Assembly: GCA_034401795.1 (NCBI GenBank)
Contig: CM067369.1
Location: 141,612,681-141,676,680, forward strand
Source: Chaetoderma sp. LZ-2023a
Lineage: Eukaryota; Mollusca; Caudofoveata; Chaetodermatida; Chaetodermatidae
Reading direction: 5' to 3'
DNA: 64,000 nt
The notes below the pieces were generated by a model. The model was not told the DNA's origin. It made no database searches and saw only the letters and a list, made by a program, of their open reading frames with translations. The position numbers were made by a program, and so were the translations under genes. Below are positions 1 through 64,000 of the stretch, piece after piece; position 1 is the stretch's first letter; the number at the start of each line of letters is the position of its first letter.

Positions 1-873
1 GTTGTTGTTGCTGCTGCCGTTGTTGCTGTTGTTGTTGTTGTTGCTGTTGCTGCCGTTGTTGTTGTTGTTGCTGCTGCCGTTGTTGTTGTTGTTGTTGTTG
101 TTGTTGTTGCTGCTGCTATTGTTGTTGCTGCTGCTGTTGTTGTTGTCCTTGCTGCTGCTATTGTTGTTGCTGCTGCTGTTGTTGTTGTTGCTGCTGCCGT
201 TGTTGTTGTTGCTGCTGCTATTGTTGTTGCTGCTGCTGTTGTTGTTGTTGCTGTTGCCGTTGTTGTTGTTGCTGCTGCCGTTGTTGTTGTTGTTGTTGCT
301 GCTGCTGCTATTGTTGTTGCTGTTGCCGTTGTTGTTGTTGCTGCTGCCGTTGTTGTTGTTGCTGCTGCCGTTGTTGTTGCTGCTGCTATTGTTGTTGCTG
401 TTGCCGTTGTTGTTGCTGCTGCCGTTGTTGTTGCTGCTGCTGCTGCCGTTGTTGTTGCTGCTGCCGTTGTTGCGGCTGCTACCGTTGCTGCTGCTGCTGC
501 CGTTGTTTTTGCTGCTGCTGCCGTTGTTGCTGCTGCTGTTGTTGCTGCTACTGCTGTTGTTGTTACTGCTGCCGTTGTTGCTGCTGCTGCTGCCGTTGTT
601 GTTGCTGCTGCTGCTGTTGTTGTTACTGCTGCCGTTGTTGCTGTTGCTGCTGCTGCTGCCGTTCTTGTTCCTGCTGCTGCTGTTGTTGCTGCTGCTGCCG
701 TTGTTGCTGCTGCTGCCGTTGTTGCTGCTGCTGCTGCCGTTGTTGCTGCTGCTGCTGCCGTTGTTGTTGCTGCTGCTTCCGTTGTTGCTGCTGCTGCCGT
801 TGTCGTTGCTGCTGCTGCCGTTGTTGCTGCTGCCGTTGTTGTTGCTGCTGCTGCCGTTGTTGCTGCTGCTGCC

Positions 874-907
<34 letters not shown>

Positions 908-913
908 CTGCCG

Positions 914-954
<41 letters not shown>

Positions 955-957
955 TGT
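1..957. repeat. Interrupted (TTG/CTG/CCG)n triplet array, cut by the window edge
   Basis: Almost every triplet is TTG, CTG or CCG, with rare TTC, TTA, CTA and CGG variants. Read on the plus strand from base 2 it is an unbroken Leu/Pro frame. On the minus strand it reads Gln/Arg (CAA, CAG, CGG), but that frame is stopped wherever CTA or TTA interrupts the array. The Leu frame is open mainly because these triplets cannot form stops in that phase. I see no start context, domain or splice logic, so I treat it as a microsatellite. It begins before base 1, so its true length is unknown. Confidence 0.9.
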
Positions 958-1152
958 GGCAGCAACACGTTGCTGTCAAATTAGTTTCAAAATGTTTATC
1001 TTAGCTTTGCTGTTACCTAGAAATTGAGTTTGTGGGACGTCGGAGTTCAAAGGGTGGCCTATACATATGATAGAATATGTCATAGCTAAGCAATGCATGG
1101 TGAGTTTAGATTCATAATATGTTCTATTTTCTTGAAGTCACCTCGCAGCACG

Positions 1153-1392
1153 TTTAATCTTTTAGCCATCAAATTTGTTCAAGAAAATTTAAATTTTCAT
1201 CATCGATAATGTCCATTTACAGACCAAGAGAAGACTATTTTTGAAGATTTACCACTGGAATGACTTGCACGGTTATCGAGCCAGTCATTCCAGTGGTAAA
1301 TCTTCAAAAAGTCTTCTCTTGGTCTGCAAATGGACATTTCTCAAGAAAACTGCAGACGCCACTTTTGGCTGATTTGAGTGTTAAAGGGTTAA
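1153..1392 (+). mobile_element. F2 MITE (piggyBac-like, TTAA-ended), copy 1
   Basis: F2 is a palindromic element of about 230 bp. Its left arm runs through AATTTGTTCAAGAAAATT, GTCCATTTGCAGACCAAG and AATTTACCACTGGAATGACT to a GGCTCGGTTATCGAGCC centre, and the right arm is the complement, ending in GTTAAAGGG-TTAA. Here the centre is ACGGTTATCGAGCCAGTC. Ends of CCCTTTAA beside TTAA resemble piggyBac-type elements, which target TTAA; that superfamily link is inference because no transposase is present. The left end of this copy is degraded (CGTTTAATCTTTTAGCC). Confidence 0.75.
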
Positions 1393-1500
1393 CAGATTTA
1401 TGCTGTTACAACTGGAATTACCGAGCCAGTCATCCCAGTAAATGTTCAAATATAATCTCTTAGTTTGCAAATTGACATTTTCTATGATTTTCTATGAGCC
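1393..1500 (+). mobile_element. F2 MITE, partial second copy
   Basis: Directly after copy 1 the centre and right arm of F2 appear again: ACCGAGCCAGTCATCCCAG, then AAATGTTCAAATATAATCTC and TTGCAAATTGACATTTTCTA. The left arm is missing, which suggests a partial tandem duplication or two adjacent insertions. Confidence 0.55.
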
Positions 1501-2574
1501 AATTCTAGGATTAAATGGTTACTATAACACAGTGGATCATGTAGACACTGGGCATGCATTCCGTCGTCTGCGTCTTCTGGTCTGATGGGAGATTAGCGCA
1601 TTCATCATGCCGACAGCTCAAATACACGCTGTGGACTGCAAATTCAAGATAATGCAAATAATGTATAATTGGTATTCTGTCGAATATTTGGTATATAATG
1701 TGACTGTTATTCTCTAGCACTCTCCGCGGTTCTTCCAGACCCACCCACGTAGACGTGTTATGGAAATGCTAGCCGTTAACCTTTTACATTAAACATTTAT
1801 TGATAGCCTAAATACAAATTTTAGGTTGGTTGATAATTAATATGGGATACTTCTACAGCATGACAGACTACATTACACTAGAAATACCAGGAGGTAGCAG
1901 ATCGTGCCAAAACGGACACATAGATCGAAAATATAACATCTCCTTAAAGATTTAAACGCAGAAATCTAAATATATCTGTTTCATAGAGTTCAACAAACTA
2001 AATATGTTGAAGCTAATTGGACGGAAAGGTGTTGCTTCGACTGCCTTCGAGACAGAAGACACAATATTCTATTTGTCTTGCATTGCAATGAAATACTGTA
2101 CAGAGTCCATGTAATCTGTAAAGGAATTGTGCCTTTTTCATAAGGGCATGAAACCTGACACACTTTTGTATCATATCTGTCTGAGGATTTTCAGATGTTG
2201 ACCAATTGCGAAACACACCCTATCGACCATGGTGAACATTTTGAAAACGCCATTACCAAAAAATCAATTTTCCTCAATATCTCCGCAATTTGAATTGATA
2301 CGACCATAAGTATGGCTTCTATCCATATGTTTATGGTCAAGGTTTACAATGGTGCCATTGGGAACAAGGTGCACTGTATATAATACACGGTAATATGAAA
2401 GTTAATGATGCCATTATCAAAAAAATATTTTATTCAGTATTTTCATCATATCTAAGTATATCGATGGTGGGTAGGCCTAGTTATCATACTTTGAAGGCAT
2501 TGTGAAACTTACCACCCCGTGTCTGCCAGACAATATATAGCAGCGAAGACAAAGCCGCTATTCTTCAGAAGATC
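1501..2574. other. No recognisable feature
   Basis: AT-rich sequence with only short ORFs on both strands, none with a domain or family resemblance I can name. No tRNA fold, repeat arm or transposon terminus was seen. Confidence 0.5.
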
Positions 2575-2670
2575 TAAGGCTGTTCTCTCACTAGAAAGTT
2601 AATCGGGAATAACGTCATACTTCAGTATGACGTTATTCCGGATTAACTCCCTAGTGTGACCACGGCCTTA
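2575..2670. mobile_element. F3 hairpin MITE, copy 1
   Basis: A hairpin of about 96 bp. The ends are TAAGGCTGTTCTCTCACTAG and its near complement (CTAGTGTGACCACGGCCTTA). The centre is a perfect palindrome around GTCATACTTCAGTATGAC. A second copy lies at 59717-59814 with closely matching arms, which shows this is a mobile family rather than a chance hairpin. No coding capacity. Confidence 0.7.
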
Positions 2671-3545
2671 GTCTTCTTGATAGGATCGGAAATGTGTGTC
2701 TGACCGAGTAGTCATCCTGGCCCGTCGTCTTTGCCATACGAACACCATCTGTCACATCTTGGGCAGCAGGTTGTATCTAATTTCAGCAGGTACTTACACT
2801 CCTCCCTTAATGGATTAGCCAGGTTTTCAATCACTTCGACCAATGCTTTCTGTTGCTGAATAAATGTGGCATGTGTGCTTACTGACGCGTCACCTGGTCA
2901 GCCGTGTGTATGGAGTCCATTGTTGCTTCAAACTCTTAGATCATGCCAGCAAGTCAAACAAACAAGCATCATCTCCCTTTACAGATGTGTTGTATTTTTC
3001 GTGGGTGTGGTCAATTGCAATTTCTGAGAATACGTGTCACGTCTTCTGGACCATGAACTTACATTTATAGAGTTCATCAGCGATATCGGGATATGTCTCA
3101 TTGAGGCTGACCATGTCTCGCATATGAATTTGGAGCCGGTGTGCATAATTAGTGTGGTCCAAGCTGAAGAACTATGGTGCAATCTTCGGTAGACAGGCTG
3201 TAGAGTTAAAAGTCGGCCTCTCGTCGTGATCGTAGAAATGACAAGAAGATATTGATGCAATGTAGTATACCAGGACAGAAACTGGGCATTTTCATCATTC
3301 ATCTTCTCACTCTAGCTTTCAATCGTATCAGGCTGAGTACATATTGCTACACCCACAATGTACTGATTATAAGTCTTCCTCAGCAAGATGAAGTGGTTGC
3401 TGGCAGTTATCTTATGTACGTGTCTGGTGCCAGTGATGTGCACGGATTTCAGGAAAGAGTTTGCAGTCCCTGGAGGAGAATAACATGTGAGATTCGATGG
3501 CTATCACAAGAAGAATGCCGTGTGTCACATAACGGATAACGTCTT
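2671..3545. other. No recognisable feature
   Basis: Unique-looking sequence. The ORFs on both strands (up to about 107 codons) overlap one another and show no domain, signal peptide or codon pattern to support them. Confidence 0.45.
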
Positions 3546-3700
3546 GTCACTGTCTTCCAATCCAATTATATTCAAAATATTCAACAGAACATGTCTTACA
3601 TCATGTTCAAAATTGTACTAACTAATGCGTTCTCTTTTTGTTTTGGAAATATATTAGCTTATTTATGAGCTGTACTGTAGAAACTAGAGACATGTCGCAC
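3546..3700. mobile_element. F5 hairpin MITE, right half
   Basis: Contains TGTCTTCCAATCCAATTATA, then TTCAAAATATTCAACAGAAC, followed by TTTTTGTTTTGGAAATAT and GAGCTGTACTGTAG. The same blocks follow the hairpin in the fuller F5 copies at 5250-5460 and 30335-30500. The left arm is absent here. Confidence 0.6.
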
Positions 3701-5249
3701 GATTAAGGATATACAAGTGCTAATGCAATGCTGATGTCGGATGACGCGTGCCAGACATACGTGTCTATTCATTTGGCCTTCACATCTCAGGCCAAAGGAT
3801 TTATGGCGCGATTCGTCTTTTGTGGGAGGACGTCTCTCCTAGCTTCATTGTTCAGTTCAGTAACCATAATTGGCCAATTACGTCTGGAACAACTCGAGAT
3901 AAAGAGAATACAAATGACGGGCACGTGGTTTCGCGGTATAATACACCTATAGTGCGTTATCGTCCTTGCGACATCTAGCAAAAACCTTCCAAAACTGGCT
4001 AAATTAAAATTTTACTTCTCTCAGTCCAGACACAGTTTCTCACATACTCTCATTAGTAGCAAAATTCCCCATACGCATTGAAGCTAATTATTCACGAATT
4101 TATCTCGCGGTAAATGTACAAGTTTCCAGGATAGGAATCACGTAGAAATCACCTACCGGATGACCGCGTCCTTCTAGTGGTTGATGGACAGCTTGACAGA
4201 CTTTTTGTTCCTCAAATAAATAAGCAGCGTATTTTCCCAGATATTCTTGGTTTCAATACGTGTATATGAGTGCGCGGTAGTCTACTTGAGGATGCGCGTG
4301 AGCTTGCGAGGGCACACGTGCATGTCTCAGAAGAGGTGGGGTGGGGTGGGGTGTATCTAGCGCTTGTATCTGTTTTATTGCAACTTGTAGACACATTTTA
4401 CCAAAACGCTTGAGAGAAGACAGTGACCCAGGGGTGTAGGAAGGTACTTTGACCTGGGGACGAGGGGTCCTAAACTATGGGTGGGGCCAAAAACTAGGTG
4501 AGCGCTATGATATACACTATGGAAGAGGGAAACCTGGGGTTGCTATCGACACCCCCCCCCTTGCGCCCCCATCACCCCCAGTTCCTATACGACTATGGGT
4601 GTGTTCACTTTGGGTAAAGTATTGCTGGTGTTTTAAACGTCACCAACGTTCAGCAAAAATAATTCTTTCACTGAAAGTCCTATAACATTATACCATAATT
4701 GGATACCCACATTTTCGTGCGTTCTTCCGCGCTCATAGTAGGCCCTATGCGTTACTTCTGCCCCATATGCAAAATATGTATAGCAAACAACGTTCACCCG
4801 TGTACGGTTAATTTCAACCAGTTTACAGATCCTTGCCCAAGCGCATAAAATCAGGTTAGGTTCTATAATGTATAGTTCATGTAATAACTTTTCAAGAATT
4901 TATTTGCATTTTTGTTGCTAATTAAAGGACGTTGTATCAAATGGCTAATAATAATTATGATAAACGTAATAATAACATCAATAATATTATGAGGCTAAAT
5001 TTAAAGTAGACAATTTGATTTTCTTGGTTTGATAATGGAAGTAATTACTCTCATCAACATCTCTCAAGTTCCATTAACAACGTCTTCGAAATGAAGACCA
5101 TTTCAACTACTATATGCTCATACTGAACTGAATGTTACTGAATGCAATGCCTTACATTCAGTAGGGAAACTAAAGGCGTGTAAGCAGAGGGAATCCGTGA
5201 ATCGCTGATAATCATTGAAAGTTCAAAGGTGAAAAGTCTAGCACCACTC
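3701..5249. other. No firm feature; one G/C-rich patch
   Basis: Mostly AT-rich with short unsupported ORFs. At about 4431-4590 a patch opens with CAGGGGTGTAGGAAGG and ends in a C-rich run. It resembles the ends of some hAT-type elements, but no matching terminal repeat or target duplication could be found. Confidence 0.4.
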
Positions 5250-5460
5250 CACGTTGTAAAACAAGCGCGGTACAGCTCGTAAATAATTTAATGCGTTTAT
5301 AAGCAAAAAAAATTTTAACACGATGTAAGAAATGTTTTGTTGAATATTTTGAACATAATGGGATTGGAAGACATTGCTCCCTTCTTCCAATCCAATTAGG
5401 TTTCAACCAGCACATTTTAATTTTGTTTTGGGAACCAGTTTCTGAGTGGTACTGTATCTA
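5250..5460. mobile_element. F5 hairpin MITE, fuller copy
   Basis: Reads GATGTAAGAAATGTTTTGTT, GAATATTTTGAACATAATGG and GATTGGAAGACATTGCTC, then the complementary arm CTTCCAATCCAATTAGGTTT, then TTTTGTTTTGGGAACCAG and GAGTGGTACTGTATC. The stem ends (TTGAATATTTTGAA) are shared with family F1, while the inner stem and flanks differ. Confidence 0.65.
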
Positions 5461-6183
5461 GCAGGTGTATTGAAGCGCCATCAATTCGCGTTGCAAAGCA
5501 CGCATGTAGCAGGTGTAACGAGGCGAAATTAATACGTCCGTGTTAATGAACATTCGTGAATCCATCATAGATGCACATACCATATGTGTGTATTTCTTAC
5601 TAGCTGTGTTTCCAGTCACTCCTCTTCGAAAGACCATCTGCCTGTTGAGCGAAAATAGGCTGCTTCTTTCAGACAGGAAGAGGTCTGATATAGTGGTCAC
5701 TGGTCAGCGCTTAGGACTAGGCCTAATTAATTTTTAGCCCGTATTTCCCATTATTTCTTATATATACGGGGAGTCAATGAATGGTCAAGAAGATGCTAAT
5801 TATAAAATTAACAAATTTTTTTTTTTAAACCAAGTTGACTGCAGAATTCGCCACCGTATCGCAAAGAATAGTATTCGTTTACAATGACTGACGGGATACA
5901 TCAAAGCAGAGCGTGCGCGCTATAATACATTAAATGCTGTGGGTTGGTCGATAATTGATTTTTAAACTAAAAACAAGTTTGGTAGCCATTTTCTTTCTTT
6001 CACGCAGCTTCCATAGGGCTAGGTGACGCCGCTTGAGGATGAGATATGCCACATTCTTGGACAGTGGTATTGAATCACTAGTTTCTCTGGTGCCACTTCC
6101 ATAGGTTAGTTTAACCTGTCTTGTGTCAACATCGCATCAAAGCGCTCAAAATTCTACTTGATATATCAATTAAACATTTTGAT
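5461..6183. other. No recognisable feature
   Basis: Short ORFs only, on both strands, without identifiable domains; a short T-run lies near 5817-5826. Confidence 0.45.
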
Positions 6184-6606
6184 GGTCAGTATTTTTCAAG
6201 ATATTTTAATTTTAGAAGAGTATTTTTGTAAATGTACTGCTGAATTTTCTTTTTTGCCGGCTTGACAATTAATGGGGTAATGGTAAAGAGAATTTAGGAT
6301 TTTACTTAGCCAGTGTCTATCTGCAGGCCGAGAGAGGAATATTTTTGAAAATTTACCACTAGAATGACTGGCTCGGTATTTTTCAAAAATAGTCTTCTCT
6401 AGGCCTTTCAAATAGGCATGTTTTGCTGGCTTGACCATTAAAGGGGTAATGGTAAAGAATATAAGTTTTTACTTAACCAGTGTCTATCGGTTACCGAGCC
6501 AGTCATTCTAGTGGTAAATATTCAAAATACTCTTCTCTAGGCCTTTCAAATAGCCATGGCTGAAGACCACTGCAAAGTTGTTTTGGTCAGTTTGACCATT
6601 AAAGGG
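6184..6606 (+). mobile_element. F2 MITE, rearranged multi-part copy
   Basis: The F2 arm and centre occur more than once. ACTAGAATGACTGGCTCGGT is seen near 6357, the complementary ACCGAGCCAGTCATTCTAGT near 6492, and GGCTTGACCATTAAAGGGG-type right ends appear near 6428 and 6590. The unit is partly duplicated, and CTTCTCTAGGCC replaces the usual CTTCTCTTGGTC. It is a diverged, internally duplicated relic. Confidence 0.6.
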
Positions 6607-6951
6607 TTAAGTTGACACAAGATGAGTTAAGCGAGGATGTGGCGCATGAATCACTTGCAGGCAGCTTCCAGAAAGCATTTGCAGCAAAAGTGCAGCGTGT
6701 CAAATATTTAAATGAGAACCGCTTAGCGCTTCTCAGCAGCTTCCCCGGATATATGCATAAGTTGCACATCTCTGCTGTCAAGTGTGAATGATTTGTGTGT
6801 CTAGGGATAAAGACAATATTCCTCTCTCTGATAAAGCGACATTACATCAGATACAACTGATGTCACTGAAATGGCATTACAATTTTTATCAGGTGTGACC
6901 GGATATTCTACAAGAAATCACTTTCTAACTATTTAGCCCAGTAGGCGCTAT
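6607..6951. other. No recognisable feature
   Basis: Nothing beyond short ORFs could be seen between the F2 relic and the next F1 copy. Confidence 0.4.
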
Positions 6952-7282
6952 GGACATTTCCGGACTTAGTTATGCCCGGCATATATCTACCTAAGCTCCA
7001 CCCACACCACGCACGATCGATCGATCCCTGAACTCACTGACTATCAATTTCCAAAAAGATTATACAGGTACCTGTAGTTTAGCCAAGCAAATTAGTTTCA
7101 AAATATCCAACATCATGTTTATTAATTAGCAAAAACTAACAATTCGTTTAACGTGCCGGATTATTAAGCGTTTAAGATGGACTCAACCGAGTCATTCTTG
7201 ATGTAATTGGTTATGACGTCATCATACACGTCACGTAGTTGATTATGGCATCATATGATGGATGAATAAACAGAAAAGGTCC
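6952..7282 (+). mobile_element. F1 MITE (CRE-bearing), one hairpin arm lost
   Basis: F1 is an element of about 390-410 bp. In plus orientation it has the end GGACCTTTCCAG or GGAATCCAG, then TTTTAGCTATGCCCCGCCCA, GATCGATCGATCCCTGAA, TTTCCAGAAAACTATACAGG, a hairpin of about 95 bp, AAATAGTAAAGACATACAAT, several TGACGTCA-type sites, and the inverted end. Here GGACATTTCCGG and AGAAAAGGTCC mark the two ends. The hairpin keeps only its right arm (AAATTAGTTTCAAAATATCC). No protein is encoded, so any transposition would need a partner enzyme that is not in this window. Confidence 0.75.
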
Positions 7283-7309
7283 ATTATCTGTTCAATAATA
7301 AAAGAATAT

Positions 7310-7327
7310 GGTGGGGGGGGGGGGGGG
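7310..7327. repeat. Poly-G tract
   Basis: Near-continuous run of G directly beside the F1 copy. Such runs are length-unstable and often misassembled. Confidence 0.8.
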
Positions 7328-7330
7328 CGG

Positions 7331-7720
7331 GTACACAGGATTTGGCTACTGTAAAGCATGCAATGTAAACTTGCTCATGAGGTCTTATCCCATTCTTAAG
7401 TACCTGCCTAAATTACCAATTATACGTATTCAGTCCACTCATTGAGATACCGTTATTTACAGTAAGTGCTATAATGACTAAACACGTTTCATTCTGAAGT
7501 CGCATAAAGATGATAAATGTCTATAGAATGAAATGTGTTGTTCCTCTCAATCGTTAAACAAAAATTGCATTCCTGTCCTTCCATTGTGAGATCAATATCA
7601 ACCCTATATATGAGCTGGGTATGACAAGTAAACTATGCTGCCAGAGTTTGCTAAGGTTGACTTGATCTCTATGTCAATCCATTGAGATCTTCCACTTCAC
7701 AAAGATGATAGAACCCAACA
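7331..7720. other. No recognisable feature
   Basis: AT-rich, no ORF or repeat that I can assign. Confidence 0.4.
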
Positions 7721-7724
7721 AGCG

Positions 7725-8133
7725 GCATGGCTTGGCTTGGCTTGGCTTGGCATGGCATGGCATGGCATGGCATGGCATGGCATGGCATGGCATGGCATGG
7801 CATGACATGGCCTGGCCTGGCCTGGCCTGGCCTGGCCTGGCCTGGCCTGGCCTGGCCTGGCTTGGCCTGGCCTGGCCTGGCCTGGCATGGCATGGCATGG
7901 CATGGCATGGCATGGCATGGCATGGCATGGCATGGCATGGCATGGCATGGCATGGCCTGGCCTGGCCTGGCCTGGCCTGGCCTGGCGTGGCGTGGCGTGG
8001 CTTGGCTTGGCTTGGCTTGGCTTGGCTTGGCTTGGCTTGGCTTGGCTTGGCTTGGCTTGGCTTGGCTTGGCTTGGCTTGGCTTGGCTTGGCTTGGCCTGG
8101 CTTGGCTTGGCTTGGCCTGGCCTGGCTTGGCTT
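7725..8133. repeat. Pentamer minisatellite (NTGGC)n in variant blocks
   Basis: About 80 copies of a 5-bp unit in which only the first base varies. The variants are not mixed. They occur in blocks: TTGGC, then ATGGC, CTGGC, ATGGC again, CTGGC again, three GTGGC, then a long TTGGC block with scattered CTGGC. All plus frames and several minus frames are open because a 5-bp unit free of stops is stopless in every phase, so the open frames over this array carry no coding weight. Confidence 0.95.
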
Positions 8134-8620
8134 ATTTACGCAGTACATGTACCTCAAATCGATGACACAAATAGGCTCGAAGACACGAGTTTGTGGCAAT
8201 GTACATGCTACTAATTGCTCATTAGACCGTCTGGCGAATAGGCCGTAATTAGTGCCAAAACATTTATGTAACGTTAGTTACGCTTATATACGCAAGAGTT
8301 ACTCGATATTTCAGGCGTAACGGTTACAAAAATGAAGAATTTGGCAAACCGCTTGAAATGTGTTGGAAAACATCAAACGTAGTTTAAAATGATATACTTC
8401 TCTTGTACAGAAAGGATTAGTGTAGGTACACGCTACAATTGTGAGGGTGGGTTACTGGGTGTGATGGGTTATGTTCAAGCGGTTCCCTGTAGAATGAGTG
8501 GCGCAGGTGGGGGTTTTCAGGGTCAGATTAGTACATACCTGCCTGTGTATAACGGACACTTTCTGGCCCGTTCTGGTCTATTAAAGAGTTGTTACTAACG
8601 AAAAATACTCGCCTAATACA
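8134..8620. other. No recognisable feature
   Basis: Short ORFs only; nothing recognisable. Confidence 0.4.
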
Positions 8621-8800
8621 GGTCTTGCAACACAATACGGTACAGCTCAGAAACAATTTAACACAAAATAAAACGCACTGTTGAATATGTGGCCTTATTT
8701 GATGAGAATTCATTGCTGCTTTAAGTTCATAATATTTAGCGGAACATTTCGTACATCGTGCTCAGAATTGTACTAAATAACATGTTTCTGGTTTATTTGT
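8621..8800. mobile_element. F5-like MITE relic
   Basis: Contains ACGGTACAGCTCAGAAACAA, AAAACGCACTGTTGAATATG, AACATTTCGTACATCGTGCT and CAGAATTGTACTAAATAACA. These are diverged versions of the blocks flanking F5 at 3546, 5250 and 30335. The central hairpin is decayed. Confidence 0.45.
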
Positions 8801-8837
8801 CTGTGAAACGCGTAAACTTTTATTACGAGCTCGGAAT

Positions 8838-9140
8838 CTCAATTCCAGAGAAGTATACAGGTAGGCTGTTGAATATATTGAAACTGTGCTAGCAACAGCA
8901 ACAAGTCCAATTAGTTTCAAAATATTCAACATAATAAGTCCAAATATATTGTTACCTGGCTCCGAATTCATGATTAAACGACTCGAACCTAAATTCACTT
9001 AGAATATTCCGCTCAGATCGCCTGAGCTTCCTCAGCCATGCGAATATTTATTAAATAGTAAAGACGTACAATTAGTACAACTTGTCGGCCTATTAAGCGT
9101 TTGTGATGGAATATAACGCGTCATTCATGACGGGAATCCA
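8838..9140 (+). mobile_element. F1 MITE, interrupted copy
   Basis: AATTCCAGAGAAGTATACAG and the hairpin (TGTTGAATATATTGAAAC, then AATTAGTTTCAAAATATTCA) appear at 8860-8933. About 110 bp of other sequence follows. The F1 right side then resumes at about 9047 with TATTAAATAGTAAAGACGTA and CTATTAAGCGTTTGTGATGG. It abuts a second F1 copy in the opposite orientation. Confidence 0.6.
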
Positions 9141-9527
9141 TTTATCTCAGTCTATCATATGACGTCATAATCACCTACGTCACATCTAGGATGACGTCAT
9201 AATCAATTGCGTCATGAATGACGTGATTAAGTCCGTTTCATAGCCTGCGCTTAAAAGTCCGTAAAATTGTACGAAGTGTATGTCCTTTCCATTTAATAAA
9301 CATTCTGTTAAATATTTTGAAACTAATTTGACTGGGAGCTGTTACTGCCATAGGCCGCAACAACACCCAGTCAAATTATATTCAAAATATTCAACAGCTT
9401 ACCTGCATAGCTTTCTGAAAATTAAGATTCCGGGATTTCAGGAATCGATCGATCGATCCCAACGCAGGCAAAGCGTAGTTGGAGATTAGCTAGAGATGGG
9501 CGGAGCATAGCGAAAACTGGATTCCTT
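9141..9527 (-). mobile_element. F1 MITE, near full-length
   Basis: Reads in reverse orientation from GGGAATCCATTTATCTCAGT to GCGAAAACTGGATTCC, so this subfamily ends in GGAATCCA/TGGATTCC rather than GGACCTTTCC. The hairpin at about 9297-9400 has long near-perfect arms (ACTAATTTGACTGGGAGC paired with CACCCAGTCAAATTA). Two ATGACGTCAT sites lie near 9161 and 9191, and ATCGATCGATCGATCC lies near 9444. Confidence 0.8.
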
Positions 9528-9668
9528 GATTTACTGAGCACTGTAACCGCGCCTCATCCTCGTTAATTTCAACCGCTGTACATGCCAAAATCATACATGA
9601 AAAATCGTTATGATGATGATGATTATCCGATTCGTCATGTCTATTGCATAATATTGGCATTCATTCAG

Positions 9669-10265
<597 letters not shown>

Positions 10266-10865
10266 TCTGTCTACCTGCATGTCTGCATACATATGCTTCG
10301 CACTAACTCAATTTCTGCTTGGATGATATTCAATAAATTTGCGTGGCAAATCGCATTCTGATCTCGGAGAACATCTTTTTAATTTGCGATCATATGGTCG
10401 TAGGTCAAGGGTTGGAGACTACGATTTCAATGCAAAGTTTTGTGAAAGTCAAGTATAATGAATGGTCAATATGCTGATGTGGGTCCTGTGTTATGTTGGC
10501 TGAATTTGACGTGAGTGCACTTCTACACACGCGGTCTATGAATGTATGGCTTCGTGAGTGTGTATGTGGCGAGTGTTATATGTGTCCATGCGTATGTTTT
10601 GTAGTCCGCGTGTGTGCGTACCTGTCCTCTTACGCGCGTCCGCGCGTGCGTGCGTGAGCGCGCGCACCCATGCGTGTGCTTATATGTACCATCATTTCTG
10701 TTCATAGCGTGTGCAGTAATCGTGATTGTTAGTTTAGCCTTGTAATCAATGAAAATGGTGATGATGAATGAGAATAACGATGATATGAATAAGAATGGCG
10801 ATGTACATATGAAGAGGTTAGAAGCTAAGCGAGATATAACCATTTTTTTAAACAGAAATATTATC
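10266..10865. other. No gene; alternating GT/GC-rich patch
   Basis: At about 10530-10680 the sequence is rich in TGTG and GCGCG alternation (for example GCGCGTCCGCGCGTGCG), a pattern able to adopt Z-DNA. Nothing coding is supported. Confidence 0.5.
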
Positions 10866-11063
10866 CACGTAATTGTTTATCTATAGTCAAGCTGTGGCAA
10901 ACACCATTTTCATTCATTGCAATATGAGATAGTGACCGAAATCCAATTGACCAATCAATGCGAATAGCGTTTATCGTATTTTGGCCACAAAAAAAAATAA
11001 TATCTAACTACAATTACTATGTGTTATAGAATTGGTGTTTATCGAGTTTTGCAGCTAAGCTCT
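10866..11063 (+). repeat. F6 dispersed repeat, copy 1
   Basis: Closely matches 33149-33337 along its length. Shared words include ACACCATTTTCATTCATTGC, CCAATTGACCAATCA, GAATAGCGTTTATCG, TATGTGTTATAGAA and GTTTATCGAGTTTTGC. Small indels separate the copies. No terminal repeats or ORF are visible, so the class of the element is unknown. Both copies are followed within 250 bp by a mononucleotide or dinucleotide tract. Confidence 0.75.
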
Positions 11064-11291
11064 TCACGTGTATACTTGACTCTACTACCAGACTGTACAA
11101 TAAAAAACTTCCGCCATATGCTGTTTTGAAACAGCCTGATTGAATAAAGAAAACTAGAAGCTTGTTTCATATTGAACGAGAAGGAGAACAGAGGGAGAGA
11201 CGGTGCGATTTGTGTTTTGGTATAGGTAGTGGCGGTGGTGAGGCTGTGGGTGGTGGTAGATGTTGCGTTGGTGGTCGTGATGGAGTTTGAA

Positions 11292-11341
<50 letters not shown>
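11292..11341. repeat. Poly-G tract of about 50 bases
   Basis: Fifty consecutive G, the longest homopolymer in the window. It lies within a G-rich strand that could form a G-quadruplex; the exact length is doubtful because such runs are hard to sequence. Confidence 0.9.
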
Positions 11342-11342
<1 letters not shown>

Positions 11343-11588
11343 GCGTTATGCCTAGTAGTGTGTAGAAATTGAAACATCATAATATTTTTTTTTATAAAGA
11401 ACGAAATTAATGACCGTAGCAGACAGTTATTAAGCGAACATTATGAAACTAAAATATATAAAAAAATTAATAGTTTTATTAAAACGCTATTTTCGCTTGA
11501 GCGAGAAAACTATGGACTCTTTTATGCGTTCTTAACACTTTGAAAGGCCATCTACCAATATTTGCAGATTCTCGGGTAACTTGTATGT

Positions 11589-11705
11589 AAGCTGTGGAAT
11601 ATTGTTAACCCAATTTGACAGAAACCTGTTACTACAATGGACAGCAACAGGCTCCTGGCTAATTAGCTTCGAAATATTCCACAGTTTTCCTGTATAGTTA
11701 CCTCA
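11589..11705 (-). mobile_element. F1 MITE, diverged hairpin part
   Basis: AGCTGTGGAATATTGTTAAC and CTAATTAGCTTCGAAATATT, then CCACAGTTTTCCTGTATAG, give the F1 hairpin and the start of its flank. The arms carry many changes, so this is an old copy. Confidence 0.6.
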
Positions 11706-12589
11706 TGTTCTTTTGTAAAGTCTAAGTGTAAATAAAGTGAACATGGCATGGGTAGTGTGAACTTGAACCGTAAAGTAAAGATTCTGGAAATGCAGGCTTT
11801 ATGATTAACTTACTGGCGCGGTAACGCGCATCACGCAATCGTCTTATAATCAAGTGCGTTAGATAAAATGTACTGTATATTTTGAAAATAGATTTTCTAC
11901 AAGCCTTTGCTGCTTAGTCTAGCGAAAATGTTCAGTAAAGTTAATTTCAAAATTAAGCACGATACTACAATGTGTAGTGATACTATGAATAATGTCTTTA
12001 TTTATCTATGGCATCAAAACTAAATGAATATAAAAAACTGTAATTCTCGGATTTCATATTTCAACTGAAAAATTATTTTGCGTGTTTATGAAAAGATAAA
12101 ATAATTATAAATTGTTTGGTTGAGTAAGAAATATTAAACATATTTATTTTCTTTTTAGTAAAATCATATAGCATGCACTTTTTAAATTATACTTACGTGC
12201 AATTTTAGCAAACACTGTTGTTACGAACTGTAATGTAATACCGCCTTTTCAAGTTTTTCTTTTGAAACTTTTGTTAGATGCAGAAATTATGGCTTGAAAA
12301 GATATTGATTTGTCTGAAAGAATTTTAAAACTGCGTTGAAATATAATGAAAGCAGTATAGTTGAATGTCATATTTAAAAACCTATTCTTGTTTCGACTTG
12401 TCTGGGTAGATTTTATGTTCTATTGATGATTGTAAGACGACGACTCTTTAACAGAGAAGGTGTTTCGGAACAAGTGCAAGCTATAACACATTTTATTTTC
12501 TAAGGTATATTTTAGGAGACGAAATGACACACAGACACACTATGTATTGTCAGGCGCTGCGCTCGGGAGACACAAGGCAGGCATGCGGA
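11706..12589. other. No recognisable feature (very AT-rich)
   Basis: Markedly AT-rich with few ORFs. No repeat arms or gene signals were found. Confidence 0.45.
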
Positions 12590-12840
12590 ACTGTCTTTAA
12601 CCAGTTCGTGGCGAAAACGGTCAAAACCGGCCTAGATCTACACTACCGTGGTTTTGATGAATACACATTTTCAGGGCAAGAGAACAGTATTTTTGAAATT
12701 TTACCACAGGAATGACTGGCTCGATAATCGAATTCCAGTGGTAAGATTTCAAAAATACTACTGTCTTGCCTTGAGAATGACAGCATTCAATAAGCAAGAA
12801 TTTCTGTTTTGTTGACCAAATTTTGTCAGTAATTGGTTAA
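12590..12840. mobile_element. F2 MITE, diverged copy
   Basis: The core is clear: GGGCAAGAGAACAGTATTTT, TGAAATTTTACCACAGGAAT, GACTGGCTCGATAATCGA, then the complement ATTCCAGTGGTAAGATTTCA. The outer arms differ from the consensus, and the ends GTCTTTAACC and AATTGGTTAA are degraded. The 63-codon ORF at 12524-12715 runs through the arm and is not a gene. Confidence 0.6.
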
Positions 12841-13154
12841 ATTAATTCATGTATGTGGAAGAAAATATTCCAGAGCAATTCACTTGAATGGAAAATTTAT
12901 ACTATTAACAAAATTTACCTGCCAACCCTCTTTTATTACCCATTACAGCCTGAAGGTTGCGCGGCGGCGTGATAGTACTTCAAGTTATACCTACTCGCAA
13001 TGAGTAAAGTCGTTCTGCGTTATTATTTTGAAACCGATCTTATTAAAACTCTGTGATTCGACATTCAGTTAAATTGTTTTCAAAATCGTCAATATTCGTC
13101 TTATTAACCCTTTAAGCTCTTAAATTCCAGTGCCTTAATATCAAGATACATTTA
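12841..13154. other. No recognisable feature
   Basis: AT-rich intervening sequence with nothing identifiable. Confidence 0.4.
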
Positions 13155-13235
13155 CAGGAAGGCTGTTGAATATTTTGAAATTAATTTGACTTGAACATGT
13201 TACAGCATCCAGTCAAATTAGTTTCAAAATATTCA
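13155..13235 (+). mobile_element. F1 hairpin, isolated
   Basis: ACAGGAAGGCTGTTGAATAT, TTTGAAATTAATTTGACTTG, then TCCAGTCAAATTAGTTTCAA and AATATTCAAG. The flanking parts of F1 are not clearly preserved. Confidence 0.6.
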
Positions 13236-13673
13236 AGTGAATGTTCTTTACCTCATAAATAATACGTCGGATTTTTTGGTATGTAAGGATTAATCTCTAG
13301 TTAATCTCTATTGGCAAAAAGTTTTCTAATAATTCTGGGTGGAACGAATCGTTTCGAGCGTGTTGCTAAAGTCCCCCATTTTCTTGATAGAGCAAGTGAC
13401 AGTAATTGTGCTTAATCGTTATTCTATAAGATTGGAGTTGATTCAAAGTACTGTACATTGATAGGCATAGATTGTCATTGGCATTGCAAGTTGGGCGCAA
13501 AGAGACAATTAAAGATACTATAAACTGTAAGTACCCTGTTGATATGCGTATTATCACATCCTCCACCTTATCCCTCTCGTCGGCTTTACAAAGAGAGGAG
13601 TGTTCATGATTATATTCGCTTGACAGCACGCGAGTACGTCCGTCCGTCGATTCGTGCGTCTTGCTGATAAACA
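13236..13673. other. No supported gene
   Basis: A 156-codon minus-strand frame (13366-13836) covers this segment. It runs into MITE sequence (F5 and F1), has no recognisable domain, and I do not accept it. Confidence 0.45.
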
Positions 13674-13730
13674 TGAAAGTGCAGCTCAGAAATAATATAA
13701 CACATAATTTTGAATATTTTGAACATAAGG
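13674..13730. mobile_element. F5 MITE left half, truncated by F1
   Basis: GCAGCTCAGAAATAATATAA, CACATAATTTTGAATATTTT and GAACATAAGGG match the left half of F5. The F1 end ACCTTTCCAG then starts abruptly, which suggests F1 inserted here or that the two recombined. Confidence 0.5.
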
Positions 13731-13940
13731 GACCTTTCCAGATTATCCATCCATCATATGACGTCATAATCAACAGTGTGACGTATAGGATAACGTTATA
13801 GTCAATAACGCCATGAATGACACATAAGTGCGTCACGAAGGCATAATTGGTGACGGGCTAAACGTTGTTGTACCAATTATATGTCTGTACTATTCAACAA
13901 ACAAGCTGCTGAATGTTTTGAAACGATTTTAATTTGGTTG
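13731..13940 (-). mobile_element. F1 MITE, 5' half in reverse orientation
   Basis: ACCTTTCCAGATTATCCATC, CATCATATGACGTCATAATC and the usual run to CAATTATATGTCTGTACTAT are present. The sequence breaks down inside the hairpin (GCTGAATGTTTTGAAACG). Confidence 0.65.
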
Positions 13941-14227
13941 AAACCCGTCAAGCGGAGATGCGCTTTGACAATTTCTGCTAAACAGTTCACAAAATTGTAG
14001 ATTATCATCCAAAATAGTTACCAGTCAACATTCTGAATAGAAGTTCTGGAGTCTAGCACTATAGAAGCCTTCCAGCCCAATTTGGTTGAAATTCACCATG
14101 CGGTTAATGGAGGAGATGCATTTAGACACTTTCCAGTACAATTTTAACAAGAACGCTCAGTATCTCGCCTGTAGAGGCATGGGTAGTGTGGATTGCGAAT
14201 TGTAGGGCTTTTTATGGATTTTACTCT

Positions 14228-14432
14228 TTAATAAGCATTCTGGTGAATATTTTGAGACTAAGTGAAAATTATGAATATATTCAACAGCTTACCTGCAGGC
14301 CTATAATTACCTTGAAAATGTATGGGATTCTGAGAATTCAGGATTCAAGATAAATTGAGTCTAATATGCGGAAAAGAGTAGGCTGGGCTTAGCCAGAAAT
14401 GGGCGGGGAATAGATAGAATTAGATACCTCCA
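14228..14432 (-). mobile_element. F1 MITE, 3' part
   Basis: Starts in TTTAATAAGCATTCTGGTGA, with the hairpin collapsed to a short loop (GAATATTTTGAGACTAAG, then ATGAATATATTCAACAGC). It continues CTTACCTGCAGGCC, GGGATTCTGAGAATTCAGG and AGAAATGGGCGGGGAATAG. Confidence 0.6.
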
Positions 14433-14516
14433 TTATGGCAAAATGATTAGGGTGATAACATCCCTGGCGCGTGAATTATGCCGTCATCTCTGGCAATATC
14501 TTCCCTATATATCTGC

Positions 14517-14569
14517 TACTACTGCTACTACTTCTACAGGTGCTACTACGACTAGTACTGCTACTGCTG

Positions 14570-14666
<97 letters not shown>

Positions 14667-14668
14667 GA

Positions 14669-14730
<62 letters not shown>

Positions 14731-14930
14731 ACTACTGCTACTACTACTTGCTACTACTGCTATTGCTACTTCTACTGTTACTGCTGCTGCTACTGCCACT
14801 GCTGCTTCTGTTGTTGTTGCTGCTGCTGCTACCGCTGCAGCGGCTGCTGCTGCTACTACTGTTGTTGTTGCTGCTGCTGCTGCTGCTTACGGCAACTGCT
14901 ACTGCTGCTACTACTACTAGTACTACTTCT
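14517..14930. repeat. Triplet array (ACT)n / (GCT)n / (GTT)n
   Basis: Long pure ACT-type blocks (about 14572-14665), then GCT-type blocks, then mixed triplets. Frames on both strands are open (Thr, Leu, Ser, Ala and so on) only because of the repeat unit. No domain flanks it. Confidence 0.95.
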
Positions 14931-15337
14931 ACTCCTTCTCATACTACAGTTGCTCATTGTGGCGGCAATGTTTGTGATTTCTGCTCGAGCAGTGCTTGTG
15001 GTAATAAGGTTGGTTAACCGTGGTGTTGGGTCTGTCGCTGTTTATGGTATTAAAGTTAACAGTTCTTGTTGTTGTGGTTGTATGGTAGACTGGGAGACTG
15101 GTCTTGGCTGGCGTGATTATAACATAACCCTAGCTCTCTGTCTCACGCATGAATCCACATTTAGCTATGGGCTTGTTAAGTGATGACGTATTTCCGGGTT
15201 CAGCTCGATTGTTAAATACACAAAACAATGTTTTTGTTTAACAACAAATGATGACGTCATAAACACTTACTTATGACGTAATAAAGCAAAATACACACTT
15301 CCGGGTTGCGAATCACGCGCGGTGACCTCATACTTAA
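14931..15337. other. No recognisable gene
   Basis: Open frames from the triplet array spill into this stretch, but I see no domain. ATGACGTCATAA sites near 15252 hint at decayed F1 sequence. Confidence 0.4.
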
Positions 15338-15726
15338 CAGGCCCATACCCCGCCCATCTCTAGTTAGCTCCACCCACGCTTTGCCCGTGTTGGAATCGAT
15401 CGAACGAACCCTGAGCTCCCTGAATCTCAAATTCCAGAAAATTATACAGGTAAGCTGTTGAATATTTCGAAACTAATTTGACTGGGTGCTGTTGCTGTCT
15501 AAAGCCGGCAACAACGCCCAGTGAAATTAGTTTCAAAATATTCAACAGAATGTTTATTAAATAGTAAAGACGTAAAATTCGTCCAAACTTAACGGACTAT
15601 TCCAGGTATATGACAGACTATTTCTGTCAATTATGATTGTGGATTGTGACACTGAATGGTGACGTCAACCTATATTATTTGACGAAGTTGATTATGACGT
15701 CAGTACTTGAGTGAGAGACTGGATTC
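15338..15726 (+). mobile_element. F1 MITE, near full-length
   Basis: Complete order: AGGCCCATACCCCGCCCATC, GGAATCGATCGAACGAAC, TTCCAGAAAATTATACAGG, hairpin at about 15456-15548 with strong arms (CTAATTTGACTGGGTGCTG and its near complement), TAAATAGTAAAGACGTAAAA, TGACGTCA sites, and the right end GAGACTGGATTCC. The 61-codon minus ORF here lies wholly inside the element. Confidence 0.8.
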
Positions 15727-16043
15727 CTCTACTCTCCTATGTACATGCTGATATGGCGGTTCTCCCGAATCCTTACAGGGCAGATAGACAGAGAGTGCAG
15801 ACTAGTAGCAGAATACAAGTAGCCTACCAAAGTAGCACCGATATTTATCGCAAAAGGTGGCATTCTCTACATCTCTTGTAATATTGATTACGTCTTCATA
15901 ATGGAATCTTGAACAGTTTTCCTTTGACCAAATCCCGAACAGCACCTCTCCCAGATGCTGATTTCTCAGGGTATCCACCCTAATGACATACTTAGTCAGA
16001 TTTAGTGCCATATCAGTCAGCACTTTACCGTCCTCTTGTTGTC
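15727..16043. other. No recognisable feature
   Basis: A 73-codon minus-strand ORF (15802-16023) shows no family resemblance. Confidence 0.4.
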
Positions 16044-16047
16044 TTAA

Positions 16048-16279
16048 CCGTTTAATCTTCGAATTTGTTCAAGAAAATTTAAATTTTCTCATAGAGAACG
16101 TCCATTTGCAGAGCAAGAGAAGACTATTTTTGAAAATTTGCCACTGGAATGACTGGCTCGGTTATCGAGCCAGTCATTCCAGTGGTAAATTTTCAAAAAT
16201 ACTCTTCTCTTGGCCTGAAAGTCGACATTTCTCAAGACCCCTACTGAAACCATTTTTCTCTGATACGAGTGTTAAATGG
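16048..16279 (+). mobile_element. F2 MITE, well-preserved copy
   Basis: Left flank TTAA at 16044-16047, then CCGTTTAATCTTCGAATTTG. The centre ACTGGCTCGGTTATCGAGCC (about 16152) is flanked by arms pairing over roughly 90 bases. Right end GAGTGTTAAATGG followed by CTAA (expected TTAA). One of the clearest full copies. Confidence 0.8.
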
Positions 16280-16283
16280 CTAA

Positions 16284-16786
16284 ACAGACGTGTATAAGGC
16301 ATGTTACTGTATTGGAACAGAACACACACGCATATCCCTGACCCTATACAAAATCACTAGAAAAACACTAACACGCCACGCATGAATTGAACGATAGAAT
16401 TGATCGAAAATGCTGCCTTATAAGCCGCGAATTTACACTAAAGCAAAGAAAGATTTTTTCGCTTCCATAAAGTTATGACATACGTGACATTTGTCTTCTG
16501 TTTAATGTTCTTTGATAAATAAATAAGCAGGGTTCGAATTCTATTCATCACAAGGAACGTTTATATCATTACAACGCAGGTTACTGGGCTGGCACTGGGC
16601 CGATATCGGGTTGTATTGCCCAGGTATTCGCCCAGTACCGGCCCAGAAACCCTTGTTATTAGAGTTATAGTATCGATCGATAATTAATGCGGAATAGATT
16701 CTCATTTTACAGGCAGAGGGAATAATTATCCTGCGAATACTTACAGAGAAAGACGTTACTGTCTACAGTCTTTTACCACAATGGAT
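16284..16786. other. No gene around the F4 copy
   Basis: Apart from F4 nothing is recognisable. Confidence 0.4.
16567..16660. mobile_element. F4 hairpin MITE, copy 1
   Basis: CAACGCAGGTTACTGGGCTG, GCACTGGGCCGATATCGGG, and the inverted arm CGCCCAGTACCGGCCCAG. Similar blocks at 36949-37045 and 60452-60548 show it is a family. This copy is the most diverged of the three clear ones. Confidence 0.55.
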
Positions 16787-17101
16787 GAATCCGATCTGTC
16801 AGTCAAGTATATGACGTCATAATCAATTACGTTACATGTAGGTTGGTGTTACAATAGAAATACGTATCTCAGTTTTTCATGAACACTTAATAGTCCGTCA
16901 AGTGAATGAATTGTATGTCTTTACAATTTAATAAGCATTCATTTGAGTATTTTGAAACTAATTTTTCCGGCCGCTGTTGTTGCCATAGGCTATAGACAGC
17001 AACAGAGCCAGTCTAATTAGTTTCAAAATATTCAACAACTTACCTGTATAGTTACCGTGATATTGGGATTCTGGGAATTTAGGGTTTGATTGATCCCAAG
17101 A
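16787..17101 (-). mobile_element. F1 MITE, nearly complete
   Basis: GAATCCGATCTGTCAGTCAA, TATGACGTCATAATCAATTA, TAGTCCGTCAAGTGAATG, the hairpin at about 16944-17040 with a CTGTTGTTGCC/GACAGCAACAG top, then CTTACCTGTATAG and GGGATTCTGGGAATTTAG. The GGGCGGGG end is missing. Confidence 0.7.
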
Positions 17102-17404
17102 CGGTATAGTTAATTTGTTTCTTTGTTGTATTCACAGAAAGGATATTGTTATGAGTGGATATTCTTTTTCATCGCGGTGTCGTTATTTTTTTCAGAAATA
17201 CATAACGTGAAGCCTACGCCTATTGATTGGAAATTAGACCGCATTTTTAGCGATCCACCATCAACCCAAGGTAAGTAATATTTAGACAAAAATAAGAACG
17301 GTTTTGGTTAGTATTAGACGTAAATAGTTACTGCTAGCATACCCCCGCAAATCGTACCAAGACGCATTCGTCAACAGCGGAGGGGTACCGATTGTAAAGT
17401 TTAA

Positions 17405-17733
17405 ATGTGGGCCACCCTTCTAAAACCCAGCATGGCAGTAAATCGAAGGTCGGCTCCGAAATCATGTCGAGAGTTACACATAGAATACCATTCTAGTATC
17501 AAGATCCGTTCACCAATAACGGAAATTCAAGGGTGGGCCACCCTTCTAAAACACAGCAGAGCGCTGGATCGAAAATTGGGCTCCGTGCTGATACAGAGAG
17601 TGACACATAGAACACTATTCTCAGATTGTATCAAGATCCGTTCATTTATAAAGGAGGTGTCGCGATTTTAAAATCTAGATGTGGCCTATCATTCTAAGAC
17701 CCAGCAGGGCCCCAAATTGACATTCGCTCTCCG
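17405..17733. repeat. Tandem repeat of about 130-bp units
   Basis: Two to three diverged units share GTGGGCCACCCTTCTAAAAC, CCAGCA, AATCGAAAATTGGGCTCCG, GAGAGTTACACATAGAA and ATCAAGATCCGTTCA. Unit starts are near 17405, 17531 and 17680. A further unit lies at 18765-18917 beyond the LINE A fragment, so the array seems to have been split. Confidence 0.7.

Positions 17734-17765
<32 letters not shown>
17734..17765. repeat. (GAT)n microsatellite at the upstream side of LINE A
   Basis: About ten GAT/ATG triplets between the tandem array and the first LINE A coding sequence. Confidence 0.85.
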
Positions 17766-17766
<1 letters not shown>

Positions 17767-17784
17767 CTCCAAATGTGATGATGT

Positions 17785-18480
17785 ATGGTGAAACCTGGCT
17801 GCTATCCGTCGAGTATAATGGTCAAAACGAATATGTTACAGTTCTGGGCAGATCTGGTTAACGTAGGTTATGGCAAATTGCCACCAATCCTTTATTGTGT
17901 CTGCCGAGAACGGGAAAATCAGCAAAACTTTAATTTCAAATGGCTTCAGAAAATAAAATTGTTACCTCGGGAAATAGGAGAAGACTTAATTAATGCAGAT
18001 TTTATCTTTAAAATATCGTTTAGTGAAACTGACAATGGAAAAGTTACAAACGCAGTGTGTCCAAACCTGGAAAACTCAGCTTCAAGCATCTACCAGGTTA
18101 GCTTTCTGTAAGGAAATCAAGGAGGAGCTTCAATTTCAAAAATATTTAATTGCATTACCTGCTAAGGACATCATTATACTTTTTCACTTTAGGACTTTAA
18201 ATCATAAATTGACAATTGAGGCTGAACGATTGACAAGAACAGACAGAAATGACAGACTATGTACTGTTTGTAATAAACTGGATGACGAAAAACACTTTCT
18301 CTACAACTGCAACAAATACAATGACGTACGGACAAAATATATGCCACAGTACTATATCACAAGTATAAATGCGGAAAAAACCCAAATGAGCTTCTAAGAA
18401 TACGCAATGGGAATATCCTCAGAAATTTATGTAAATTGCATAAATTTGCTAAGAAACCCATTGCTCAATAAAATAAATAT
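17785..18480 (+). pseudogene. LINE A: C-terminal fragment of a non-LTR retrotransposon ORF2
   Basis: Two overlapping frames give one decayed protein: KLPPILYCVCRER and WLQKIKLLPREIGED in the first, then QTWKTQLQASTRLAFCKEIK and LIALPAKDIIILFHFRTLNH in the second. A C-terminal zinc-knuckle follows, LCTVCNKLDDEKHFLYNC (C-x2-C-x7-H-x4-C). Such a Cys-rich tail is usual in several non-LTR clades. The same layout occurs in LINE B (CQTCDDIKDEYHFLILC) and LINE C (CKLCQQNEIGDEYHYLFTC). The endonuclease and reverse transcriptase are absent, so it is 5' truncated, as is common after incomplete reverse transcription. At least one frameshift lies near 18000-18060. The clade is not assigned. Confidence 0.75.
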
Positions 18481-18764
18481 AGCCTGCCTAATAAAAATGC
18501 AATAGAATAATTATAATATAGAACACGAATAAGGTAATGAACGCAACTAATGTTTTAATTGCAAAATAACTGCATGATCTGTATTTAAAATGGAATGGAA
18601 TCACTACCGCCACCATTATTTTGTAAATATCTATCCCTTGAGGGGCCTGAGTGTAATGAAGTGAGCTTGAACGCGTAGGCCTAAAGACAGCATAGGGTGG
18701 GGCGGGCTGGGTGCCCTTATAAAATCCACCGGGCTTGTAACGATGTAGATAGCTTCTCCTAGAA

Positions 18765-18917
18765 TATCCCACTCAAGTGTTATCAAGTTCTATTCATCAT
18801 TAACGGAAAGTGAAGAGCGATTTTAAAATTTAAGGCTTTGACGGCATACTAAAACCCATCCGGGCACTGAATCGAAAATAGGGCCCCTTACTGGTGTCGT
18901 CACTTATCCCTAAATGC
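18765..18917. repeat. Detached unit of the 130-bp tandem repeat
   Basis: TATCAAGTTCTATTCATCAT, GAGCGATTTTAAAATTTAAG, ACTAAAACCCATCCGGGCAC and AATCGAAAATAGGGCCCC match the array at 17405-17733, on the other side of LINE A. Confidence 0.6.
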
Positions 18918-18960
18918 CTTGAAAAGAGGTATGGGTGTAAATAAATTCATTCATTCATTC
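18918..18960 (+). repeat. LINE-type 3' end with (ATTC)n tail
   Basis: GAGGTATGGGTGTAAATAAA is followed by ATTCATTCATTCATTC. Nearly the same end occurs 3' of LINE C at 54877-54903 (GTGGTCTGGGGTGTAAATAA, then ATCATTTCC), which supports a shared 3' terminus. Short tandem tails are typical of several non-LTR groups. Confidence 0.55.
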
Positions 18961-19231
18961 CTAGAATCATTCGTATCTCGCGAGTTCTCCTTCGATACGA
19001 GATCAAGAAAGGTATTTCTCGAAAAAGCCACGCCTCCATTTTTAGATTACCCTAGAATAAGTGTGTGACATCTCAGCGAGATTGGATGAGAACTGCACGA
19101 GAATAAGTAAGGTTAGACAACATGTCGTTCACAGCAACAACATAAAAAACAAAAACAACAGCCAGAGCAAAGCAAGCTTTATAGATCCACTCCGTATCGA
19201 AAAAATTATTCCGCTTCTTCTATGTTAAACA

Positions 19232-19300
19232 TAGATAGATATAGATTTATTTCCACAATAGGCGGATGGCCCTCGAGTATACAGTACATAAGCATCTTTT
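19232..19300 (-). repeat. LINE-type 3' tail, minus strand
   Basis: On the minus strand it reads GGCCATCCGCCTATTGTGGA, then AATAAATCTATATCTATC, the form of a LINE 3' end with a short-repeat tail. It may be the true 3' end of LINE B, with the F2 copy at 19405-19629 inserted into the 3' UTR. Confidence 0.4.
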
Positions 19301-19404
19301 GGCGGAACACTAGCATAATTCAATATTAAAATTCTATACAATTAAAAATTAACATTTGTTTAACAGTATTCATTTACCCACAACATGATGCGGACATGGA
19401 TCTC

Positions 19405-19629
19405 TTACGCTTTTCGTACCGAAGGCCGCAAACACCGGCCTCTGTGTCTTGAGGAATGCACATTTGCAGGCCAAGAGAAGACTACCCCTGAAATTTTACC
19501 TCTAGAATGACTAGGTCGATAACCGAGCCAACCCTTCCAGTGGTAAACCCTCCATAATAGTCTTCTGCGGGCCTGCAAAAGAACAAATAATTTGATTTTC
19601 ATGATTGAATTTAACCATTTAAGTGTTAG
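19405..19629 (-). mobile_element. F2 MITE, reverse orientation, diverged
   Basis: CATTTGCAGGCCAAGAGAAG, TCTAGAATGACTAGGTCGAT, AACCGAGCCAACCCTTCCAG and the end GAATTTAACCATTTAAGTG. The arms have more mismatches than the copy at 16048. Confidence 0.65.
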
Positions 19630-19708
19630 CAGACACTTTCTATTAGCCCCCTCCAATGCCCCGCCCACAAAATCCCAAACAATACCATTATACTTATGAC
19701 AGGCTGTG

Positions 19709-19796
19709 AGGGGGGGGGGGGGGGAGGAGGTACTAGAGAGGAAGAAAGAAAGAGAAAGAAAGCTGAAAGAAAAGAAAAGAAAGGAGAAGGAGAAAA
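19709..19796. repeat. Poly-G tract plus purine-rich (GAAA)n-like tract
   Basis: A G-run (about 19709-19723) followed by AGAAAGAAAG-type sequence. The 67-codon plus-strand frame across it is a composition effect. Confidence 0.8.
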
Positions 19797-19799
19797 TGC

Positions 19800-21690
19800 A
19801 TTTAGTTTACCCATTTTGGTCGCGTAGAAGAAAAGCATTATATACAAAAGCTGCTAACTTTTGGACTGTTGAGCTGCTATTACTTTTTAACAGTTCGGTA
19901 GATTTATAAACATTTGGCCTTTTCCAATAATATGGTTTTATATATTTCTTTTGCAATTCACTGTACATTGGGCATAGAATTAAGAAGTGATATTCGTCCT
20001 TTATATCATCACATGTCTGACATTTTCGTTCTTCTATAGTGGTATTGCAATAGGTCTGAGCCACCTTCTTGTTTCAATGAATAGTCTATGCGACCCGCTA
20101 CGTAATTTGCTAAGAGCATATCGATGTTTTGCAATCCTTACTTTATCTAAATATGTTTTATAACCTAAATCGCCTGACGGATATCTGTAAAATCTTGTTT
20201 TGTTGCCCTGCTTCAAAAGTCCCATCCATTCCTGAGTAAACATATCGCAAAATTTCTGCTTATATTCTAAAACAAATTGATTTTTTATTGACATTTAATC
20301 TCTGCCCTTCCCATATATTATTAAGACCTTTCGAGCATAACATATATCTAAAAGACGTCACCCAGTTTTTACAATCATTATTATTAGACCAACCGTTGTA
20401 TAGCACAGTGTATATGTGCTTTGCTTTTCTATTTGGAGGCATATCTCTAATTTTAAACCAATATTTTAAAATTCTAATTTCCCTAGCTATTCTTAATGGC
20501 ATCCTTCCCAGTTCCCCCATAAACCATACAATTAGGTGGTGTCTGTTTAATGTGAAGTAATTGCTTACAAAAGCGGAGGTGGCATTTTTCAACATCATAC
20601 GCCGAATGAAATCCTCAGATTTCGCTACCATAACATAGTATAGGTAAATTAAGTTTATCAAATAGTTGGCACAAATGGGCTTTTGTTAAACCTATGAATT
20701 TACTACATTATTTATCTAATGCAAACACTGCTTTTTGAGCCTGTTCTGCTAAAAATCGCTGGGACTCGAAAAATGAGCCAGTAGTTGTAAATGTGATACC
20801 TAAATATTTAACCCTATTAACTATGTCAACTACCCTATTGCTATACCACCACTCGTCTCCTTGACTAAGACATCCTCCCCTCCTAAATACCATAATTTTA
20901 GTTTTCTCCACATTAACCGTTAATCATTAAATAATTTTTTCTAAATCATTCAAATACATTGCGAATGACAGACTTTCCCCTTGACGAACCCCCGTACAGC
21001 ATTCAAAACTATCTGAGAGCGTAGAATTTACCCGAACACGTGTTTTATGTCTTGATACATTGACATAATATTAACTATATTTCCTTTTACATTTAACTTT
21101 ATCAATTTGTACCACAAACAGTATCGAACTACATAATCAAAAGCTTTTGTAAAATCCACAAAAGTGAAATATTATTTCTTTCCCTTCTTCAAAACGTGTG
21201 ATATCGAGCCATGCATAGCGAATATATTGTCGATTGTACTGAGACCGGCCCTAAAACCAGCCTGTACTTCTATACGTACAGCGTTTTTATCTGCCCAGTC
21301 ATTGAGACGATTATTGAGAACCTTCGTGAATAATTTGCCAAGACAGCTCAATAACGTTATACCCCGATAATTTTGTACATCGTTTACATTGTCTTTCCTG
21401 TGAAGCGGTATTAAGATTCCCTCTAACCAAATTCCGGGAAATATTCCGCTTTTAAAAATGCCATTAAAAAGTATTGCAATATATGGTAAAAGTATTTCAA
21501 TTCCATTTTTATAAAATTCATTTATCATCAAATCTGGCCCAGGGCTTTTATTGAGCTGATGTACTGCTTTTTGTATCTATATTTTTGAAATTTATTTATT
21601 CAACTCGTCGAATACTACTTGTACTTCACTTGTTTGGTTCTCACGAACAAGATCGACAATGTCTGTGTCAGCCTGATAAAAGCCTGTCTT
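19800..21690 (-). pseudogene. LINE B: decayed non-LTR retrotransposon with the YADD block deleted
   Basis: Read on the minus strand from about 21690: EVQVVFDELNK, AVHQLNK-SPGPDLMINEF, GIFPGIWLEGILIPLHRKDN, NYRGITLLSCLGKLFTKVL, EVQAGFRAGLSTIDNIF, FTFVDFTKAFDYVVRY (RT motif A, Asp present), then a C-rich VRQGE-type block and MYLNDLEKII. The sequence then passes over two stops straight into TVNVEKTKIMVFRRGG. The 40-60 residues normally lying between, with the catalytic YADD, are missing. Downstream come KYLGITFTTTGSFFESQRFL, GELGRMPLRIAREIRILKYW, a region rich in basic residues, and the zinc knuckle CQTCDDIKDEYHFLILC. At least five frameshifts or stops. The endonuclease is absent, so it is 5' truncated and inactive. 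It is related to LINE C (shared LLSCLGKLFT). Confidence 0.85.
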
Positions 21691-23640
21691 GTAGCTCGCG
21701 GGGTAGTGTCGGGCTGTTCCGGTGTCTGGTGTCGACTCGCAGCGCCGCAAGTGCACGACGAATGATGACGCTGGTTAGCTTCCGGTCTCGGGGTTACGGA
21801 TCCTATGCGATACTACCCTATGGGTAACAAAGACCGGCTCCTAAGGCCGGTGGAACTAAATCATTCTGGTGGGGCCATGCGACCATCGTGGCGAACATTA
21901 AACACTACTGTCTCATCCCAAGAGTTTGTGTCACGAGTATGCCTGTCCATAGAAAATTCCTGATCTATGGACTTACAAGATTTGATTTGGTGACCTAATT
22001 AACATAAGTCTATACAATGGTTTTACCTAAACAGACCGTCAAGGATGCTAGATAAATATAATGAGCATACGAAAATACAAGACATAGAGACAGCCTGGTG
22101 AACTTTTAAACGTGGGGCTCCCGGAGGTACCACACAGACTCATAGGTCCGCAGAGGTATCCCCGTAAGGGAGGCCCCCTTCCGCACACGAGATAGCTAAT
22201 TAACTTAATATAAGCTATTATACCTCTAAGCTGAAAGGAAAGAAAACTATCTTTTATAGTGTTGAAAAGCCATGTGCCTCATGCGGGCACTACTCCTAGT
22301 GCTAGTTTGGGTGAGGAGTATTAGCCTCGCGTGGGCCGTCATCACTGAATCCTTGCGAGAAAGCAAGTGCCTCGCGCGGGCCTCCGTCAAGGGAAAATGT
22401 CGCCATCGCTTAAAGCGGGAGAAGAATATTGGCCACAAAAGCTTACTCTAACATTCAATCAAAATCCTGTTAAGAAAAAATCATACCTAGTGAAATTATG
22501 ACGATAAGGTCGCATGCTGTTTTACGTGAAGATGGGACGAGCGATTCCCGAAGGATTCCCATGTCACCGTCTTATGTAGTTTTCAATATGCTGAATTAGT
22601 AGTTGCCACTTTTATTTATGCGGGCCTTCTTCTATGCCTAACCTCATGTTTAGTTTTTGGAAGCAAGAACCATTTTAGGCCTCAACTGGTTGGCGTCTGC
22701 CTAGCCTTTAGATGCGGCTGTCATTGAGAACGGATACCCCAAGACATCAATACTGAAGACAGCGTGCATATATGTTACTTCGCAAGATCTCCGAACTGGG
22801 TAAGAATCCGGACATCTTGCTCCATAACCACATAACACGTCACAAGACATTGGTTACTCTTTACAAAAGCAAGTTTAGGCAACTGATCGATCGTTATGGT
22901 GGGGGTAAGAGAGACGAATACCCACCGTGAATGCCCTTCCCGTGAGGGTGTTTAAGATCTTAATATCATGCCTAGACATTCTTATGGAATTCAGTGGGGA
23001 TGCGCATCTCGCTCGTCACCACGTCCTACGGGGCTATCTTTTTAACCTGACGTTAGGTTTAAGCGCAAGTTGCCCAATCATGGTTTGCGGTGCGGGAGGA
23101 TTGTTCAGCAGATAAAAGAAAATAACAATTAAGATATGTTGTAGCAGTGCTTCCTACCTTGGCAAGGGTAACTAACTACCAAGTATCCGAAGATATGCGG
23201 GGAATGTGTGTGATACCACACCCTGGCCATCACCGCTCGGAGACCCCAATAGTTTCCCAGCGTCGGATCAGTCCATGGTGCGGATAGGGACATCCAAACA
23301 ATTAAGAAGCCATAAGGCTTAGTGGAACATGAAGAGAGACAATAGCTTAGAAATATGAGGCCCATTAGGTATGTTGGCCAATCTTACACAACCCTGCCGG
23401 AGTGCGGGGCTAAATTATCGCAACTACCGGAAAAGAGGCGTACACTATGTGTCTCCTGCCGAAGAAATTGTCCCTAATCATATTAAACCTATCCTATCGA
23501 GCTGAATAGAAAGGTTTTTAGTCGGTAGCATGCCAGGCTAAACAGAGTTATAGCACGGACAGTGACCTCAGTGAAAAATTGTTGGTGGCGGGAGAACGTG
23601 CTGCATATATAAATGTTGCTGTATAGTGTTTCCTACGTGC
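21691..23640. other. Unexplained moderately GC-rich segment
   Basis: Composition changes where LINE B ends. There are CCGG-rich words (AGACCGGCTCCTAAGGCCGG near 21830), a run of related words CCTCATGCGGGC, CCTCGCGTGGGCC and CCTCGCGCGGGCC spaced 45-50 bp apart (about 22277-22383), and CCCCGTAAGGGAGGCCCCC near 22161. Short ORFs on both strands have no domains. It could be the untranslated part of a larger transposon, but I cannot identify it. Confidence 0.4.
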
Positions 23641-25365
23641 ACTGCAGTCCTATATTTTTATATAGCTAAACAAAACATATAAACTAATGGCTACTTGCCA
23701 TATATAAAACTAACCAAATTAACAATACAATGTAAAATGATCAGAATAATATATAAAGTACAGATTGAGGAACCTACTACAGAGCGGTTACTAAAAACAC
23801 CTTACAGAAAATAGGAATAACCATAAACAGATACAGAAATTTTAACTAGCGGGACCGTTTATAGAGATAAGGTATAATTATTAAAGGTGCAATTAACGGA
23901 ATAATTAAAATGTTAAGTATAGTTACTTGAATAATCAGGAGCCATTCTTAAAGGGGAACACAAGAAGGGTCACCATGGTTTGCATAAAACACGCAGTTCT
24001 ACTGTAGAGCCCACATTTAAGCTACTGTGTAAAACTTTCCTGGGACATTTATATATAAATCCGATTAAAATGGTGTTAAAGAACGCTATGTTGCTATAAT
24101 TTTCTGCGAGTTAATTAAACCGATGACGTCATAGGTTGAATCCTATCCGACAAGAACCATATTGATAACGACAGGTGTGTATGCATTTGTATGGTGATAT
24201 CTCTATCGGTGATAATGCTATCGACATCGTTTATATATGTACAGATTGAAGAGATTAAGACGTTTATCACGCTATCGCAACTTTGTGGAATTTATTTGTT
24301 ATTTCCATACATTAGTTGCCGAACCTTAAGCTGACCATTTTCTATTAAGATACCTGCCAGTTACTTGAATATTACACTATCTCAGGATGTTTTGAGGCTA
24401 GTATGAGAAAATAAGTACTTAAAGATGGACTGGATGTATGTAAGAACTATTTACACTCTCATATTAATAGATGAAACGTTAATAACAGTATCTGCCGTAG
24501 CGCCAGTGAGAGTGTGTATTCAAAAGTGGCAATCATATTGATATACCTATACTATCGCGTCATTCATTTATCTCAAGATCAAAACTTGATGTCAAAACCG
24601 GCACCTTCAGAGAAATCAGACAAATGGCTGTTATTATATATTCTTTAACATTTCCGCAAATATAGTTTATATATTCCTAACACCGCTGAAGGGAACCCCC
24701 TTATAAAACGCAATTCGCAATTTTATTGCGGTACTATTGAATGACAGTGAGAAAAACGTTCAACTTATGACGTCATACGCCTCATCCGGGAATAGAAATG
24801 TAACTAATGTATCACGCATTTAATAACGAAGATATATATTTCTAATTTGAGCACAGAGCTTACAATTATATTTGTGAAACCGTTACGGTCTGTAGATTCA
24901 TTTTATACAAAGTAGTATAGAGTGTCTGGTGTTTCCCTTTAAGCATGGGCTATCGTGTTACTGAAATTGATACGTCATCCTTGATTTGATGTGAGTTGAT
25001 GCGTTCTCTGGAAGCTGGAAAGTTCCCGTATGCTAGTTCCCACAAACATGATTTCCGCAAGCAGTCCAGGACGGGAGCGGATCGAACTCAGGACAGTAAT
25101 CATAATATAGAATGTCTGACGAGTAGTCAGCAAGAGATACAATAACATTACTGCTAAGACGAAAGTTCCCGTACACCGCTGGTATGGATGGAAGTTACCA
25201 ATAACCAGATCATAAGCAGGGGTGGGGGGGGGGGGGGGTTGTTGAATTCGGATGAAGATATAGAACTAAGCATAATGGTGTGTGGTACATCAGTTAGCTC
25301 TTAAGACGTACCGGGCAAAGTTTACTTGCTGCGGTCAAAAAGTTTAAATAAACCTGCCGACATCA
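23641..25365. other. No recognisable feature (AT-rich); poly-G at about 25221-25239
   Basis: Hardly any ORF. The only structure is a G-run near 25221-25239. TGACGTCAT words near 24124 and 24769 are isolated and not in an F1 context. Confidence 0.45.
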
Positions 25366-25545
25366 GTGTGGGGATGGTTGAATAACCACTTTTTGGTGTG
25401 GCCGGCAGATGCGGCGAGCCATCCACCAAAGAACATCGCTGCCTCTACATCTGTAGAATCACATTTTCAGGCCGGGAAAGGCCTCACCGCAAGTTTGTGT
25501 TCCGAGTTAGTTCTTGATGTATTCGTGAGCAATAATCAAAAGTTC
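25366..25545 (+). pseudogene. hAT transposase C-terminal (dimerisation domain) remnant
   Basis: The frame opening at 25366 reads WGWLNNHFLVWPADAAS, then AASTSVESHFQAGKGLTAS and SELVLDVFVSNNQ. The order W-x-N, then a TSVES-like block, then AG-x-LTA, then EL-V-x-FV-x-NN is that of the hAT dimerisation domain (typically TS-x-x-SER-x-FS-x-AG, then LVFLN). The SER-x-FS core is altered and the rest of the transposase is absent, so it is a fragment at best. The remaining 75 codons of the 133-codon frame show no match. The call rests on pattern resemblance only. Confidence 0.35.
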
Positions 25546-25560
25546 CAAAAATGTTCTCGC

Positions 25561-26929
25561 AGAATCTGGCGATACAAAATTGCTTTAGTGCGGTGGGTTG
25601 GATTGCTGCAGTGGCTACGGAAGAGAAACCTTCGAGACCGAAGTCATCTGCTTAATGCCTGTCTTGCTGGTAGTAGCCGAATACAGATCCAACCAATTCA
25701 GCCCCTCGACGAAGATGCTCTCGAGTTCTGGATTTCGTCTCCTTTTATACTACTCGTGACGTCATAGGCGCGGGCTCCAACTAATCATCGGTCGAGCAAT
25801 AGCCAATCAGCGCATAGCTAATAATAACGCAGTCGAATGTTTTGGAACATTCTAGAAGTTCTGCGTACACGTGGTTACGACGTCACGGAAATATTTTGAA
25901 GATAATCAAAAAGGAATTTTCCGTAGATAACTCAGCCATTTCTTAACCGATTTTACAGATTCGGAAAGCCCGTCGAATTCTGGTCTTGATTAATGCCAGC
26001 TTCGGCGGGAACAAGTAATGAGAAAGGAGTGCAATGTACCCACTCGGTACACTAAAAGCGCCATATTATCTTGGTCGTGAAATACACGCTCCGTCAAAAA
26101 TAGTATTACGCATGCGCACTATGCGCTTTAACGAACTTAGTCGTTTTTACAACGCGATCTCTGTCATAGGCTCATATACACTTATAGCTCTACCCAGGGG
26201 GGGGGGGGGGGGAAGGGGTGGGGGGCGTGTTCAGAGAACGGATCCAGGACGGGCGGCGCGTACCCAGCTTAGCAAGTACGGCCGGTACCTGACCGGTCGA
26301 TCCGAACTACAGTATCATGGTTATTTACACCCTTAAAAAATTCTTTGAGTTCATCCAATGCGATGTTTATAGATCGTTTTGTATCTGCTGTTTTTAATAA
26401 TTTCCAGTATAATTTAGGATCCGACTACTAATAATTGTTTTGTTGTACTAATGCATTGTTCTCTTCAATGCTTCTGTACACTACCTTTAAACTCAGTTCG
26501 TGAATGGATCATATTTAAACGCGATGTTTCGCTTTTGGCTTCTCTGTACCAGTTCAATGCATTAAAAATTGTTTTCGTTTAATTTCACAATCCTGTGGGT
26601 AATGCTGTATTTTTGTTCGCTTATTGTTACGCAAAGTGTAGTTTTTTCGTTTAAAAAAATAAGTGTTCCGTTGTTAAAGAAACAGTTCTGAAGAGGCTAC
26701 TAAAAGATTGCATCCTTATACAATTATATAATTATACAAGCACATTAAATGTACCTGTTATATAACCTTACCACGAAGGTGTATTTCTTTTGAAAATCGT
26801 GCCGTATCCCGGAGCCATCGTGCGTTTGATGTTAACTAATAATACTCGCGCAGCACGCGATCGACATGGAGTATGAAAAACCTACAATACATCTAAGAAA
26901 TAAGTTAACATGTTTCCAAGACTAAATAC
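25561..26929. other. No recognisable feature; poly-G at about 26199-26222
   Basis: AT-rich beyond 26330, with a G-run (about 26199-26222). The ORF across the G-run is a composition effect. Confidence 0.45.
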
Positions 26930-27750
26930 AAACATGTTAGTCAGTAAGAAAATGTTCTGTTGAGTATTTTGATCATAAGTGGATTGGAAGACATTCAGTA
27001 GCAGATTATAATAGGGGCAGCGGGGGCATTTGCACCCGGCCCCAGATCTACACCAGCCCCCCCCCCCCCCCATCTTTTTCCAAAGAGATAGTTTCGTTTG
27101 TAAAGAGAGAAACTGCATAACAGGATGTCGTCTTATTGTCTTATTTGTCCATTATATATTTTTTCAGTATTATTCTTATTAAAGAGTGGATTTTGTTTTG
27201 TTTTGAGACTTCTGATGTCTTAGGAGTCAGATGGTTCATGATTGTATTACAGTTTAATGTTATTTTTTATCTTCTAAATGCTCTCAGATGGCACCACCTG
27301 CACTTCCAGAGGTAAATATAGCCCTTCAGTTGGCTGTTAAATTATTATATTTTTAGCTTTTTAGTTTCATTTCTCTGTTCATTAAGTTTTTTATCCAGTC
27401 CTGTTTTCACAACTGAACGGCTACAAAATTGATTGAACAAAAAAGATGAAATTAAATGGCTAAAAGAGAATAATTTAACAGCGAACTGATGGTCAACATT
27501 TACCTCTAGAAATGCAGGAGATGCTATCTGCGAGCATCTATATTTAAAGAATTTCTGATAGGGGTGGGGGAGAAGCCCCCCCCCCCTTTGATTGGCTTTT
27601 CGCATCCACCCATCTCCACAAATATTCTTTGCCCCCGACTCTTGCAAGGCTTAATCCGGCACTGAAGACATTGCTGCATAAGGCTTCCCAATGTCTTCCA
27701 ATCCAATTATGTTCAAACTATTCGAAAATAGGCCTGCGTTTTATTTTGTT
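26930..27750. mobile_element. F5 hairpin MITE split by a hAT-type element
   Basis: Left part: AAATGTTCTGTTGAGTATTT and GATCATAAGTGGATTGGAAG. Right part, after the insert: ATTGCTGCATAAGGCTTCCC, AATGTCTTCCAATCCAATTA and GTTCAAACTATTCGAAAATA. Joined across the insert, with one copy of the 8-bp duplication, they give the usual F5 arm order. Confidence 0.75.
26996..27664. mobile_element. 669-bp hAT-type non-autonomous element with 8-bp target duplication
   Basis: It begins CAGTAGCAGATTATAATAGG and ends, read on the minus strand, CAGTGCCGGATTAAGCCTTG; the ends share CAGT-x-x-C-x-GATTA. It is flanked by AAGACATT at 26988-26995 and again at 27665-27672, an exact 8-bp duplication inside the F5 arm. 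CAG-starting ends and 8-bp duplications are hAT hallmarks. C-runs (about 27057-27070 and 27578-27588) lie near both ends. No transposase domain is visible, so it is non-autonomous. Confidence 0.8.
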
Positions 27751-27765
27751 TTGAAAAAATATTAA

Positions 27766-27893
27766 GAGAAGAGTATTTTTTTTAATTTACCACTAGAGTG
27801 GTAAATTTTCAAAAATAGTCTTTTCTCGGTCTGTAAATGGTAATTTCTCAAGACCACTGCAGAAGCCGTTTTTGGCTGGCTGTTAAATGGTTA
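27766..27893 (+). mobile_element. F2 MITE, truncated
   Basis: The centre is deleted to TTTACCACTAGAGTGGTAAA. The right arm is intact: TTTTCAAAAATAGTCTTTTC, CAAGACCACTGCAGAAGCCG and GGCTGTTAAATGG-TTAA. Confidence 0.7.
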
Positions 27894-28020
27894 AAGGCTG
27901 TGTTGACATAGGGCATAAGTGGCATTTTGAGCGCTTTGAGAAGCTGTTGAAACAAAAGTGGTTAATATAGAAATAAGTAAGAACATTTTCACCACCATTC
28001 CTACTAACTGCTAACACAGT

Positions 28021-28405
28021 TGACCTTTCCAGTTTTAGCTAGGCCCCGCCCATTTCAATCTAAGCCCCACCTACACCACGTCCATGTTGGGATCGATCGA
28101 TCTCTTGAACTCCCTGACTATCAATTTCCAGAAAACTATACATGTAGGCTGTTGAATATTTTGAAATTAATTTGACTGGGTGCTGTTGCTGCCTATGGCA
28201 GCAACAGCGCCCCCAGTCAAATTAGTTTCAAAATATTCAACAGTATGTTTATTAAATAGCAAAGACATACAATTCATACAACGTATCGGACTATTAAGCG
28301 TTAAAGAAGGGCGAAATGGAATCATTCATAACGTCATCATTATGACGGCAAAATACACGTCACTTAGTTAATTATGATGTCAGATGGCGTCAGATCATTG
28401 ATGGA
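28021..28405 (+). mobile_element. F1 MITE, full-length with near-perfect hairpin
   Basis: GACCTTTCCAGTTTTAGCTA, CCCCGCCCATTT, GGGATCGATCGATCTCTTG, TTCCAGAAAACTATACATG, then the hairpin (about 28148-28243) whose arms pair almost throughout up to CTGTTGCTGCC-TAT-GGCAGCAACAG. Then TTATTAAATAGCAAAGACAT, CATAACGTCATCATTATGAC and the right part GATGGATATTCTAGAAATG. It looks like a younger copy. Confidence 0.85.
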
Positions 28406-29209
28406 TATTCTAGAAATGTGAACTACAGTAACATCAACGCGTGACCATTCTCCAATCATTATCAAACGATATTAAAGGAGAAAGCAATTTTGGCACGCTG
28501 TTATCTGTCTCTGTTCAAAGAAGCCTCTGATGTATTCCGATCATAACTTATAATTTGATGACGTAAAACTATGCCTTTCAAATACTGACGCTTTTATGCT
28601 ATGAATTATACACCAATACTTAAATCTGAGGACAGCGATTCAGAATAACGCCTGAATATGTCTTAATTAACTTGCCTAAATACTGTTGCTAATTAACCAG
28701 CAAAAATCTTTAAGCAAATTAATTCCAAAATACTGTACGAAATATCAAAATATGCCTAGAGGCATACATTATGATGGCTTGTCTTTAATTACATCGCACG
28801 TCTCAGTCGTTCCCCTAGCGATCGAACTCGTATTGTGGCATATTTTGTCTTTGAGTTCGCAAGCATGGGTGTAATACTGTATTCAGTCCATTTCCTTCGT
28901 TACCTATTGATTAGTCAGAAATACTGAAAAGATGTTTCTTGAGGCACGTAATACAACCCACATATAAAATTATAGCAATTACTAAACAATACGTGTAATA
29001 CATGAGTATATTATATAGCTCCATATCAATAACTCTGTTGTTCTCAGCATGACTTCATTCAACCATGCATTAGCCCAAATAACATCAATTTGCGTGAGCG
29101 AATTGGAATTGATATTATCAAAGGATATAATGATTAGTCGAGTCTAGGTTACAATGAACCCTTCTCGAGAGTCTATGCATCTGTTTGGCGGTGGTCATTA
29201 GATCCTGGT
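28406..29209. other. No recognisable feature
   Basis: AT-rich; the 62- and 63-codon ORFs here and upstream have no support. Confidence 0.4.
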
Positions 29210-29411
29210 CATGGTTCCTATGACAGCAACAACACCTAGGCAAATTAATTTCAAAATATTCTACAGAATGTTCATTAAAGTATATGCACACAATTCGTGC
29301 AACTGACCGATGCATAAAAGTTCATGATGGACTATATCCGTCATTCATTACGCATTTTAATTATGACCTATTTCATTATGACGTCATATACCTGAGTGAC
29401 AGATTAGATTC
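29210..29411 (+). mobile_element. F1 MITE, right half
   Basis: GTTCCTATGACAGCAACAAC, AAATTAATTTCAAAATATTC, TACAGAATGTTCATTAAAG and TTATGACGTCATATACCTGA, with the end CAGATTAGATTCG. The left arm is lost. Confidence 0.65.
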
Positions 29412-29425
29412 GTTGCTGTTCGAAC

Positions 29426-29517
29426 CCCCACCCCACCCCACACAACCCCCACCCCACCCCACACACACACATACACACACACACACCCCCACCCCACCCC
29501 CACCCCACCCCACCCCC
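29426..29517. repeat. (CCCCA)n / (CA)n C-rich tract
   Basis: Alternating CCCCACCCCA and ACACACAC; the opposite strand is G-rich. ORFs across it are composition effects. Confidence 0.9.
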
Positions 29518-30334
29518 GGTAAATGGAGGTGGATCTGAGAGATCGTTCCTATGAATTTCATTGCAAAACTACATATCGTATTAATCAATCTACACGCCAG
29601 TCAACCAAATAGCCAACCACGCGAACAGACGAGCAGACACGCTGAACGCCTAGTGACACCATGTTTCATATAACCAGGATCTTGTGCCTCAAAGAAAGTC
29701 ACAGTTACAGTCTCAGACTCCATTCTTGTATAATAGAACATTAGCCATCAATTCCTGGATAGACGGGATCACGCATGTCCCATACAACATGTTCGCCGTT
29801 CATTATTTATGGCTTTGATCGAAGCGAATGGCCAGCATTCTAATCAAGCTTCCGATAATAAAACGGCATTAACGTGTAACAGCCTCGCAGAATTAGGTGT
29901 GACTAATTTTACGGAAGGATACATAATTAGGAAGGTCGCCAGATCGTCACATGATTGACGATCGTATCTTGAAGACCAGAAATGCGCAGAGTAGAGCAAT
30001 AAGAGTCCATGAATGGGCACAGTAGATAGATAATAAGGCGTAGGAACACGGGTGTTGGGAGTGTTGCAAGGGGTCAATACTCGATGTTCCTCCATTGTTC
30101 CTCTCTTTAGCCCATCAATACCACCCACCCACCCACCCACCCCACCCCCGCCCCTGCTCAAAGTACGTTCCTACACCTCTGATTCAAGCCTGTCTGATGA
30201 GGGTACCACAGCAGAAATATGGCCGAGGCTAGCTAAAATAACCAAGAATAGGAATCCGCTAATACAGTCAAGCCTGTTCATTATAACGGTCACTGAATTT
30301 TATATTCAGAATATTCTACAGATTTATGGAAACA
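29518..30334. other. No gene; (CCCA)n at about 30121-30150
   Basis: Only short ORFs, two of them running over the CCCA-type tract near 30121-30150. Confidence 0.45.
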
Positions 30335-30500
30335 TGTTAGTTAGTACAATTTTGCCAACTATGTAAGAAATGTTCTGGTGAATATTTTGAACGTAATTGG
30401 ATTGGAAGATATTGCTGTCTTGTCTTGCAAGCAATGTCTTCCAATCCACTTATGTTCAAAGAATTCAACAACATGTTTTATTTTGTGGTCGAGTCTGAGC
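30335..30500. mobile_element. F5 hairpin MITE, best-preserved copy
   Basis: TTAGTACAATTTTGCCAACT, AGAAATGTTCTGGTGAATAT, GTAATTGGATTGGAAGATAT, TGCTGTCTTGTCTTGCAAGC, then AATGTCTTCCAATCCACTTA, GTTCAAAGAATTCAACAACA and TTTTATTTTGTGG. The arms pair over about 45 bases around a short loop. Confidence 0.75.
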
Positions 30501-31128
30501 TGTACTGTAGGCTATATTATATAGTAAATAATTCATAGAAAAATTGGCTGAAAACTCGATCGATTCGGCGTCGGTGAATATCTCCTGGTCGATACTCAGG
30601 AACCCCAGGCACAATGGTCCTTATAGAACCCTTATGCTTCGTCAGCGATGGCGTATTATTGGACCTGTGTAGACGAATGAGATCACTGGTTTAGCACATC
30701 GTTGCTAATAGATGTTGTTACCTTGTAGAACAATAATTCTAGGTGTTCTGGATATTGGCATCAGTAAAGATATCGCCACTATTATGAAATTTTTACAAAT
30801 TAAGAACATAGTCGCAAAATGGTTAGCCGGATAACTATTTATTATCACCGAATCTTGTCTTTGATTAAGTTCGGAAATCTTGTCATGAAAGTAGGCATTT
30901 TTCTCCATGTCCAATATTCCGCGCTAATGTGTGTGTTATCAAGCTACATGTCCATTGCCGAGGGGAGATGGAATTTGCACAGCACTGGCAACTGTATTTA
31001 ACCATGTCACTTGAGTTGACCTATTTCGTGGAATAAACCTCCACTCCCATCGGAACCCCAGGCCGATGCCTCCCACGCTCATAAGTAATGTTAGATTGAG
31101 ATGCGAGTCCATGTTCAGATGAAGGGAC
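30501..31128. other. No recognisable feature
   Basis: Short ORFs on both strands only. Confidence 0.4.
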
Positions 31129-31488
31129 CCGATGACGTCAAAACCAATTACGTTACCTGTAGGCTGACATCATAATTATGATCATTTAAAGTCCGTCAAG
31201 TGTACGAATTGTATGTCCTTGACCGGTTTACAATTTACTAAACATTTTATTGAATATTTTAAAACTAATTAGACTGCGAGATGTTGTTGCCATACACCAC
31301 TCGGTCAAATCAGTTTCAAAATATTCAACAGCTTTCCTGCCGGTATAGTTACTTTGAAATCGGGATTCTAGGAACTCAGAGGTCAAAGCGTATAAATCGA
31401 TCCCAACACACGCAAAACGTGGATGGAGCTTAGCTAGAACTTGGCGGAGATTAGCTAGAAATGGGCGGGGCGTAGCTCGAAATGGATC
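31129..31488 (-). mobile_element. F1 MITE, near full-length
   Basis: GATGACGTCAAAACCAATTA, GTCCGTCAAGTGTACGAATT, the hairpin (about 31250-31332), then GGGATTCTAGGAACTCAG, TAAATCGATCCCAACACACG and GGATGGAGCTTAGCTAGAAC. The AGCTTAGCTAGAA-GGGCGG block is duplicated (31429-31471). It ends AGCTCGAAATGGATC. Confidence 0.75.
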
Positions 31489-31837
31489 GCTATATTAACA
31501 GTTGGGTCACTAAAGACAGGCGGTCCCTTGAACCAGGTCAGATGCCTTGGCAATTTTTGGAGTCGTTCCCAGAGTTATATAATACATGCTGGATCATGGT
31601 AATTCCTCAAGTACCGGGATGCTTCTTGACAATGTCCAGGAATCGATTCTTTAGATCTGGATATTAACATCCGTGGTGGTGTTTGATCGTGTGCCTTAAA
31701 TGTAGCTTGCCAGTGGACACTTGGTGCCTGGCTTGTGTATTGTAAACACTTGTGTCGCTTAGCTTGGCAACACGTCTGGTGTGTGCTGTGTGAGGAGAGG
31801 GCAATGTGCAAGCACACGATGTAGGTTTTCAATAGAA
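31489..31837. other. No recognisable feature
   Basis: Overlapping short ORFs on both strands without domains. Confidence 0.4.
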
Positions 31838-32250
31838 TTCACCTTTCCAGAGTATCCATCCATCATCAGACCTCGTATGACGTCATAATCAGCTCAGCGC
31901 GTGTATGATGACGTCACAATCATTACGTCACAAATGATTCCATATAGACTGGCATCAAATCTCAAATCGTCCGACACGTTGTATGAATTGTATGTCTTTA
32001 TAATTCATTGCTATTTAATAAACATGCTGTTGAATATTTTGAAAGTAATTTAACTGGGCGCTGTTGCTGCCTAAGGCAACAACAGCACCCAGTCAAATTA
32101 CTTTCAAAATACTCAACAGTTTAGGTGTGATTTTTTTGGAAATTGATAGGCAGGGTGTTCAGAGATCGATCGATCCTAACACGAACGAGGTGTGGGTGGA
32201 GCTTAGCTAGAGATGGGCAGGGAATAGCTAAAACCGGAAAAGGCCCATTG
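31838..32250 (-). mobile_element. F1 MITE, reference full-length copy
   Basis: The clearest complete example. CACCTTTCCAGAGTATCCAT at the left, TATGACGTCATAATCAGC and GATGACGTCACAATCATT, then ATGAATTGTATGTCTTTATA. The hairpin is at about 32026-32122 with arms GAATATTTTGAAAGTAATTT and AAATTACTTTCAAAATACTC, top GCTGTTGCTGCC-TAA-GGCAACAACAGC. Then GGAAATTGATAGGCAGGG, GATCGATCGATCCTAACACG, GTGGGTGGAGCTTAGCTAG and AGCTAAAACCGGAAAAGGCC. The two ends (CCTTTCCAG and its complement) are short inverted repeats. Confidence 0.85.
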
Positions 32251-32758
32251 TTCAGTCTTATGATGAGGGCAATTGGTTCTTTCCCTAATTCGGATGGAAA
32301 TACTGCCCCTACCTTCCCCTACACCTGTAACATCTATTAAATAAGAGATGGAAGTTCGATAATAGACAGACCATGATCGTAAGCATCTTCTAGAGATTCT
32401 CTGTTTACCGATCACCCATCCCTGCTTTGTTCTCGCAATTGCCTTTCTTTATAAACATAGCACACTGAAAGACTTTGGCCGCAATATCATCATGTTTATG
32501 TAGTAATAGCAGCCATCTTGGATTTCATTTTGAACATAGGATTCCATATCAAATGGTGAAATACATTGTATTCACTGGGAAGTATTAACCCATGTATCCA
32601 GACTGTGGATTGACATGCAATATCGATGTAATACTTTCTCTTATTTATCTGGCTCCATATTGTCATTTATGGATTCGCTGGCGGCCATTTTTAAAATATG
32701 GTTTGTGACGCTCCATTCAAACGAAAAGAAAAATGGAGACATACATTACTTTAGTTTC
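32251..32758. other. No gene; GCCATCTTGG/GGCGGCCATTTT words
   Basis: AGCAGCCATCTTGGATTTCA (about 32509) and GGCGGCCATTTTTAAAATAT (about 32681) resemble YY1-type sites and the motif-rich segment at 47251-49240. Confidence 0.4.
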
Positions 32759-32762
32759 TTAC

Positions 32763-32971
32763 CCCTTTAACACTCATATCAGCCAAAGATGGCTTTTGCA
32801 GACGTCTTGAGAAATGCCCATTTGCAGACCAAATGAAGACTAGTTTAGGAAATTTACCACTGGAATGACTGGCTCGATAGCCGAGCCAGTCATTCCAGTG
32901 GTAAAGTTTCAAAAATAATTTCTTGGTCTGCAAATGGACATTTTCTATAAATAAATTAGATGGTTAAAGGG
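32763..32971 (-). mobile_element. F2 MITE, reverse orientation
   Basis: Flanked by TTAC at 32759-32762 (a changed TTAA) and TTAA at 32972-32975. It starts CCCTTTAACACTCATATC, has the near-perfect centre GACTGGCTCGATAGCCGAGC, and ends GATGGTTAAAGGG. Confidence 0.8.
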
Positions 32972-33009
32972 TTAAAACGCGCGTTAGTAGCGCGTGAACC
33001 TACTGCTTG

Positions 33010-33095
33010 GTTTACTACACCCTTCATTGCGCAGGGCACTGAGCTGATGCTGTACGAATACCGGGCCAATACGCTCAATTATCAGGGACTAGTGG
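33010..33095. mobile_element. Possible F4 MITE relic
   Basis: GCGCAGGGCACTGAGCTGAT and ACCGGGCCAATACGCTCAAT resemble F4, but the terminal GGCCCAGTAAG arm is not seen. Confidence 0.25.
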
Positions 33096-33148
33096 GATCA
33101 TGATATAAATGATTTAATAATTATTATGTAATCAACTATACGCTTGCT

Positions 33149-33337
33149 CACGTAATTATTTATCTATTATCAAACTGTGGTAAACACCATTTGCATTCAT
33201 TGCAAAATGAGATATATCCAATTGACCAATCAGTGGGAATAGCGTTTATCGCATTTTGGCAAAAAAATATAATACCTAACTACAATAACTTATGTGTTAT
33301 AGAACTGGCGTTTATCGAGTTTTGCATTTAAGCTCTA
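33149..33337 (+). repeat. F6 dispersed repeat, copy 2
   Basis: Second copy of the repeat at 10866-11063, in the same orientation; see that entry for the shared words. Confidence 0.75.
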
Positions 33338-33535
33338 AAAGCAGGAGTATGTGTTTAATCACATCCGTGTGCCGTGCTTTCAAGATCATAGTGAACTTTT
33401 GATTCAGTAGAAAGATTTTTTCCCCGCAAAGTTTCCTTCCGGGCATTACAAAGAACTCTTTGAAACTGCAAATAATGGAATGGGAAATATCTGCGTGAAT
33501 GAATTTATTTGAAACCATTGCTCCTAGTATGTATT

Positions 33536-33540
<5 letters not shown>

Positions 33541-33593
<53 letters not shown>

Positions 33594-33612
33594 CCTCCCT
33601 CCCTCCCTCCCT

Positions 33613-33663
<51 letters not shown>
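33541..33663. repeat. (CT)n / (CCCT)n microsatellite
   Basis: CT dinucleotides, then a CCCT block (about 33589-33620), then CT again. The Ser/Leu frames across it are composition effects. Confidence 0.95.
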
Positions 33664-33664
<1 letters not shown>

Positions 33665-34142
33665 TTTCATTCGCTGTCCTGTTTCTTTCCTTTGCATTAA
33701 TTATATAGCAGCTATTCGCCCAGACATCAGTGGTTTACTTTTTGTACGTTGTTGAATGTCATCATTCCTTTCAATTTCTCCTGTATAGACCTATATTCCC
33801 TGTATGTGCGCTAAATATGAACATCTCATCATACATAACACGCGCGACAAATTCGCTTTTGTCATCTAAGACCATCAATACTGTTAGATATGAGTCCGAA
33901 TCGATTCGAAGGTTTTATCCCTGTAGCATTCCCATATCAGAAACTACTAATTGGAAATATTCTGGTGAATGTTTAAAAACTGATTTTACTGAGAGCCGTA
34001 AGTTGTTTCTTTGGCTTCAAATTACTCAACAGATTATTCCTGCATATAGTAGTCCGTAAATTAAGACACTAGAGTTTCAAGGCCTTGCCGGTTGAAAAAG
34101 GTACCTGATATAATTATATTATTTACAACATAACCCATAGCT
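33664..34142. other. No supported gene
   Basis: A 109-codon plus-strand ORF (33730-34059) has no recognisable domain. GGAAATATTCTGGTGAATGT near 33953 and AATTACTCAACAGATTATTC near 34020 suggest it contains a decayed F1-type hairpin, so I do not call it. Confidence 0.4.
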
Positions 34143-34371
34143 CTTTAACCCTCAAATTTGTTCAAGAAAACTTAAATTTTCTCATAGAAAATTCCCATGT
34201 GCAGACCAAGAAAAGATTAGTTTTGAAAATTTACCACTGAAATGGCTGGTTCTGTTATCGAGCTAGTCATTCCAGTGCTAATTTTTCAAATATTGTTTTC
34301 TCTTCGTCTATAAATGTACATTTCGCGGGACCACTGTAGAAGCTGTTTTGGCTGCCTTGATTGTTAGAGGG
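34143..34371 (+). mobile_element. F2 MITE
   Basis: TTTAACCCTCAAATTTGTTC at the left, centre ATGGCTGGTTCTGTTATCGA, and right end GATTGTTAGAGGG followed by TTAA at 34372-34375. The arms are moderately diverged. Confidence 0.75.
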
Positions 34372-34375
34372 TTAA

Positions 34376-34858
34376 TCTCGAATTCGGATTATCGCGTTCC
34401 TAGTGTTAAAGAGTAGTAACTTAACGCAGGCAGTCGCTTACAACAACTTATATGCTATGGTCATTTGCTATGGTCAATTTTAGCTTTTGTGGTAAAATAA
34501 TGATATTTCCATAAGTCGGTTGGTCTTAATCCGGGTATACACCAACCGATTACCCCCGACCAGACCAAGCTGTCCGCTGTCCGCAGTAGGTCAGAAGACA
34601 CGCATTCAGCAGGGGTGTTCTGCCAACTGAAGTTCATACACCAACCAACCATGTCGTTAGTTGGTAGTAAGGCATGCTTCTAGTGACAAACTATGAACCA
34701 CACGCCTCCTAGCGAGAAATGTGCCATCTTGATATACTCGTTGTTGCCATGTGACAAAATGTAAATCACTGATTAGCTGCATGAAGAGTGATGATTTAAT
34801 TGATCAGACTCAAGTCTAGGGCGATCATCAGAACAGGACAGTCGAGCGGATTTTGGTA
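34376..34858. other. No gene; possible small transposon ends
   Basis: GGGTATACACCAACCGATTA (about 34534) and TCATACACCAACCAACC (about 34635) resemble the ATACACCACCAGAT words flanking the Harbinger-like segment. No complete element could be delimited. Confidence 0.35.
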
Positions 34859-35780
34859 GGCCATACACCACCAGATCATCCCTAACCCCACCGACTCCCG
34901 ATTCATTTCTTAACGCCAATCTGCAGTCGGTCTAATGTCCACCTCAAATGGCACAATTTCTCTACGATTGCGCAAGACACTGTACGATACTACAAGATAT
35001 CTTGCGACATCGAACCGTGTGAGAATACCTACTATACGATATGACAAGATTTCTTGGAATCAGATCGTATCGTATGGAATCTTGGTGGTTCGTAGAATTT
35101 TGGACATGTTTAAAATTTCATCATCGTTCGACGTCGTAGCACGAAGAATCATAGGAAATCGTGAAGAATCGTAGGAAATCCCACTGTGTGAGACCAATTC
35201 TAGCAAATAGTACGAGAATCGTATATCTCCAGGGGCACTGCGCATGCGCAAACAGACTTCATATTTCCATATGGCGTTCACGTAATCTAAGGAAAACGAT
35301 GATCTCCTGATCCAACAGTGGAGGGAGAGAGAAGACCTCGTAACCTGACTTTGAGCTCTTGCATCAATGTTTCATAAGCACCATATTGTTGTCTACGCAA
35401 CAACCACAGTTGTACCCACCTACATGGTTTCATGTCAGCCGCATGCGTCTTACAATAATTATTGCAATAGCCATGCGTACAGCGGAGCAAAATTTTGTTT
35501 TGTGCAACAGTATCCGAAGCAGAAGCATCCATAGCAAGATCCATGCGGAAAATGTTTGAAATTTCATGTTTTCCCGCCAGAAATGTTAAATCGTACGGGA
35601 TCGCAACGTGTGTGGTTGACATTGTAGAGATGTTCTGCGATACAATACGACAAGATTACTTCAAACCCTTGGACAGTAGGCCTATCGTGTCCTATCGCAT
35701 GGTAGGTAATTTTATCGTATCGTATATCGCGTCGTACCGCGTGGGGCAGGATTAAGGCTATACACCACCAGATTAACACC
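34859..35780 (-). mobile_element. PIF/Harbinger-like element remnant
   Basis: Bounded by the direct words GGCCATACACCACCAGATCA (34859) and GGCTATACACCACCAGATTA (35757). The interior is rich in TACGATA- and AATCGTA-type words near both sides and encloses the transposase N-terminal remnant at 35287-35622. True termini and target duplication are not resolved, so the extent is approximate. Confidence 0.35.
35287..35622 (-). pseudogene. PIF/Harbinger transposase N-terminal remnant
   Basis: A 111-codon minus-strand frame. Residues 31-50 read MDASASDTVAQNKILLRCTH, a plausible N-terminus. Residues 68-90 contain CRWVQLWLLRRQQYGAYETL followed by MQEL. The arrangement W-V-x-x-W-L-L-R-R, G-x-Y, L-x-x-EL is typical of the region just before the DDE domain in animal PIF/Harbinger transposases. 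After it the frame diverges and stops, and no DDE residues follow, so this is a 5' fragment of an internally deleted element. The first 30 residues may be upstream sequence rather than protein. The family call rests on this one motif block. Confidence 0.45.
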
Positions 35781-35797
35781 AACTGGTCGGCTAATGG

Positions 35798-36142
35798 CCC
35801 TTTCCAGTTTTAGCTATGCCCCGCCCATCACTAGCTAAGCTAAACCCACACCTTGCTCATGTTGGGATCGATCGATCCCTGAAATCCCTAACAATCAATT
35901 TCCAGAAAACTATACAGGTAAGATGTTAAATATTTTGAAACTAATTTGACTGGGCCCTGTTGCTGCCATAGCGTCCAGTCAAATTAGTTTCAAAATATTC
36001 AACAACATGTTCATTAAATGGTAAAGACATGCGTGAAAGACGGACTATATCGAGTTATTCATGACGTCATGATTATAACGTCATCATGCACGTCTCTTAG
36101 TTAATTATAACGTCATATGACGCCAGATGATCGATGGATAAA
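35798..36142 (+). mobile_element. F1 MITE
   Basis: GGCCCTTTCCAGTTTTAGCT, ATGCCCCGCCCATCACTAGC, GGGATCGATCGATCCCTGA, AAAACTATACAGGTAAGA, then the hairpin (about 35924-36003) shortened at its top. Then ATGACGTCATGATTATAACG, ending GATCGATGGATAAAC. Confidence 0.8.
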
Positions 36143-36310
36143 CTTCTCGGCCAATTCATGAATCCATATCCTCACTCAATCATATGACGTGGAGGCTGAC
36201 GTCATAATCATGATATAGTCCGTCTTTGTTGTACGAATTGTATGCCTTTACCAGTATGTTGAATATTTTAAAACTATTTTGACTGGGCGTTGTTGCTGTA
36301 GGCAGCAATT
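36143..36310 (-). mobile_element. F1 MITE, 5' half, head-to-head with the previous copy
   Basis: CCAATTCATGAATCCATATC, CAATCATATGACGTGGAGG, GTACGAATTGTATGCCTTTA and GTTGAATATTTTAAAACTAT, then GGCGTTGTTGCTGTAGGCAG, after which F1 sequence stops. The two copies meet tail to tail around 36142. Confidence 0.65.
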
Positions 36311-36948
36311 GACTGAAACTTATTGTCTGACACGGCGACCAGTCCTCCTGGTTTTATACGAAAATGCTGATTTTCAACAGGCCTCCAGATTTCCGGGCAT
36401 CCTATCAAATATCCAGATTTCTTTTTCATCCACTTATCAAAAAGAAATTGTCCTCAATATTCTGATGCACTATGATAATAACAACAACCATATTTAGAGT
36501 TTATAAATAAATCCGTTGAATTATATCTATGGCCTTGCAATTTGTAAAAGACAAATTGTAGGCCTAATCTCTAAATTGATGATTTGTATGCATTTTTGCG
36601 TGCTCATATATGCAAACACTGGAAGAGACAAGTCGCGCGCTTTATCTGGAACGGCCCAACCGCGCTCTTCCGCCCTCATCTAAACTTATTTTCCGGACAA
36701 AAAACAGCATGGCATGCTGGTCGTCCCGTATTGAGCAGTAGCCTAGATTTATAGACCTACAACCACAACCAGGCCTATTTCTAGTGGTGAAAGTAATCTC
36801 ATTTCAAACCACTTTGTTCGAAGATAAAATAAGCAGCCGCTGCATTCATTCCTATATTGATATATCATTTTCAACTTTTTCACAATAATTTCTTCGGGAC
36901 ATTACAAAGAGCCAGAGAGCTCTGGTAATTATTGTTTAGAGCCTTCCC
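36311..36948. other. No recognisable feature
   Basis: Nothing beyond short ORFs. Confidence 0.4.
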
Positions 36949-37045
36949 TGATAACGCGACTTACTGAGCCGATGCCGAGCCAATACCGTGTTGATACTGA
37001 ATGTATCGGCCTGCTATCGGCCCAGTAAGCTGTGTTATCTGGGTT
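36949..37045. mobile_element. F4 hairpin MITE, copy 2
   Basis: AACGCGACTTACTGAGCCGA, TGCCGAGCCAATACCGTG, then ATCGGCCTGCTATCGGCCCA, GTAAGCTGTGTTATCTGGG. The inverted arms match the copy at 60452-60548 closely. Confidence 0.65.
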
Positions 37046-37226
37046 TCCAATAATGATTTTTTTTGTCACGTCCCATATCGGTACGACATACAACATTCGC
37101 TTCGTCTATAGACTTATATTGATGTACATCATTTAAAATACAATTTTTGGAACCATTCATGTGTGTCTTTATGGCGATTGAATGGCTCACATATAAGACA
37201 ACATATTGATGCTGACAACTCTCTCA

Positions 37227-37345
37227 GGAGTGTCGATTTGGTATAGCAGTTAGCGCTCCGAGGCGGTCAACCAGAGAACCGGTTCGTGCCTGAGTGGTGG
37301 ATTAACGTATCACGTCGTCGTTGGAAACAAGGGCAATTTCCTTCA
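37227..37345 (+). mobile_element. tRNA-derived SINE head
   Basis: TGGTATAGCAG at 37239-37249 fits the RNA polymerase III A-box consensus at every position. GGTTCGTGCCT at 37281-37291 fits the B box with one or two changes. The 31-bp spacing is that of a tRNA gene. The surrounding sequence (TTAGCGCTCCGAGGCGGTCA) does not fold as a full functional tRNA, so a SINE or tRNA pseudogene is more likely. The 3' limit is unknown. Confidence 0.55.
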
Positions 37346-38169
37346 CGACATGCCTCTCCACCCAGGAGTATATATGTGTAACAGTGTAAAAACTGGGGAA
37401 GCTAGCCGTACTGGTATAAGAGCCTGAAAATAAGACCAGTAAAAATATAACTTGAATGGTACCTAAAGCCTCGTTAGAGGCCAATCAGACCAATAACTCC
37501 CTGACATCTCTCTAAGATTTGTTTTAAATAAATGGAAGCACAATAAGACATGAGTCTTATAATCATGTTTCCCATACACGTACAACTATTTTCCAATAAA
37601 TAAATCAAAATGGCGGATGATGAAAAAAATTTTATAGTAGGAACTAAGATAACTAATTAATAGATTAATAGAGGGATCCATTTCCAGCTAATGCCACACC
37701 CATATCTGTGTGCTCGGGCAACGGGAGGGACTAGCCAACCCGGAACCATTAGCCGACCCCTATGGCTGGCTATACCCTCAGTACGCATCACGGCAAGAAT
37801 GTCTAAGAAACGATTTTCTCCCTCTGCTCATGCGCCAGATCACTGGAAGTAGCCCCGTAATATTTTTCTTCATATAATGAGATACGAGATCGATGACTGG
37901 GTGAACATTTTGTTTCTTCATAATACATTATCTTTGCACGGTTTCTTCCATCGTAGTAATAATACCAGGTCAAGACGAAGATAAAGCCGCTTATAGAAAC
38001 ATGAATTCCTAAACATCCTCAAAGAAAAATAACATCAACATTGAACCAGCTGCTACAGCTGAGACCTTTACACCCGAAAATACAAATACCGATTGGCTTG
38101 GGAATTCCTAAGAAAGCCAGCCATTCGCTGAAAGATAATGAGATGCAGAGCAGAGAGAATAAAAGCTGA
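37346..38169. other. No recognisable feature
   Basis: Possibly the SINE body at its start; the rest holds nothing identifiable. TCAAAATGGCGGATGATG near 37606 is a YY1-type word. Confidence 0.4.
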
Positions 38170-38418
38170 TCACTCTTTGATCTCAGGACCAAGCCGCTGA
38201 AAGGTTGTTCTGTCCCTGTTTCTCCAATGACCACAGTCGACGGTATACGACCCACTTTCCTGTTCTGTAATGATGGGAAGATTGTGCTGCGGGACTGCCC
38301 AGGGTTCAACCACTTGCCGTGGGTCGTCATCTACACAGGAAGTGGGGCAACCTTGTATTTTGAAAGTGCCACTCAGCAAAAGCAGCACAATTAACAACTT
38401 AAATTTCTCTGCCTCCAT
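38170..38418 (-). CDS. Candidate first exon of a secreted LRR protein
   Basis: I start at the ATG at 38418, not the upstream ATG at 38655, because the protein then opens with a signal-peptide pattern: charged MEAEKFK, a hydrophobic stretch LLIVLLLLSG, and a likely cleavage site near residue 23 (FKIQG). The mature part begins CPTSCVDDDPRQV and continues to SYTVDCGHWRNRD, ending with RLGPEIKE. The order CP-x-x-C, then VDC, then P-x-I-K-E resembles an LRR N-terminal cap running into a first repeat, though the cap is longer than usual. A stop follows residue 82. A possible splice donor (AAAGA-GTGATC) sits just before the stop, so this may be exon 1 of a spliced gene. No downstream LRR exon is visible, so it could equally be a gene fragment. 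Confidence 0.35.
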   Translation of the reverse strand: MEAEKFKLLIVLLLLSGTFKIQGCPTSCVDDDPRQVVEPWAVPQHNLPIITEQESGSYTVDCGHWRNRDRTTFQRLGPEIKE

Positions 38419-41146
38419 TAAATTAGCTCTGAAATCCTCGCAGATCTGAGACCTCCACACCATCTTCTGACTCGGGAAAGAAGGAGACCTGCCTACACAC
38501 CAGCTGCACTGCTGATTTCTTCTCACAAAGGCCTTGCCTGAAACACCTCGACCACACTCCGCCTGCCATGAAGAAAAACTTGACAAACGCCACTCAATAC
38601 CAGCCTCCGAGCGAGGTCGACTTCCACCGCTTATGGCCTTCATTGTAAGGAACATTCTTCCACTTGTTTTTTAATTCTAAAAGGAAAGAAAGACTTTCTG
38701 CTGCTACATAAAGTGACCACTCCAGTGTATTCTATTCTAACTGTGCCGTTCGCTAGATTTGGCCACATTGCGAGATGGATTAACTCTTTCCACACCGCCT
38801 CTTCATGACCACTTATTATGTGAGGAACCCGTTGAACCTTCACCCATTCCAGCAATTCCGGACGCCCAGCTTATTGTGATCTCTGGCCATCGACGATTAA
38901 ACCACAGCATGAGAGTGTGCCTTGGGAATATACCTCCCAAGGCTGGTTGAAAGCCGACAATGCCTGCAATGGCAAAACCTAGACCCTGTCTTTGTGGGAC
39001 TGTTTTCTACAGTATATGTAACTTTTTCTGCAGTGCTTAAGAATTGAACTGTGCATGATTCAGATCTTAAATACACACACTAATACAGTTCTTATTTTAC
39101 CTCACTTACACAATCTTCAGAGATACAGCCTTTAAGTGCCCTTTTTGATTGATTCTCCACCGCTTCCGAGCAGCCATTTTGCCTTAAGGAACATCCTGAT
39201 AGGAGATCGTCCATCTTAGCCTTAAATTTCGGATGACAATATAGCACCCTGTACAACGTGACGACAAATTGTTAGTGATGTAATGGTGTCGCCTCCACTG
39301 GTTATTCTTACCAATGAGGACATCCACCAATTTCCGCAACTATTTTGAGTGGGCGACGTCATGTGCGCTTAGCTCAGAAATATTCCCCTGCCCTTCTTTT
39401 TTGCTCAGTAGGTCCCGCGCAGTTCACCTAGACTACTCCTAACTAGTGATAATCATCACAAGCGGCCTAGCCTCCACTCTCTTATGGTTAGCGCCTCCTT
39501 AACCAAAACTCCCACAATCGATGCATGCCTTCAATCTGCGCTGTCTCTGCCCCTAAGAGTAGGATACACCAATAGAAAAGCTTAGTTCCTCGGTCTGCCG
39601 TACCTTTCATCTCACCTTAGCCCGCTCGACGATAGTCACCCATCAGTGAGCACCGTAGCAAATGGTTTGAACATTGCAATACTGTATCGAGCCACGCAAG
39701 ACCACTATCCATGATCACCCTCGCACCAGGCCTTGAATAGCCCCTCGCCTTTTGCCTTCTACCACTCAAATGGTCTTCTGATCCGTACTTACGTTTTGTA
39801 AGGAAAGTTTGTAGCTCTAAGAGCTTCCACCAGCCACTATGATGCCCTGAGCGCATCTCCCTTACTGAGTGAAGAACCCAGTGGCGTTACTATCCCTCCC
39901 CTGCCTGGGCAAACATAGGCTTAGTTAAGCGACCCTGTAGTTAACACCAGTTCTTGTGACCAAACCAGATAACCACCGTGTCTCTGAAATCCCTTCCAAG
40001 TTCGACGCATCTCCTCACATGAGCCTGCCGTGCATCTGCAACCTGGGAAGAGCATCCCTTGGACCATGTCAAATGTTTTTTGACATCGCTCATGGCGATC
40101 TAATAGCCATGAGCCAAAGATTGACTTGACCCTGCAAGGGAAGAGGTTCTCGCATAACCTAACTGATCACATCCTTTTGGACGCACGCGGCCATAGCCTG
40201 CAAAACACTCTAGTTAGTCTAAGCAACTGCCTCGTGCATGATCCCTTCTTAAAAACGTTAGAGTTAGGCACACACACGCCTTTGGACGCCCGCTGAGAAC
40301 TTCGGATCAACTAGGTGCCAATGACTAAAAACTCCACCCCACCACCCCACCCCCACATGTTCTTTAAGACATTAAAGTAGAACTCTCCTCCCATCCCACT
40401 TTAAACAGAGCCTTAGTAAACAGTTAGCTCTTAGCGCCAAACGACTTTCATGACCAACTAGCCTTAGATATACATTCAGACCGACAGGACGAATAGTGAC
40501 TGCTAGCGACTGACTGACTGCCTGGGATAGATAGGAAAAGTTTGCTGTCTCCTCTCCCCTTCCTCCTGCTTAGAACCCCCCCCCCCCACCCCACATCCCC
40601 CACACAGCCCACCCCCACACCCGGAGATACAGCCATAATTCCCCCAACCCGTTGCCAGCTGCCCGTGTCGTTCAGACCACCCCTGCAGGAAAGAACGTAC
40701 ACATCGACGCCACCCTCCTCCGCTTGGACTGAGGAGAAAGGGTAGAGTGGAGAAAAGCTAAGCTATGCTCGTGACCAACCTCGCCCCATGAAGATGACCA
40801 AGGTCAGCAGGTTCTCACTATGTCTCAAGATCCCTTCAGCGGACAACGAGGGGATGAAGCAACCATGCCGCAGCAGCCTAGCCGTGTACATGCGCATAGC
40901 CGTGTTGGAAATCTCTGGCCATATCTATGCATCTCCAAAGAGATGGCTGACCACTTCGGTCAGCAAATATTTGTGGATGGGCCCAAACCCCGCGTGAAGG
41001 AGTCCGCGCCGCAAGCCCCGAGTTCGGCACTACGGGCTGATGGATGCCCGGGAGGGCTGCCGAGTGAGGGGAGACCATCCCTCTTCAACGGAGTGGACTC
41101 CTCGCCACTCAACTGGTGCTTCTGCCTGAGGCCCGAAGTGATCATG

Positions 41147-41150
<4 letters not shown>
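38419..41150. other. Unassigned segment, few repeats
   Basis: This stretch lacks the MITEs found elsewhere. It has C-runs (about 40332-40352 and 40567-40623) and several ORFs of 60-85 codons on both strands. A 147-codon plus frame (40820-41263) runs through a GA tract and shows no domain. If the LRR exon is real, its promoter would lie above 38418, but I see no clear TATA box or initiator. Confidence 0.4.

Positions 41151-41204
<54 letters not shown>
41151..41204. repeat. (GA)n microsatellite
   Basis: Uninterrupted GA repeat of about 54 bp; the Arg/Glu frame across it is a composition effect. Confidence 0.95.
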
Positions 41205-41208
<4 letters not shown>

Positions 41209-41399
41209 GAATGCTTGCATGACACCTGACCTCCCCGTCCCCCCAGTTGCTGAGGGGTACTAGAACGGGACGGTGGCCGCCCGGCCACAGTCTGGCTAAG
41301 CTCCGGCCATCGCTTGTCTAAGATTTAATAGAGCCGAACACTGTGCAATGTCTTTAAATGGCCAAAGCATTGCAAATATATATGGCAATCAAGTAATAT

Positions 41400-42185
41400 A
41401 GCAATCCAGTTTCTCAGTCAAACATATGACGTAATAATCAACTACGTTACATATAGCTGACGTCATAATCAATTACGTCATAGATGGCGCAATATAGATC
41501 GTCATAAACGCGTAATAGTCCGACAAGTGTACGATTTGTATGTCTGTACTATTTAATAAACGTCCTGTTGAATATTTCGAAACAAATTTGACTGGGCGCT
41601 GTTGCGACCATAGGCAGAAACAGCACCCAGTCAAATTAGTTTCAAAATATTCAACAGCTAATGCCTAGCGCAGACGACCGTTTTTAAACTGATCCGTTTG
41701 CGTTAGAAAACACAAGAGGAGACGGATCCGCGTGCTGCTATCGATCCGTCAGTCCTGCGTTTATTATATTTTAGTAATTGTCTGTGACGGATCCGTATAA
41801 CAAATATATATTTTTTAAATCAGGTAGTCAAAACGGAGAAACGCAAACGGATCCCGCCGCACGCTGCCCGTTTCATAACCGTTTCATAACGATGACGCTG
41901 CGGTCGTCCGTTTAAAATCAAAATGGTTTGATATTCATTGCACTTAGAAGATTCGAAGGAAGCGGACACGCATTTACCCTCACACAGATGCGTTCGTCCG
42001 TATTGCGTCAGCGTTCACCCGTCTTGCGTTAAAAACGGTCGTTTGCGCCAGGCATTACCTGTATAGTTTTCTGGAAATTGTGATTCAGAGAGTACAGTTA
42101 TCGATTGGCACCCAACGCGGGCAAAGCCTGAGTGGAGCTTAGCTAGTGACGAGCGGGGGCATGGCACTATATCGCTAAGACCGGT
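41400..42185 (-). mobile_element. F1 MITE split by a 393-bp insert
   Basis: Left part: AGTTTCTCAGTCAAACATAT, GACGTAATAATCAACTACG, the hairpin (about 41566-41658, arms near-perfect) and TTCAACAGC. Right part after the insert: TTACCTGTATAGTTTTCTGG, CACCCAACGCGGGCAAAG, GTGGAGCTTAGCTAGTGA. Removing the insert restores the usual CAACAGCTTACCTGTATAG. Confidence 0.8.
41662..42054. mobile_element. 393-bp terminal-inverted-repeat element, TAA/TTA flanks
   Basis: The left end TGCCTAGCGCAGACGACCGT and the right end, read in complement, TGCCTGGCGCAAACGACCGT, both followed by TTTTTAA, give about 26-bp inverted repeats with two mismatches. The flanks are TAA (41659-41661) and TTA (42055-42057). A 3-bp TWA duplication would suit the PIF/Harbinger group, but the flanks are not identical, so this is inference. 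GGATCCG and ACGGATCC words recur inside. No ORF. Confidence 0.7.
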
Positions 42186-42272
42186 ATGACTGCGGGCTTA
42201 TACTAGCCGTTCTTTGGTATGGAATTTAAACAAAATAAGCAAAACCTACATAAATGGGATATAGTTTATTAA

Positions 42273-42504
42273 CCCTTTAACCCTCGACTTTGTTCAGGAA
42301 AATTTTAATTTTCTCATAGTAAATGTCCATTCCTAGACCAAGAGAAGACTATTCTTGACAATTTCCCGCTGAAATGACTAGCTCGGTTATCGAGTCAGTC
42401 ATTCCAACGCAAAATTTTCAAAAATAGTTTTTTCTTGGTCTGCAAATGGATATTTCTCAAGACCACTGCAGAAGCCAAGTTTGGCTGATATGACTGTTAA
42501 AGGG
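42273..42504 (+). mobile_element. F2 MITE
   Basis: TTAA at 42269-42272, then CCCTTTAACCCTCGACTTTG. Centre TAGCTCGGTTATCGAGTCAG, right arm TTTTTTCTTGGTCTGCAAAT, end GACTGTTAAAGGG. The right TTAA is changed to TTTTAA. Confidence 0.8.
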
Positions 42505-42677
42505 TTTTAAAACGATATGTTTAAGTGTAGGATTACTATATTTCGACGAATGTTGTATTTTCTGACAATCGCGAGAAATCGGATGAATTGGTTTCAATCA
42601 CATAAGTATCTAAGCATGTTTGAAAATAGATTTCAAATTGATTCAATGCAAATATTGGGTAGATGCGTAATGAATGA

Positions 42678-43050
42678 ATCCGTTTTACCTATGCCGCGCC
42701 CATTTCTAGCTAAGCTCCGCCCATGCTTTGCGCGTGATGGGATATAGTTATAGGCCAATACTTTGACTCCTCAATTCCCCGAATCCCAATGTTACTGTAA
42801 CTGTACAGTTAACCCGTGGAATATGTTGATACTAATTTGACTCGAGTTGATGCACCCAGTCAAATTAGTTTCAAAATATTCAACAGAATGCTTATTAAAT
42901 TGTACAGACATACACACAATGTGTACACTTGATGGACTATTAAGCGTTGATGACGGACTTAGATATACGTCATTCATTACGTATGTTGATTGCGACGTCA
43001 GCCTACATTTGACGTAATTTATTTTGACGTCATATACTTGAGTGACAGAT
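42678..43050 (+). mobile_element. F1 MITE with shortened hairpin
   Basis: GAATCCGTTTTACCTATGCC and the right end CAGATTGGATTC are inverted. Between them: CCATTTCTAGCTAAGCTCCG, a hairpin at about 42815-42887 with its top reduced to CGAGTTGATGCACC, AAATTGTACAGACATACACA, TGCGACGTCAGCC and TTGACGTCATATACTTGAG. Confidence 0.75.
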
Positions 43051-43191
43051 TGGATTCATCAATTTGATCGCCATCATTTTGTGTGCGGTAGTGTTTCCCT
43101 ATGCATGGCTAATTTCTTTAGCCCGTTAAATTAACATTAAAGACTAAAAAACTAAAAAAGGACAAACACATTACGGTATAAATAATATTCA

Positions 43192-43281
43192 GTTGAATAT
43201 TTTGAAATTAATTTGATTGGAATATTTTGTTGACTATGGCAGCAATAGGTTTCAATGAACTTGCTTTCAAAATATTCAACA
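43192..43281. mobile_element. F1 hairpin, isolated and diverged
   Basis: GTTGAATATTTTGAAATTAA, GATTGGAATATTTTGTTGAC, TATGGCAGCAATAGG, then GCTTTCAAAATATTCAACAG. The inner arms have lost pairing. Confidence 0.55.
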
Positions 43282-43751
43282 GCTTTTGTGTATATTTGTC
43301 TTGCAATTGAGATACTGGAATTGTAATGGTTAAGAGGTAATTTAGTCAGATTGCAGATTATATGCATGTATGTCGTTGTGACGGAATGCTAAACAAAAAG
43401 CGCGAGGTTTCAATATACTTATTATTCGCGCTGATGCAAAGCATAATCATAGCCAATTTTACTAATTTGATATTGAAGCAGAAAAGACAGCGAGTGCGCA
43501 AATGTACAATCAGTGTATGCAACCGGCATTATAGGTCTTTATGCCTGTGTAAGCGGATTGATCAATACGCTCTCGGGCAAATGATATTCAACGATATTTG
43601 CGGAAAGTGTCCGTGACCCAGAGCTTATATTTATAATCCGATTTCAGATTCTATGACATAAAACGCAATATTTTTCAAGTTGTAGGACGTTAAAAGAATA
43701 ATTAATTTTCTAGCTGTGGAATTATATAAAAATTGGATTCCCCATTATTCT
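43282..43751. other. No supported gene
   Basis: An 84-codon plus-strand ORF (43362-43616) is Lys/Arg/Cys-rich but matches nothing I recognise. Confidence 0.35.
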
Positions 43752-43930
43752 GAAGAAGAAGAAGAAGAAGAAGAAGAAGAAGAAGAAAACGAGTGACGTC
43801 ACATTGGTCTTTCTTGGAGAACCGCGTTTATATATATATATAAAGACCAATGTGACGTCACTCGCTACGACTCGTCTTCCTCTTCTTCTTCTTCTTCTTC
43901 TTCTTCTTCTTCTTCTTCTTCTTCTTCTTC
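43752..43930. repeat. GAA/TTC fold-back with 23-bp perfect arms
   Basis: (GAA)n at 43752-43787 and (TTC)n at 43874-43930 flank the arms at 43790-43812 and 43842-43864. The arms are exact complements containing GAGTGACGTCACATTGGTC, with a 29-bp loop ending in a TA run. The whole segment can form one long hairpin with a GAA/TTC base. It may be a small inverted-repeat transposon whose ends grew into microsatellites. Confidence 0.85.
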
Positions 43931-44066
<136 letters not shown>

Positions 44067-44666
44067 TAATTTCTCTTTGTTTCTGTCTTTCTGGTTCGTC
44101 AGATGTATGCTTCTACATAAGTGTAGCCTACTAGTTATAAACGCGCGGTTCTACAAATATACTGGAGGTTATTTCTGGATAAGCTGGGCCTATTTTGAGA
44201 TCACCCAACCACTATAGCCTGTTGTGACACCGTATAATTAGCAATAATAATAATATGTTTAACGTCTTTACATATGTATCCATACACAATTTGGTCGGCG
44301 ATATATCTAACCATTGCCAATGGAACTGACATCATAGCTCAAAAGATAGCCAGTTGTAGACAGGAAATTTAACTTTGACAGCTTTACATCGAGATAAATG
44401 ATGATTTAAGGAAATCATAATCTCGTTTTTAGGGCCCGCGTCATATCGCCAACTTAAGAACAAGCTCCCTCCCCACCCCAACCCCCCACCCCACCCCCAC
44501 CCCACCCCACCCAACCTCATATATTTAAGAGCATGCACCCTGTCACATTTAAGAACGGGCACTCTGACATCACTAAGAGCATATACACTCATATGCACTC
44601 GCTCATCTTTATGAGCCAGCACAGTCTGCTCACTAAGAACTGTAGGCCTGTCACTTACTAACCTAA
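44067..44666. other. No gene; C-rich tract at about 44467-44513
   Basis: A CCCCA-type tract lies near 44467-44513. A 128-codon minus ORF (44332-44718) runs through it and into an F1 hairpin, so I reject it. Confidence 0.45.
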
Positions 44667-44757
44667 CTTGTTGCGTATTTTGAAACAAATGCGACAGGAA
44701 CCTGTTGCTGCCAGACAAATTTATTTCAGAATACTCAACAGAATAATTATTAAATTG
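44667..44757 (+). mobile_element. F1 hairpin, diverged
   Basis: ACTTGTTGCGTATTTTGAAA, CCTGTTGCTGCCAGACAAAT, TTATTTCAGAATACTCAACA and GAATAATTATTAAATTGTAC. The arms are partly lost. Confidence 0.55.
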
Positions 44758-44813
44758 TACAAGATTTTGGTGGCTTTGATCTTTCGGATTTAAAGCGTTT
44801 AATGGTCGTTCCC

Positions 44814-46780
44814 AATAATATACACTTGCATACTCTTCATCAGCTGTTCGGATGTATAATCTCCAAAATAATATACACTTGCATACTCTTCATCAGCTGT
44901 TCGGATGTATAATCTCCAAAATAATATACACTTGCATAGTCTTCATCAGCTGTTCCGATGTATAATCTCCAAAATAATATACACTTGCATAGTCTTCATC
45001 AGCTGTTCGGATGTATAATCTCCAAAATAATTTACACTTGCATAGTCTTCATCAGCTGTTCCGATGTATAATCTCCAAAATAATATACACTTGCATAGTC
45101 TTCATCAGCTGTTCGGATGTATAATCTCCAAAATAATATACACTTGCATAGTCTTCATCAGCTGTTCGGATGTATAATCTCCAAAATAATATACACTTGC
45201 ATAGTCTTCATCAGCTGTTCGGATGTATAATCTCCAAAATAATATACACTTGCATAGTCTTCATCAGCTGTTCGGATGTATAATCTCCAAAATAATATAC
45301 ACTTGCATAGTCTTCATCAGCTGTTCGGATGTATAATCTCCAAAATAATATACACTTGCATAGTCTTCATCAGCTGTTCGGATGTATAATCTCCAAAATA
45401 ATATACACTTGCATAGTCTTCATCAGCTGTTCGGATGTATAATCTCCAAAATAATATACACTTGCATAGTCTTCATCAGCTGTTCGGATGTATAATCTCC
45501 AAAATAATATACACTTGCATAGTCTTCATCAGCTGTTCGGATGTATAATCTCCAAAATAATATACACTTGCATAGTCTTCATCAGCTGTTCGGATGTATA
45601 ATCTCCAAAATAATATACACTTGCATAGTCTTCATCAGCTGTTCGGATGTATAATCTCCAAAATAATATACACTTGCATAGTCTTCATCAGCTGTTCGGA
45701 TGTATAATCTCCAAAATAATATACACTAGCATAGTCTTCATCAGCTGTTCGGATGTATAATCTCCAAAATAATATACACTTGCATAGTCTTCATCAGCTG
45801 TTCGGATGTATAATCTCCAAAATAATATACACTTGCATAGTCTTCATCAGCTGTTCGGATGTATAATCTCCAAAATAATATACACTTGCATAGTCTTCAT
45901 CAGCTGTTCGGATGTATAATCTCCAAAATAATATACACTTGCATAGTCTTCATCAGCTGTTCGGATGTATAATCTCCAAAATAATATACACTTGCATAGT
46001 CTTCATCAGCTGTTCGGATGTATAATCTCCAAAATAATATACACTTGCATAGTCTTCATCAGCTGTTCGGATGTATAATCTCCAAAATAATATACACTTG
46101 CATAGTCTTCATCAGCTGTTCGGATGTATAATCTCCAAAATAATATACACTTGCATAGTCTTCATCAGCTGTTCGGATGTATAATCTCCAAAATAATATA
46201 CACTTGCGTAGTCTTCATCAGCTGTTCGGATGTATAATCTCCAAAATAATATACACTTGCATAGTCTTCATCAGCTGTTCGGGTGTATAATCTCCAAAAT
46301 AATATACACTTGCATAGTCTTCATCAGCTGTTCGGATGTATAATCTCCAAAATAATATACACTTGCATAGTCTTCATCAGCTGTTCGGATGTATAATCTC
46401 CAAAATAATTTACACTTGCATAGTCTTCATCAGCTGTTCGGATGTATAATCTCCAAAATAATATACACTTGCATAGTCTTCATCAGCTGTTCGGATGTAT
46501 AATCTCCAAAATAATATACACTTGCAGTCTTCATCAGCTGTTCGGATGTATAATCTCCAAAATAATATACACTTGCATAGTCTTCATCAGCTGTTCGGAT
46601 GTATAATCTCCAAAATAATATACACTTGCATAGTCTTCATCAGCTGTTCGGATGTATAATCTCTAAAATAATATACACTTGCATAGTCTTCATCAGCTGT
46701 TCGGATGTATAATCTCTAAAATAATATACACTTGCATAGTCTTCATCAGCTGTTCGGATGTATAATCTCCAAAATAATAT
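44814..46780. repeat. 53-bp satellite array, about 37 copies
   Basis: The unit is 53 bp: AATAATATACACTTGCATAG, TCTTCATCAGCTGTTCGGAT, GTATAATCTCCAA. Copies are almost identical. The first two read CATACTC instead of CATAGTC, copies 3 and 5 read GTTCCGATG, and single changes occur near 45027, 45727, 46207, 46282, 46409, 46663 and 46716. One copy near 46523 lacks ATA. No ORF of note crosses it. The centre AGCTGTTCGGATG has no obvious palindrome. The strong sameness implies recent expansion or ongoing homogenisation. Confidence 0.97.
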
Positions 46781-47142
46781 GTTTTTGTTACTAAACCTAT
46801 TACGTATAGTCGAATAAAGTGTCAGATTATAATGAACAATAGACCTACAATTTTATTTCTGATAAAAGTTTGTAAACTTGCGTCTTTTCAATTTCTCTTC
46901 GAATTACCCAAATACAGATAAGTCATTTTTGTAAGCTATATATATGCAGCTGGTCGTCTGCGTCAGCCAGTCAGTGAATAGCCGGTGATGCGCATTTGCG
47001 ATTTACTGAACTCCCGTCTTCAGAGCTTGCGACAACTAGCCCGATAATGAGGGTATGCACATGCTCAATCTAGCCAGTATATACGATATCTATGATTAGA
47101 AACATCAGAAATGACAATTTCTTTATGATGCAAGACATTTTG
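46781..47142. other. No recognisable feature
   Basis: Satellite flank; nothing identifiable. Confidence 0.4.
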
Positions 47143-47250
47143 TGATAACTATTTTGAAATTAATTTATCCGGAAGCTGTTGCTCCATTATGCAATAGTGG
47201 CTTTTAGGTAAATTAATTTCAAAATATTCAACAGATTTCTTGTATAATTG
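47143..47250 (-). mobile_element. F1 hairpin with partial flank
   Basis: AACTATTTTGAAATTAATTT, CCGGAAGCTGTTGCTCCATT, then TAAATTAATTTCAAAATATT and CAACAGATTTCTTGTATAAT. Confidence 0.6.
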
Positions 47251-49143
47251 GATTGAAACTAAGATAACAGTGTTTTATTGGTGAAAGGGTTAAATTAGAT
47301 GTTTGAGCGTTTGAACTAAAAATTCATAGTTGTTCATTTGCCCCATGCTTAATTTAACCATTGCAGCGTTATTAATAGATTTTATGTCCAACATTATTAG
47401 CCAGATGAGACACGCGTAAATATGGACAACCATGCACGCGTAAGCACATCAGATATTTAGATAGCAGCCATTTTGAAATCCAAAATGGCTTCAATTTACA
47501 CAACAAGCTTAATTTCAAAAAGGCAACTATGACAATAGTTGACCTTAAAGAAATTACGGCCTTTGAAATCAGGTTTTTACACCGCTTAAAATACAAAGAT
47601 ACGACATAACATAACATTATCGCGGCCATATTAAAATCCATGATAGCTGCGTTATGTAATCTTCAGGATAATGGTATTGCAGGAGTTTAGAATAATAGGA
47701 GTAGCATCCGTTGACCCTTAAGAATATTATTGCCTTTAAAATCAAGTTTCTATATAGCTTAGAAATGAAGATATCGCTTTAAATCAATTTAGAAATTCAA
47801 GATGGCAGCCATTAGGGTAAGTTGCAAAGAATTCACCCGCAAATGCATATAAACCTGGTTTGCGCGCCAGAGAGTTTCGAGTTTCGTCCACGATCCGTTT
47901 TAGAGGACTTTGATCTTTGACATTTGACCTCCAAATCACGAGGGTTCTTCGAGGCCCCAAGCAGAATCTTCCACACTAGTTTGCTCATGGCCTGTCAGTT
48001 AACGCGCTGGACGAGGTTTGAGATAACCTTGAGTTTTGACACGTTACACTTGAATCTTTTGAACTCAAAATGGCGACGATTTTTCGGGGCCTCAAGTTTG
48101 CTCAAGACCCGTTACGTAGAACTTATCACACCGGCTGCAAGCACCGACGCACGCACACATGCACGCACGCGGATATCTATAACTATATTCTGAACTGAAC
48201 TGAAAACTGTGAGGGTTTTTTTAGGCAGGCAATATGGTGCAGACAATTGATGGAATTATTCACATTTGGTTAAAAACGACAAGTTTGACACATTGTTACC
48301 AACATTTTTAAAATGGCTACCACCATAATATGGAAATAGACCCAGATCACTAAAATTGCATTCAGTTGTCGTCAACTTCCCCCCCCCCCACCCCCAGGAG
48401 TTAGAACACCAATTTTGATATGGTAATAGTACTCTACCTACGGAATAAAGCAGATACATGAACAAATCAATATTGTTTTTGAAATATTTTATGGCTGAAT
48501 ACCTTTTTCACAAGGACAAGCATGAACGATAAAGACGTCCCAGTTGTGTCAAAGCTAGTATATTATATAAGAAAGAACATTGGCTACACGATATATTTCG
48601 GTTTTTACATTTAAAGATGGCCGTCATTTTCAAGATGGATGCTAGAGAAAGTAAGGAAAATGCCACAAAATCTATCGACTTACAGTGTAAGCAGTTGCTT
48701 AATTACGTAAATCCATAATTCTAATGGAGTTACAATGATCATAGCATATGCCTATCATACACAATATACACATTTGATATTACCTCGAGTTTGTAATTTC
48801 AAAATGGCTGCCATTTTGAATCTTGCTTCAAAATAAGTCCTTAATTAGCTGAAATACGACAATTTCAAATGTGTTGCATGTGTGCTCTAAAATACCGAGT
48901 TTTAAAATGTGACTGTTGTCTTCTATCCCAGCACATCAGATTATACTAACAGCATTCACTACTCATCTGAGTAATCTTTGTATCCGCCAACCAAGTGCGC
49001 ATACACTTATTGTCGGAAGATGAGATGCAACTTGACTTTCTACAATTGCAGCCAAAGATGTCATCAGACTGTCCTCAACTCCTGTAATATAGGGCGTTAA
49101 CAATGAGCTTTGAGTCGCTGATGCTCGTGTTTACTCAGTCACT
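47251..49143. other. Gene-free segment with repeated AAAATGGC/GCCATTTT words
   Basis: Inverted pairs recur: AGCCATTTTG/CAAAATGGCT at 47466-47490, AAGATGGCAGCCATT near 47801, CAAAATGGCGACG near 48066, AAAATGGCTACCACC near 48309, AAGATGGCCGTCATTTTC near 48614, and TTCAAAATGGCTGCCATTTT at 48798-48820. They resemble YY1-type sites and suggest a decayed tandem repeat with units of several hundred bases. ORFs are short and unsupported. A C-run lies at about 48380-48389. Confidence 0.5.
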
Positions 49144-49201
49144 GGTGGTGGTGGCGGCGGCAGCGGTGGCGGCGGTGGCGGCCGTGGCGGTGGTGGGGTG
49201 G
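49144..49201. repeat. (GGT/GGC)n tract
   Basis: GGTGGTGGTGGCGGCGGC-type sequence of about 58 bp; no supported ORF. Confidence 0.9.
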
Positions 49202-49717
49202 TAGTGAGTTTGTGGGGAAATGGAGGCCATCTTGAAATATATATTAATATTCAAATGGATACATATCTAATATTAATCAATAGGTCAAATACTATCACTA
49301 TGATAAATTTGGTGCTATTAACGAAATTCACACAATTATTTCACCATCTGTGGGAATTTGGCCTGGAAGATTATGGTTGAGTACGTTCAGGAATGGTTAA
49401 CTCTGTGATCTGGACTCTGATGACACGATAATCCTGTAATGTTGTCCAAACGCGGCATCAGAAATCAAGTTTTTGCTTCGAAGTTCTCCTGTCTCATATC
49501 TCACTGAATGGCAGCGTTGCAAGTGCTCGGCTAGCCGTGCATTGCTGAATCGTGCGCTACTTATCAGATTATAGAAACTAACAAGCGTAGATAATCTCTT
49601 GTCAGTTTGAGCGTAGGAGTTAATGAATTTTGAGGGTTGAAAAGGTTATATGAGGATGCATTATTCCTGAGTTGGTTGCTTCAGGCACAAACTTAACTTC
49701 TGAAGTGTCCTGCTTAA
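49202..49717. other. No recognisable feature
   Basis: A 60-codon ORF at its start is unsupported. Confidence 0.4.
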
Positions 49718-50022
49718 TTGGTTCTCATGGACAACAACAACAACCTACAACAACAACCTACAACAACAACAACAACAACAACAATAATAATATATGGTGA
49801 ACATATAGATAGTGACATGTACAAACATGCCAAGTATTCCGATGCTACGAAGGCCAACAGCAACAGCAGCTGTAGCAGCAGCAGCAACGACAACGACAAT
49901 AACAACAACAACAACAACAACAACAGCAACAACAACAACAATAATAATAACAACAACAACAATAACAACAACAACAATAACAACACGAACGATGACGACG
50001 ACAATACGATGACAGCAGCAGC

Positions 50023-50090
<68 letters not shown>

Positions 50091-50815
50091 CCAAAATAAC
50101 AACATAGACAACAACAATGACACTAACAATGACAGCAAAAACACCATCGAAATTAACAGCCGCATCAACAGCAACAACAACAACAGCAACAGCAGCAACA
50201 GCAACAACAACAACAACAACAGCGCCAGCAACAACACCATCAACAACACTAACATCAACAACAAAAACAACAACAAAAACAACACTGATATCCATCTCGA
50301 AATCAATAACGACAAAGACCATAGGCATGAATATTACCACACCTATAACAATAACAATGAAGACAATGACAATGACAATAAAAATAAGGGTGACAGTGAC
50401 AGTGATAACGACAATAATAATGATAATGGCAATGACAACCATATCTATAATGGCAATGATAATGACAATAAGAATGCCAAGAACAACAACAATTATAACT
50501 ATAATGACAATGACAATGACAATAAGAATGTCAAGGACAACAATAATGACAATGACAACTATAACTGTAACGGCAATAATAATGACAATACGAATGACAA
50601 GGACAGCAACAATGGCAATGACAACTATAACTATAAATGCAATGATAAGGACAACAGGAACGGCAATGATAACGATAGTAACACTGACTATGACACTGAA
50701 ATCGGTAGCGATTACGACAATGATAATGATAACAACAACAATATTGGCAACGCTAATGACACTGATAATGACAATAACCAAGAAAATTATGATGATAATA
50801 ATGATGATGATGGCG

Positions 50816-50890
<75 letters not shown>

Positions 50891-50961
50891 TAGCAGTTGA
50901 AAGAATCCAATGTGGATTCCTAAATGTATGTAGCCTGATGGCAAAACTAAAGTACCCATAG
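49718..50961 (+). repeat. Asn/Asp-codon low-complexity tract reading into LINE C
   Basis: AAC, AAT, GAC and GAT triplets dominate. From an ATG at 49727 the reading is MDNNNNLQQQ and then SSSSNDNDNNNN. Near 50000 the Asn/Asp phase moves by one base. From 49996 a single frame stays open for 321 codons to the TAG at 50959, through blocks such as HEYYHTYNNNNEDNDNDN and NENYD-like acid stretches, a run of about 23 Asn codons (50821-50889), and then IAVERIQCGFLNVCSLMAKL. That last part is the start of the LINE C endonuclease domain. Most differences between repeats are C/T at the third codon position in this frame. The long minus-strand frame (49714-50910, Ile/Val/Leu-rich) is a mirror of the composition. 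Confidence 0.7.
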
Positions 50962-53900
50962 ATGAGTGAGTTTCTGCATAAATATGATATCCTGGGCATA
51001 ACGGAAACTATGTTGGATGAATATGATAATCTGGATACCGCAATCCAAAAGAATCGAACGAATATGCGTAGAAAATCCGGAGGAATATGCTGGCTTATAA
51101 GCAATAACGTTTCGAGGTATGTCAGAGAAATTAAAACGAACAGTGAATATGCCCTGTGGGTAAGCATGTCCCAGGAATTGACTAAATTGGATAGTGAGGT
51201 AATACTAGGGTGTGTATATATACCACCAGAAGGATCTAACTACGCATCTGTAGAGGCATTTGATGAACTAGAAAATGAAATTATAGAAATGTTAGGCAAA
51301 TCCGACTACATTTTGTTAGGAGGCGATTACAATGCCAAAACAATCGAGAGAGATGATCTCATAGTTGAAGACACGGAATTATTACACTTTGCAGGAGCAG
51401 ATATGCGAGAAGTGGAATTAATTGATCGGCCAAAACAATACCAAGAGAATCTCAGAGGATAACGATCAAACAAATAAATATGGGCTTAAGTTACTAGATA
51501 TATGTAAACACAACAACTTGTGCATAGTTAATGGAAGAAAAGGCACTGATGCAAATGTCGGAAAATTAACATGCCAAAATACTTCCGTTGTTGACTATGC
51601 AATATCGACGCTTCCATTCTACAAATATATATCAGACCTTAATGTAGGAGACTTCTGCTCCATATTATCTGATAAGCACTGCCCGCTTACTGTAACCCTT
51701 AGCTGCCACCAACATATATCGGTACAAGAGTGTTATTAATGAAAAGCAAAATAAGAATGAAAAGCCCCGTGTGAAGTGGAAAAATGACAAACGAGATACA
51801 CCCTAAATTGGCCGAAATAAATGTGCAAATCGCTGATGGTAGCTTAAATAATGTGCCTTTGAATGAAATCATACACAATATTTTCAACATCTTCGAACAT
51901 TCAGCACAGACATCATTTGGGGTGGCCACCCAATATCGGTCAAAAACTAATAAAGATAATAAGCCATGATTCAATTTGGAATGCCAACAGGCTAGGAATC
52001 ACTATACTATAGTCAGGAAAGATTACACACTAAATAGAACTGATGCGAACAGACAAACCATGATCGATGCGGGCAAAGTGTCTAAGCGAACAATAATAAA
52101 AGTAAACGACCAGTATAAACAGAATACTAGGATCAAAAGTAGAGAAATGAGTAGCAAGAACCCAAAGGCTCAATATTGGAACTTAATTAACCAGAAAAGT
52201 AACAATATATGTCCAATAGACATAAACAACATGTATGAATATTTTTAAAATGTAAATAGAAATGAAGATGATAATGCTGACGAGAATATAGTTGAACCTC
52301 GAACAACAAGCGGTGAAATCCCAGATCTGGATATCACAATCAACGAAAATGAGATCTATAATGCTATTAAAAACCTGAAAAGCAATAAAGCCGTAGGCAC
52401 AGATGGTATTGCAAACGAATATATAAAGGCGACAAAAATATAATGATCAACATCTATATTCACGTCTTCAATAAGGTCCTGAACAGTGGTGAAATACCAG
52501 ATATCTGGACAGAAGGAATAATAGTGCCAATATATAAGAAAAAGGGTGACATCAACGAACCAAAAAACTACAGGTCTATCACATTACTAAGCTGTCTGGG
52601 GAAGCTCTTTACCTCAATCATATCAAACCGAATTGCTAAATTTCTGGAGGTAAACCAAAGTCTGTCTGAAAATCAGGCAGGTTTCCGACAAGATTACATC
52701 TTTACTTTATCCTCACTAATAGAAATATTCAAAAAGAGAAAGAACTGCGCTTTTATTGGTTTCGAAAAGGCTTTCGACAAGGTTTGGCGAAAAGGGCTAT
52801 GGGGAAAACTAATAAAACATAATATAGAAGGGACGGTGTTTCGGTTTATACGCAACATGTATATGAACATCAAGTCCATGGTTAAGCTAAACGGCGAACT
52901 ATCCGAAACATTTATATGCAATTGCTGCGTCAGGCAGGGTGAAAACGTATCACCAATTCTATTCTCTATCTATCTAAATGATCTGGAGAGCTATCTCGAG
53001 AGTAACGCCGTGAACCCAATCAAACTCAACTGTGCACAAAATGATCTAGACGTATCGTTCAAAATTGTGTTACTCCTATATGCTGATGACACAATATACT
53101 GAATTTCGAAAAATGCTAAATGCCTTTGGAATGTATGCCGATAAATGGAAGCTTATAGTAAATTTTTATAAAACTAAAATAATTATTTTTGGCAGTACTA
53201 AACGTTACTATGAAAGATTAAATTTTTATATTAATGGAAATGAAATAGAAATATGCTATGAATATAAGTACCTTGGAATTATTATGTCTATCAATGGTAA
53301 GTTTACAAAAGCGCGCAAGAATATATGTGAACAATCACGCAAAGCAGTATATTCCCTACTCAAAAATGCTCGCAGATTAGATTTACCCATTGACTGCCAA
53401 CCAAAATTGTTTCACCAATTAGTGGACCCGATCCTACTATATAGCTCCGAAGTAGTTGGAATTGAATGCTGCGATCAACTGGACCAGGTAAAAACTGACT
53501 TTATTAGACATATTTTAAAAGTTAAGCGTAGTACACCAAAGTATATGTTGCTAGGTGAAACTGGCGAGCTACCAATATCTATACAGGTTAAACATCGTAT
53601 AATAAAATTTTGGCAAAGCTTCTGAGCGGAAAAGAAACAAAGCTGTCAACAACACTTTATAGATATATGTTCGCAGATTACTCACAAAATGGAACTCAGT
53701 ATAGGTGGTAAATTAAAGTCAAAAATATTTTAGACGACACTGGGTATAGCTATCTCTGGACACATCAAACTGCACAAAATATAAACATGACGACAAAAAA
53801 CATCAAACAAGTTCTCAAGGACCAATATATCCAAGGATGGGAAGGACATATGCCAAACTCGTGGAAAGGGAAAACATATCACGCATTCAAAACACAGTTC

Positions 53901-54246
53901 GAACTAGAACATTATCTAACCGAGAATTACGCTTACCCATTTCCGAACAACAAACCATCACTTACCTATCGAAACAGGCCGTTGGGACAGGATAACAAGA
54001 GAACAAAGAATCTGCAAATTATGCCAACAGAATGAAATCGGAGATGAATACCATTACTTATTCACCTGCGATTATTTAAAAAAAGAAAGAGCAGACATCT
54101 TGCCTAAATCATGCTACACACATCCAAACTACTATAAGTTCCATAAGCTATTCTCTACGCAGGACATAAAATTGCTAGTAAAACTATCTAGATTTATCAA
54201 GGTGATTACACATCAATTCCCTGCTCGTAGGAAGACAACGAATTAA
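50896..54246 (+). pseudogene. LINE C: nearly complete non-LTR retrotransposon ORF2, inactivated
   Basis: Domain order is that of a LINE with an AP-type endonuclease. Endonuclease: QCGFLNVCSLMAKLKYP, DILGITETMLDEYDN (Glu of the TET motif), GCVYIPPEGSNY, YILLGGDYNAKT, and CQNTSVVDYAISTLPFYK. RT: NLKSNKAVGTDGIANEY, IWTEGIIVPIYKKKGD, NYRSITLLSCLGKLFTSI, ENQAGFRQDYIFTLSSL, CAFIGFEKAFDKVWRKGLWG, NCCVRQGENVSPILFSIYLN and LLLYADDTIY. In motif A the catalytic Asp is replaced by Gly (FIGFEKAFD where FIDFEKAFD is expected). C-terminus: GQDN-type basic region, zinc knuckle CKLCQQNEIGDEYHYLFTC, and an end near VITHQFPARRKTTN. Breaks: TAG at 50959, frameshifts near 51450, 51750, 52440, 53098, 53630-53780 and 54010, and stops at 51967 and 52246. 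Clade not assigned. Confidence 0.9.
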
Positions 54247-54711
54247 AATGTACAATGGCGACGATGACAGACCACAACACCAAAGCTAAATGTTAGCGAC
54301 TACGATGACAAAGAGAATGACAACAGTAGTTTAGACTAGGAACAGCAATGATAGTAAGCGACAATAACGACGAAGACGACGAGGATAGCGAAGACGACGA
54401 CGATAGCAGCAACACCAACAATGACAACACCAACGATACAAAACATTGACCACGACGACTACGAAATGAATACCAACAACATGAGCAACACCAACAAGAA
54501 CACCACCAACAAGAACACGAACAACACGAACAAGATCAACAATAACAACATCTACAACAACAACAACAACAACAACAACAACTACTACTACTACTACTAC
54601 TACAACATCAACTGATACTGCAATAACAACACCTCCAACAAAAACAACGGCAACAACAATGACGTCGACAACGACAAACAACAACAACAACAACAACAGC
54701 AGCAGCAGCAG

Positions 54712-54742
<31 letters not shown>

Positions 54743-54780
54743 CGCTACAACAACAGCAATATCGAAACATATATATGTGT
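54247..54780. repeat. (AAC/GAC)n low-complexity tract downstream of LINE C
   Basis: GACGAAGACGACGAGGATAG, then ACCAACAAGAACACC-type repeats, then AAC and TAC runs, AGC and AAC again. It mirrors the composition of the upstream tract (49718-50895) and lies between the ORF2 end and the shared LINE 3' terminus at 54877-54903. Confidence 0.85.
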
Positions 54781-54905
54781 ATATTGTATTCGACAAGAAA
54801 AATTGTGGATATAATGTATACTATCTACTACTCCATGTAACTACTACGTATATATCCCCCATATACCATGGAACGTGGTCTGGGGTGTAAATAAATCATT
54901 TCCTT
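54781..54905 (+). repeat. Probable LINE C 3' end
   Basis: CCATGGAACGTGGTCTGGGG, TGTAAATAAATCATTTCC. The GGGTGTAAATAAAT block is shared with the LINE-type end at 18925-18960. Confidence 0.5.
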
Positions 54906-55446
54906 GCTAATGAGATCTACTTCTATCGTTCATTATTCCATAAGCAGAAGAATCTAAAGCGAGAATGTTCAAGCCATTGTTAATTTACGGCTATCCATAG
55001 TTCGGATAATGGATACGGTAATATAATGATGAGCGTGCGTCGAGTGTATTGATTGCGTTATAAATATCGATGATGGAATGATCCCGAAAAAACTACGCTG
55101 GCTATTGAGCCCAAATCCTATTAGACTCTGGCATAATGCACAGTCATGAATGACGATAGATTATGTGGTGGAGAATTGATACCATCCCACAACAGCTGTA
55201 ACGTGTACATCAATCCAAGCGTTGTTATTGACGAGCGCGTATTAGCCTTTATTATTTTAATGAAGGTCTGTACACGTTCATATTAAGGGTCCAATATCAC
55301 GCTGGTCCGAATGCTGGATAGAAAAATTATTAAAGTTTAAAAACTCCTTAGCATGTATACTATAAAAATAATCTGGAAAGAATGACACCTGCTGTAAATA
55401 AATGTTACAAGCTGTCATACAAATTATGCAAATCAAGATAACGTAG
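54906..55446. other. No recognisable feature
   Basis: No ORF over 60 codons and no repeat arm seen. Confidence 0.4.
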
Positions 55447-55620
55447 GCAGCAACGGCACACAGTCACATTTGTTTCAAAATATTCAACAGCTTCCTGTAT
55501 AGTTTTCTGGAAATTGATAGCCAGGGAGTTCATGGATCGATCGACCCCAAATCGAGCGTGTTGTGGGCGGAGCTTAGCTAGAGATGAGAGGGGGAATAGC
55601 TAAAACTGGAAAAGTCCACC
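55447..55620 (-). mobile_element. F1 MITE, 3' half
   Basis: GGCAGCAACGGCACACAGTC, TTTCAAAATATTCAACAGCT, TTTCTGGAAATTGATAGCCA, GGATCGATCGACCCC, GGCGGAGCTTAGCTAGAG, ending AGCTAAAACTGGAAAAGTCC. Confidence 0.75.
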
Positions 55621-55967
55621 GGGGCAATCCATGGATAGCAAAGACGCGCATGATACCGTACCGCATCTGCAGTAATGCAAGAATTGGAAATGCAGTCGGG
55701 AATTTCATGAATTATTGCGATTGTTTGCGTACTATGATTATATTGCATCTGAGGTGGGAGTAATTTTTTAAATATATATATAGAACAATTAGACGCTGAT
55801 TAAGTCCGATAGGTGCTGACCTGGGCTTGGAACACGTGAACTATCTGGGAAAGGTGGCTGGTGATATAGTGGAGATTACTTGATTAGACAGTGTCACGAA
55901 CAAATGCTGTTTGAATAGAATGAGAGTAACCGATTTGTTGACGAGACATCCACGATCGTTGGTCTAA
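55621..55967. other. No recognisable feature
   Basis: Nothing identifiable between two F1 copies. Confidence 0.4.
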
Positions 55968-56201
55968 TTCACTTTTCCAGTGTATCCATCCATCAAGTGA
56001 CGTCATAATCAACTAAGTGATGTTTATGCTGACGTCATAATCATGATGTCATGAATGATTCGAAATAGTCCGTTTTAACGCTTCATAGTCAGACGCAGTG
56101 TACGAATTGTATGTCTTTGCTATTTAATAAACATGCTGTAGAATATTTCGAAACAGCCCCAGTCAAATTAGTTTCCAAATATTTTACAGATTTCCTGTAT
56201 A

Positions 56202-56227
56202 TACACCTGTGCAAAAGTTAAGCACCA
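56202..56227 (+). repeat. Tc1-like left terminal inverted repeat
   Basis: Begins TACACCTGTGCAAAAGTTAA and continues GCACCA. It is identical over 26 bases to the complement of the right end. Confidence 0.9.
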
Positions 56228-56506
56228 GCAAAAACAATAGAACGTAGAAACATGATGGTACAACTAGGCTGCCATACTTTTTGTCCCCGCGTTAGCTGAC
56301 ATAATTCCAAGTACGAAATGCACATGCGACTTCACGCCGCTTGATGTCCGTGCGTGGCGGGAAACAGCACACGTGTTCAGTTATGTAAAAGTCCAGTTTG
56401 AGGTGTAGAACATTACATACAGATTTAGGCGACAAGATTAGGAATTTTGTGTTCATGACCGTGGTTTATTTGTACAGAGAGAATTAGCTCTTGATTGTGA
56501 ACCGCT

Positions 56507-57532
56507 ATGGCAAGACGAAGGTTAAGTGATCGTGTGAAATGGCAAATCATAGGCATGCATACCACTGGTATGTCATGCAGAGAGATTGGCAGACAGCTGA
56601 ACATTAACCATACTGTAATCAGTCGTTTGATTGCAAAACATGGGCAAACTAACGAGGTGAAGGACAGGCCTAGATCTGGAAGACCGAAGAAGACTACTGC
56701 CCGTGATGATCGAGCCCTAGGGCGCCTTGTTAGGAGATCTCCATTCACCAACAGCAGAGTGCTCAGCCAGCAATGGGAAACGCGCAATAGAGTGTCAATG
56801 TCTACCGTCAAAAGGAGACTGTATGCTGCTGGCATGAAAGCTAGGAGACCTGTCAGACGTCCTCTCCTCACTGCACACCACAAAGAGGAGCGTCTGAGGT
56901 GGTGCAACGAAAGAAGACACTGGAACATGAGATCCTGGAGACGGGTACACTGGTCCGATGAAAGTCGGTTCCTGCTTCATGCCACAGATGGTCGAACTCG
57001 TGTATGGAGGTCCAGACGCACGGCGTACGACCAACGTAACATCATGGAAGAAGGTCCATTTGGTGGAGGTTCCGTTATGATATGGGGGTGCATCTCATTT
57101 GATTGTAAGCTGGATCTGTTGACTGTACCTGGAACACTAAATGGACAAAGATATCAAGTTTCCATACTGGATAGAGTTGTGGTCCCTCATTTTGTAAATC
57201 ATGCACCTGGAACCCACCCTATATTCATGGATGACAACGCCCGACCACATCGTGCTAGAGCTGTGCATGAATACCTCCGCCAGAATGCCATCGAAACCCT
57301 ACCATGGCCAGCAAGGAGCCCTGACATGAACCCTATTGAGCATATATGGGACATTCGGGGAAACATGGTGAGAAGGAGGGATCCTCCTGTGCAGAACCTA
57401 CAGCAATTAACAGACGCACTCCATCTTGAATGGCAACGAATACCACAATGGCGTATCAGTCGGTTGGTGACCAGCATGAGACGTCGTGTCCAGGCCGTCA
57501 TCCAGGCACAAGGTGGATATACCCGGTATTAA
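56507..57532 (+). CDS. Tc1-like DD34E transposase, intact
   Basis: 341 residues, the usual Tc1 length, with no stop or frameshift. It cuts its own element at the inverted ends and reinserts it at TA, acting in the nucleus. Residues 1-50 hold the first helix-turn-helix (LSDRVKWQIIGMHTTGMSC, REIGRQLNINHTVISRLI). A GRPKK motif of the GRPR/AT-hook type lies at 58-62. A second helix-turn-helix (about 64-115) includes RVSMSTVKRRLYAAGMKARR. The catalytic domain follows: D151 in VHWSDESRF, the GGGSVMIWGCIS block at 186-197, D243 in MDDNARPHRA, and E278 in SPDMNPIEHIWD. Exactly 34 residues separate D243 and E278. I chose the first ATG because it precedes the complete first HTH. The protein ends GGYTRY, as a complete C-terminus would. 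Confidence 0.95.
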   Translation: MARRRLSDRVKWQIIGMHTTGMSCREIGRQLNINHTVISRLIAKHGQTNEVKDRPRSGRPKKTTARDDRALGRLVRRSPFTNSRVLSQQWETRNRVSMSTVKRRLYAAGMKARRPVRRPLLTAHHKEERLRWCNERRHWNMRSWRRVHWSDESRFLLHATDGRTRVWRSRRTAYDQRNIMEEGPFGGGSVMIWGCISFDCKLDLLTVPGTLNGQRYQVSILDRVVVPHFVNHAPGTHPIFMDDNARPHRARAVHEYLRQNAIETLPWPARSPDMNPIEHIWDIRGNMVRRRDPPVQNLQQLTDALHLEWQRIPQWRISRLVTSMRRRVQAVIQAQGGYTRY

Positions 57533-57830
57533 TAATGACAGTCTCAAACTCGTGCACAGATGTTAAACTTCGTTTTCAGACACCATTAATGACAATCTAG
57601 CCACGTGTGTCAACTGTAGGGCAATAGTTGTCAGTTGTGTCAACGTAACCATATTCAGGTCTCGTTTTCAAGTTCAAACAAAAACATACAGTGTTTCCCC
57701 ACCATCATAATCAGCATTCCTCTAGTTGCATTATTACCTCTTGCACTAAGATGGATGGGTACATAAATGTTTATGCTATTGCTTTCTTCATAGCACATGA
57801 ATATACCCTCGCATGTGCGTAAAAATAGGG

Positions 57831-57856
57831 TGGTGCTTAACTTTTGCACAGGTGTA
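57831..57856 (-). repeat. Tc1-like right terminal inverted repeat
   Basis: TGGTGC, then TTAACTTTTGCACAGGTGTA, the exact complement of the left 26 bp, followed by TA. Confidence 0.9.
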
Positions 57857-57975
57857 TAGTTTTCTGAATATTGATAGGCAGGGAGTTCAGGAATCAATCT
57901 GTCCCAACACGAGCGAGGTGTGGGTGGAGCTAGCTAGTAATGGGCGGGGCATAGGTAAAACTGGAAACGTCCATT

Positions 57976-58506
57976 ATATGAGATACAGAATATGTAACTT
58001 CTGCCAAGGTGCACATTTGGTGTATTCTCAATTTTGATTTGGAGTCGGTTATTCTACCATAGGTCTTCAGTATATTTCTGTTATTACCTTAAAATGGTCC
58101 AACATTACCATTTGATTAATAAACTTTTCAAATTAATTCCTCTATTCTTTTTTTGTGGCACTATAAAGAGCCGGGTTTAGTATTGGACAGATAATCTGTC
58201 ATCTGACAATGATTCAGCCATCAACAAGACCTTGTACAAGAGTCCCACCAGTCGTACATTAAACTCACAGCTGATGCTAGATGACTAACTATCATATGAA
58301 TTCACAGGTCTTCCGTACTGTAAATGAAACAATTATGCAACTATTAGATGCACTTGCAGATCCAAGTGGTCGCAGTACACAGGTATATGCATGGATACTG
58401 GTGATATTTGCCACAACCCATTCATCACGGTGGATGATGATGAAGCCGACGACGATTGTGGGTATGTTTCCTTCCTGCTAATATTATACACCTAGATTCA
58501 GAGCGT
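57976..58506. other. No recognisable feature
   Basis: Short unsupported ORFs only. Confidence 0.4.
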
Positions 58507-58592
58507 ACATGGATCCATTGATCCCAATACGGGCAAAGCGTGGGTGGAGCTTAATCAGAGATCGACGGGGTATAGCCAAAACTGGATCCCTC
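58507..58592 (-). mobile_element. F1 MITE, right end only
   Basis: TCCATTGATCCCAATACGGG, CAAAGCGTGGGTGGAGCTTA and AGCCAAAACTGGATCCC are the last 85 bp of F1. Confidence 0.65.
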
Positions 58593-58649
58593 TATTGAAT
58601 TCTAGCCTAGATCATGTGAGGATATAACAGGATTTTACACGTCGATTAA

Positions 58650-58872
58650 CCGTTTAACCCTCGAATTTGTTTTTAAAATTCGAATTTTCCCATAAAAATG
58701 TTCATTTGCAGACCAAGAGAAGATTATTTTTGAAAATTTACCACTGGAATGACTGGTTCTGTTATCGAATTACAGTGGTAAATTTTCAAAGATAGTCTTC
58801 TCTTGGTCTGCAAATGGACATTTCTCTAGACCACTGCAGAAGCCGTTTTTGGCTGATATGAGGGCTAAAGGG
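58650..58872 (+). mobile_element. F2 MITE with TTAA on both sides
   Basis: TTAA at 58646-58649 and 58873-58876 flank CCGTTTAACCCTCGAATTTG and the end GAGGGCTAAAGGG. The centre is shortened (TGGTTCTGTTATCGAATTAC). Arms CTTCTCTTGGTCTGCAAATG and its complement are almost perfect. Together with the copy at 42273 it supports the TTAA target call. Confidence 0.85.
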
Positions 58873-58876
58873 TTAA

Positions 58877-59716
58877 TACCTTGAGGATGACTGTATTTCT
58901 TACCCATAGCTTATATTTGCAAATAATGGCCAGCACACCAACCGCCATGGACATAGATTGGGCAGCAATTTAGGCTACTCTGTGCAGTGAACAACAATCC
59001 TAGAAGACCACCCTATAACGGCGATGAGGGTGTGGGCGGTGTAGGGTGGAAGGGGTGATACCATTAAATGATGCAAGGGATATAGAAGTGTGATAATACC
59101 AGTTCTTTTATCTACATATATCTCTAATTGTTTTACTATCAGTATCAGTATATGTGGTTAAATCAGAATATAATTTCCAATGATGTGTTCATTCTGGGGT
59201 TGCCATGAAAGAATAATGGGTAACGTTAAACTACATATACTATTAGCTGGTGTTATTTTGGTTGGAAGTGAAGAGAGAGTGTTGTGGTATGGATATTCCC
59301 AGCATGGGCACTGCATGGAAAATATTTTCGATGCTATTGGACACCTGTGATTATGAAACTAAAATGGAATTTTAATGTATTTTTGCACATTTTTGTGCAT
59401 GCATGTCAAGCATAGCTACAGCATTGCTCTCCAGATTTAATGGAGTCCATGAAGTTCCCGATTCCGAACATTTTGATGCCAAATTTATCTCTCTAGCGCT
59501 AGAATCAATCGATTTACAGCCAATTATATCTATATCGAGGTATCGTCATTATGCCTGGAGACCATCACCACCAACTACCTCACTATATATTAAAATTGAG
59601 AATAGATAATGTCATCCAGGATTTTCGTGACAGGTGGAGGTTATAGATAAACACTGGCATGGATGACAGCTTTATGCATCCCTGATGTCATTTCAGAGCC
59701 CTTTTAGGATTTTTTA
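58877..59716. other. No recognisable feature
   Basis: One 68-codon ORF (59403-59609) without any family match; otherwise nothing. Confidence 0.4.
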
Positions 59717-59814
59717 CTAAGGCTGTGTTCTCACTAGAGAGTGAATCTGGAATCACGCCATACTTCAGTATGGCGTTATTCCGGATTGACTCTCTAGTGA
59801 GAACACGGCCCTAG
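59717..59814. mobile_element. F3 hairpin MITE, copy 2
   Basis: CTAAGGCTGTGTTCTCACTA, GAGAGTGAATCTGGAATCAC, GCCATACTTCAGTATGGC, then GTTATTCCGGATTGACTCTC, TAGTGAGAACACGGCCCTAG. The arms pair over about 45 bases with very few mismatches. Confidence 0.75.
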
Positions 59815-60248
59815 TCTATAAATAACCGCCATCGTATGTATGTTTCATGTAAATATGTTTCGTGCACTTCTGAAGAAGTTACCGAATAAACTGGAAATTG
59901 AAATGGTGTAGCTTACATGCCCGGATGATAGTTTATGTTTGGGTTTGGGCGATTGTATTATGTTTACGCACAAGAGCCAAAATTCTACACAAGATATAGC
60001 CCTCCTACCGTTTTCACTTCTATGAAGCAATCTTCGTTATTTCTTTGATTGTCTCCCCTGCTGTTTTCTTACCATAATTTTTAAAAATAATATGATTTAC
60101 TACAGTCTTCCATTATCACAAAAATGCCAGCGGAGCGTCTCGCCGAGTCTTTCGAAGAACACTTGAGATAGAAATTGTTCTGTATTAGTTACCATTTAAC
60201 ATTTGAAATTGCAGTATCTCAATTTCTAGACAACTAGGGGCCTATATA
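59815..60248. other. No recognisable feature
   Basis: Nothing identifiable. Confidence 0.4.
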
Positions 60249-60348
60249 GGAAGGATGCTGAATATTTTGAAATTAGTTTGACTGGAAACTGTTGCTGCCA
60301 TTAGCGGCAACAGCTCCGAGACAAATTTGTTTCAAAATAGCCAACATA
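60249..60348 (+). mobile_element. F1 hairpin
   Basis: GGAAGGATGCTGAATATTTT, AAATTAGTTTGACTGGAAAC, TGTTGCTGCC-ATTAGC-GGCAACAG, then AAATTTGTTTCAAAATAGCC. The long flanks are missing. Confidence 0.65.
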
Positions 60349-60451
60349 TCTTATAAATAAAAAAATTTCTGCTCAACTCTGACTTAAACATCAATTTACA
60401 CCTGCCGGCATGTGTCCTTCCTTACCAGACAAAATTAATCGCATTATAGCT

Positions 60452-60548
60452 CTGATTACGCAGCTTACTGGGCCGATACCGAGCCAATACTGAAAGTATC
60501 GGCACGGTATCGGTCCAGCGTCGGCCCAGTAAGCTGTATTATATGGGA
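60452..60548. mobile_element. F4 hairpin MITE, copy 3
   Basis: ATTACGCAGCTTACTGGGCC, GATACCGAGCCAATACTG, AAAGTATCGGCACGGTATCG, then GTCGGCCCAGTAAGCTGTAT. The best-preserved F4 copy. Confidence 0.7.
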
Positions 60549-60811
60549 ACAATCTTGTATATTGGCCTACGTATAAAATTAAAAGGATATGATTCCATCT
60601 TAAATGTATTTTATTTATTGATTTTGGTATAGAGGCTCTATATTATTCACATTCAGATGTGCGCCTATATTTATATCGCAATTATTTTGCATTTAAATAT
60701 CGGATATTATTGGTGCGTAGGAGGTGCCCTTTCGTCATGTATGTGCTGGTATAACACATTTTCATTGGCGAAAATTAAACGGTTTCGCCTATCGATTGGT
60801 TCCGTTACGCT

Positions 60812-60871
60812 GCCTGCCTGCCTGCCTGCCTGTCTGTCTGTCTGTCTGTCATGCTGTCTGTCTGTCTGTCA
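60812..60871. repeat. (TGCC)n / (TGTC)n tract in the left head
   Basis: TGCC units then TGTC units, with one ATGC break. Confidence 0.9.
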
Positions 60872-61315
60872 GCGTCCAATCTCGGTTAAATTTTTTGTTT
60901 AGCTCAGCATTTCGTCTAATATCTCGGCATGTCTTCACACTATTGGGACTACCAGCGCATGGACACGTGCAGTGACATGCTTCCGTGTATCAAGGGGATG
61001 AAGCATAATAATTATTGAGGACATTAGGGCAAATTCAAGGTCATTAGACCTTGATATAAACTTCAGCCTATTGAGACTAAAGCTGGGCACACGCTTTCTT
61101 CTATCAAGGGGATGATATTGAGGTCATGGTGTCACGGTTCAACGCCATTATGAACTTGGCATAGAAATATTTTAAACGGGTACATTTTTTGCCTAGCTCA
61201 ACATAGTGCCTTATATCTCAGCCTGGTTTTATCCTTTCGGATTTAAACTTGGGCACATGCTTCCGTATATCACCGGAATGGAGTACAATGATATTGAGGT
61301 CATGTGGTCACAGTT

Positions 61316-61334
61316 CAAGGTCACTGTGACCTTG
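61316..61334. promoter_or_regulatory. Perfect AGGTCA-nnn-TGACCT palindrome
   Basis: CAAGGTCACTGTGACCTTG is a 19-bp perfect inverted repeat around a 3-bp spacer, equal to the consensus steroid-receptor (estrogen response) element. Its TCAAGGTCA half also fits the extended monomer site of ERR-type nuclear receptors. It lies in one unit of the composite repeat. Equivalent places near 61033 (AAGGTCATTAGACCTTG) and 62280 (AAGGTAACTATGACCTT) are degraded. Function is not shown. Confidence 0.6.
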
Positions 61335-61939
61335 GTATAAAAGTATTTTCATGGTTACGTTTATGGTCTAGCTAAACATATTGTCTTATACCTCGGCATG
61401 GCCTCGCCATATGGAGACTAAGCTTGGACACATGATTACATATATCAAAGAGATGGAGCGCACTGTTATTAAGGTCAAAGTTCAAAAGCAAACTATATTT
61501 TACGGGGGTTAAGTGGTTGGTTTAGTTCAACATATTGTCTTATATTGTGGGATTGGTTCACCCTACTTTCACTAAACTTGGACACATGCATACCTCTATC
61601 AAGGGGATGGATCACAATGGCATTGAGGTCAAAGGGCAAGGACATTTGCACAAAATGCAAACTTTAACAGTTATATTCTTCTGCTTAGCTCAGTTCCCAT
61701 TTATTTCAAAATTGGCCAAATTATTGGAACTACACATGAGCATACAGTTACCTAAACCCGTAGGAACAGCATTCAGACCTCTGAGGTCAAGTTCATTGTG
61801 ATCTTGATGAAAATCTAGATTCGCATGTGGTAATACAAAATGCCAAAATTTTCGCCAATATTCAGTCAGTGTAACACTAATGTCTTGTTAATGGCGAAAA
61901 TTTAAATTTTCACCATTATATTGATGGGTTCGGTTACTC

Positions 61940-62110
<171 letters not shown>

Positions 62111-62763
62111 CTATCTGTCTGTTTCCGTTTGTCTCTTTGTTTGTCTCTTTGTTTGTCTGGTCTTTTCTCTGTTGGGCTATATCTCAGGATCAGTTCACCC
62201 GAATGGGACTAAACTTGGAAACATGCGTCCTTGTATCAAGTGGATGGAGCACAATATTGAGGTCATGAGGTCAAAGTTCAAGGTAACTATGACCTTAGCT
62301 ATAAACTCTAGCTTTACAGTTAAGTTTTTGGTTTAGCTCAACATATTGTCTTCTATCTCAGGACTGGTTCACCGTATTGGGACTTAACTTGGTCGCCTGC
62401 TTCCTTATATGCAGCGAATGGAGCATTTTCCCCAACAAGTTTGAGTTTGAACTTGTGTTTAGAATATTCAGCATGGATTGCTCTCCCCCCCCCCCTCTCA
62501 CCCTCCCGTTATCTTCCTCCTACCCACACAGTTATGGTCACAAAGGCATATTCGAGTGCATTGGATCAATATTTGCAGAACGTCGTTTAACCCACATCTA
62601 TGGACATGGATCATAAGCCCTAAGGGCCTAAGATATATCAACATAGGACACATACATGCGTACGCGCAAAATCCGCTCTTTGTTAACGAAGCTCATGAAT
62701 GCTTATTTAACCCTTCAATGACGAAGCCTGACAAAACTGGCCTCTGCTGTTGTCATGGGGAAT

Positions 62764-62878
62764 ATCAGACAGACAGGCAGACAGACAGACAGGCAGGCAG
62801 GCAAGCGGGCGGGTGGGTGGGTGGGTGGGCGGGCGGACGGGCGGACGGACGGGCGGGCGGGCGGGCGGGCGGGCGGGT

Positions 62879-62916
<38 letters not shown>

Positions 62917-62980
62917 ACAGGCAGACAGGCAGACAGGCAGACAGGCAAGCAGTCAGGCAGACAGACAGACAGACAGACGG
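62764..62980. repeat. (AGGC)n / (GGGC)n / (ACAG)n tract in the inverted head
   Basis: Purine-rich complement-type version of the TGCC/TGTC tract, with a GGGC/GGAC block at about 62800-62875. Confidence 0.95.
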
Positions 62981-63084
62981 CGTAACGGAACCAATCGATA
63001 TATTAGCGAAAATTCAAATTTGAGCCAATAATAACCATGCTAACGAAATATATCCTTGCACTTTTTTAATTCTTACATTCTTGC

Positions 63085-63310
63085 AGTTCCCCCCCCCCAC
63101 TCCCCCCAACCAACCCCCCCCCCCCCAATCCCTGCCCCGCCCCGCCCCACCCACACCCCAACCCCCTCCCGCCCACGCCACCACACAAACAAGCCACAAC
63201 ACCCACCCACCCTTAAACCCACACACGCATGCACGCACGCACACATACCAATGCCCCCCCCCCCCCCCTCCACCACCATCACCCCCACACCCCCATCCCC
63301 ACCACCCGTG
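63085..63310. repeat. C-rich low-complexity tract
   Basis: C-runs, CCCCA and ACAC/ACGC words. Open frames on both strands (Pro- or Gly-rich) are composition effects. Confidence 0.9.
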
Positions 63311-64000
63311 GGGAATAATATTTGAAACGATCTATTATCGTGTTATAGTCTGAAGCAATGCGAGACGTAAAAGACTTCGCTTCAAGAAAGAAATGTGAGC
63401 TAGGAGCTTTCAAAGGGGTATTTACATCGATCAGTCAAGTTGTCTGACAAATCCCTGCGACATGTCAACCTCTCTGTTGTTTAAATATTTGAATTCACGT
63501 CGATCAATACGGAGGATTAGTCGCGCGATCGAAACCCACAATCCCAGCGAGTTGAGTAAATAACTACATAACCATAACGCGGAATCAATCACTGAAAAAG
63601 TAATCATCTCTTACGATGCGTCGCGATCCGATGTTGTTCAGGGGTTGTTCAGCTGTGAACTATTTTAACTTTTTAAGTGCTTAATTGCTGCTTTGCGCTC
63701 GTCGTCGTAATTCATCTCTGGTGGGGGGTAGGGGGGAGGAACTCTTAAGCGTGGCTGTTCGGGTAGGGCCTACTAACGTTAAGTAACTTCCAAATTAACA
63801 GAACATACTTAACCCAGGGGAGAATCAAGACATTGTTTTCATATAATCCTTTAAGAGTAGGCATACAAGGGTAGGAGTGCGACGCGCAATTTCCGCACGC
63901 CAAGTCGCCAACCAAAACATAATCATTCAGAAGTGAATAATTAATATTCCATAATTAAATGAACATGTCTGAAAGTGAATAATATATGTACTACTATCTG
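63311..64000. other. No recognisable feature up to the window end
   Basis: AT-rich sequence without ORFs of note. Confidence 0.4.

Follow-up and report, generated by a model that had tools for sequence, protein, structure and literature searches.

The locus analysed here raises the question of whether a long open reading frame coding mainly for Asn and Asp, which runs directly into the endonuclease (EN) domain of a LINE, belongs to the protein of that element or is a microsatellite that happens to lie beside it. The locus is part of a stretch of 64,000 nucleotides from Chaetoderma sp. LZ-2023a (contig CM067369.1, positions 141,612,681 to 141,676,680), hereafter called the window. The earlier note, made from the sequence alone, had described a frame of 321 codons open from 49996 to 50958, closed by a TAG at 50959 and dominated by AAY and GAY codons, and reading of the sequence confirmed each of these points. 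The Asn run that it placed before EN is (AAT)25 at 50816-50890, inside the frame, which continues straight into IAVERIQCGFLNV; Tandem Repeats Finder detects further imperfect triplet arrays upstream of it in the window. The remark that the neighbouring phase is also mostly open was correct as well: phase +1 of the tract runs without a stop for 261 codons, and has 4 stops vs 31-33 in phase +2. The frame contains no ATG before 50938, and Pfam returned no match in the Asn/Asp tract, either in the copy present in the window (hereafter focal) or in the relative L051. Two phases of an unrelated control array at 1-954 (minus strand) are likewise free of stops for 317-318 codons; a tblastn scan of the window found no LINE piece within 2 kb of this array. 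Given phase +1 and this control, the openness of the frame is by itself weak evidence for coding. The missing in-frame Met, the near-open neighbouring phase and the equally open array at 1-954 were the reasons for which we first preferred the microsatellite reading; the window alone favoured it, and the copies found in the host genome reversed that preference.

By its predicted domains the element, which lies on the forward strand, is an APE-type LINE (non-LTR retrotransposon) with an unusual ORF2 head. Its tract in the EN frame (49996-50893, with (AAT)25 at its end) is followed by the first EN residues, IAVERIQCGFLNVCSLMAKLKYP (50890-50958), in which LNV falls at the LNINGL motif of the L1 endonuclease, by the in-frame TAG (50959-50961), and by the rest of the EN domain (50962-51739) in two overlapping frames (50962-51462 and 51422-51739). 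Pfam recognizes this part, beyond the TAG from 50962 on, as Exo_endo_phos (1.9e-5, 24.9 bits vs a cut-off of 24.5). The placement of LNV comes from a relative of the focal copy, a sister family described below, whose EN aligns weakly with solved L1-type endonuclease chains from residue 13 on, GFLNV being aligned to LNI of the L1 endonuclease (E 0.26-0.29); EN of the sister L051 is not recognized by Pfam at E 0.01. The reverse transcriptase (RT, 52389-53102) is identified as RVT_1 with 1.9e-23, and with 2e-39 in L051. A C-terminal part (53050-54246) in several frames includes a zf-RVT-like CxxC..H..C region, which scores under the Pfam cut-off for zf-RVT. Apart from arrays, the repeat search listed no pair of long direct repeats at 49.6-54.9 kb that could represent LTRs. 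As for a target site duplication, one 9-bp match was found where 1.0 is expected by chance, and near the inferred ends 757 of 1000 shuffled sequences do as well.

The RT search of the 2.44-Gb host assembly gave at least 151 matches, of which 20 were fetched at about 8 kb. Long alignments to the window, mostly with 82-93% identity, were obtained for sixteen of these (L034-L045 and L047-L050); one stretch of L042 shows 71%. In 13 of the 16 the alignment ends at window positions 54902-54908, while L039, L040 and L041 stop earlier. The common 3' end and the scattered 5' starts of these copies are as expected from truncation. Since the shared end lies at 54902-54908, the imperfect AAC/GAC/ACT triplet arrays at 54247-54769 are the 3' UTR of the element, and they are followed by a 3' terminal region (54770-54905) with a hairpin and then GTGTAAATAAATCATTT. 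The 56-nt hairpin alone is not unusual, as 20 of 200 shuffles fold as well, and scans with Rfam (gathering threshold) and for tRNAs gave no match. A related 3' tail was also seen elsewhere in the window, at 18908-18951. The array sequences of the 3' UTR were read in four same-family copies, and those beyond the last stop resemble the 5' tract in make-up. The element does not fit the description of a microsatellite-targeting LINE: the arrays lie inside it, and its 3' end, at 54905, lies past the array.

The 5' tract is shared as well. In L036 the alignment is continuous from 50421 to 54902 (89% identity over the whole alignment) and in L037 it starts at 50638; both copies carry the tract in the EN frame, as does a better-preserved relative, L066, and none of the three has a stop at the position of the focal TAG. 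The earlier note had proposed to inspect the 5' regions of other copies for an in-frame tract, and had named as the contrary outcome copies that begin at QCGFLNV with unrelated sequence upstream. The latter is not the rule, L035, whose alignment begins at 50935, just within EN, being one fetched exception. In a search with a 77-residue query composed of the Asn run and the start of EN, 16 matches other than the focal copy reach 80% identity or more, and the alignment of each begins at query residue 1-10; of the 150 matches listed, 131 start at residue 10 or earlier. This search favours loci with the Asn run, and five of the 16, all on a single contig and within 0.4 Mb, are possible duplicates. 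The length of the (AAT) run varies between copies.

L066 (C14:143665137-143666837) has an EN 88% identical to the focal one and is 91% identical to window positions 50012-51037. It contains 501 open codons before EN motif I, whereas its other two frames close after 6 and 4 codons. All 11 of its (RAY)n runs with n of six or more are in the Asn/Asp phase, some of them spaced by 147 and 99 nt devoid of such runs, and of the 434 residues that follow the first Met 41% are Asn and 14% Asp. Its comparison with the window also clarifies the 5' side of the focal copy. A segment at 49797-49900 (EHIDSDMYKHAKYSDATKA), which in the window lies in another frame, aligns inside the open L066 extension (EHIDSDMCKQAKYSDATNA); this piece, short and non-repetitive, has two genome matches at E<=0.001, L066 and the window itself. 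The finding of EHIDSDMYKHAKYSDATKA within the L066 frame places the beginning of the extension in the window near 49.73 kb, where the element is apparently truncated at its 5' end. Among the 40 matches listed for the flank at 49351-49735, this segment is covered by the window itself only, and of the flanks of the element only short interspersed repeats recur at other loci. Thus the 5' part of the Asn-rich extension (49728-49995) is present in the focal copy but frameshifted, partly in another frame (49718-50107). Breaks lie at about 49.99-50.01 kb and probably near 49.79 kb; it is because of the former that the frame had been taken to start at 49996, which is the point where a damaged frame re-opens and not a start. 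Ten of the 13 (RAY)6+ runs of the focal copy are in the EN phase, and the three off-phase ones lie together at 49.89-50.01 kb. Its coding part is scattered over several frames in the ORF analysis, and therefore the focal copy, with its frameshifts and the TAG at 50959, is dead and unable to make the protein itself.

Intact counterparts of the extension are found in a young sister family, with 51-52% identity to the focal copy in EN and mostly 58-60% in RT. L051 has a single frame of 1,444 codons with RVT_1 at 866-1123, and at least 14 RT-search matches (one of them in a stretch that has no readable sequence) have listed frames longer than 1,250 codons, a length to be compared with the 1,138 codons that L051 has from EN motif I onwards. 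The layout of the family comprises the end of a polyQ ORF1, an ATG, about 255 codons of Asp, Asn, Thr and Ala tracts, EN and RT. The N-terminal region was fetched from ten further copies, selected because their listed frames were long, and nine were readable: the frame before EN is open for 307-322 codons in six and for 226-237 codons in three (L061, L062 and L063). Two sister copies have a variant residue in the EN motif, with their frames open. Seven open copies, when aligned, differ in length by whole codons only; the 33 nt lost from L057 are one such case. When the neighbours L064 and L057 are joined, they reveal an upstream frame of 247 codons with long polyQ runs and the end TSLRTSLL, an end that is also present in L054, and this polyQ ORF1 frame overlaps the start of the ORF2 frame. 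In L055 the first ORF2-frame ATG past the ORF1 stop (MFNHSTSNNNDDD) lies 255 codons before EN, with two more ATGs within the overlap, and the 255 residues comprise 21% Asn, 14% Asp, 25% Thr and 13% Ala. By eye, L066 and the sister ORF1 ends share PPLP, which we do not count as evidence.

More divergent lineages extend the picture. Five more loci with 41-49% identity were taken from the EN matches, partly for their long listed frames, and four were readable. L067 and L071 show no stop in the roughly 600 nt that were read before EN, and L070 is open for 189 codons; L046, which is not one of these five loci, is open for 109 codons before EN. L068, with an EN identity of 43%, lacks arrays and has only 72 open codons, and in L072 two arrays are both off-phase with stops upstream, its RT being decayed with five stops. 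By eye L067 resembles the sister family and L072 resembles L046; also by eye, the extensions of different families could not be aligned with one another. If (RAY)n runs with n of at least six are counted, there are 11, 4, 3, 6, 4 and 4 of them in the ORF2 parts of L066, L055, L046, L067, L070 and L071, respectively, and 32 of 32 encode Asn/Asp in the EN frame (17 of 17 in the last four of these loci), a count biased by the choice of most relatives for long listed frames and made of runs that within one locus are not independent. L046 has one extra run in another phase upstream of the open frame, and the five arrays upstream in L055, in its ORF1 part, are all in the phase that gives Gln in the ORF1 frame of L057 and L054.

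We consider it likely that the ORF2 (EN-RT) protein of this APE-type LINE had a low-complexity extension at its N-terminus, and that the tract in the window is what decay has left of it. The bolder of the two readings in the earlier note, a LINE with an N-terminal Asn/Asp extension, is thus the one supported by the in-frame tract in host copies and related families. The tract in other copies, its in-frame junction with EN, the open frame in relatives and the boundaries of the element are direct observations; that the extension is translated is suggested by these frames, and its composition indicates that it is probably disordered.

The most serious alternative, which we regard as unlikely, is that the arrays form an untranslated spacer of the element between ORF1 and EN, lying in a stop-poor phase, with ORF2 starting near EN by non-AUG initiation or reinitiation. 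The near-open phase +1 and the control array open in two phases agree with a spacer, as do the arrays of like make-up in the 3' UTR past the last stop. The phases speak against it, since in five lineages (focal, sister with L067, L046, L070 and L071) the arrays are in the EN frame, for which chance would give (1/3)^5 = 0.004 if phases were free, a value that overstates the case because the lineages are related, the loci were partly chosen by frame length and the decayed L072 was left out. That the stretches between the arrays are also open counts against a spacer too. Finally, no nearby AUG preserves EN motif I: counted back from EN, the first in-frame Met is reached after 180 codons in L066, 120 in L070, 50 in L055 and 51 in L067, and L071 has none within the 200 codons read upstream of EN. 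If translation starts at an AUG and EN motif I is retained, the protein must therefore include part or all of the tract.

Codon-level constraint is not visible in most parts, which is in favour of the spacer. The earlier note had stated that variation between repeats falls largely on third codon positions, and this was not borne out. Tandem units compared at a 54-bp step differ at positions 1:2:3 in the ratio 4:7:7, and at a 66-bp step 5:12:11 over 126 bases (1:6:4 and 4:7:7 in two end-overlapping stretches of 66 bases). Within the tract, position 3 does vary somewhat most in 50302-50815, as claimed, but in the first 300 bp it is position 2. Between copies the changes are 10:12:7 in the tract, 12:10:12 in EN and 10:12:15 in RT relative to L036, and 1:6:5, 12:6:15 and 19:11:17, respectively, relative to L037. 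We abandoned this comparison as a test: the copies are dead, and it is not decisive because the RT, known to be coding, changes as evenly between them as the tract. In the seven young sister copies the synonymous to non-synonymous counts are 2:5 in the leader, 3:16 in the Asp/Asn arrays, 1:6 in the unique piece and 2:2 at the EN start, and the acidic linker shows no differences; the Ala/Thr array part has 13 synonymous to 9 non-synonymous changes (positions 4:5:15), with an uncertain alignment of repeats. Most of the sister extension is thus devoid of signs of purifying selection, a test that is weak both ways because new copies drift freely after insertion.

It is very improbable that a host microsatellite merely adjoins the LINE or that the LINE inserted into an array. 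Such an origin would fit the like arrays that flank the coding part and that occur at further places in the window, but other copies hold both arrays, with homology extending across the 3' array as far as 54905 and across the 5' tract on into EN, and the flanks share with other loci nothing but the short interspersed repeats mentioned above. Insertion into a host microsatellite was rejected on the grounds that same-family copies, L066 and the matches to the Asn run with EN share the tract. The least credible explanation is expansion of the tract after insertion in the focal copy alone, in frame by chance, as the variable (AAT) run might hint, since the imperfect part at 50.4-50.8 kb is common to L066 and L036 at the identities given above.

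Outside the host genome, L001, a mussel-symbiont record, is an RT relative with 51% identity; its contig starts inside EN, hence it has no 5' part to compare, and its 3' UTR aligns with the window no better than shuffled sequences. No relatives were confirmed in viral contigs, none were found by DNA searches of E. coli, plasmids and phages, and none by a protein search of phages with the RT. From the other protein searches came two RTs of group II introns, a bacterial RT protein, a phage record that carries no annotation, and a further match that is likely a clone contaminant.

In better-preserved members ORF2 opens near the end of ORF1 or overlaps it, has an upstream ATG, and continues directly into EN motif I through triplet microsatellite that spans 200-500 codons and is read as Asn, Asp, Thr, Ala or Ser. 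In the EN phase no AAY or GAY codon turns into a stop by fewer than two changes; slippage could therefore safely lengthen or shorten the arrays while the frame stays open, and arrays could pile up in the coding frame. Sequences are called prion-like (Q/N-rich) if they contain at least 30 Q+N in 80 residues. L066, L067, L071 and L070 reach 44, 57, 43 and 36, and the sister L055 has 27; the term used in the earlier note therefore holds for several extensions as a description of composition only. The extension might serve as a tether or assembly domain, perhaps jointly with the polyQ run of ORF1, although a role as tether or in condensates is speculation. We can offer, tentatively and as a possibility short of an even chance, that this is a LINE lineage in which both proteins carry long homopolymer tracts derived from in-frame microsatellites (Gln in ORF1; Asn, Asp and Thr in ORF2), selected for frame and not for sequence, turned over between families and used in assembly of the RNA-protein particle. 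Hundreds of low-complexity residues before EN in several lineages of one genome are natural replicates, with which one may ask whether homopolymer tracts aid retrotransposon assembly or are just tolerated. They are also a warning for annotation, since simple-repeat masking will probably remove such tracts and lead to a wrong start of ORF2.

A close known counterpart is ORF2p of LINE-1, the best-known LINE, in which EN precedes RT and EN starts almost at the first residue. The order of domains and the 5' truncated copies are alike, and the sister EN is weakly alignable to that of L1. The difference lies in what precedes EN: in the solved L1 chain the LNINGL motif is 13 residues from the start, whereas here the in-frame Met is 50 to more than 200 codons upstream and the sequence between is of low complexity. 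Lepidopteran RTE elements reportedly generate microsatellite families (PMC2887409), a similar link between LINEs and microsatellites; in the present element the arrays lie internally, the 5' one in the coding frame. Among the open-licence papers listed, our search found no description of a homopolymer-rich ORF2 head. According to PMC4120745, ORF2 probably begins with an additional domain in L2 subgroup 5 (PHD) and in CR1 subgroup 4; these heads of the Jockey superfamily, like ours, would place an extra segment before the endonuclease; the L2 subgroup 5 head is a PHD of zinc-finger type, in contrast to the homopolymer runs encoded by triplet repeats described here. Human ORF1p, according to PMC6295051, has a Q-N-rich internal region and no predicted prion-like domain. 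Condensation of L1 ORF1p is reported, in PMC10202459, to be critical for L1 retrotransposition, which makes an assembly role of the present tracts plausible, a passive linker being equally compatible with the data. According to the same source, L1 ORF1p condensates depend on trimer dynamics and electrostatics, whereas the putative assembly here would involve Asn/Asp runs in ORF2 and Gln in ORF1.

Two further LINE remnants in the window, at 19843-21642 on the minus strand and at 17797-18397 on the plus strand, are broken and fall into the same broad group as the focal LINE (RT 42% to that of the focal element; C-terminal CxxC region); a tblastn scan of the window gave no endonuclease match in either remnant. 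The tail GGTGTAAATAAATTCATTCATT at 18908-18951, likely a LINE 3' tail, resembles the 3' end of the focal element, which it matches at 78% over 45 nt with E 0.008 within the window.

The focal LINE is flanked by short interspersed host repeats (49000-49152, 49218-49350 and about 55444-55600), pieces of which were found again in many of the fetched loci. The window also contains a satellite with a 53-bp unit (44814-46780; 37 copies, 98% matches) and, at 56501-57532, a stop-free Tc1/mariner-like transposase frame of 343 codons with HTH_Tnp_Tc3_2 and DDE_3 domains, which is possibly young. Positions 1-954 are taken up by a long, imperfect array of GTT/GCT triplets, AAC/AGC/GGC when read from the minus strand, which extends beyond the window edge. 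It served as the control for the Asn/Asp-rich frame. Its minus strand could encode Gln or Asn, and the array may conceivably be part of a polyQ ORF1 from another LINE.

A contig filed under a Bathymodiolus gill symbiont (L001, an RT relative of the focal LINE) encodes, at 1-3085, a LINE of animal type that stays open for 979 codons; this is probably host DNA inside a bacterial record. A circular Alicyclobacillus "plasmid" record (NZ_CP104070.1, 15604-26071) combines catA1 and IncFIA typing with a LINE-like RT, and looks like a fosmid clone carrying an animal insert.
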